Made by a program: the position numbers and the translations under genes. From contig WLGW01000015.1 in assembly GCA_009703055.1 (NCBI GenBank), positions 1 to 32,042 of the forward strand: a DNA stretch of 32,042 nucleotides. Direction: 5' to 3'. The number at the start of each line of letters is the position of its first letter. Position 1 is the stretch's first letter. This document shows, in pieces, positions 1 through 32,042 of the stretch. The notes under the pieces were generated by a model, which made no database searches, had not been told where the DNA came from, and saw nothing but the letters and a program-made list of their open reading frames with translations. Source of the stretch: Actinomycetota bacterium. Lineage in GTDB: Bacteria > Actinomycetota > Acidimicrobiia > Acidimicrobiales > Ilumatobacteraceae.

Positions 1-1
1 T

Positions 2-739
2 CGTGTCATTCTCGGCATCGGTGCATGGTGGGATCCGCTTGCAGCCAAGGTTGGTGTTTCACGCGCAAAGCCACTTCGCGCAATGAGAGAGATCATCACA
101 GCAGTACGCGGACTTCTTGCCAATGAGACCGTCACTATGAATGGCGAGTTTGTTCATCTTGATGGCGTGGAACTCGACTACGTGTACCAAGAGCGTCGAC
201 CCAAAGAAGTTCCCATTTATCTCGGTGCAACCGGCATGCAGATGATGGAACTTGCGGGCGAGATTGCCGATGGAGTTGTTCTTAACTACCTCGTGTCTCC
301 CGATTACAACAAGACCGCAATCGAAGCTCTTGCCAAGGGTGCAGATAAAGCCGGCCGCAAATGGGAAGATATCGACCGCCCACAACTTGTGGTGTGCAGC
401 GTGCACGAAGATCGTCAGACTGCCTTTGATATGGCTCGACTCATGGTCACGCAGTACCTCGGTCAACAACCGCACATCATGAAGGCTTCTGGCGTACCGC
501 AGTCTCTCCTCGACAAGGTGGGCGAAGTGCTCACCTGGCCAGCTACCCATGAGCAAGTGGTTGCGGCATCCAAACTGGTACCCGACGAGATTGTTCAGAT
601 GTTGACCGCTTCAGGCACACCAGATGACGCTCGTGCCAAAGTCCGCGAGTACATGAAAGACGGCGCCACATGCCCGATTCTGTATCCGTTGGGCGATGTG
701 AAGGCAATGATTGATGCATTCTCAGGCTGGACAGCCTGA
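2..739 (+). CDS. LLM-class F420-dependent oxidoreductase, 5'-truncated by window edge
   Basis: The reading frame is open from base 2, so the start lies outside the window; the first in-frame ATG at 83 is internal. The visible part holds the usual motif of flavin/F420 LLM oxidoreductases near its start ([11 protein letters not shown], then [10 protein letters not shown]) and a middle segment with [21 protein letters not shown], the conserved strand-loop of the methylene-tetrahydromethanopterin reductase-like subfamily. The family folds as a TIM barrel and transfers hydride between F420H2 and diverse substrates in the cytoplasm; the substrate here cannot be read. About 246 residues are present of roughly 330-350 expected. 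It is followed after 27 bases by the aminotransferase on the same strand and may be cotranscribed with it. The family call is secure; F420 rather than FMN use is inferred from the subfamily and the actinobacterial setting. Confidence 0.85.
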
Positions 740-766
740 CCCTTCCTCACCGAGGAATACGCTGAA

Positions 767-1951
767 GTGGTGAGCCCACAGCAGCCATTGACCACACGAC
801 TCGCCGGATTCGGCGCGTCTGTGTTTGCCGAGATGACTGCTCTCGCTATTCAGACTGGTTCCATCAATCTTGGACAAGGGTTTCCCGACTACAACGGGCC
901 AGACGAAGTTCTTACAGCTGCTCAATCTGAGATTGCGAGTGGAAACAATCAATATCCACCTGGAATTGGTCAGCAGGACTTACGTGCAGCAATCAGTGAG
1001 CACCAAAAGCGCTTCTGGGGTCTGTCCTACGACCCAGAGTCCGAAGTACTCGTCACGATGGGCGCCACCGAAGCTTTAGCAGGTGCTCTTCTCGGCATCT
1101 TGAACGCCGGAGATGAAGTCGTTGTCTTTGAGCCGCTCTTTGACACATATGCAGGATGCGTTGCACTTGCTGATGCAGTTCTCTCCCCTGTCACTCTTCG
1201 CCCGCAATCAACAGGACGCTATGGCTTTGACGCAGATGAATTGCGCCGCGCCATCACAAGCCGCACACGAGTGATTCTCCTAAATTCGCCGCATAATCCC
1301 ACGGGGATGGTTTTCAACAAAGATGAACTGCAGATGGTTGCCGACATCGCACAGGAGCATGACCTCATCGTTGTCTCCGACGAGGTCTATGAGCATCTCC
1401 TCTTCGATGATGCTCGGCACATTCCGATTGCATCACTGCCCGGGATGCGGGAGCGCACGATCACCATTTCCTCTGCAGGCAAGACCTTCAATACCACTGG
1501 GTGGAAGATTGGTTGGGCGTGTGCCCCTAGCCATCTCCTCCACGCAATCCGTATGGCGAAACAGTTGTTCACATTTGCAGGTGGAACTCCTTTCCAATCG
1601 GCAATTGCAGCAGGTTTACGACTTCCGGATTCGTACTTTCAACAACTTGCAAAAGACTTGCAGTCGAAGCGAGACATCTTGATGGCCGCTCTACAAACAG
1701 CACACCTCAACCCGATTCGCCCCGAAGGTACGTACTTCATTACGGCTGATATTCGAGATCGTTGGCCTCACGGTGACGCCATGGACTTTTGCCGAGCGCT
1801 GCCGGAAGCTTGCGGCGTTGTGGCAATACCCGGTTCGGTTCTCTACGACCAACGACATGCAGACGAAGGCAGGCACCTTGTTCGTTTCGCCTTCTGCAAG
1901 CAAACATCGACCATGCAGGCAGCGGCCAAAAAGTTGACGGAGTGGGCATGA
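767..1951 (+). CDS. PLP-dependent class I/II aminotransferase (glutamine transaminase K / YbdL-like)
   Basis: A 394-residue fold-type I aminotransferase starting at GTG 767, with GAGGA about 10 bases upstream as ribosome binding site. Conserved features are the N-terminal LGQGFPDYNGP loop, NSPHNPTG near residue 175, SDEVYEHLLFD, and the PLP-lysine motif SSAGKTFNTTGWKIGW with Schiff-base Lys239. The AGKTF-x-TGWK-G pattern and the FPD loop match kynurenine aminotransferase / glutamine transaminase K and the bacterial methionine aminotransferase YbdL better than aspartate aminotransferase. The stop codon overlaps by four bases (ATGA) the start of a nitrilase-family gene resembling omega-amidase. 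That pairing fits the glutamine transaminase/omega-amidase route, in which glutamine donates its amino group to a keto acid such as ketomethiobutyrate. DapC or another keto-acid transaminase remains possible. Confidence 0.88.
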   Translation: MVSPQQPLTTRLAGFGASVFAEMTALAIQTGSINLGQGFPDYNGPDEVLTAAQSEIASGNNQYPPGIGQQDLRAAISEHQKRFWGLSYDPESEVLVTMGATEALAGALLGILNAGDEVVVFEPLFDTYAGCVALADAVLSPVTLRPQSTGRYGFDADELRRAITSRTRVILLNSPHNPTGMVFNKDELQMVADIAQEHDLIVVSDEVYEHLLFDDARHIPIASLPGMRERTITISSAGKTFNTTGWKIGWACAPSHLLHAIRMAKQLFTFAGGTPFQSAIAAGLRLPDSYFQQLAKDLQSKRDILMAALQTAHLNPIRPEGTYFITADIRDRWPHGDAMDFCRALPEACGVVAIPGSVLYDQRHADEGRHLVRFAFCKQTSTMQAAAKKLTEWA

Positions 1952-2715
1952 AGATTGCAGTCATCCAACACGACATTGCATGGGCTAATCGCGAAGCCAA
2001 CTTCGCAGCACTGATTCCCCTCATCGCACAGTCGGCCGACAACGGCGCGCAGTTCATTGTGCTGTCAGAGATGTTCTCTACTGGTTTCGTTGTTGACCGT
2101 GACGATATTGGTGAACCTCTCGGAGGTCCTTCGTCTCAGTTCTTGTCTCGTATGGCGCAACTCCACAACGTCTCAATTTGCGGAAGCTGTCCCGAGGTGC
2201 AAGACGGCGACCCACGCCCGTTTAACTCATTCGTCGTCGCCCATCCCACTGGCAGTTTCGATCGGTATTCAAAAATTCATCCCTTCACCTACGGGGGCGA
2301 AGACAAGCATTTCCGTGCTGGCGACTCCTTCGTCACCATCGCCGTGCACGACGTTCGTGTCTCATTGTTTGTCTGTTACGACCTCAGGTTTGCCAATGAG
2401 TTCTGGACACTCGCACCAGACACTGACGCCTATGTCATCCCAGCCAACTGGCCTGAATCACGCAGAGAGCACTGGGTATCGCTTCTGACTTCCCGCGCGA
2501 TCGAAAATCAGGCGTATGTCGTCGGATGCAATCGCGTCGGTACTGGCGGCGGCCTCCACTATGTCGGCGATAGTCGAGTCATTGATCCACTTGGAATAGT
2601 CATCGCGGATGCGGAATCAGACGAGACCATCATTTACGCCGATATTGATCCACAAGTCGTCAGCACTGTCCGTGAAAAGTTTCCTTTCCTTCAAGACCGC
2701 CGTAATCTCATCTAG
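1948..2715 (+). CDS. Carbon-nitrogen hydrolase, omega-amidase (YafV/Nit2)-like
   Basis: A 255-residue nitrilase-superfamily protein. The start at ATG 1948 is chosen because it overlaps the aminotransferase stop and gives the canonical N-terminus MKIAVIQHDI; the frame is open further upstream but only inside the previous gene. The catalytic triad is visible as Glu41 (VLSEMF), Lys109 (YSKIHPF) and Cys143 (LFVCYDLRF). The length, the IHPF-x-YGGED segment and the CYDLRFxxEFW block agree with YafV/Nit2-type omega-amidases, which hydrolyse 2-oxoglutaramate or 2-oxosuccinamate to the dicarboxylic keto acid and ammonia. Translational coupling to a glutamine-transaminase-like enzyme supports this role, since omega-amidase removes the product of that reaction and pulls it forward. 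The family is certain and the exact substrate inferred. Confidence 0.87.
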   Translation: MKIAVIQHDIAWANREANFAALIPLIAQSADNGAQFIVLSEMFSTGFVVDRDDIGEPLGGPSSQFLSRMAQLHNVSICGSCPEVQDGDPRPFNSFVVAHPTGSFDRYSKIHPFTYGGEDKHFRAGDSFVTIAVHDVRVSLFVCYDLRFANEFWTLAPDTDAYVIPANWPESRREHWVSLLTSRAIENQAYVVGCNRVGTGGGLHYVGDSRVIDPLGIVIADAESDETIIYADIDPQVVSTVREKFPFLQDRRNLI

Positions 2716-3641
2716 TGAGCAACAGCAACCGTCGCCCTCTCCTTGCGAAGCTCGCATCTTTCGCCGGGGTTCTCATTGGTCTCGCGGGCGTCGCATTTGT
2801 TGTCAGAACTATTCTCACGAAGCGAGAAGAAGTCGGCGATGCATTCACAGAGCTGAATGGTGTCACTCTGATTGCCAGTTTGCTCTTGGGGCTCTCAGCA
2901 ATGACTCTCATTGGGTATGTATGGACACGCATGTTGGTCACTCGCGGTCATCACGCACCGCCTCGGTCGGCAATGGCGTGGTACTTCGCTGGCCAACTCG
3001 GCAAATACGTTCCCGGCGGAATTTGGCCCATAGTCGGACGCGCTGAACTCGCTACTAGAGGCGGTGTGCCCCGCCCAGATGCCTATGCCGCCACAGGGCT
3101 TTCCATGGTCACCACGTATCTCGCAGCGGCACTCGCCATTTGCATTGGTTCACTTCTGTCGTGGTCGTATCCGCTCGCCGGAGTCCTTGGTCTTGCAGGC
3201 ATGGGGATTGGTTTTGCAATCTTTAGCAACGCTGGCTTACGCACCAAAGTTCTAGGCATGATCAACCGTGTCAGCCCACGGGCGGCGGCGCTCACAGAAC
3301 CACGGCGACTTCTTCTTCTCACAATGATTCATCTTCCAGCGTGGATTCTCATGTCACTGTCCACTTCTGTCACAGCTTCAGCCTTCGGAGCAGACATCGG
3401 CATTGTGCACATGCTCTTCATCACTTCAGCCTCATGGCTTGCTGGCTTTGTTGTTGTCGGCGTCCCAGGGGGCATCGGCGTACGTGAATCAGTATTTACA
3501 GCCCTTGCAGGAACAGCCATCAATCCGGGCGTAGCGGTGTCGCTGGCCCTCGCGAGTCGAGTTGTGTTTATCGCAGTTGATCTTGTTGGAGCACTAGTGG
3601 CCAATATCGTTGCGCGTACCGCATCTTCAACTAAAGCCTGA
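2715..3641 (+). CDS. UPF0104 / LPG-synthase-TM-like integral membrane protein
   Basis: A 308-residue polytopic membrane protein starting with a GTG that overlaps the last base of the amidase stop codon. Hydrophobic segments run from about residue 12 to the C-terminus. Diagnostic blocks are YFAGQLGKYVPGGIWPIVGR in the first third and GVPGGIGVRESVF around residues 249-261, both typical of the UPF0104 (lysylphosphatidylglycerol synthetase transmembrane, YbhN-like) family. Members are flippase-like membrane domains associated with lipid or polyprenyl-linked substrates; no soluble aminoacyl-transferase domain is present. Its 3' end overlaps by 15 bases the convergent FrhB-like gene of the glycan operon. 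Linkage to the two amidotransfer genes may only reflect compact packing. The specific substrate is unknown. Confidence 0.82.
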   Translation: MSNSNRRPLLAKLASFAGVLIGLAGVAFVVRTILTKREEVGDAFTELNGVTLIASLLLGLSAMTLIGYVWTRMLVTRGHHAPPRSAMAWYFAGQLGKYVPGGIWPIVGRAELATRGGVPRPDAYAATGLSMVTTYLAAALAICIGSLLSWSYPLAGVLGLAGMGIGFAIFSNAGLRTKVLGMINRVSPRAAALTEPRRLLLLTMIHLPAWILMSLSTSVTASAFGADIGIVHMLFITSASWLAGFVVVGVPGGIGVRESVFTALAGTAINPGVAVSLALASRVVFIAVDLVGALVANIVARTASSTKA

Positions 3642-4982
3642 GAAACGGTCTCGCGAAATTTCTTTTCGTTGACCACTCAAACTCTTCACACGAAGAATTC
3701 GCACCATGAACCAGCGCACGTAACGCATGATGTAGCCGCGTAGTTCCAGTGTTGCTTTACGAACTTTCATGTACTTGTACCGACGAGCGGCCATGAGGGC
3801 CTGCTTGCGTACCAGTTCACGGTGGAATTTCGTCACTTGTCGTCGTGGCTTCAGTGTGCCGAAGCCTTCATTAGGGCCATGCAACTCAGGTGTATGAAGA
3901 CCAATCTCTCGAAGAAAGGCAGCGTAGGCGTACGCGAACTCTCCGAATACAACACGCTCTGTCTGCGACTCACGAATCTCGTCTTCACCCACCTGAATGG
4001 AGACACAATTTCCACTGTCAACCAATGATTGAAGAGCTGCCTCTGCGAACTCTGTACGACAGACCACAAGACTGATGCCTGTCTTCGTGAAAACAGTGCT
4101 GGGCAACCATGCATCTCCGACAACGAGATCCGCCAAGAAGTTGGAGTGGTTAATGCAGACATGGCATCGCGACGTATTGAAATGCCGATCAAACGCCACC
4201 TGATACCCAAAGTCAACACGACGGCTAGCGGTGAACACTTTCTCATCGCGAGTGGTGACTGTGAGTTTTCCTACTGGGCCGCCGCCGCGATAGGAAATGT
4301 CTGCAATATCTTCCGGGTTGTAACCGAGATACTCCCCCATTGCATTAATGCTGTGATGCGAGTACTGCCATCCACACAACAACCCGATTGTGATGGTGAT
4401 CTTTTCGCGCAGCTCGGGAGCCATCTGCTTCACCCAGGCATAGAGACCTTCTAGCTGACACGGAATAGCAACAACAGCCAATCGACCAGGAGTGTCACGC
4501 AACAATTCCAGCGCAGGAGTCTGCTTGAGGTTGTGATAGATCGATCCCGGCAAAGTGTCAACATCATCAGCACTCGAGACCAACCGTGCAGCAAATTCAA
4601 TACCGTCGACGTGATCAAGCGCAATGACGCCATCAATCTGATTGCTCGACAACAGATGGCGTAACAGTTCCTTGATGAGACCACCTGAGCTGGCCTTCAT
4701 GTTCCGACCATTGTTTGTGCTTTGCGACAGATGCACAGAGCGCACCACACCAAACGGACCGATTTCGGCACCGGGGAACAGATAGTTCTGCAAGCCTTCG
4801 TAATCGACAGACACTGCAGGACACACACTGGCAGCAGCTGCAGATCCGGCTGATTCTGGTTCGTAAATCAGACGGTTAGGACTGAGAGACACCTTGACCG
4901 AGGAGTCAGCCATCTCACATGCACCACACCCGATACACATACCCGAAGAAATCACACCAGAGAGATCAGATGAGACATTCAT
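3627..4982 (-). CDS. Coenzyme F420 hydrogenase/dehydrogenase beta-subunit-like FeS flavoprotein
   Basis: A 451-residue protein, last gene of the glycan operon, starting at ATG 4982 inside the pyruvyl transferase stop (4-base overlap). The N-terminus carries a ferredoxin-type cluster motif Cys16-x2-Cys19-x2-Cys22 with a later Cys54-Pro. The centre and C-terminus match the FrhB_FdhB C-terminal family: IPCQLEGL, GLLCGW, ISYRGGGPVGKL and a second cysteine pair in RCHVCINHSNFLADLVVGDAW. FrhB proteins carry FeS and FAD and exchange electrons with F420. Homologues without hydrogenase partners are frequent in polysaccharide clusters next to pyruvyl transferases, where their reaction is unsettled. Here no hydrogenase subunits are nearby, so a redox step in surface glycan synthesis is more likely than respiration. 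The last ~70 residues are very basic. Confidence 0.85.
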   Translation of the reverse strand: MNVSSDLSGVISSGMCIGCGACEMADSSVKVSLSPNRLIYEPESAGSAAAASVCPAVSVDYEGLQNYLFPGAEIGPFGVVRSVHLSQSTNNGRNMKASSGGLIKELLRHLLSSNQIDGVIALDHVDGIEFAARLVSSADDVDTLPGSIYHNLKQTPALELLRDTPGRLAVVAIPCQLEGLYAWVKQMAPELREKITITIGLLCGWQYSHHSINAMGEYLGYNPEDIADISYRGGGPVGKLTVTTRDEKVFTASRRVDFGYQVAFDRHFNTSRCHVCINHSNFLADLVVGDAWLPSTVFTKTGISLVVCRTEFAEAALQSLVDSGNCVSIQVGEDEIRESQTERVVFGEFAYAYAAFLREIGLHTPELHGPNEGFGTLKPRRQVTKFHRELVRKQALMAARRYKYMKVRKATLELRGYIMRYVRWFMVRILRVKSLSGQRKEISRDRFSGFS

Positions 4983-6217
4983 GGTTTTGCTGCCCCTGCG
5001 ATGATGCTGAAGTTCAAGGCAGAACGTTCCTTCACGGCTGGCAACGCCTGACGAATCTGCATTTCAATTTCAGATGCGTTCGAAATGCATCGCTTCACTT
5101 GTTCGACGATCTCTTCAGGATGCGACAAAGTGGTCGAATCCATACCGAAGTCGGCCAATCCAAAGTCGTCTAGTACTTCGCGATACTTGTGGCTCCAACC
5201 CACCACGACCGTGGGAGTGCACGTGGAGAGACCCGAAATCATTGCGTGGAAACGAGACGTCACGAGCACCTGCCCCATCCCGATGAGATGCCGCAGTTCC
5301 CCAGCGGACAAATCCGCATCGACATCAATCACCATCTCGTCATCTGACAGTGCAGCCGCAACTTGTTGACACACAGGCCCGTCATTCATACGACCTTCAG
5401 GATGTCCCACACGGTACGAGTGAGGTGCAATCACCACTGCAAGCCCTGTTGCAGACCTGATCTTGCGGATCAACTCTGCAACAGCAGAGACATAATCGGC
5501 ACCGGTCGACTCATACAGTCCGCGCACAACAGAACTCGGCATCACAACGACAAACTTCTGCTGCAAGGGAGCCAGCGCTGCCATCACAGAATCAGGAAGA
5601 TTCTCAGATTCATCTAACGAGAACGCCAAGTCCGCCACATTTGTGACGCTAGAAAGCTGCAACGTGTCGAGATGCTCCCTAGTCCGCGAACCTCGAGCAC
5701 ACACAGCAGCCAGTCGAGGCAATACCAATTTGGCAAGAAGACGATTTGGCTGAGTCTGAAAGGGTCCCAGTGCTTGGGCAGCTTTCACGGTGGGCACGCC
5801 CAACAAAAGTGAGAGCCCAGTCATCAGAGAGTTGTACACCGTGATGGGAATGCCACGTCCATCAACAAACGAGATACCTGCGACATCGACAACAACCGAA
5901 GAATCAAGAATGGAACGACAGGCTCGAGTGCGCACCCAGCCGAGAGGTAGTCGCATAGTTCTCGCAACCAGTGCCAGACACGCAATAGGTATTTCCATCA
6001 ATGCCAAGCGCAAAGGCTGCAGACCAACAACTCTTGCTGGTGCACCAGAAGGGATCTTGGGAGCATCAGCCTCTGGATACGTGGTCAGAATGTTGAACGT
6101 GCAATCCCCCATCGTTGTGGGAAGTTTGGCAATGACAGTCTCCAACATCGCTGCCGCACCCTTATTGGCAGACAGCGCCGCTCCGACTATTGATACCTGG
6201 CGTTGCGTTGCACTCAC
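4979..6217 (-). CDS. Polysaccharide pyruvyl transferase family protein
   Basis: A 412-residue protein starting at GTG 6217, 8 bases after the GT2 stop, with no clear Shine-Dalgarno, so translational coupling is likely. It begins with the family's glycine-rich nucleotide-like loop (VGAALSANKGAAAMLE) and has the C-terminal signature VTSRFHAMISGLSTCTPTVV followed by GWSHKYREVLDDFG. These are the hallmark of the PS_pyruv_trans / CsaB / WcaK family, which adds ketal pyruvate from phosphoenolpyruvate to sugar residues of exopolysaccharides or cell-wall polymers. Residues in between (SSVVRGLYESTG, APHSYRVG) also fit. It overlaps the FrhB-like gene by 4 bases. The acceptor sugar is unknown; the family assignment is strong. 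Confidence 0.87.
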   Translation of the reverse strand: MSATQRQVSIVGAALSANKGAAAMLETVIAKLPTTMGDCTFNILTTYPEADAPKIPSGAPARVVGLQPLRLALMEIPIACLALVARTMRLPLGWVRTRACRSILDSSVVVDVAGISFVDGRGIPITVYNSLMTGLSLLLGVPTVKAAQALGPFQTQPNRLLAKLVLPRLAAVCARGSRTREHLDTLQLSSVTNVADLAFSLDESENLPDSVMAALAPLQQKFVVVMPSSVVRGLYESTGADYVSAVAELIRKIRSATGLAVVIAPHSYRVGHPEGRMNDGPVCQQVAAALSDDEMVIDVDADLSAGELRHLIGMGQVLVTSRFHAMISGLSTCTPTVVVGWSHKYREVLDDFGLADFGMDSTTLSHPEEIVEQVKRCISNASEIEMQIRQALPAVKERSALNFSIIAGAAKP

Positions 6218-6225
6218 GGGGAAAA

Positions 6226-7131
6226 TCAGGCGGGTGGCACCGAGACAGGAGACTTCGTTGCTCGCACAACGAGATCAGCTAAGAGTCCAACGGTGATGAC
6301 TTGGAGTGCAGCGAAGAAAACAAGCAAGGTGTTCGCAGCGAGACGGAAATCTCGACCAGCCCAATCGAAGCCCAGTTTGACGAAGCCAGCGGCAAGCAAC
6401 AAAAGGCCAATGGGCAAGAACACTTTCAATGGGTTATATGACAACGTCATGCGAATGACTTGAAGAATGTAGCGACGAGTGTCCTTCAACCAGTGAAACT
6501 TTGAGCGACCAGCACGCGGGAAATACTCAATGGGGAAAAAGCCAATGGAGTATCCATTACCCAGGAAAGACATGGTCAACGTCGTCACGCAGGAAAAGCC
6601 CTTGGGCAACTCATGGACGTACTGCATGGCTACATCGCGACGGAATGCACGAAGGCCAGAGTTCAAATCCTTGATGTCGGTCTCTGACAAATAGCTTGCC
6701 AGCTTTCGGATAATCCACTTCGCCGGAGTGCGCAACAACTTATGTGTGCCCTCTTCTGTCTGGCGCCAACCAACGACATGGTCAACACCTTCCATCGAAT
6801 CAACAAGTTCGGGAATCAGGTTGTTCGGGTAGGTCATGTCGACATCGGTCCACACGACAACGCGGCCACGCGCAGCTGTTGTTCCTGTACGACGAGCAGC
6901 ACCACTGCCAGAGTTGCGACGATGCGTAATCAACGTGATGCCCGGAATGTTCGCAAGTTCCGCTTCAGAGCCATCATTGCTTCCATCGTCTACAACGATG
7001 AGTTCGAACGAATACTTCGATGCTTCCAAAGCTTCCCGGATGCGCTCAATCTCAGTACGAAGGTGCCCCTTTTCGTTGTAGATAGGGAGAACTACGCTTA
7101 CATCGCACTGGTCGGGGGTGTACTCGGTCAT
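6226..7131 (-). CDS. Family 2 glycosyltransferase with C-terminal membrane segments (polyprenyl-phosphate sugar transferase type)
   Basis: A 301-residue GT-A glycosyltransferase. The ATG at 7131 is preceded by AGGA. The N-terminal domain shows VVLPIYNEKGHL, VVDDGSNDGS near residues 46-54, and the metal-binding Asp96-x-Asp98 in VVWTDVDMTYP, then a DLNSGLRAFRRD block. These resemble dolichyl-phosphate-mannose synthase and related polyprenyl-phosphate glycosyltransferases (DPM1/DPMS, ArnC, GtrB). Two hydrophobic helices follow at about residues 233-290, anchoring the catalytic domain to the inner membrane face. It is the second gene of the operon, 21 bases after the large membrane protein, which could use the lipid-linked sugar it makes. 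The nucleotide sugar is not determinable. Confidence 0.9.
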   Translation of the reverse strand: MTEYTPDQCDVSVVLPIYNEKGHLRTEIERIREALEASKYSFELIVVDDGSNDGSEAELANIPGITLITHRRNSGSGAARRTGTTAARGRVVVWTDVDMTYPNNLIPELVDSMEGVDHVVGWRQTEEGTHKLLRTPAKWIIRKLASYLSETDIKDLNSGLRAFRRDVAMQYVHELPKGFSCVTTLTMSFLGNGYSIGFFPIEYFPRAGRSKFHWLKDTRRYILQVIRMTLSYNPLKVFLPIGLLLLAAGFVKLGFDWAGRDFRLAANTLLVFFAALQVITVGLLADLVVRATKSPVSVPPA

Positions 7132-7152
7132 GTCTATTCCTGGCTTCTTCGA

Positions 7153-8898
7153 TCAGCAATGGGCAGTATTAGCCCGTTGCCACAGTACTCTTTCGACTGC
7201 CTTCTCCGTGGCGACGATGGTCCATTCCCCGTCTGATGGCGGCTTCGAAGCCACGCCATAGATACACGAGAAGACTTTAGGAATGGTGGCGTTGCGTCCC
7301 GAGGTATTGAACCGAACCACCCGAATCGGGTGCAACTTGTACCTCATGTAGTAGTAAGACCGGTCGTTGCGAATCTCGATATCGAATCCCACACGCACGG
7401 CACCTGAATCCTTCACCATCTGAACAGTCTGATTTGTGGCCTCTAAACGCGCAGTTCTCGTCAGAATGCTGTTCTGGCCTGAGTATGTCGAACTAGCTGC
7501 GAATAACGCGACCAGTGCCAAAACTGCGACAGCACCCTTCCGGCGTGCAAGTGTCCACAAAGCCAAAGCGACGGCGGCAAAGAACAGTCCAAAAGTGATG
7601 AGACCGGGACGAATGATGTAGCGAGCAATGTCCATTCCGACGATGTTCGGATACACAATGCTGTCTCTGTAGTGACTGCCCTTCACACCATCACCAAAGT
7701 CGATGAAGACATAAAACGCTGCAACACCAAAAATTGCGAGACCAGTGACGACCCAGGCTCGTTGCGCCAAAAGTGACGACCGTTCGAGCGCCACACAAGA
7801 AATCACCAACAGAGCAGGAACCATCATTTCGACATAGCGACCGTAAATGAGATGATCTCCACGATTGCCGTATAGCAATTGCAAACCACCGGTGAAGATG
7901 ATCGCGAACGCTGCTGTGAATACAACAAGAAGCGTCACTCGTTCAGCATCGGACCCCAAAGTCTTTCTTCCCCCGTTGCCGACTACACGAGACACAATGA
8001 AAAAGATTGCGATACCGATGAGTCCACACGAACTTGCAATCAGATACCAGCTCTGCCCCACCATTGTTCGCAGCAAAGCAGGCCACACCCCCGGATTCAC
8101 TAACCGTTCCAGAAGTCTGTTTTCTTGGTCGTATGACGTTGTGTAGACCGCGGTCTTGACGAACTTATTCAAGAGATACGTGGAGAAGTACGCAACTGCC
8201 GTAACCGCAACAGCACTGGTCGCCGTGACGAAGGTGATCTCTTTTCTGCGCCACCACCATGCAAACAGCAAACACACAATGGGCAACAACAAGATAAAGC
8301 GACCGTGAAGAGCTGGCATGAGACCAGTGAAAAGGCCAAGGCCAAAAACGAGCGCCCGAGTACGCGCTTGTGCGGCCCGCATGACAAACCCAACGAAAAC
8401 CAAGAACGCCAATCGGGAGGCTGTCTCGGCCCAACTAAACATCGCCGACACAATGGTTCCGGGTACAACAAAGACAAGAGCGCTGATCAATAAAGCCATG
8501 TGGCGCGATGCACCGAAGCCGCGCTGCGCTAATCGACCTGCGTACCAAGCCGTTGCAATGGCCAAGAGCACGTTCGTCAACAACGCAAAACGGTACGCGC
8601 CACTAATTGACCCACTGAGAAGGGCTCCCAGTCCAGTCACAATTCCGTATCCGGCGGGGTAAAAACTGCCCGTGGGGATTGCTGCCTCATCGTGCCCGAT
8701 GAGGGCTTGACCGTTCGTAAGGAATCCAAACTCGTCGGGATGCACAGTGGGTCCGTACTGGCGGATCGCCACGGTCAGCATGAACAAACCGCATAGACCC
8801 GCCAGGACAAGACCAAGACGAGAGTGAGTCAGCGAGGGCTCGAAAGATCTCTCAGAATGAAGCCGAGAATCGAGACGGCGCAGTCGGTTGAAATCCAC
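7153..8898 (-). CDS. Large polytopic membrane protein, GT-C-like (possible lipid-linked sugar transferase)
   Basis: A 581-residue protein starting at GTG 8898, first gene of the glycan operon. It has many hydrophobic segments (roughly 11-13) spread from residue 28 to 480 and a soluble C-terminal tail of about 110 residues. The first extracytoplasmic loop contains YGPTVHPDEFGFL; an acidic residue pair just after the first membrane helix is a feature of GT-C glycosyltransferases that use polyprenyl-phosphate sugars. No closer family was recognised. Its position directly upstream of a DPM-like GT2, which would supply such a donor, supports a mannosyltransferase-type role, but this is inference; an O-antigen-ligase-like or uncharacterised membrane protein is the alternative. 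Confidence 0.7.
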   Translation of the reverse strand: MDFNRLRRLDSRLHSERSFEPSLTHSRLGLVLAGLCGLFMLTVAIRQYGPTVHPDEFGFLTNGQALIGHDEAAIPTGSFYPAGYGIVTGLGALLSGSISGAYRFALLTNVLLAIATAWYAGRLAQRGFGASRHMALLISALVFVVPGTIVSAMFSWAETASRLAFLVFVGFVMRAAQARTRALVFGLGLFTGLMPALHGRFILLLPIVCLLFAWWWRRKEITFVTATSAVAVTAVAYFSTYLLNKFVKTAVYTTSYDQENRLLERLVNPGVWPALLRTMVGQSWYLIASSCGLIGIAIFFIVSRVVGNGGRKTLGSDAERVTLLVVFTAAFAIIFTGGLQLLYGNRGDHLIYGRYVEMMVPALLVISCVALERSSLLAQRAWVVTGLAIFGVAAFYVFIDFGDGVKGSHYRDSIVYPNIVGMDIARYIIRPGLITFGLFFAAVALALWTLARRKGAVAVLALVALFAASSTYSGQNSILTRTARLEATNQTVQMVKDSGAVRVGFDIEIRNDRSYYYMRYKLHPIRVVRFNTSGRNATIPKVFSCIYGVASKPPSDGEWTIVATEKAVERVLWQRANTAHC

Positions 8899-8904
8899 GG
8901 ATAG

Positions 8905-8910
8905 ACCCTA
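8905..8910 (-). promoter_or_regulatory. Candidate -10 element of the glycan operon (near-leaderless)
   Basis: TAGGGT fits the actinobacterial TANNNT -10 pattern and ends exactly 6 bases before GTG 8898, the spacing expected if transcription starts at or next to the start codon. An AGGG inside the same stretch could instead act as a weak ribosome binding site. Confidence 0.35.
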
Positions 8911-8944
8911 GTTTCACCCCTCCCCACAAACGGGTAGCCCCCAT

Positions 8945-10435
8945 CTACGGCAATTCTCGGTGCACGGCCTCCACATAATCGGACCACTCGTTGTCTAGGA
9001 CATCCAAGAATGTGCGGGTCCATGTCTCATATAGAGGCCACTCATCGCCCACCCATTGATGAGCTTCAGCATGGGTCTTCCCCTCACGCAACATGTACCA
9101 AGCCTTCAAGACAAAGGTGGTGCGGCTACGGCCGCCGTGGCAGTGCACCACAACCTGGCGTCCCTCTTCCAAGAAGGCGTCAATGGCCTCCACTGCCTCA
9201 CGAAGAACGAAGAACAACTCTGGGTTGCGGTCTCCTTCGCTGTCACGCATGTACACACCACGACGGTACGGATGATGAATAAACCGGTCATCAGTGATGC
9301 ACAAAGAAACAACACCAAAGTCATTCGGCACTAACCGTGCGCCATCCAAGTTAGATGCCCACACACCTAAATCATGGACCTTGCCAGGCTGCACTGGTGG
9401 CTCGACCCAACTACGTGGAGCATTACCCAACGCCAGCAAACGTCGAGCTGTGTCGATGAGATCTTGACAGCGATATTGCACCTTGCGACCGTCAGGCATC
9501 ACAACGTGGCCATGCACATAGGTTGTCCAACGGATGGGGATGCCTTGCATTCCGTAGAAGGCACCTGCCATCGAACCAGCGATAGCCGCAACCGTGTCCG
9601 TGTCTCCACCAAGATCAATTGCCGCAACGACTGCATCATGAAAACACGTAGTGGAACGCACAGCCCAGATCGCCTGTGCGACAGCGGTCCAAATGGTTCC
9701 ATTTGGCGGACCAACATGTGTCAACGGATCAAAACTGGCAGAACAAATCTCAACAAATTGTTCCAGCACTACCGAAGCCAATGGCGTGCCTGCCAAGAAT
9801 TCGAATGTCGAAGCCACCGACGCCTCGAAGTCACCGGTGACAATGGTGTTTCGAATGATCTCGGCAACAATCGCTGCCCCTGCACTTGCAGCAGGGTCGA
9901 AGTGGGTGATGGAAGCCTGCGCGACAGCAATTTCATATGTCATGGCTTGACCAGCAAGCACGCCCACAATTCCCACAGGAGCAATGCGCATGGCAGCGCC
10001 ATTACTTGCAGTACGGCCACCCAGCATGTTGTGAGCCTTCTCCGCCGCCCCAACATAAGAATCAAAGCGAAGTGATGTACCAATCGTGATACCCACGTCA
10101 ACAGCCGAGTCGGACCATGCACGGAAATGAGACCACACCACTGCTGGATCAAAACCCTCGCCTGCTTCAAGAGCTTCAGCGAGTGCAAGAGCCATTTGTG
10201 TGTCATCAGTGAATTCACCAGGAGCCCAACCGAAAGAACCACCACCAATCATTTCCCCGATGCCGCCCAAAACTTCTGTTGGGAATGTTTCTCCGTATAG
10301 ACCCGCGCGCTTGAATTCGAAAGGGGCACCGACAGCGTCAGCTACTGCGCAACCGACCAGGGCTCCATACGCCCGCACTTGCTGCGGATGCGTGAGATCT
10401 CGGGGTGAAATTGATGTGTTGTGGTCTCTTGTCAT
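8945..10435 (-). CDS. ADP-ribosylglycohydrolase fused to a dual-specificity protein phosphatase domain
   Basis: A 496-residue two-domain protein. Residues ~20-325 form an ADP_ribosyl_GH (DraG/ARH) domain: GALVGCAVADAVGAPFEF, the metal-site Asp77-Asp78-Thr79 (FTDDTQMALA) and the second metal site in DLGGDTDTVAAIAG (Asp278-Thr-Asp280-Thr281). ARH enzymes use two magnesium ions to remove ADP-ribose from proteins or nucleic acids or to hydrolyse related ADP-ribosyl compounds. Residues ~345-490 form a cysteine phosphatase domain with the P-loop HCHGGRSR (Cys432-x5-Arg438), as in dual-specificity phosphatases. The start at ATG 10435 has a near-perfect AGGAGG 7-8 bases upstream. The gene is divergent from an NrtR-type repressor, with a candidate operator beside its -10. 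Phosphatase action on ADP-ribose phosphates or on phosphoproteins are both possible. Confidence 0.92.
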   Translation of the reverse strand: MTRDHNTSISPRDLTHPQQVRAYGALVGCAVADAVGAPFEFKRAGLYGETFPTEVLGGIGEMIGGGSFGWAPGEFTDDTQMALALAEALEAGEGFDPAVVWSHFRAWSDSAVDVGITIGTSLRFDSYVGAAEKAHNMLGGRTASNGAAMRIAPVGIVGVLAGQAMTYEIAVAQASITHFDPAASAGAAIVAEIIRNTIVTGDFEASVASTFEFLAGTPLASVVLEQFVEICSASFDPLTHVGPPNGTIWTAVAQAIWAVRSTTCFHDAVVAAIDLGGDTDTVAAIAGSMAGAFYGMQGIPIRWTTYVHGHVVMPDGRKVQYRCQDLIDTARRLLALGNAPRSWVEPPVQPGKVHDLGVWASNLDGARLVPNDFGVVSLCITDDRFIHHPYRRGVYMRDSEGDRNPELFFVLREAVEAIDAFLEEGRQVVVHCHGGRSRTTFVLKAWYMLREGKTHAEAHQWVGDEWPLYETWTRTFLDVLDNEWSDYVEAVHRELP

Positions 10436-10474
10436 GTGTTCTCCTCCTACAGCTCTCGCTGTTGGTTTACAGTA

Positions 10475-10512
10475 GATATGTCCCTAATATAACACATGAG
10501 GTGTGTCACCTC
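10475..10512. promoter_or_regulatory. Divergent control region with candidate NrtR operator(s)
   Basis: This lies between the divergent hydrolase and nrtR genes. GATATGTCCCTAA (10475-10487) is the exact reverse complement of TTAGGGACATATC at 11352-11364 upstream of the vWA gene, so the element has the same orientation relative to both target genes and sits just downstream of an AT-rich -10-like hexamer (TATATT for the hydrolase). Immediately beside it is a perfect inverted repeat GAGGTG-TGT-CACCTC (10498-10512), upstream of the nrtR -10. NrtR repressors normally bind palindromes in the promoters of NAD and ADP-ribose genes and of themselves. Which of the two elements NrtR binds is not known. 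Confidence 0.6.
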
Positions 10513-10524
10513 CTCATTAAGGGT

Positions 10525-10530
10525 TATCTT
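10525..10530 (+). promoter_or_regulatory. Candidate -10 element of nrtR (leaderless)
   Basis: TATCTT lies 8 bases before ATG 10539, with no Shine-Dalgarno in between. This spacing implies transcription begins at or within two bases of the start codon and is the reason for keeping ATG 10539 over the in-frame ATGs at 10557 and 10584. Confidence 0.4.
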
Positions 10531-10538
10531 CACTAAAA

Positions 10539-11309
10539 ATGTGTCAAACTGTCTGTATGAGTGTCACGAAACGCACTAAGCAAATGAACTTCTTCGTCTA
10601 TGTCGACACGGTGATCTTCACCATCAACCCAGACCGCTCTATTCACCCTCGCGACAGACTCGAAGTTCTCGTCATGCAGAGACCCGAACGACCTGACGTG
10701 TCCAAATGGGCCCTTCCCGGTGGCCTCGTGGGAGAAGATGAGCGCCTTGATGAGACATCCATTCGCAAGGTCAGAGAAGAGACTGGCATTCAGCTAAGGA
10801 CAAAAGATCTTCACCAAGTTGCCACTTTCGGAAACCCTGACAGGGACAACAGATACAGAGCCATCGCTATTGCTTATGTCGCACTTGTCCCCCACCCAGG
10901 AGCAACAAAGGCCATCTCGCATTCCGATAAGGCTGAGTTCATTCCCTATCGGCTTTTGCGCGACAAGAAGATGCTGGAATTCGACCACACCGACATCATC
11001 TACGCGGCACGCAGAGCAGCGCGCAAGATGCTGGAAGACACCAGCGTTGCGCTGAACTTCTGTGGATCCAAATTCACAATTAGCGAACTCCGTGGCGTCT
11101 ACGAGGCATTCCTTCAGTACGAAGTCGACCCAGCCAATTTCCGTCGCAAGGTCGACGCTGTGAAGGATTTCGTTATCCCACTTGACGAGTACGCAGATTT
11201 CGGTTCATCACCAGGCCGTCCGGCATTGATGTACCGAGCTGGTCGTCTCACTTCCCTGCCGACTCCTATTCGGTTCCGTCGACCCGATGGAAAACCTTTA
11301 GAAAAGTAA
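10539..11309 (+). CDS. nrtR: NrtR-type Nudix-family transcriptional regulator
   Basis: A 256-residue protein (start 10539; 10557 or 10584 would remove 6 or 15 residues). Residues ~16-150 are a Nudix domain with KWALPGGLVGEDERL. The Nudix box starting at Gly62 keeps Glu68, Arg76, Glu80, Glu81 and Gly83, but Lys77 replaces the Glu of the REUxEE core, as expected for a sensor that binds rather than hydrolyses. Residues ~165-240 form the winged helix that defines NrtR (FTISELRGVYEAFLQYEVDPANFRRKV), ending in GRPALMYR. NrtR proteins repress NAD-metabolism genes and are released by ADP-ribose or related nucleotides. Here the divergent neighbour is an ADP-ribosyl hydrolase whose product could be the inducer, giving a feed-forward loop. 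No nad genes are nearby, so this looks like a dedicated local regulator. Confidence 0.88.
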   Translation: MCQTVCMSVTKRTKQMNFFVYVDTVIFTINPDRSIHPRDRLEVLVMQRPERPDVSKWALPGGLVGEDERLDETSIRKVREETGIQLRTKDLHQVATFGNPDRDNRYRAIAIAYVALVPHPGATKAISHSDKAEFIPYRLLRDKKMLEFDHTDIIYAARRAARKMLEDTSVALNFCGSKFTISELRGVYEAFLQYEVDPANFRRKVDAVKDFVIPLDEYADFGSSPGRPALMYRAGRLTSLPTPIRFRRPDGKPLEK

Positions 11310-11351
11310 TTTCTACCTTAATTGCAACTGTGACAGACCCTTGCCGTACAT

Positions 11352-11381
11352 TTAGGGACATATCGACACAAATAGTGTCCC
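11352..11381 (+). promoter_or_regulatory. Candidate NrtR operator upstream of the vWA gene
   Basis: TTAGGGACATATC (11352-11364) is identical to the element in the hydrolase promoter. It is nested in two inverted repeats: GGGACA (11355-11360) with TGTCCC (11376-11381), and GACAC-AAATA-GTGTC (11365-11379). A -10-like TACATT lies at its upstream edge, so a bound repressor would cover the transcription start. Repressor identity is inferred from the adjacent nrtR. Confidence 0.6.
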
Positions 11382-11397
11382 GTCCGAAAGGTAGACA

Positions 11398-12069
11398 ATG
11401 TCCACACACTCACTCAAGCCCACTCACGTGGCACTCCTCCTCGACCGTTCCGGTTCGATGGCTCCCCTAGTTTCTGATGTCATCGGTGGTGTCAATCAGT
11501 TCCTCACCGAACAACGCGCTCAGGGCAACGACGTTCGCGTCAGCATTGTGCAGTTCGATTCCAATGACCCCCAAGAGGTCAAGGTCTGGGGATCACCCAT
11601 CTCCGAAGTCAGCACTCTGACGACGGCGGATTTTCAACCTCGCGGCGGAACACCACTGCTCGACGCAACCGGACTTCTCATTGGTCGTGTCAAGGTTGAT
11701 GCGCAGGCTCGCGTTGCAGCAGGTCTCGCAGAAGAAGACATCGTGTTTGTCACCGTCACTGACGGCGAAGAAAACCAATCACGAGAGTTCACCCTTGCTC
11801 AAGTCAAGGCGCTCGTTGAAGCACAGACTGCAGCGGGCTGGACATTTGTGTTCTTGTCAGCTGGACTCAATGCATATGCAGACGCTGCAGCGATGGGCTT
11901 CGATGCTTCCAACTCTCAAGCATGGGATCGTCGCGGAGACAACACCCGCATGGCGTTCAACAGCGTGTCCAAGGGAATGACCAATATGCGCGAGAAGAAG
12001 CGTCGCGGCATGATGACGGAGAATGTTGATTTCTTCGAGACCGGCAAGGACGCCGAAGAAAACATCTAA
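11398..12069 (+). CDS. von Willebrand factor A domain protein with intact MIDAS, TerY/YegL-like
   Basis: A 223-residue protein consisting almost entirely of one vWA domain. The metal-ion-dependent adhesion site is complete: Asp16-x-Ser18-x-Ser20 (LLDRSGSM), Thr85 in RGGTPLLDA and Asp122 in VTDGEEN. A basic tail (REKKRRGMM) and an acidic C-terminus follow. There is no signal peptide or membrane segment, so it is cytoplasmic. ATG 11398 has GAAAGG upstream. It lies 88 bases after nrtR with its own promoter carrying the shared 13-base element, so it is probably in the same regulon as the ADP-ribosylglycohydrolase. Cytoplasmic vWA proteins of the TerY type act as metal-dependent scaffolds with phosphatases and kinases in stress systems; the phosphatase domain of the neighbouring fusion would be a natural partner. 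The function is not established. Confidence 0.87.
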   Translation: MSTHSLKPTHVALLLDRSGSMAPLVSDVIGGVNQFLTEQRAQGNDVRVSIVQFDSNDPQEVKVWGSPISEVSTLTTADFQPRGGTPLLDATGLLIGRVKVDAQARVAAGLAEEDIVFVTVTDGEENQSREFTLAQVKALVEAQTAAGWTFVFLSAGLNAYADAAAMGFDASNSQAWDRRGDNTRMAFNSVSKGMTNMREKKRRGMMTENVDFFETGKDAEENI

Positions 12070-12075
12070 GTCCGG

Positions 12076-13296
12076 CTACGGACGAGGCTTGCTGGGATCG
12101 GGCTCCTTCGGGAGCCCGAGAACACGCTCACCCACAATGTTGCGCTGCACTTGAGCTGTTCCGCCCCAGATGGTGGAGGAACGATGCTGGAAGAACATTG
12201 ATGTCCAACGATCGGCCACATACTTGCCGTCCTTGTCATCGAGAATCAACATTGCTTCGGCGCCGCGAGCATTCATCATGCGCTCAGTGAACTTCTGCGC
12301 ATATTCCGACCAGAACATCTTGTTAATGGAAGCTGCTGGACCGGGCTCTTTGCGTGCCAAGACTTCGGAGAGAAGCTTGAGACCCTGGAAGCGCATGATC
12401 TCCACGTGACTAAATGCCCAGGCGAGTTGCTGACGAGTAATCGGATCCGAAGTCTTTCCTGACTTCTTCAACATGTCGACAGCTTCCCAGAACTGCTTGG
12501 TGTACTCAACGTGCTGTGTCGTTGCATGTCCACCACGCTCGTTGCCAAGCGTTGTCATTGTGACTCGCCAACCGTTGTTCATGCCACCAATGATGTTGGC
12601 GACCGGAGCACGTGACTCTGTCATGAATGTTTCAGTGAAGTGCGATGAACCATGTGGCTGCATGATGGGGCGCAACTCAACACCATTTGACTCGCCGCCA
12701 TCTTTGAACATCGGAAGCAACACGTACGAGATGCCTGCATGCTTCGGCGCATCTTGATCTGTGCGACACAAGCAGAACATCATGTTGGCTTCTGTTGCGC
12801 CTGATGTCCACACTTTTTGTCCGCTGATCACGACTTCTTCACCGTCAATAACACCACGTGTCTTCAACGCAGCAAGGTCGGAACCGGCATCGGGCTCGGA
12901 AAACCCTTGGCAGTAGCGATCTGTGCCATCAATGATGCGAGGAAGAAAACGCTTCTTCTGTTCGTCGGTACCCCACACGATGATGGAAGGACCAACCAAC
13001 CACTCACCCATGCCTCGAGTAACACGAGGAACATTGGCGCGAGCAAACTCTTCATTAAGAACGGCAACTTCGATGCCCGTGAGGCCGCGACCGCCGTATT
13101 CCTTTGGCCATGAGACACACATGTAACCGGCAGCAGAAAGCGTGTCAGCCCATTCACGAGCACCCTTCACCTGTCCGCGCTGCAATGCATCAGCAGAAAC
13201 ACCGACGAGCTCCTTCGGAGCATTCGCTGCGAGCCATGTACGGACTTCTTCGCGAAATGCTTGTGCTGCTGGTCCGAGATCTAGTTCTAACGGCAT
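12076..13296 (-). CDS. Acyl-CoA dehydrogenase (FadE type)
   Basis: A 406-residue flavoprotein of the acyl-CoA dehydrogenase family, starting at ATG 13296 behind GAGGGGG. It shows FSEPDAGSDLAALKTRG (FAD/substrate loop), VWTSGA, an ERGGHATTQ segment and the C-terminal FFQHRSSTIWGGTAQVQRNIVGERVLGLPKEP that is common in actinobacterial FadE enzymes of branched, aromatic or steroid side-chain degradation. It oxidises acyl-CoA to enoyl-CoA and passes electrons to ETF. The gene ends 6 bases from the convergent vWA gene. An alpha/beta hydrolase and an LLM oxidoreductase lie upstream on the same strand, suggesting a small catabolic set; the substrate is unknown. Confidence 0.92.
   Translation of the reverse strand: MPLELDLGPAAQAFREEVRTWLAANAPKELVGVSADALQRGQVKGAREWADTLSAAGYMCVSWPKEYGGRGLTGIEVAVLNEEFARANVPRVTRGMGEWLVGPSIIVWGTDEQKKRFLPRIIDGTDRYCQGFSEPDAGSDLAALKTRGVIDGEEVVISGQKVWTSGATEANMMFCLCRTDQDAPKHAGISYVLLPMFKDGGESNGVELRPIMQPHGSSHFTETFMTESRAPVANIIGGMNNGWRVTMTTLGNERGGHATTQHVEYTKQFWEAVDMLKKSGKTSDPITRQQLAWAFSHVEIMRFQGLKLLSEVLARKEPGPAASINKMFWSEYAQKFTERMMNARGAEAMLILDDKDGKYVADRWTSMFFQHRSSTIWGGTAQVQRNIVGERVLGLPKEPDPSKPRP
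12099..12118. other. UUCG-capped GC hairpin at convergent gene ends
   Basis: CGGGCTCC (12099-12106), TTCG, GGAGCCCG (12111-12118) form a perfect 8-bp stem with a TTCG tetraloop closed by C-G. It lies in the last codons of the acyl-CoA dehydrogenase gene and about 30 bases past the vWA stop. No T-run follows on the plus strand, so it is not a canonical terminator, but it could block or stabilise the 3' end of the vWA transcript. Confidence 0.4.
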
Positions 13297-13332
13297 GAGT
13301 CCCCCTCAATCGTGATGAGCAAAGTATTTCAG

Positions 13333-14109
13333 TTACTTCAGTGAAGCCAAGAACTGAAGGATGGCCTTATTGACGGGCTCAGCATGTGTCATGTTGGCGG
13401 CGTGAGGACCACCTTCAATTGCCACAAGGGTCGTAGGGCCTCCGAGACCATCGCGAAGAATTTCAGCCTTCTCCATCGGAATCGAAGCATCAGCAGTTCC
13501 GTGAACAATCAGCGCAGGACATGTGATTTCTCCCAGGCGTGGTGTCACATCGTCGCGATGCATGAGGCAGTGGAATGCGCTCGTGAACTGTTCGGGCTGC
13601 ATGGCGCCCCACTTGTTGAACCACTCGGTCCAGTCGCCAGGTCCGAGAATGAGGCTGGCCACAATGTCTTGCACCGCGACTGCTCCATGTTCCACCCATG
13701 CTGCGTGCAAACCGTTGTACGGCTCGACTGTCTCTGGTGCTTCAGTTCCGGCTTGTGTGTCAAGAAGGATCAGAGCTTGCACTCTCTCTGGTGCTGTCAG
13801 TGCAACACGCAGACTAAGGAAACCACCTTGTGACATTCCGCCGATGATTGCTTTGTCAATACCGAGATGGTCCATCAAGGCCAAGACATCATTTGCTGAA
13901 TCCCAATATGTGAATTCGCCAACCGATGCAGTACCACCAAAGCCGCGCTCGTCCCATGTGATGACTCGATATTTGTTCTTCAATGCCGCAACTTGTGCGT
14001 CGAACATTGAATGATCCATCAGGAACCCGTGACTGAGAATGACAACAGGGCCGCTGCCGCCATTGTCTTCAAAAGCGAGTGTGATGCCGTTTACCTGAGC
14101 TGTTTGCAT
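13333..14109 (-). CDS. Alpha/beta hydrolase
   Basis: A 258-residue alpha/beta-hydrolase fold protein. Motifs in order: oxyanion region VILSHGFLMDHSMFD, WDERGFGGT, nucleophile elbow GGMSQGGFLSLR, acid region VHGTADASIPMEKA and catalytic-His region GGPHAANMTH. This arrangement matches the haloperoxidase/esterase/3-oxoadipate-enol-lactonase-like group, but nothing fixes the substrate. No signal peptide is present, so it is cytoplasmic. Start ATG 14109 has no Shine-Dalgarno but a TATGGT hexamer 6 bases upstream, suggesting a leaderless message. The acyl-CoA dehydrogenase lies 36 bases downstream. Confidence 0.88.
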   Translation of the reverse strand: MQTAQVNGITLAFEDNGGSGPVVILSHGFLMDHSMFDAQVAALKNKYRVITWDERGFGGTASVGEFTYWDSANDVLALMDHLGIDKAIIGGMSQGGFLSLRVALTAPERVQALILLDTQAGTEAPETVEPYNGLHAAWVEHGAVAVQDIVASLILGPGDWTEWFNKWGAMQPEQFTSAFHCLMHRDDVTPRLGEITCPALIVHGTADASIPMEKAEILRDGLGGPTTLVAIEGGPHAANMTHAEPVNKAILQFLASLK

Positions 14110-14115
14110 ATCAGC

Positions 14116-14121
14116 ACCATA
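14116..14121 (-). promoter_or_regulatory. Candidate -10 element of the alpha/beta hydrolase gene (leaderless)
   Basis: TATGGT on the minus strand is separated from ATG 14109 by exactly 6 bases, with no ribosome binding site between. This fits a TANNNT -10 driving a leaderless transcript. Confidence 0.38.
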
Positions 14122-14159
14122 GTGCTGTCACCCTGAAGGGCTGAACGTGGAGACGAGAG

Positions 14160-15098
14160 TCAGCCCCATTCCTTGCGCATCTGAGGAATCACTGTCTCCA
14201 CATACTCGACAAGTAACTCCTGGTCCCACGGTGGACGGATGGCAATGTTCACCATCTGAGCTCCGGCCTCAATAAACGGAGCAATTTGCTCCATGGCATC
14301 TTGTGGCCGCCCAAGAAGCGAACCAGAAATGATTCGCCCCGAAGCAGCTCCCCATTGTTCTTCCAATTGCTTCTTCACAACAGAAACATCATCTCGACTG
14401 AATGCATACGACAAGTTGATGCTGCGTTCCACCGCTGAAGGTTCTCGACCTGCTTTCACGCACCAGTCATCAAGGATTCCGTTCAGTTCTTTGAATTGGC
14501 TAGGACTCGCATATGCCGCATTCCAGCCATCTGCATATGCCCCAGCCATACGCAAAGTTTGCTTTGGCCCGAGACCACCAATCCACAACGGCATCTTTCC
14601 TCGAGGGCCCGGAATCATCGAGGCATCCTTTAATTCCACACTGGGTGATGACTGCGTCACTCGCTCACCGTTACGCCATTTATTCACGGCTTGCATCTGT
14701 CCTTCGAGAACTTTGAAACGGTCACCCTGCGAGGGAAAGTCGAAACCAAAAGCTTCTGCTTCTTGCTCGTGCCAGCCACTGCCCATGCCCAATTCAAAAC
14801 GTCCACCGCTGAGATGATCGACAGAGACCGCACCCTTCATCAATAATCCGATGTTTCTGTATTGCGAACAAAAGACAAGACACCCAAGACGAGCGTGACA
14901 AGTGTCGACCGCTAGCGCCCCCAACATGCTGAATGCTTCGAAGTGAGGCTGAGTGCCACCTGCCGGCGGCGCTTCATACAAATGGTCCCAGAGAGAAATC
15001 CAATCGATACCAGAAGCATCAAGCCACTTCCACAATGTTCGAAGTTCTTCGACCGTGGCGTTCTGGGCACCAACATGAGCACCGAATTGAACTGACAT
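14160..15098 (-). CDS. LLM-class F420-dependent oxidoreductase
   Basis: A 312-residue LLM oxidoreductase. The frame is open up to 15296, but ATG 15098 is chosen because it gives the family N-terminus (MSVQFGAHVGAQNATVEEL) and has GGGGAG upstream, while the extension runs into the divergent regulator. Motifs: WISLWDHLYE, LGCLVFCSQYRNIGLLMK, SGGRFELGMGSGWHEQEAEAFG and PLWIGGLGPKQTLRMAGAYADGWN. These are typical of actinobacterial F420-dependent enzymes with a (beta/alpha)8 barrel. The substrate is unknown. It is divergent from the LuxR-type regulator at 15208, which is a candidate controller. Confidence 0.9.
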   Translation of the reverse strand: MSVQFGAHVGAQNATVEELRTLWKWLDASGIDWISLWDHLYEAPPAGGTQPHFEAFSMLGALAVDTCHARLGCLVFCSQYRNIGLLMKGAVSVDHLSGGRFELGMGSGWHEQEAEAFGFDFPSQGDRFKVLEGQMQAVNKWRNGERVTQSSPSVELKDASMIPGPRGKMPLWIGGLGPKQTLRMAGAYADGWNAAYASPSQFKELNGILDDWCVKAGREPSAVERSINLSYAFSRDDVSVVKKQLEEQWGAASGRIISGSLLGRPQDAMEQIAPFIEAGAQMVNIAIRPPWDQELLVEYVETVIPQMRKEWG

Positions 15099-15207
15099 AC
15101 CTAATGAACTCCCCCACTGAAAAGTGATGATTGCATCCAACAAATAGAGACAACCTTGTGACAAAGTAGCAAAAGGCATTGGGTTTCCGTGTCTAAAGGA
15201 GTCCCAC

Positions 15208-15843
15208 ATGAACGTCCTCATCTGCAACGACCGTGCAGAACCACTCGATTCGCTAATTGGAATTCTCGAAAACAATCGCGATGTCACTTCAGTCAAGGTC
15301 GCGACAAACGGACGACAGGCAATTGATGCCCTTCATTCGTCCCCGATTGACATTTCCATCTCATCGGGCACTGGTCTTGATTTCAATCGGATGCTGCAGC
15401 GTCACATTGCACCCACTGTTGCTGCGTCTCTCACCCGCGTTGTCGCCACACAATCTCCCACGGTGCCTCTATTCGTGAAGGCACATCAATTTGGATTCAA
15501 CAATGTTCTGCCACTTACAACACCTGAAGAGAAAATTGTTCCCAGCCTTCAGCGAACTTTGTCTGGTGAAGAATCCATCAAGGATCACCCATCAGTCAAG
15601 GCTCTTCACTTGACCCCCGGCGCTCTTACCCATTCGATTTCATTTGAGGACACCAACGACCAACACATTGTTGAACTGGTCGGCGTCGGGCTCTCTGATC
15701 ATGAAATCGCAGAAGCGTTGAATCTTTCCATCCAGAATGTTCGCAACCGGGTAGCTCACAGCATTCGTATCAACCAATTGACAAACAGAACCCAATTGGC
15801 ACTACTCCAGAACACCAACTGGCAAATTCCCGATTTCGCTTGA
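15208..15843 (+). CDS. LuxR/NarL-type regulator with degenerate receiver domain
   Basis: A 211-residue protein starting at ATG 15208 behind AAAGGAG. Residues 1-~115 resemble a CheY-like receiver (MNVLICNDRAEPLDSLIGILE, VKVATNGRQAIDALHSSPIDISIS), but the position after the third strand reads ISSGTGLD instead of the usual LLDxxMPxxDG, so the phosphoacceptor Asp seems missing. Residues ~145-200 form a LuxR-type helix-turn-helix (HIVELVGVGLSDHEIAEALNLSIQNVRNRVAHSIRINQLTNRTQL). It may be an atypical response regulator that senses a ligand or partner rather than phosphorylation. No histidine kinase gene is present. Location divergent from the LLM oxidoreductase suggests local control. Confidence 0.78.
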   Translation: MNVLICNDRAEPLDSLIGILENNRDVTSVKVATNGRQAIDALHSSPIDISISSGTGLDFNRMLQRHIAPTVAASLTRVVATQSPTVPLFVKAHQFGFNNVLPLTTPEEKIVPSLQRTLSGEESIKDHPSVKALHLTPGALTHSISFEDTNDQHIVELVGVGLSDHEIAEALNLSIQNVRNRVAHSIRINQLTNRTQLALLQNTNWQIPDFA

Positions 15844-15853
15844 TGCCGACATC

Positions 15854-16138
15854 ATGAGCACTCCCCGCTACGTCTTGCTTTCCGAGGCGACGACCATCTC
15901 CGACTATGTCGACAACCCAGTCTTCACCGACGTCACAAATGATGGTGAGACGTACACGACCTACCGCATTGTTCGGATTACCCATGAGATCTTCGAGCAC
16001 TCCGAGGAATGGACCCACCTCGCCAACGTGTCTCTGGAGTTCAGCATCGGCATAGGGGTTGCCCTCCTTCTCATCAGGGACAAAATCGTGGAGGCTTCGC
16101 GCATCAAGCCCACACCACCGTCAGAGATCGCCACCTAA
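15854..16138 (+). CDS. Small hypothetical protein
   Basis: A 94-residue ORF 10 bases after the LuxR-type regulator, on the same strand. It has an N-terminal polar, Thr/Tyr-rich part (SDYVDNPVFTDVTNDGETYTTYRIVRITHE) and one hydrophobic stretch at about residues 60-75 (SLEFSIGIGVALLLI) followed by charged residues, which could be a short membrane anchor. No ribosome binding site is evident, so it may be translated by coupling. No family was recognised. It is plausible as a gene from its position and composition, but uncertain. Confidence 0.5.
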   Translation: MSTPRYVLLSEATTISDYVDNPVFTDVTNDGETYTTYRIVRITHEIFEHSEEWTHLANVSLEFSIGIGVALLLIRDKIVEASRIKPTPPSEIAT

Positions 16139-16185
16139 CAAGAACCTCGCCACCTAACAAGGTCAAAGATCCGGGCCGGGAACAG

Positions 16186-16208
16186 AAAAAGGCGCCCCGA
16201 AGGGCGCC
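16186..16208 (-). terminator. Intrinsic terminator downstream of tRNA-Gly
   Basis: On the minus strand a 7-bp perfect stem GGCGCCC / GGGCGCC with a TTCG loop is followed directly by five T residues. It starts three bases past the encoded CCA of tRNA-Gly and is a textbook Rho-independent terminator for it. In the plus direction there is only a weak CTTT tail. Confidence 0.85.
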
Positions 16209-16211
16209 CTT

Positions 16212-16287
16212 TGGAGCGGATGACGAGATTCGAACTCGCGACCCTCACCTTGGCAAGGTGATGCTCTACCAACTGAGCCACATCCGC
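16212..16287 (-). tRNA. tRNA-Gly (GCC)
   Basis: Minus-strand cloverleaf: acceptor stem GCGGATG / CATCCGC, D-loop with GGCTCAGTTGGTAGAGC, anticodon stem-loop TCACC-TTGCCAA-GGTGA with anticodon GCC, T-arm CGCGA-GTTCGAAT-CTCG, discriminator T and an encoded CCA end (16212-16214). It is 76 bases including CCA. It reads codon GGC (and GGU by wobble). Confidence 0.96.
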
Positions 16288-16334
16288 ATGTGTGCCCCTC
16301 ATCCTAGCGAGATGGGCGTTGACTGCAACGGGGT

Positions 16335-17261
16335 CTAGACCTCGTGCCCTAGTGAAGCCTCAGCTGGTGTGCGCTGCTCCTGCACGAGATACGCCAAGGA
16401 AACCAAGACCACGGCTGCCCCTACGGACTGCCACAAGGTCAAATTCTGGTCCAAGATGATCCATGCCAGTCCTGTTGAAATCACGGGACTCAAGAGGCCC
16501 AGCAACGATGCAAGCGTGACATCGACATGACTCTGCGCCCACGTCATGAGCCCGTGCCCGACGATTCCTGGCCCGATTGCCATCGCAACAATGCGTCCCC
16601 AGTCGCCATCTGTCATGTTGCCAAGATCACTGCTGAAGATCATTCCGTATGGCAAGACAACAATCGCGCTCCACATGAAGACAGCTGCCAAATACGACCA
16701 CGAGTGAACACCCGCGAGTCTGCGCTTCTTGGACAACACAAAGTACCCAGTCCAAATGCAGACGTTCGCGACAGAGAGTAAGTCGCCACTGAGATGAGCG
16801 CCGCTTGTGGATGCTGCTGCCAGGACAACAAGCAAAACACCCACTAGCGCACACGCCGAATACAGCAACTGACGTGGACGAAGCTTCTCGCCAAACATCT
16901 TCGGAGCAATGAGGAGAACCAGGACTGGCTGCAACGTAGTAATCAATGTGGCATTCGCAATTGATGTCATCATGACCGATGCGAAGCCAGTAATCATCGA
17001 AAGTGCGAACAAGATTCCAGGCAATGCAGTGCGCTTCATCAACGCTAGTGATATGTGACCGCCTGTCATCATCGCCATTGCGAACATCAACGGTGCACCC
17101 ACCAGGATGCGATAAAAGACAATTGCTGAAGCGTCAACACTCATCGTCTTGTTGAAGATGGGGCCAATACCCCAGGCAAAAACGGCAGTCAGTGCAGCGA
17201 TGACATGGATGTCATCGCGTTGACGGAAGTTCTGCTTCGCCGAGGCGAACGACGATGTCAC
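16335..17261 (-). CDS. EamA/DMT-family transporter
   Basis: A 308-residue inner-membrane protein with about ten hydrophobic helices in two homologous halves, typical of EamA (drug/metabolite) exporters: FAWGIGPIFNKTMSVDASAIVFYRILVGAPLMF in the first repeat and GHGLMTWAQSHVDVTLASLLGLLSPVISTGLAWIILDQNLT in the second. It starts at GTG 17261, overlapping by 4 bases the stop of the small gene upstream, so it is probably coupled to it. It is the last gene of the run that starts at metX under a SAM riboswitch, which raises the possibility that it moves a methionine-, homoserine- or threonine-related compound; that substrate is inference only. Confidence 0.88.
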   Translation of the reverse strand: MTSSFASAKQNFRQRDDIHVIAALTAVFAWGIGPIFNKTMSVDASAIVFYRILVGAPLMFAMAMMTGGHISLALMKRTALPGILFALSMITGFASVMMTSIANATLITTLQPVLVLLIAPKMFGEKLRPRQLLYSACALVGVLLVVLAAASTSGAHLSGDLLSVANVCIWTGYFVLSKKRRLAGVHSWSYLAAVFMWSAIVVLPYGMIFSSDLGNMTDGDWGRIVAMAIGPGIVGHGLMTWAQSHVDVTLASLLGLLSPVISTGLAWIILDQNLTLWQSVGAAVVLVSLAYLVQEQRTPAEASLGHEV

Positions 17262-17479
17262 TGAGCAGGAGGGTTGAGATCAATCCGCAATGTCAAGATG
17301 CCGTCTTCAATGGAAGCGACAGCATCGCTGATAATTGCGAAGTCACGAAAATCTGTTTCAGCATTAGCGATAAACAACTGACGCTCTTCACCTGCAACCG
17401 GTGGCAAAGGGCGCTTACGCACTGCAGCGGCACGATCTTTGAATCGAGCAATCATTTCATTTGGATCAAAGGCAGCCAT
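17258..17479 (-). CDS. Small conserved-type hypothetical protein
   Basis: A 73-residue soluble protein (MAAFDPNEMIARFKDRAAAV at the start; FANAETDF-like acidic middle; ends in a beta-like ILTLRIDL). It starts at ATG 17479, overlapping the previous stop by one base (TAATG), and its stop overlaps the EamA start by 4 bases. AGAAGTAC precedes the start. The tight coupling on both sides makes it very likely a real gene. No family was recognised. The N-terminus is helical and basic and could bind a membrane surface or partner; nothing further can be said. Confidence 0.75.
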   Translation of the reverse strand: MAAFDPNEMIARFKDRAAAVRKRPLPPVAGEERQLFIANAETDFRDFAIISDAVASIEDGILTLRIDLNPPAQ

Positions 17480-17886
17480 TAGTACTTCTCCTGGTTGATG
17501 TTCAGTAACGGGTCAATGATGACAGCGGTGTTTTCTACAACATCCACGGAGTCATCAGCATGGTTGAAAGGATCACGGTATGGGCGCTTTGGCTCACTGA
17601 TGGGCTCACGCGCCAGCATTGCTGGCGCGACATGATGGACAACAGGGTCTGCACCTTCAGGGCGCACACTGTTGAGCAGTGCAAGTCGATGTGTGTCGTC
17701 TGCGCGTGCGAATCGACGGTCAGCCATCACTTCCAATGGCGCCAGTACCTCGGGGTCTTCCACTGCTGCCTTCCAGAAGGAAAGGGTGACACCCAAAAGA
17801 ATGATGCCAACAAGGATGAGACCGCCGCCAATGAGGTTGATGCCCACACTGGAGGAAAGGACGGTCACGACGTTCATTGGTCCCAT
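17479..17886 (-). CDS. Small single-pass membrane protein, unknown function
   Basis: A 135-residue protein with one strong transmembrane helix at about residues 14-37 (GINLIGGGLILVGIILLGVTLSFW) and a polar tail of ~95 residues rich in Pro, Asp and Arg, ending NQEKY. The start may be ATG 17886 or ATG 17877 (three residues shorter); neither has an ideal ribosome binding site. The gene begins 29 bases after the metX stop and is overlapped by the next gene, so it sits in the metX run. No family was recognised. Confidence 0.75.
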   Translation of the reverse strand: MGPMNVVTVLSSSVGINLIGGGLILVGIILLGVTLSFWKAAVEDPEVLAPLEVMADRRFARADDTHRLALLNSVRPEGADPVVHHVAPAMLAREPISEPKRPYRDPFNHADDSVDVVENTAVIIDPLLNINQEKY

Positions 17887-17915
17887 TCTTCCACGCCACA
17901 GACCCCACGCGGGGG

Positions 17916-19100
17916 CTAGTCGGTATCTGCAAGGAACTGGGCGATATGAAAACCGACCGCAACAGTTTCCATGAGGAAACCGTCATGGCCTTCAATGCTG
18001 CTCACGGTCTCATGCCGATTTCGTGGGTCAGCATTCTTTAACAACTGCTGAATAATTTCTTGCTGATAGGCCGGATACAAGATGTCCGAATCAATACTCA
18101 TCGTCAAGGTCGGCGCCTTAATGCGAGCCATTGCCAACTCGGTTGACCCACGTCCGCGACCAACGTCATGCAAGTCCATCGCTTTGCCGATGTACAGATA
18201 GCTATTGGCATCAAATCGACGAACTAAGCGGTCGCCATGATGACCGAGGTACCCCTCAACATCAAACTGAGAAAAGAGATCAATGCCGTCAGAGTGAAAG
18301 TTCTTGTTCACTAACTTGCGGCCGAATTTTTCGTTGAAGCGCGTGTCGGTTCTGAAAGTGACTTGTGCAATCATGCGCGCAACCGAGAGCCCATTCCATG
18401 GTCCGCCATCTGGTTCTGCGTCGTAGTAATCGCCATTGTTATAAGCAGGGTCCATCAACAGCGCACGTCGACCGATCGAACCCCACGCAATTTGTTGCGC
18501 ACTTGCTTCAATGCTTGTTGCAATAGCAACCAATGCTCGAACTCGATCAGGAAAAAGAATCGCCCATTCAAGAGCTTGCATTCCACCCATTGAGCCACCG
18601 ATGACGGCACGCCAACTCTTCACACCTAGTGCATCGGCTAAATGACCTTGTGCGCGCACCATGTCGCGAATAGTGACGACTGGAAAACGAAGTCCATACG
18701 GCTTTCCATCATCAGGATGCAGAGATGACGGCCCAGTAGAACCCTGACAACCACCTAAAACGTTCGAACACACAACGAAGAACTTGTTGGTATCAATTGC
18801 ATGGCCAGGACCGATTAATCCGTCCCACCATCCGTTGTCGGAATGGCCCTTGCCGCTGCGACCTGCCGCATGGCTATCCCCTGTCCACGCGTGACACACA
18901 AGAATTGCATTCGATGCATCTTCATTGAGAGTGCCCCATGTTTCGTATGCAATGGTGACGTTCCGTAAGGAACCACCACCCTCTAACGAAAACGGACGAT
19001 CCGTCGCGAATGTATGAAACAAACGGTCGCCAACTGGCTGATCAGGAGTCCACGCGCCCGTAGCGGGATATGGCTTGTCGCTATGGCGATCATTACTCAC
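17916..19100 (-). CDS. metX: Homoserine O-acetyltransferase MetX
   Basis: A 394-residue alpha/beta-hydrolase-fold acyltransferase that activates homoserine with acetyl-CoA (some homologues use succinyl-CoA) for methionine synthesis. The start is taken as GTG 19100 because AAAGGAG lies 6 bases upstream; the open frame continues to 19163 but into the riboswitch leader. Motifs: VTIAYETWGTLN, HAWTGDSHAAG, WWDGLIGPGHAIDTNKFFVV, CSNVLGGCQGSTGPSS, nucleophile Ser170 in GGSMGGMQALEW, DSDILYP and SIEGHDGFLME supplying the acid and His. No metY lies beside it. The leader carries a SAM-I-clan riboswitch with a Shine-Dalgarno-masking helix, so expression should fall when SAM is plentiful. Confidence 0.95.
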   Translation of the reverse strand: MSNDRHSDKPYPATGAWTPDQPVGDRLFHTFATDRPFSLEGGGSLRNVTIAYETWGTLNEDASNAILVCHAWTGDSHAAGRSGKGHSDNGWWDGLIGPGHAIDTNKFFVVCSNVLGGCQGSTGPSSLHPDDGKPYGLRFPVVTIRDMVRAQGHLADALGVKSWRAVIGGSMGGMQALEWAILFPDRVRALVAIATSIEASAQQIAWGSIGRRALLMDPAYNNGDYYDAEPDGGPWNGLSVARMIAQVTFRTDTRFNEKFGRKLVNKNFHSDGIDLFSQFDVEGYLGHHGDRLVRRFDANSYLYIGKAMDLHDVGRGRGSTELAMARIKAPTLTMSIDSDILYPAYQQEIIQQLLKNADPRNRHETVSSIEGHDGFLMETVAVGFHIAQFLADTD

Positions 19101-19106
19101 TGGGCA

Positions 19107-19145
19107 CTCCTTTCGACTCTCTATGCATTCGCAGTAGGAAAGGAG
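19107..19145 (-). promoter_or_regulatory. Shine-Dalgarno-sequestering helix of the metX leader
   Basis: On the minus strand CTCCTTTC (plus 19138-19145) is perfectly complementary to GAAAGGAG (plus 19107-19114), which contains the metX ribosome binding site. The 8-bp stem with a 23-base loop would block translation. It lies directly downstream of the SAM aptamer and is the likely expression platform of a translational riboswitch. Confidence 0.6.
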
Positions 19146-19149
19146 AAGC

Positions 19150-19250
19150 CTGTTGCCCCACAACGTGGGACCACATCCCTCATCTTTCGATGAGGAGGCA
19201 CCGTGCGGTATTACCCCGGTTGCCGGACCATCTGGTCACTCCTAATGCTT
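19150..19250 (-). ncRNA. SAM riboswitch aptamer (SAM-I clan, SAM-IV-like)
   Basis: In the transcript direction: P1 5' strand AGGAG, short hairpin P2 GACC-AGAT-GGTC, then the hallmark core GGCAACCG paired with CGGTGCC around a loop containing GGTAATACC, then P1 3' strand CTCCT. This order and the GGCAACC/GGTGCC core define the SAM-I/SAM-IV clan. A further hairpin CATC-GAAA-GATG after P1 is where SAM-IV RNAs have P5. The short P2 without kink-turn argues against classic SAM-I. The position upstream of metX agrees. The outer boundaries are approximate. Confidence 0.85.
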
Positions 19251-19256
19251 TTCACA

Positions 19257-19284
19257 AGGATAGCGGTCGAAACCGGTCACACAA
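19257..19284 (-). promoter_or_regulatory. Promoter of the metX riboswitch operon
   Basis: Minus-strand -35-like TTGTGT (plus 19279-19284), 16-base spacer, -10 TATCCT (plus 19257-19262). Transcription would start near 19250, immediately before the aptamer's first stem, leaving a leader of about 150 bases. Confidence 0.55.
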
Positions 19285-19290
19285 GGGTAA

Positions 19291-20913
19291 TTATTCAGAC
19301 ACCCCAAGGGTGTCCATCGCATGCTTCTTGAGACGCTTGTAGTCGACCTTGCCATTAGGGGCTCGACCGATGGTGGACACCACCACTACATTGCGCGGAG
19401 CCTTGTAGGCAGCGAGCCTGCTCTTCACGTGATCGCTCAGAGTGCCGAGGTCAGGCTCGTGTCCTGGCTCTGCCTCAACGACAGCACAGATTGTCTCACC
19501 AAAACGCTTGTCGGGAATTCCCACCGCTACTGCATCGCGTACAGAAACGTGAGTCTTCACGCACTCTTCGACTTCCTCCGGGAAGACTTTTTCTCCACCC
19601 GTATTAATGCACACAGAGCCTCGACCCAAGAGGTGAAGAGTTCCATCGGCGTTGACCTCTGCCCAGTCTCCTGGCACGGTCCAACGAAGTCCTTCGAATA
19701 TGCGGAATGTCTGAGCCGATTTCACTTCGTCTTTGTAATAGCCCATTGGAATAGCGCCGCCTACTGCAACAAGACCACGCTCGCCACTGCCAGGGATAAC
19801 ACGAGTGCCTTCTTCTGTGAACACAACGCAATTCGGTCCCAGCGCAAACTGAGCTGTTTTCGCAGGAACACCCTTTGCAGCAACTGAACCACCCATTCCC
19901 ACCGCTTCCGACGAACCGAAGCTGTCAGTGATGAACATTTGAGGGATGTGTTCAAGCAGTCCTTCTTTATTCTCCTGACTCCACATCACGCCAGAAGAGC
20001 CCATCTGCACGACCGAAGAGAGATTCCATTTGCCGGGATTCGCATCGAGTGATTCAAGAAGTGGGCCAGCAAATGCTTGACCGACAATCACAATGGAATT
20101 GACGGAATCCTTCTCAACGGTTTCCCACAATTTTGCAGGATCAAAGTTTCTGTTCGGCATCGTGAGAACGCAGCCGCCCATTGCCAACGTGATGAAGGCG
20201 GAGAACTGACCCGTGCCGTGCATGAGAGGACATGCGATCAACGCGATGGTGCCCTTGTCGCCAGGAGTAATGCGTGCAATCAGTTCCTCAACTGATTCTC
20301 CCGGTGCAACTTGCAAGACAGCGTTGCCGCCACGTCCAAGAACACTCAACAAGTCTTCTTGTCTCCACATCACACCCTTGGGCATGCCTGTGGTGCCGCC
20401 TGTGTAGAGGAACAACATGTCGTCCCCCGAAAGAGGCGTCGATGGCACAAGATCATCGTGCACCTGGGACACAACAGATGTGTAATCAACAGCCCACGAC
20501 GGAAGAGCGTTGCCCGACTCATCGGCAACCATGTACCACCGCTTCACAAGTGGAAGTCGGTTGCGAACTTGCTCAATCAAATCAGTGAATACTGCATGGA
20601 AGATAACGGCTTCTGCATCTGAGTTATCAAACAGATACAGAATCTCTTCTGGGCCGTAGCGATAGTTGGTATTCACTGGCACATATCCGCCAAGCCATGC
20701 TCCGAAAGTTCCCTCGAGATATTCCGGGCAGTTATAGAGATACAACGCCACCTTTGATTGGTGCGATAACCCTGCCTTGGTCATGTCCACTGCAAGTGCA
20801 TTTGATCGCTGATGGAATTCACCCCACGAATACGTGAGATCACCAAAAATCTGAGCTGGCCTCTTCGGGTCCGCTTTAGCGATTCCGGTCCACAGTTGTG
20901 CGTAGTTCCACAT
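19291..20913 (-). CDS. Acyl-CoA synthetase / AMP-dependent ligase (FadD-like)
   Basis: A 540-residue adenylate-forming enzyme. ATG 20913 follows AAGGGGG. Motifs in order: P-loop LFLYTGGTTGMPKGVMW, substrate region MFITDSFGSSEAVGMGG, GYYKDEVKSAQTF, hinge GRGSVCINTGGEKVFPEEVEECV, and the C-terminal lysine in RAPNGKVDYKRLKKHA. These define ANL-superfamily acyl-CoA ligases; the actinobacterial FadD subgroup activates medium/long, branched or cyclic carboxylic acids to CoA thioesters via acyl-AMP. The specific acid is unknown. The leader has a promoter and a perfect inverted repeat just before the ribosome binding site. The metX riboswitch promoter starts 6 bases after the stop codon. Confidence 0.92.
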   Translation of the reverse strand: MWNYAQLWTGIAKADPKRPAQIFGDLTYSWGEFHQRSNALAVDMTKAGLSHQSKVALYLYNCPEYLEGTFGAWLGGYVPVNTNYRYGPEEILYLFDNSDAEAVIFHAVFTDLIEQVRNRLPLVKRWYMVADESGNALPSWAVDYTSVVSQVHDDLVPSTPLSGDDMLFLYTGGTTGMPKGVMWRQEDLLSVLGRGGNAVLQVAPGESVEELIARITPGDKGTIALIACPLMHGTGQFSAFITLAMGGCVLTMPNRNFDPAKLWETVEKDSVNSIVIVGQAFAGPLLESLDANPGKWNLSSVVQMGSSGVMWSQENKEGLLEHIPQMFITDSFGSSEAVGMGGSVAAKGVPAKTAQFALGPNCVVFTEEGTRVIPGSGERGLVAVGGAIPMGYYKDEVKSAQTFRIFEGLRWTVPGDWAEVNADGTLHLLGRGSVCINTGGEKVFPEEVEECVKTHVSVRDAVAVGIPDKRFGETICAVVEAEPGHEPDLGTLSDHVKSRLAAYKAPRNVVVVSTIGRAPNGKVDYKRLKKHAMDTLGVSE

Positions 20914-20929
20914 GATTCTCTACCCCCTT

Positions 20930-20947
20930 GGCATTGCCCCCAATGCC
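20930..20947 (-). promoter_or_regulatory. Inverted repeat in the acyl-CoA synthetase leader
   Basis: GGCATTG-CCCC-CAATGCC (plus orientation) is a perfect 7-bp inverted repeat with a 4-base gap. It lies between the predicted transcription start and the ribosome binding site (plus 20922-20928). It could be a repressor operator or an RNA hairpin gating ribosome access. Confidence 0.5.
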
Positions 20948-20955
20948 ACTACCGA

Positions 20956-20983
20956 ACCGTAGCAATAACGGACGCGCTGTCCA
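20956..20983 (-). promoter_or_regulatory. Promoter of the acyl-CoA synthetase gene
   Basis: Minus-strand -35-like TGGACA (plus 20978-20983), 16-base spacer, -10 TACGGT (plus 20956-20961). The predicted start falls a few bases upstream of the inverted repeat at 20930-20947. Confidence 0.4.
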
Positions 20984-20992
20984 CACACCGAA

Positions 20993-22072
20993 CTAGAAGG
21001 TGGAGAGAGCCTCGTTCTCAATTCCTTGCAGAAGATGGCGAGTCGCCATGACCTCAAACATCTTGTCGCCGCGTTCGGTCCGACCAACGATCTGTGACGC
21101 AACGATTGCCATGATGACTCCGGAAATAGCTTCGCGGCGATAATGGTTCTTGACCCACTCGTGGTTGATCGCGTGCCCATACGACTCCAGGCCTGCAATG
21201 TATTGGTCCACCAACTGCCATTCGAATTGGCGACGCGCATCAGGGAGCAAACCAGCCCCAATGAAATACGCCAAATCGGAGACACCATTGCCATGGCCCG
21301 GTGTCTGCCAGTCGACGACCGCACAGGGAACGCCATCCGACGTAGTTGCAAACAAAAGGTTGTCGAGTCGATAATCGCCGTGGGTCACCGTAAAGGGAGC
21401 ATCCTTCGCCGCGATGTAGGCGGGAATCTTTTCAGCCAGTGTTGCAATGAAGTCAAGTCCCTGTTGACCGACATCTCTCAGGATGGCGTCGGTATACGTT
21501 GCCAAGAAACCTGGCAAGACCATTCCAATTAATCCCGACAATCTCTCGGCATCTGCGGCATCTCGACGTTGTAGCCAATCAACATCAGATAATGAATCGT
21601 CACCCCACCGAGGACCTTGCATCTTCACCAATTGATCCACTGCAAGAACAGCATGTTCAAGACCACAACCATCAATCTGGTCTCCCTGTTCGGACGGAGC
21701 CATGTCTTCGAGGACTATTGCAATGTCACCATTGGCTTCGTGCCAGTCAGCAAACCAACAGCGCGGAGATCTCACATCTAATGTGCCGACGATTTCGTTG
21801 TAGAACTTCACTTCGCGCTCGTAGTTACGCAGACTGACTCCGGTTGCACGACTCGTCGGGTCAGGTGATGCCATCTTGACGACAACTGAAGTCGGCACCG
21901 AAGGGTCAGAACTCTCCAAGGCGAAGCGAAGGTTCATGCCCACCTGACCTTCGCCAATCCTCTTGGGCGGACCAGCGGTCACCTCCGCTCCAAAGACCTC
22001 ACGCCAGAAGTCTGCGTCAATATTCTGCTCGGTGTATTCCCTGTGCCCCACGGCACCAACGGTAGCCCCCAT
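20993..22072 (-). CDS. Phosphotransferase family protein (APH / CHK-kinase-like)
   Basis: A 359-residue protein of the aminoglycoside-phosphotransferase/ecdysteroid-kinase-like fold. It has a glycine-rich N-lobe (GEGQVGMNLRFAL), the Lys-containing strand SVVVKMAS, the catalytic loop THGDYRLDNLLF (Brenner HxDxxxxN) and the metal-binding DWQTPGHGNGVSDLAYF (DFG equivalent). Such proteins phosphorylate small molecules; in Acidimicrobiia and mycobacteria they often sit with FadD/FadE genes, as here, 79 bases upstream of the acyl-CoA synthetase. The substrate is unknown; antibiotic resistance is unlikely from context. The start is ATG 22072; no strong ribosome binding site is seen. Confidence 0.85.
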   Translation of the reverse strand: MGATVGAVGHREYTEQNIDADFWREVFGAEVTAGPPKRIGEGQVGMNLRFALESSDPSVPTSVVVKMASPDPTSRATGVSLRNYEREVKFYNEIVGTLDVRSPRCWFADWHEANGDIAIVLEDMAPSEQGDQIDGCGLEHAVLAVDQLVKMQGPRWGDDSLSDVDWLQRRDAADAERLSGLIGMVLPGFLATYTDAILRDVGQQGLDFIATLAEKIPAYIAAKDAPFTVTHGDYRLDNLLFATTSDGVPCAVVDWQTPGHGNGVSDLAYFIGAGLLPDARRQFEWQLVDQYIAGLESYGHAINHEWVKNHYRREAISGVIMAIVASQIVGRTERGDKMFEVMATRHLLQGIENEALSTF

Positions 22073-22083
22073 GCCATGTCCGA

Positions 22084-22089
22084 TAGCGT
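22084..22089 (+). promoter_or_regulatory. Candidate -10 element of the SURF1 gene (leaderless)
   Basis: TAGCGT sits 9 bases before ATG 22099 with no Shine-Dalgarno in between, consistent with a transcript beginning within a few bases of the start codon. Confidence 0.3.
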
Positions 22090-22098
22090 TCAGAAGTA

Positions 22099-22848
22099 AT
22101 GCGTCGTCTCTTCGCCCCCCGCTGGATTCTCGTGCACGTGTCCGTTGCTCTCCTGATCTTGCTCATGATCAATCTTGGGTTTTGGCAGTTGAACCGACTC
22201 GATGCAAAAAAGACTCGGAATGAATCCATCAATACGCAGATACAGCGCCCTGCTGTTGACTTGTCTTCTGCCACCGCCTTTGATGCACTTGGACCAGAGT
22301 GGTCAAAAGTTGTCTTGAAGGGTGAATACTCATCCAAGGATGCCATCACCATTATCAATAGATCGCTTGATGGTGCTGCTGGTTACAACTCAGCAATTCC
22401 ATTCATCACGACAAACGGTCAAGTGGTGCTCGTCAACAGAGGTTTCGTGCCACTCGCCACGTCGAACCCACCGGCCCCAACTGGGACTCTCCAGATACTT
22501 GGCTATGTCCGTCAGACGCAGAAACGTAGTGCTGTAGGTGCCATTGACTCCTCATCTCCAGAAAGCACCGAGTTTCAACGCTTTGATCTGCCAGTCATTG
22601 CGAACGCAACCGACAGCAAACTCCTCACCAATGACTACGTACAACTCATTGCAGAAAATCCTGCATCAAAAGAGTCCTGGCCGGCTCCTGTCGCTCTCCC
22701 GACGCTGGACGAAGGATCTCACTTGTCCTACGCATTTCAGTGGTTCTTCTTTACAGCGACAGCACTCACTGGGTGGATTTATGTGGTTCGCAAAAAACTG
22801 CGCGAGCCGATTAATGACCCGGCTGCTCCAGAGCAAACATCCGCCTGA
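22099..22848 (+). CDS. SURF1-family cytochrome oxidase assembly protein
   Basis: A 249-residue protein with the SURF1 layout: N-terminal transmembrane helix (residues ~10-28, LVHVSVALLILLMINLGFWQLNRLDAKK) with the diagnostic GFWQLxRxxxK, a periplasmic domain with LKGEYSS, VLVNRGFVPL and LGYVRQTQKRS, then HLSYAFQWFFFTATALTGWIYVVRKK forming the second helix. SURF1 helps insert heme a into subunit I of aa3-type cytochrome c oxidase, pointing to aerobic respiration. No cox genes are next to it. Its 3' end overlaps the convergent MBL gene by 38 bases. Confidence 0.92.
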   Translation: MRRLFAPRWILVHVSVALLILLMINLGFWQLNRLDAKKTRNESINTQIQRPAVDLSSATAFDALGPEWSKVVLKGEYSSKDAITIINRSLDGAAGYNSAIPFITTNGQVVLVNRGFVPLATSNPPAPTGTLQILGYVRQTQKRSAVGAIDSSSPESTEFQRFDLPVIANATDSKLLTNDYVQLIAENPASKESWPAPVALPTLDEGSHLSYAFQWFFFTATALTGWIYVVRKKLREPINDPAAPEQTSA

Positions 22849-23743
22849 ACTGTTCAACAACATCAGGGCTCTTATGTGATGGGTCCATTGTTCGATACAC
22901 AGTGTCAACATTGACAGCTAGTCGACCAAACTCTCCCCACTTTTCAAATCCATTCAATGCAATATCGCGTGCTGCATCCCACGCATCCATCCCGCCATTG
23001 AATCGCTCTGCTGCTTCACCTTGTACGTACACCAAGTAATCACGAATTGCCGTAACGCCCGCTTTGTCGGTCAGGGGTCCGTGTCCTGGAACAATGTGAT
23101 CAACATCGGATGAACAGATGAGATCGCATGCAGCAATCCAGTTATCAAGGGGGCCCACCCACACAACAGGAGTGCCGCCAATAAACAAGATGTCACCGGT
23201 GTACACAGTCTTTGCATCGGGAACGAATACCAAGGTGTCACCTTGCGTGTGAGCGGGGCCAACTTCTACTAACTCAATAGTGCGTCCGCCTACTTCGAAA
23301 GAATGACGCCCCGTGAAGGTTTGTGTGGGGAGAACTGGTTCGATGCCATCAAATTCAAACTCGCCAAAGAAATGACGGAAGAGGTCGCCCACTTCACCAG
23401 GTGCTTTATTCAATGCTGCGAGCATTGCGGGTGGCACTTCACTCATCTCGTGCGCAGTTGCGGCAGAAGCGATGATCTGTGACCCCTTCAGTAACTGATT
23501 GCCATAACAGTGGTCGCCATTGGCGTGAGTGTTCACGACAGTATTGATTCCTGCTTCGCGAGTCACATTTGCCATTGAATCCAACATGCGCTGAGTGATC
23601 TTCAGGTCGAACAAAGTGTCCACAAGTAAGGACTCGCCGTCACCCACGACGAGTCCAGCATTAGACCAACCCCAACCACCATCGGGTTGCAGATACGCAT
23701 GAGTGCCTTCAGCGACTTCATGTAAACCCAGTGTGTAACTCAT
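22811..23743 (-). CDS. MBL-fold metallo-hydrolase with Asn in the first metal motif
   Basis: A 310-residue metallo-beta-lactamase-fold protein, last of a five-gene run, overlapping the GMC oxidoreductase stop by 4 bases (ATGA). The first metal motif reads NTHANGDHCYGN: His73, Asn75, Asp77, His78, so the second histidine of HxHxDH is Asn. Other ligands are present (GPAHTQGDTLVFVP, YTGDILFIGG, IVPGHGP). The HxNxDH variant is known from several uncharacterised MBL hydrolases and suggests altered metal use at site 1. The C-terminal ~70 residues are helical. The substrate is unknown; lactonase, thioesterase and sulfatase-like reactions are all possible. Confidence 0.87.
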   Translation of the reverse strand: MSYTLGLHEVAEGTHAYLQPDGGWGWSNAGLVVGDGESLLVDTLFDLKITQRMLDSMANVTREAGINTVVNTHANGDHCYGNQLLKGSQIIASAATAHEMSEVPPAMLAALNKAPGEVGDLFRHFFGEFEFDGIEPVLPTQTFTGRHSFEVGGRTIELVEVGPAHTQGDTLVFVPDAKTVYTGDILFIGGTPVVWVGPLDNWIAACDLICSSDVDHIVPGHGPLTDKAGVTAIRDYLVYVQGEAAERFNGGMDAWDAARDIALNGFEKWGEFGRLAVNVDTVYRTMDPSHKSPDVVEQFRRMFALEQPGH

Positions 23744-24948
23744 GACAATGACTCCCCGATGTTGCGAGCGATACGCAGTGCCTCCATTGTGACAGGTGCA
23801 GCAGGGGTCTCAGTCGGAACATGAGCCAATACCGAGGCGTCTGCAATCCAGCAATTCTCAAGACCAAGCACCCGACCTGCGGAATCAACTGCTTGCGCGC
23901 ATGAAGAGGCAGCGTGAGACACTCCTCTGACCGACCGCCGCAACCACTCCCGCATGTCATCGTCGTCCCAAGCACTCACATTGACAAGAGACCGACCTCC
24001 TACGGTGATGCTCTTGGGATCGTCCGTAAATTTTCCATCAACTAGAAGTCTGATGAGGTCACGCACTCCCTGCACCATATTGAAGAGGTCCTCATCTGCC
24101 GCCAAGTACTGGAAGTCAGCACGCGGCATGTGATTCGATGAGATTTCTACCCGTCCTCTGCTGATGGGATTCATCAGCGAGACCGAGAGTGCTCCGATGC
24201 CATCAAGATTCTTCGCAGCTCGCTCGTAGCCCACGTTGAGCATCTGTCCACCGGCTGATGTTGACCACTCTCGAACAACTGCGGTATCGAATCGAGCGGG
24301 CAGATGAGCACCCAACGAAAACTGCGCAGTGATTGTCGGATGATTCTGCACACCAACCCCAATCATCGGATTCAGTTTCTCTGCACCCGATGCAAGGAGT
24401 ATCCCCGGCGAAGAAATCGCGCCTGCACACAACACCACCGCAGCAGCACGAAGGGGCTCCTCGCTGCAATCAACACCAATAACTCGATCACCATCAAGAA
24501 GGAGCTCGGTCACACTTCGAGGAAGCCACGACACCCGATTTTCCTCAATGAGGTGGCGAACTGCGCGCCCGGGGTTCCACCGACCACCGTTCCACCACAG
24601 TCTGCTGAGTCTCCCCCCGAGGGCGAGTAGTTCGTGGCCGACGACACCAACATCTGATGTGCGGGCCATTCGGGTGAGACCGTGGAGATGTTCAGGCTCA
24701 TCCCCTGTCAACAACATGCCGTTGACTGCGCTTCCACCACCCATCGCTCGCGCCTGAACGTATCCGTCTTGCGTTGTCACGAGCAGACCCGAGTCGGAGA
24801 AGTTCAAGAACTGCGGATCATCATCATTGCCATATCGACCTGGTTCAACTACAAGGATCGGATGATCCGTGTTGTTTGCAAGATGTGAAACAACGGTGCA
24901 CCCAGCAGTTCCCGCGCCCACCACAATGATCGGCAATTGGGCTGACAT
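23740..24948 (-). CDS. Short GMC-family FAD oxidoreductase
   Basis: A 402-residue flavoprotein. ATG 24948 is chosen because it lies 2 bases after the preceding stop and gives MSAQLPIIVVGAGTAG; the open frame extends 17 residues further into the preceding gene. The N-terminus has the Rossmann motif VGAGTAGCTVVSHLA and the GMC pattern RAMGGGSAVNGMLLTG. A middle VVLCAGAISSPGILLASGA corresponds to GMC signature 2, and the C-terminus has SHAASSC (catalytic-His region) and CWIADASVLAHVPTETPAAPVTMEALRIA. GMC enzymes oxidise alcohols. It is clearly shorter than the usual 500-560 residues, and the second active-site His/Asn position is not obvious (PTETPAAP), so its activity may be unusual. Confidence 0.85.
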   Translation of the reverse strand: MSAQLPIIVVGAGTAGCTVVSHLANNTDHPILVVEPGRYGNDDDPQFLNFSDSGLLVTTQDGYVQARAMGGGSAVNGMLLTGDEPEHLHGLTRMARTSDVGVVGHELLALGGRLSRLWWNGGRWNPGRAVRHLIEENRVSWLPRSVTELLLDGDRVIGVDCSEEPLRAAAVVLCAGAISSPGILLASGAEKLNPMIGVGVQNHPTITAQFSLGAHLPARFDTAVVREWSTSAGGQMLNVGYERAAKNLDGIGALSVSLMNPISRGRVEISSNHMPRADFQYLAADEDLFNMVQGVRDLIRLLVDGKFTDDPKSITVGGRSLVNVSAWDDDDMREWLRRSVRGVSHAASSCAQAVDSAGRVLGLENCWIADASVLAHVPTETPAAPVTMEALRIARNIGESLS

Positions 24949-24950
24949 GT

Positions 24951-25583
24951 TTACAGCCCGTTGAGATGCGATGAATCGTTGTAGCGAACCAAGCGCCACT
25001 TACTACCCTGCACATGGAGCAATTCAGTCAGTGAAGTGTTCTGAGTGTGCAACTCAAACTTTCCTGTCTGATGCATATGCAATGTATTGCGCATCACTGC
25101 GTCAATGACCCCGGCATGGCAGGCAACCACAATGGTGCCGCCCTCATGTTGACGCACAGTTCGACGCAGCGCTTCCATCACACGATCATGGAACTGGGAG
25201 ATGGTTTCTCCACCTGGATACACCACGTCATGTGGGTCGCCATCCCACCGAGGAACACCGAAGCGCTCAATGAATTCGTCATAGGTCATGCCGTCACAAT
25301 CCGGACCGGGATCATGTTCGCCCCACCCCGAATCAACAGAAACAGACAATGAGCCAATCGACGGCGCAATGATGTTTGCAGTCTCTAATGCGCGTGGAAA
25401 GTTGCTCGCAAAGAGAGCCGTTGCCTCCACGTCATGTCCAGCACTCAGGCGATTACGAAGTGCTTCAGCCTGCAAACGACCGTGATCAGTCAAGCCAGTG
25501 CAACTGCGAGGACCACCAACGAATCGCTCAACAGTTGCGCGTGATTCTCCGTGGCGAACAAGGACGAGTCGAGTAGACGTCAC
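24951..25583 (-). CDS. Histidine phosphatase family protein (phosphoglycerate-mutase-like)
   Basis: A 210-residue protein with the RHG motif at the N-terminus (LVLVRHGESRAT), an internal FASNFPRALETANII arginine, the acidic GWGEHDPGPDCDGMTYDEF and the second catalytic histidine in VVACHAGVIDAVMRN. This is the branch-1 histidine phosphatase fold. These enzymes act through a phosphohistidine on sugar phosphates, nucleotides or other phosphoesters; length and motifs fit a general phosphatase rather than glycolytic mutase. It lies 6 bases after the CoxE-like gene and 2 bases before the GMC gene, so it is cotranscribed with them. Confidence 0.88.
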   Translation of the reverse strand: MTSTRLVLVRHGESRATVERFVGGPRSCTGLTDHGRLQAEALRNRLSAGHDVEATALFASNFPRALETANIIAPSIGSLSVSVDSGWGEHDPGPDCDGMTYDEFIERFGVPRWDGDPHDVVYPGGETISQFHDRVMEALRRTVRQHEGGTIVVACHAGVIDAVMRNTLHMHQTGKFELHTQNTSLTELLHVQGSKWRLVRYNDSSHLNGL

Positions 25584-25589
25584 TCTCGA

Positions 25590-27032
25590 TCAAGCCAGTT
25601 TCTCGACGAAAGCCTCAAGCTGACGCAAGTTGCGACACTCAAAGACTCCATCGGTATGAACTCCGTATTCGCCAACGATCGAGTCACCGGTGTTCCAGTA
25701 CGAGCGAGGCTCAGGATTCAGCCAGTAGACCTTGCGAGCCTTCTGCTTCATTTCCTTGATGACCCATGCCTGAGATGCGTGATAGTTGTTTCTTGCATCA
25801 CCAAGAAGGATGACGCTGGACTTGGGATTGATTTCCTTGCCCCACTTCTCCCAAAACACTTCGAATGCATGGCCGTAGTCAGAATGGCCATCAACCCAAA
25901 TCACATCAGCTTCAGTGTTTATTCGTTGAATTGCTTCCGACACATCTTCGGTCTTCTTGAAGTAATCAGTCACTTCATCGATGCCGTCAATGAAAACAAA
26001 CGCACGAACCTTTGAGAATTGGTTCGACAATGCATACACAAGCATGAGAGTGAACCGAGCGAACGCAGCAACTGAGCCAGAGATGTCAGCCACCACAATA
26101 AGTTCAGGCTTTGCGGGGCGCGGATACTTGAACTTGGGCTCTGCAGGCACACCACCGTACGCAAGGCTGTGTCGCACTGTATTGCGGAAGTCGAGAGGCC
26201 CCTTACGTCCGTGACGACGCTTACGAGCCAATTTTGCAGCAAGCTTGCGCGTCAACGGCTGCAGAGCCTTCTTCAGGTTCTGCATTTCATCACGGCTTGC
26301 GTGCATGAATTCAACATCTTCAGGAAGAGGCTTGCGCAACGTCTTTGCCATTGCTTCAGCACCGCGGTCTGCAACTAAACGACGACGGATTTCAGCTTCC
26401 ACTTCTTGCTTGAACTGTTCGATGCGATGGTTGTATTCATCGCGCTCAAGTCGCTCTTCAAGTTTGGTGAGTTCGCCGCCCACTTGCTGACGACTTGCTT
26501 CCATCAACTTCTCAGACATGCCATCTAAATCAAGATTGCGCAGAGTGCGATACAAGTAATAGGTACCACCGACAGGTCGGCCTGGTTCCATACCGGCGAA
26601 ACGCTGAACTGCCTGACGAGCGAGTGCACGCATCATTGCCTGGTCGCCATTCATGAGTGCATTCATCAGAATGTTCATGAGTTCTTCGGGCGTGAGCTGG
26701 TCCATGCCGCCAGCACCACCATTGCCTTCGCCCTTCATCTGGGCGTCTTGCATTTGACGCAAGAAATCGTCAATATCGCCACCAGTTCCATCACCGTCGG
26801 TGATGCTGTACTCCGGACCACGAAGACTGAAGTACACCTCAAAGACGGTTTCGAAGGAACGCCAGTGCGCGTGATTCTTTACAAGAGTCGCACCGAGTGC
26901 GTATTTGAATGCTTCGCGATCCTCAAGAGGAATATGCGAGATGGCAGTCATCGCATCAAGGTTCTCGGTGAGGCTCACGGGCAGACCCGCGTTCCTCAAC
27001 TCAACAATGAACCCAGATAAAAGATCAAGCAT
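25590..27032 (-). CDS. CoxE-like von Willebrand A domain protein
   Basis: A 480-residue protein. The N-terminal ~300 residues are helical and charged, with GFIVELRNAGLPVSLTENLDA at the start and a stretch with MxxALMNGDQAMMRALARQAV. The C-terminal vWA domain has the MIDAS Asp316-x-Ser318-x-Ser320 (VVADISGSVA), then VFIDGIDEVTDYF and VILLGDARNNY. The layout matches CoxE (VWA_CoxE), which pairs with a MoxR AAA ATPase to load metals or mature enzymes. The moxR gene lies 18 bases upstream. No carbon-monoxide dehydrogenase genes are in the window, so the client is unknown. Confidence 0.9.
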   Translation of the reverse strand: MLDLLSGFIVELRNAGLPVSLTENLDAMTAISHIPLEDREAFKYALGATLVKNHAHWRSFETVFEVYFSLRGPEYSITDGDGTGGDIDDFLRQMQDAQMKGEGNGGAGGMDQLTPEELMNILMNALMNGDQAMMRALARQAVQRFAGMEPGRPVGGTYYLYRTLRNLDLDGMSEKLMEASRQQVGGELTKLEERLERDEYNHRIEQFKQEVEAEIRRRLVADRGAEAMAKTLRKPLPEDVEFMHASRDEMQNLKKALQPLTRKLAAKLARKRRHGRKGPLDFRNTVRHSLAYGGVPAEPKFKYPRPAKPELIVVADISGSVAAFARFTLMLVYALSNQFSKVRAFVFIDGIDEVTDYFKKTEDVSEAIQRINTEADVIWVDGHSDYGHAFEVFWEKWGKEINPKSSVILLGDARNNYHASQAWVIKEMKQKARKVYWLNPEPRSYWNTGDSIVGEYGVHTDGVFECRNLRQLEAFVEKLA

Positions 27033-27050
27033 GACGACTATGCAACCGAA

Positions 27051-27914
27051 CTAGTCGATGGAGAGTTCTTTGGCTGCCTTAGCAATGTCTGTCTGATACT
27101 TCAGAAGAACATGCAAGGTTTCCTTGGCCTGTTCAGCATCAATTGTCTCAAGACCCAACAAGACCAGGGTGCGAGCCCAGTCAAGTGTTTCTGACACAGA
27201 AGGAGCCTTCTTGAGGTCGAGCTGACGAATGCTGCGAACGATGCGTGCAATCTGGTCGGCCAACATCTCAGTGATGCCTTCCACCTTGGTGAGCACGATT
27301 TCCTTCTCGCGATCCATCTGTGGGTAATCAACATGCAAGAACAAGCAACGACGCTTCAGAGCTTCCGACAATTCACGAGTGTTGTTTGATGTGAGGAACA
27401 CCATAGGAATCTGCTTGGCAGTGATGGTGCCCAACTCAGGAATTGACACTTGGTACTCAGAGAGAATTTCGAGAAGAAGAGCTTCTGTCTCCACCTCAAC
27501 ACGGTCCACTTCGTCAATCAGGAGAACGACGGGCTCTTCGGCCGTGATGGCCTCAAGCAAGGGACGTGTCAGAAGAAATTCATCACCGAAGATGTCGTCA
27601 TGGACATCTGACCAAGAATCAGAGTTCTTGTCTGCCTGGATACGAAGCAACTGCTTCTTGTAGTTCCATTCGTAGAGCGCCTTGGACTCGTCGAGACCTT
27701 CGTAGCACTGCAAACGAATCAGACGAGCGCCTGTCATTTCGGCGATGCTCTTTGCCAGCTGGGTCTTACCCGTACCGGCGGGACCTTCGACCAAGATGGG
27801 CTTGCCAAGACGATCAGCGAGGAACGCAACACCCGCAATGCCGTCATCGGCCAGATAATTAACAGCCTTGAGGCCGTCACGAACTTGTTGAACTGAGTCG
27901 AAGCGAGGTGCCAT
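27051..27914 (-). CDS. MoxR-family AAA+ ATPase (CoxD-like)
   Basis: A 287-residue AAA+ ATPase. Walker A is GPAGTGKT (residues 44-51), Walker B VVLLIDEVDRVE with Asp134-Glu135, sensor 1 FLTSNNTRELSEALKRRCLF with the arginine finger, then a lid with sensor 2. The family acts as a chaperone for metalloenzyme or complex assembly together with vWA proteins; the next gene is such a partner. The ATG at 27914 has no Shine-Dalgarno but a TAGGTT hexamer 9 bases upstream, and it is divergent from murJ. It is the first of five closely spaced genes. Confidence 0.93.
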   Translation of the reverse strand: MAPRFDSVQQVRDGLKAVNYLADDGIAGVAFLADRLGKPILVEGPAGTGKTQLAKSIAEMTGARLIRLQCYEGLDESKALYEWNYKKQLLRIQADKNSDSWSDVHDDIFGDEFLLTRPLLEAITAEEPVVLLIDEVDRVEVETEALLLEILSEYQVSIPELGTITAKQIPMVFLTSNNTRELSEALKRRCLFLHVDYPQMDREKEIVLTKVEGITEMLADQIARIVRSIRQLDLKKAPSVSETLDWARTLVLLGLETIDAEQAKETLHVLLKYQTDIAKAAKELSID

Positions 27915-27923
27915 AAGTCTTCA

Positions 27924-27929
27924 AACCTA
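27924..27929 (-). promoter_or_regulatory. Candidate -10 element of the moxR operon (near-leaderless)
   Basis: TAGGTT on the minus strand ends 9 bases before ATG 27914, with no ribosome binding site between. The predicted leader is 0-3 bases. Confidence 0.33.
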
Positions 27930-28000
27930 GTGGGGCACTGGCTCAGCGGGGGCATTGGGACTGAAAACAGCCCCTCACCAGCCCCATGACTTCTAGCCCC

Positions 28001-28006
28001 TAATCT
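28001..28006 (+). promoter_or_regulatory. Candidate -10 element of murJ (leaderless)
   Basis: TAATCT, a good match to TANNNT, is separated from ATG 28013 by 6 bases (CTCCTC) that cannot act as a ribosome binding site. Transcription should start at the A of the start codon. Confidence 0.45.
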
Positions 28007-28012
28007 CTCCTC

Positions 28013-29596
28013 ATGTTCAAAGACACGCTCGTAGTGGCCCTTGGAACAGCCATGTCCCGCCTCACGGGACTTTTGCGTGTCATTGTCATTGGGGTCATCA
28101 TTGGCCAAACGGCATTGGCAGATGCCTTCGACGGGGCAAATAACTCGCCGAACTCCATCTATGAACTTCTGGTGGGCGGCCTTCTTGCCGCGAGCCTGGT
28201 ACCTCTCTTCACTCGTTTCGCAGAGGATAAGGATGAAGAAGCGACCCAGGCTGTCGTCTCAACGTCCATCGTCGTGCTTGCACTTGCAACCTTGATTGCC
28301 ATTGCCTGTGCGCCCTTGATCTTCCGAGTCTTCTCGCTGTATCCAAGTGCAAAAGTCGATGTTGATCAGTTCCGTCGTGCAGGAACTGCAATGACGCGCA
28401 TCTTCCTCATTCAGATTTTCTTTTACGGACTTTCTGCAATTGGTTCTGCGCTGCTGAACTCTCGACGTCGGTTTGCAGCAGCAGCGTGGTCACCCGTCCT
28501 TTCGAACATCGTCACGATTACTTTGCTCGTCCTCATTCCCTTCACCAGAGACGGACGGCCTGAACTTACTGACGTCATGAACGACCACACCTTCTTTTGG
28601 TTGTTCACCATGTCTGCAACCGGCGGCATCATCGCCATGGCGCTTTTCCTCGTTCCTGCCTTGCGGAACACCGACATCACCTTTCGTTTCACACCCAACT
28701 TTCGCCATCCTGCGGTACGCACGATGGTCAAATTGTCGTCTTGGACATTTGGTTATGTGGTCACGAACCAGGTTGCACTCATCATCATCAAGAACCTTGC
28801 ATCACCTGGTAGTGGTGACCAAGATGCCTACTCAAAAGCATTCACCTTTTTCATGCTCCCCCACGGGCTTCTTGCGATTTCGATTGCCACAACTTTCGTT
28901 CCCGAACTAGTTCGTCGAGTTCGTGCAGGTGACATTTTCGGATTTGCCACTTGGACAACATCAGGTATTCGCTGGATCAGCATTCTCACAATCCCCGCAT
29001 CCATCGCAATGGTCATCCTCGCCCACCCCATCATCAGTTCACTTCTTGAGCACGGCAACTTCAATGGTGCCGCAGCAAGTAATACTGCACGCGCACTTGC
29101 AGGGTTCTCAGTAGGACTCACCGGCTTCTCTCTCTACATCTTCTGTCTCCGGGGCTTCTATGCACATGAAGACACAAAGACACCGTTCTACGTGAACGTC
29201 TTTGAGAATATTCTCAACGTCATCTTCGCCCTCATCTTGGTGGATCACTACGGCGTATTCGGACTCGGAATCAGTTTCGGAATGGCGTACATGATTGCCT
29301 CATTGGTTCTCTTATGGCTCCTCCACACCAAGCATCAAGCCATCGACTGGGGCAGCCTGTTCGATATGTCGTGGCGCGTTCTTGGAGCCAGCAGCATCAT
29401 GGGTGTCGTTGTTTGGAGCCTGGAGAAACTGTTGGATCCGAAATCAGGAATGTCACAGATGGCAGAACTCTTTATCTGCGTAACAGCTGGCTTTGTTGTA
29501 TACGCCATTGCTCTGTACGCATTCCGTGTGAAGGACATGCAGAACCTCTCGACACTTCTGCCAAAGAGAACAACCGACGTTCAAACGACGCTGTAG
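28013..29596 (+). CDS. murJ: Lipid II flippase MurJ (MviN family)
   Basis: A 527-residue polytopic membrane protein with about 14 hydrophobic helices. The N-terminus (DTLVVALGTAMSRLTGLLRV, GQTALADAFDGANNSPNSIYELLVGGLLAASLVPLF) is the conserved MurJ region with the Arg/Asp residues lining the flippase cavity. Later blocks ILNSRRRFAAAAWSPVLSNIV, LPHGLLAISIATTFVPEL and RGFYAHEDTKTPFYVNV are also diagnostic. MurJ moves lipid II across the cytoplasmic membrane for peptidoglycan synthesis. There is no C-terminal pseudokinase as in mycobacterial MviN. It is monocistronic, converging with proB 2 bases after its stop. Confidence 0.94.
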   Translation: MFKDTLVVALGTAMSRLTGLLRVIVIGVIIGQTALADAFDGANNSPNSIYELLVGGLLAASLVPLFTRFAEDKDEEATQAVVSTSIVVLALATLIAIACAPLIFRVFSLYPSAKVDVDQFRRAGTAMTRIFLIQIFFYGLSAIGSALLNSRRRFAAAAWSPVLSNIVTITLLVLIPFTRDGRPELTDVMNDHTFFWLFTMSATGGIIAMALFLVPALRNTDITFRFTPNFRHPAVRTMVKLSSWTFGYVVTNQVALIIIKNLASPGSGDQDAYSKAFTFFMLPHGLLAISIATTFVPELVRRVRAGDIFGFATWTTSGIRWISILTIPASIAMVILAHPIISSLLEHGNFNGAAASNTARALAGFSVGLTGFSLYIFCLRGFYAHEDTKTPFYVNVFENILNVIFALILVDHYGVFGLGISFGMAYMIASLVLLWLLHTKHQAIDWGSLFDMSWRVLGASSIMGVVVWSLEKLLDPKSGMSQMAELFICVTAGFVVYAIALYAFRVKDMQNLSTLLPKRTTDVQTTL

Positions 29597-29598
29597 GT

Positions 29599-30684
29599 CT
29601 ATGCAAGTACGACGAGGTCGTCGCGATGCATGACTTCGACAACCGACATGTCCGCGAGATCAGCGGTGCGCTTCCCCATGCATGAGAGTGCCTGCGACGA
29701 TGACATCGCCGACATTCCGCGAGCAATCACAACGCCACCAGAATCGACCACTTCAAGAGTTGCACCGACGTCAAACGTTCCATGAACGGCAGTGACACCG
29801 GCAGGCAGCAATGACGTACCACGGGACACAATTGCATCGCGCGCGCCATCGTCGAGGACAACTGTGCCTTCCACTTCAGCAGCAAAAGCGATCCATAATT
29901 TTCGAGCAGACAAATTGCGATCATGTGGCAAGAAGCGAGTGCCCACTTCTTTCCCGTTAATCGCATTAATGACAGCATCTTCTGCAGAGGCCGCAGCAAT
30001 GACTGCGGTCACCCCTGACCACGAAGCGATTCGCGCTGCAGCAAGCTTTGAGGCCATGCCGCCACTGCCTCGCTCTGTACCGGCACCCGATGTGGAGACA
30101 GCAAGCAATGGGTCATCAGAGGACACCAAAGAGATGACAGTGGCATCAGGATTCGTCCGTGGATCAGCCGTATACAAACCAGCGGTATCGGTAAGAAGCA
30201 CGAGCATGTCGGCACTCACTAAGTGCGACAGCAGTGATGCAAGATGATCGTTGTCGCCGTAGCGAATCTCATTGTTCGCAATCGCATCATTCTCATTAAC
30301 GACAGGAATGCATCCGAGTTCTAGGAGTCGGCCAATGGTGTTGCGCGCATGAAGGTATTGCTGTCTGTCAACAAAGTCGTGAGGAACAAGCAACACCTGT
30401 GCGGCCACCAATGAGTACTCAGCGAGAGCCTGGTTATACGCAGCCATCAACTGAGGCTGACCCACAGCGGAGAGAGCTTGGAGAGACAACACGTCTTGAG
30501 GGCGTTCCGAAAGACCAAGTCCGGCAACTCCTGATGCAACAGCACCCGACGTCACAAGCAAGACCTCATGGCCGGCAGAACGTGCTGCAGCCAACTGGCG
30601 AGCAACGGACGTGATCACGTCAAGACGAATACGGCCTTCCACATCAGTCAGTGATGAGGTTCCGACTTTGACGACTACACGCAT
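29599..30684 (-). CDS. proB: Glutamate 5-kinase with C-terminal PUA domain
   Basis: A 361-residue enzyme of proline synthesis, phosphorylating glutamate to gamma-glutamyl phosphate. The frame is open to 30807 but ATG 30684 gives the canonical N-terminus MRVVVKVGTSSLTD and lies 10 bases after the obgE stop. Motifs: VTSGAVASGVAGLG, VNENDAIANNEIRYGDNDHLASLLS, LLTDTAGLYTADPRTNPDA and GSGGMASKLAAARIASWSGV in the amino-acid-kinase domain (to ~residue 260); residues ~275-355 are a PUA domain (KLWIAFAAEVEGTVVLDDGARDAIV). The obgE-proB order is standard in actinobacteria. Confidence 0.95.
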   Translation of the reverse strand: MRVVVKVGTSSLTDVEGRIRLDVITSVARQLAAARSAGHEVLLVTSGAVASGVAGLGLSERPQDVLSLQALSAVGQPQLMAAYNQALAEYSLVAAQVLLVPHDFVDRQQYLHARNTIGRLLELGCIPVVNENDAIANNEIRYGDNDHLASLLSHLVSADMLVLLTDTAGLYTADPRTNPDATVISLVSSDDPLLAVSTSGAGTERGSGGMASKLAAARIASWSGVTAVIAAASAEDAVINAINGKEVGTRFLPHDRNLSARKLWIAFAAEVEGTVVLDDGARDAIVSRGTSLLPAGVTAVHGTFDVGATLEVVDSGGVVIARGMSAMSSSQALSCMGKRTADLADMSVVEVMHRDDLVVLA

Positions 30685-30694
30685 GGGTACAGAC

Positions 30695-31945
30695 TTACAT
30701 TTCTGGCACAAATTCAAAACTGAATTGTGCAATCCACACGACATCGCCTTCCACAACCCCAGCGCGAGTGAGCAACTTAGGAACACCCAGCTTGGCAAGG
30801 CGCTCATCGATGTAGTTCAAGGCTTCAGGGGTCGTCACATCATTGAGTGCAACAACGCGCTCGGCATTGCGTCCGTGGACCCGGTACTCGTTCTCGCCCA
30901 ACTGCTCGACCCACGAGTGCTCTGGCTCGGGGCGCATGATGATCGTGGCTTCTTCCACTGGTTCAGACTGACGAGCTTCGCCAACATTCTGCGCCAACAT
31001 GTTGACCACATTGCGCACGTTCTCTGACGTGATGGAAGACATCTTGATGTGCTTCCAATCAGCAACATCCGTGGGGTTTGCGCTGTCGGACTTGGTACCA
31101 ACAATCAGAGACGGACGAGTGAGAAGTTCGGGGCGATAGTTGCCCACCTCATGCTGCAAGATGCGCAACTGCTCTTCGGGCTCAATGCCGTCCATCGCAA
31201 CAAGGTCGATGAGGTAACACAACACGCGCGCACGTTCGATATGACGAAGGAACTGATGACCAAGACCCTTGCCTTCACTTGCACCCTCAATAAGCCCTGG
31301 AATGTCAGCCATGACGAACTCAGTGGTGTCATCGATACGCACAACACCGAGGTGTGGCTCAAGAGTGGTGAACGGATAGTTCGCGATCTTTGGCTTTGCT
31401 GCAGACACTGTACTGATGAAGGTGCTCTTGCCCGCATTAGGGAAGCCCACCAACGCAACGTCGGCCATCAACTTCAGTTCAAGCTTGAGCCACCGTTCGT
31501 GCCCTTCTTCGCCCTGCTCAGCGAAAATGGGAGCGCGACGCAAGTTGCTCATGAACTTGTGATTGCCGCGTCCACCGCGACCACCAGCAGCTGCAAGCCA
31601 CTTGTCGCCATGATTCACCAAGTCGGCGAGAACTTCACCCGAGTACATATCTTTGGCGACGGTGCCTTCGGGAACAGCAATATAGAGATCTTCTCCACGG
31701 CGACCATGAAGGTCTTTGCCCTTGCCGTGAACGCCATTGCTGGCGCGACGGTGTGGGTGATCACGGAAAGCCAAAAGCGACGCCGCATTGCGGTCAGCAA
31801 CCAACCAGACATCGCCACCTTTGCCGCCGTCTCCACCATTGGGTCCACCAAAGGCCACGGGACCTTCACGACGGAAGCTGACACAGCCTGCGCCGCCGTC
31901 TCCACCGCGGACGTTTAGTTGGGCTTCGTCGACAAACACACTCAT
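30695..31945 (-). CDS. obgE: GTPase ObgE/CgtA
   Basis: A 416-residue ribosome-associated GTPase. Residues 1-~160 form the glycine-rich Obg fold (QLNVRGGDGGAGCVSFRRE, GGPNGGDGGKGG). The G domain has G1 GFPNAGKST (167-175), G3 DIPG (214-217), G4 near GTKSD and G5 SSIT. Residues ~335-416 form an OCT domain (YRVHGRNAERVVALNDVTTPEALNYIDERL), found in actinobacterial and some firmicute Obg proteins. It acts in 50S subunit assembly and stress responses. ATG 31945 is followed downstream by proB. The usual rplU-rpmA genes are not immediately upstream within the visible 97 bases. Confidence 0.96.
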   Translation of the reverse strand: MSVFVDEAQLNVRGGDGGAGCVSFRREGPVAFGGPNGGDGGKGGDVWLVADRNAASLLAFRDHPHRRASNGVHGKGKDLHGRRGEDLYIAVPEGTVAKDMYSGEVLADLVNHGDKWLAAAGGRGGRGNHKFMSNLRRAPIFAEQGEEGHERWLKLELKLMADVALVGFPNAGKSTFISTVSAAKPKIANYPFTTLEPHLGVVRIDDTTEFVMADIPGLIEGASEGKGLGHQFLRHIERARVLCYLIDLVAMDGIEPEEQLRILQHEVGNYRPELLTRPSLIVGTKSDSANPTDVADWKHIKMSSITSENVRNVVNMLAQNVGEARQSEPVEEATIIMRPEPEHSWVEQLGENEYRVHGRNAERVVALNDVTTPEALNYIDERLAKLGVPKLLTRAGVVEGDVVWIAQFSFEFVPEM

Positions 31946-32014
31946 AGGGCTTCTTCAGGCTACTTGCCACGGATACACCGCACTTGCGACACACCACTCA
32001 CCTACTGTGAATAC

Positions 32015-32042
32015 ATGGAAGAAATGCCACAGAGCGAACGAA
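32015..32042 (+). CDS. Possible 5' end of a divergent gene, cut by window edge
   Basis: ATG 32015 opens a frame reading MEEMPQSER to the window end. A TACTGT hexamer (32003-32008) lies exactly 6 bases upstream, the same leaderless spacing as for murJ and the hydrolase at 14109. Only nine codons are visible, so function is unknown and the call rests on the promoter-like signal. Confidence 0.3.

Follow-up and report, generated by a model that had tools for sequence, protein, structure and literature searches.

A candidate NrtR-controlled ADP-ribosylglycohydrolase module with a common promoter element in a member of the Ilumatobacteraceae

Described systems and the locus

Bacteria have been predicted to possess systems that undo ADP-ribosylation imposed on them by invaders. 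Iyer et al. 2022 (PMC9503650, section 3.8) predicted systems centred on an ADP-ribosylglycohydrolase (ARG) together with a phosphatase, a Nudix repressor and a vWA chaperone, and proposed for them, as a defence against phage ADP-ribosylation, essentially the same feed-forward circuit as the one considered here. The initial annotation of this locus had presented its domains as rarely combined, which is wrong because the combination was already in print (PMC9503650), and the circuit is not new either, having been published as a prediction in 2022. A limited literature search found no experimental test of the ARG/phosphatase/Nudix/vWA architecture. Among the regulators, the NrtR proteins characterised so far control NAD metabolism; arginines R41 and R98 of SoNrtR contact ADP-ribose, and MsNrtR binds a 23-bp palindrome.

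The window, that is the whole stretch of DNA analysed (32,042 nucleotides), contains an ARH-DSP fusion, a divergent NrtR and a vWA protein with an intact MIDAS, all three where the initial annotation had placed them. The source of the DNA is probably an actinobacterium of fresh water. The features are as follows:

8899-8944, no strand: left edge of the occupied chromosomal site, from comparison of occupied with empty sites; a membrane protein gene (7153-8898) lies beyond
8945-10435, minus strand: ARH/DraG-type ADP-ribosylglycohydrolase with a C-terminal DSP phosphatase (496 aa; ARH domain 9536-10366)
9050-9211, minus strand: DSP phosphatase core, residues 409-462 (HCHGGRSRT active-site motif 9119-9145)
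10475-10508, minus strand: promoter element of ARH-DSP, TGACACACCT-N6-TTATAT-TAGGGACATATC; the 13-mer common to the vWA promoter is at 10475-10487
10539-11309, plus strand: predicted NrtR-type repressor (256 aa; Nudix-like domain 10659-10970, winged helix 11055-11237)
11331-11364, plus strand: promoter element of vWA, TGACAGACCC-N6-TACATT-TAGGGACATATC; the common 13-mer is at 11352-11364
11398-12069, plus strand: vWA protein with complete MIDAS (223 aa)
12070-12075, no strand: right edge of the occupied site, from the same comparison; an acyl-CoA dehydrogenase gene (12076-13296) lies beyond

The fusion protein matches PF03747 over residues 24-300 (E 2.5e-54) and, just above the cut-off, PF00782 DSPc over residues 409-462 (E 1.6e-8, 34.9 bits against 33.5). 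Its ARH residues D77, D78, D278 and D280 and the HC-x5-R signature of the phosphatase (H431, C432, R438) are invariant in 10/10 aligned homologues, a further homologue with an internal stop having been left out. The ARH fold, judged by sequence, carries the DDT and GGDxDT motifs, as do DraG (2woc), the Tri1-type hydrolase 6dre and ARH3 (2foz), all of which differ from the window protein in lacking the C-terminal DSP phosphatase. DraG is the closest solved structure, and NCBIfam ranks DraG and Tri1 highest, although neither match comes near its equivalog cut-off. It is likely that ARH-DSP removes ADP-ribose from proteins; in contrast to DraG and Tri1-type hydrolases, no paired transferase was seen among the scanned neighbours in the window. 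The vWA protein matches PF13519 under the cut-off (E 3.5e-4, 21.6 of 27 bits), and its MIDAS residues D16, S18, S20, T85 and D122 are invariant in 18/18 aligned homologues. No PADLOC model matches ARH-DSP or vWA.

The regulator has the architecture of the NrtR family (SoNrtR, MsNrtR), a Nudix-like sensor with a winged helix, both domains being above cut-off in Pfam (PF21906 NrtR_WHD, 1.6e-12; PF00293 NUDIX, 2.4e-12). It matches the NCBIfam TransRepNtr model with an E-value of 3e-25, yet its 89 bits are far under the cut-off of 400, and the PADLOC candidate model PDC-S07 over the Nudix part only (E 8.6e-6). Alignment of relatives suggests that the true start is the second Met, at 10557. The Nudix box is degraded, the Glu of 'RE' being Lys in 10/15 aligned sequences (the window's included), Ile in 2 and Glu in 3; SoNrtR (3gz5/3gz6/3gz8) also has Lys at this position. 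The best match to a solved-structure profile is AraR (5bs6; E 1.1e-35), an arabinose-sensing NrtR relative, and the 3gz5 profile is matched at E 1.9e-27. R48 and R105 are kept in 15/15 aligned homologues and correspond to SoNrtR R41 and R98 in the 3gz5 alignment, assuming a 3-residue numbering offset. The conserved pair favours the earlier proposal that NrtR responds to an ADP-ribose-type ligand, and the ligand is likely ADP-ribose itself. Arabinose or pentose sensing is less likely, because the Arg that contacts ADP-ribose in SoNrtR and is replaced by Gly in AraR is retained here.

The Pfam scan covered 26 window proteins, the first gene (2-739) and the genes at 28-32 kb lying outside it. In these 26 proteins it recognised neither a nad gene nor a transferase or sirtuin, which agrees with the initial annotation in setting the locus apart from a classical NAD regulon; whereas the NrtR family is known for NAD-synthesis genes, the candidate targets here are ARH-DSP and vWA. 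Ter-type stress systems have TerD/TerC/TelA-type genes near the vWA gene. Matches of these types are absent from the 26 scanned proteins, and the analogy drawn earlier with Ter is not borne out.

The promoter element in the window and in relatives

The 13-mer TTAGGGACATATC is present, exact, in both the ARH-DSP and vWA promoters. At up to one mismatch, these are its only 2 matches in the assembly (1.58 Mb, 79% complete), and the reversed-pattern control gives 0; at up to two mismatches, 2 matches were reached in 2/100 shuffles. The degenerate pattern TGACASACC-N4-9-TANNWT likewise has 2 matches in the assembly and 0 for its control. The 13-mer is part of a 34-bp element of fixed register, in which a box and a -10-like hexamer stand at fixed spacing. 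In the genus, the element was found at 15/16 ARH-DSP promoters and 18/18 vWA promoters examined, as well as at 7/14 promoters of a second phosphatase gene, that of the window's own genome being among the seven without it.

A matrix was built from 23 sites of relatives, picked because a box was visible and excluding the window's clade. It places the ARH-DSP promoter first and the vWA promoter second among about 64,000 window positions, with scores of 10.1 and 9.9 against a maximum of 5.8 in 1,920 random 200-bp window stretches. Neither score stands above the maxima reached over the whole window in 100 mononucleotide shuffles (mean 10.3, largest 26.0). In the excluded clade, all 8 ARH and vWA promoters score above 5.8 (6.8-20.9). 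Among relatives, the matrix also matches gene classes outside its training set: a TPR gene (3/3 genomes possessing it), the HDAC-like gene of G025 and the AAA+ gene of G021. The bare pattern ACACACCC-N5-9-TAWNWT has only 14 matches in 13/32 genomes (reversed control 18), 7 of them upstream of vWA or second-phosphatase genes and half elsewhere, and therefore does not represent a general promoter. No palindrome above shuffle level was detected in either of the two window promoters, and their element bears no resemblance to the palindrome bound by MsNrtR; inverted repeats above shuffles occur in the vWA promoters of some relatives, for example G028 and G022. Joint control of ARH-DSP and vWA, as the initial annotation would have it, is supported by the common promoter element.

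Distribution in the genus and beyond

The earlier reading had depended on the three genes being co-conserved in relatives, and among 32 congeneric genomes they do co-occur beyond chance (Fisher p 4.8e-6 for NrtR/ARH-DSP, 2.9e-5 for NrtR/vWA, 2.1e-4 for vWA/ARH-DSP), despite which they separate freely. Element-bearing genes are found at several loci in relatives, where NrtR may also be paired with vWA or with ARH and nothing else of the module, so that the description "self-contained" is not supported. A dedicated sigma factor might instead use the element as its promoter, or another regulator might bind there, leaving NrtR to control only itself or to be a passenger; we find this doubtful. Such a reading would suit the fixed-spacing box and -10-like hexamer lacking a clear palindrome in the window, as well as G016, where NrtR adjoins ARH-DSP yet no element is present; however, NrtR accompanies vWA in 16/17 genomes and ARH-DSP in 17/18, and the exception, G028, has an assembly of 68% completeness; loci at the same chromosomal site have NrtR in 12/12 cases and the element in 11/12.

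Gain and loss of module genes between close relatives are clear: G018 and G026 have an empty chromosomal site, and none of the three genes was found in 12/32 congeners, though many assemblies are incomplete. In five more distant same-site loci (L037-L041), NrtR (58-73%), ARH-DSP (55-66%) and vWA (62%) are less conserved than acyl-CoA dehydrogenase (83-90%) and GT2 (87-93%), but the flanking membrane protein reaches only 45-56%; ARH-DSP of G003 is at 90%. This patchiness and the lower conservation, together with the lack of a recognised transferase or sirtuin in the scanned window proteins, argues against a housekeeping role, in which an NrtR-controlled module would clear endogenous protein ADP-ribosylation, O-acetyl-ADP-ribose or free ADP-ribose with no part in anti-phage defence. 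We consider that role unlikely, although DraG, the nearest solved structure, belongs to a type whose members act on endogenous substrates, the characterised NrtR proteins regulate NAD metabolism, and the HDAC-like gene of G025 bears the element.

Outside the genus, an ARH gene is found no further than 5 kb from vWA in L232 (where a macro domain is also present), L234, L288 and the viral contig L382, which joins the two. No NrtR was found near vWA in 20 vWA loci examined in the wider phylum. Six among 80 named ARH-DSP loci have vWA, five of them from this genus. Homologues in 50,697 phage records number 222 for vWA, 29 for ARH and 43 for NrtR; in the 79 viral vWA loci and 3 viral ARH-DSP loci the three genes never occur together, which speaks against a phage origin of the whole module. 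On plasmids, ARH-DSP genes were inspected in 4 of 86 matching records (Streptomyces, Pimelobacter), and no Nudix- or vWA-annotated neighbour was found within 6 kb in these four, most neighbours being "hypothetical". That vWA is an incidental neighbour of unrelated function is very improbable: it does not adjoin NrtR in G001, G022, G027, G031 and contig C92 of G021, and its homologues are frequent in phages with ARH nearby in only 1/79 viral loci, but those five vWA genes all retain the promoter element, and beyond the genus five loci (L218, L221, L232, L234 and L288), and L382 as well, have an ARH, macro or second-phosphatase gene no more than 5 kb from vWA.

Proposed function and comparison with ARG-centred systems

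The reading that we favour, with reasonable though far from full confidence, is an NrtR-controlled, ADP-ribose-inducible module for protein de-ADP-ribosylation. We infer from its sequence features that, in the resting state, NrtR would sit on the common promoter element and repress ARH-DSP and vWA. Once proteins became ADP-ribosylated, probably by a foreign transferase from a phage or competitor, basal ARH activity would free ADP-ribose, whose binding to the Nudix-like domain of NrtR would lift repression. The induced fusion would then strip ADP-ribose; a phosphoprotein, or phosphorylated forms of ADP-ribose or ribose, may be the substrate of its phosphatase half. The vWA protein, dependent on Mg2+, may hold modified or misfolded target proteins.

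More tentatively, as a possibility to which we would not quite commit ourselves, the ADP-ribose-sensing NrtR may run a dispersed, modular regulon in the Ilumatobacteraceae, amounting to a switchable de-ADP-ribosylation and repair response whose parts are exchanged at a chromosomal hotspot. Its members might be ARH-DSP, vWA, the second DSP phosphatase with an HDAC-like deacetylase, the AAA+ ATPase, TPR and perhaps HD proteins. The AAA+ ATPase has a chaperone-like N-terminus. The element, the pair of sensor residues and the gene list make the existing prediction testable by binding and expression experiments, and further parts of such systems could be sought by promoter, beyond gene neighbourhood alone.

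The module is a member of the ARG-centred kind already predicted (Iyer et al. 2022). Its ARG core is the PF03747 domain; the coupled phosphatase, most commonly R-P/DSP in the described systems, is the fused DSPc with HCx5R; the one-component Nudix or WYL repressor has its counterpart in the divergent NrtR, a predicted repressor; and the chaperone-type gene, such as vWA, in the putative chaperone with complete MIDAS. Those systems have no genomically coupled ART or sirtuin, and the 26 window proteins scanned include none. Both also show accessory genes that vary, an HD phosphatase among them, and divergence with gain and loss between relatives; induction by released ADP-ribose has been proposed for those systems as for the window module. 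The words "operator", "AAA", "HDAC" and "tetratricopeptide" do not occur in the main text of PMC9503650. Beyond the published description, the relatives have an element-bearing second DSP phosphatase with an HDAC-like neighbour, TPR and AAA+ genes, and what is new in the module is the promoter element that ties its genes together.

Module genes and a shared promoter element

The module consists of an ADP-ribosylglycohydrolase-phosphatase fusion (ARH-DSP), an NrtR regulator and a von Willebrand factor A (vWA) protein:

8945-10435, minus strand: ARH-DSP, 496 aa, Pfam ADP-ribosylglycohydrolase and DSP phosphatase domains in a single protein
10539-11309, plus strand: NrtR, Pfam Nudix and NrtR winged-helix domains
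11398-12069, plus strand: vWA protein, Pfam match under the cut-off

The fusion, NrtR and intact-MIDAS vWA protein of the initial annotation are borne out, the vWA under the Pfam cut-off. All 10 aligned homologues keep the acidic ARH metal-site residues and the HCx5R of the phosphatase, and the five MIDAS residues are conserved without exception in 18/18. By sequence, the nearest solved structures are DraG 2woc and 6dre for ARH, AraR 5bs6, 2fml and SoNrtR 3gz5 for NrtR, and integrin alpha-1 I domains for vWA; the phosphatase domain matches 9e9l weakly. Among named genomes, ARH-DSP has its closest relatives (96-90%) in metagenome genomes titled Ilumatobacteraceae, Actinomycetota and Acidimicrobiaceae, and two more of its relatives are records labelled acIV. 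A second ARH gene of this genome (C64:8298-9136) is cut by a contig end, and its promoter showed no box. A CoxE-type vWA protein adjoining a MoxR-like AAA ATPase (window 25590-27914) forms a distinct vWA pair with no relation to the module.

The ARH-DSP and vWA promoters share the exact match TTAGGGACATATC, embedded in fixed register in TGACACACCC-N6-(TATAAT-like). Allowing up to 2 mismatches, TTAGGGACATATC has 2 matches in the window vs 0.33 expected, a number likewise reached in 2 of 100 shuffles; with up to 1 mismatch it has 2 in the 1.58-Mb, 79% complete assembly (control 0). A matrix was trained on 23 sites from congeneric genomes (8 ARH, 9 vWA and 6 second-phosphatase, DSP2, promoters), picked because a box had been seen, with the window's genome (G000), G012, G015 and G003 excluded. 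It ranks the ARH-DSP and vWA promoters first and second in the window (10.1 and 9.9; next 5.8); maxima over 100 mononucleotide shuffles average 10.3 (largest 26.0), so the evidence in the window is the rank, not the score.

Promoters across the genus were recounted by the best site in 200 bp upstream (230 bp for DSP2), with a threshold of 5.8, the maximum over 1,920 random 200-bp window stretches. This is exceeded at 15/16 ARH-DSP promoters (exception G016; another two genes are truncated at contig ends), 18/18 vWA promoters and 7/14 DSP2 promoters (G014 outside the count). By the matrix, the 230 bp upstream of DSP2 lack the element in G000, G003, G011, G012, G015, G018 and G019. In the clade excluded from training, 8/8 ARH and vWA promoters pass (6.8-20.9). 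Co-regulation of ARH-DSP and vWA is well supported at the sequence level.

Over 794,454 bases of loci, mostly around module genes, the matrix gave 34 matches above 12 bits, 32 of them upstream of ARH-DSP, vWA, DSP2, AAA+, HD, TPR or HDAC-like genes. The majority of these 32 belong to the training set or closely copy its sites; the other two (L051, L231) are not clearly upstream of such genes. Missed at 12 bits are the G000, G012 and G015 sites, the G003 ARH site and the G021 C17 vWA site. Beyond the gene classes used for training, a TPR protein gene present in 3/32 congeners carries the element in 3/3 (16.6-24.1), upstream of related proteins of 303-311 aa (L184:1354, L250:4863 and L417:1209, in G021, G025 and G019). 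The element also precedes an HDAC-like gene of G025 (16.1), an AAA+ gene of G021 (16.4, 60-aa ORF in between) and, weakly, an HD gene of G001 (12.2, short ORF in between). In the assemblies, some of these genes show no linkage to NrtR (G019, G025, G001); others adjoin it (G021). Across 80 ARH-DSP loci (1,132,692 bases; several are the same genomes) of named genomes, kept from 326, 15 of the 18 matches above 14 lie at such promoters and 3 elsewhere; one of the 15, upstream of ARH-DSP in the distant relative L316, scores 22.1.

Co-occurrence and chromosomal site in the genus

NrtR is present in 19, ARH-DSP in 18 and vWA in 17 of 32 congeners. Fisher p values are 4.8e-6 (NrtR/ARH-DSP), 2.9e-5 (NrtR/vWA), 2.1e-4 (vWA/ARH-DSP) and 0.012 (NrtR/DSP2), from trials that are not independent because the genomes are related and many are incomplete. 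Six genomes (G000, G003, G012, G015, G014, G019) have the three genes side by side, and G031 keeps a vWA remnant. ARH-NrtR occurs without adjacent vWA in G001, G008, G016, G006, G022, G021 (C47) and G027, and vWA-NrtR without ARH in G005, G009, G025, G021 (C17) and G011.

A version of the module lies between acyl-CoA dehydrogenase and membrane-protein/GT2 genes in 12 genomes. These flanks almost abut in G018 and G026 (113 and 44 bp), and the gap is ~220 bp in G011 and ~590 bp in G006. At five more distant same-site loci (L037-L041), identity to the window is 58-73% for NrtR, 55-66% for ARH-DSP and 62% for vWA (two loci); for the flanks it is 83-90% (acyl-CoA dehydrogenase), 87-93% (GT2, four loci) and only 45-56% (membrane protein). 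The G003 ARH-DSP is 90% identical to that of the window.

An AAA+ gene, absent from the window, follows ARH-DSP in G001, G008, G014, G016, G019, G031 and partial loci of G024 and G028. This SpoVK/CbbX-like ATPase lies directly 3' of ARH-DSP (L037:2698-4110, also L038-L042, L048, L049); its N-terminus appears YbjN/TY-chaperone-like by eye, and its AAA part matches PADLOC IetA models (E 1e-11). An HD-domain gene adjoins the ARH-NrtR pair in G021, G022 and G027.

DSP2 and an HDAC-family deacetylase occur together in G000 (C32:17980-19500, L183) and 10 further congeners, adjacent in 9 genomes and with an HD gene in between in G001 and G028. The pair lies near NrtR-vWA in G031, G021 and G011; in G000 it is apart, without the promoter element.

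Neighbours beyond the genus and in phages

Near ARH-DSP in the 80 named loci are found NrtR (24, 12 in the window's genus), HD (10), AAA+ (8), vWA (6, 5 in the genus) and DSP2 (2). The vWA gene occurs in 26/346 genomes of the phylum. Among 20 loci examined outside the genus, of 25 places, DSP2 lies within 5 kb of vWA in two (L218, L221), ARH likewise in two (L232 with a macro gene, L234) and NrtR near it in none; at a third locus the ARH match is weak and covers 60 aa only.

Homologues of vWA are frequent in phages (222 records, mostly unannotated actinophage genes; 96 Streptomyces, 57 Microbacterium), and the window protein matches phrog_7371 (E 8e-44). In one of 79 viral vWA loci, a vWA gene of the module's family lies directly beside an ADP-ribosylglycohydrolase gene (L382:5974-7481); six of the 79, near-identical to one another, have an HD match.

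The regulator and predicted ADP-ribosylglycohydrolase systems

The regulator of ARH-DSP and vWA is probably NrtR, and its inducer probably ADP-ribose. R48 and R105 are invariant in 15/15 aligned NrtR sequences and align with R41 and R98 of SoNrtR (on the assumption that numbering in the 3gz5 chain is shifted by 3 residues), which contact ADP-ribose (PMC4666351); AraR differs in having Gly at the second position. In the Nudix box, Lys replaces the first Glu of 'RE' in 10/15, as in SoNrtR. MsNrtR has a degraded Nudix box and undetectable hydrolase activity, and ADP-ribose dissociates it from DNA (PMC6800001). From these residues and this precedent, the window NrtR is likely a sensor rather than an enzyme.

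Within the literature collection searched, NrtR with ADP-ribosylglycohydrolase, and from 2022 ADP-ribosylglycohydrolase with anti-phage, chaperone and phosphatase, led to nothing besides Iyer et al. 2022 (PMC9503650); for ADP-ribosylglycohydrolase operons with von Willebrand and Nudix, only one paper, on T4-like phages, surfaced. PMC9503650 (section 3.8) predicts systems centred on ADP-ribosylglycohydrolases with Nudix or WYL repressors, phosphatases, and vWA and other chaperones, and already proposes the feed-forward induction suggested in the initial annotation. Where a sensor is the likelier reading here, that paper suggests that the Nudix domain helps process ADP-ribose. In its main text, 'operator', 'AAA', 'HDAC' and 'tetratricopeptide' do not appear; 'TPR' and 'histone deacetylase' are each used a single time, on other subjects. 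A defence purpose is plausible, as a hypothetical role. The module belongs to this already predicted kind of system, and what is new is the promoter element, together with the additional genes bearing it.
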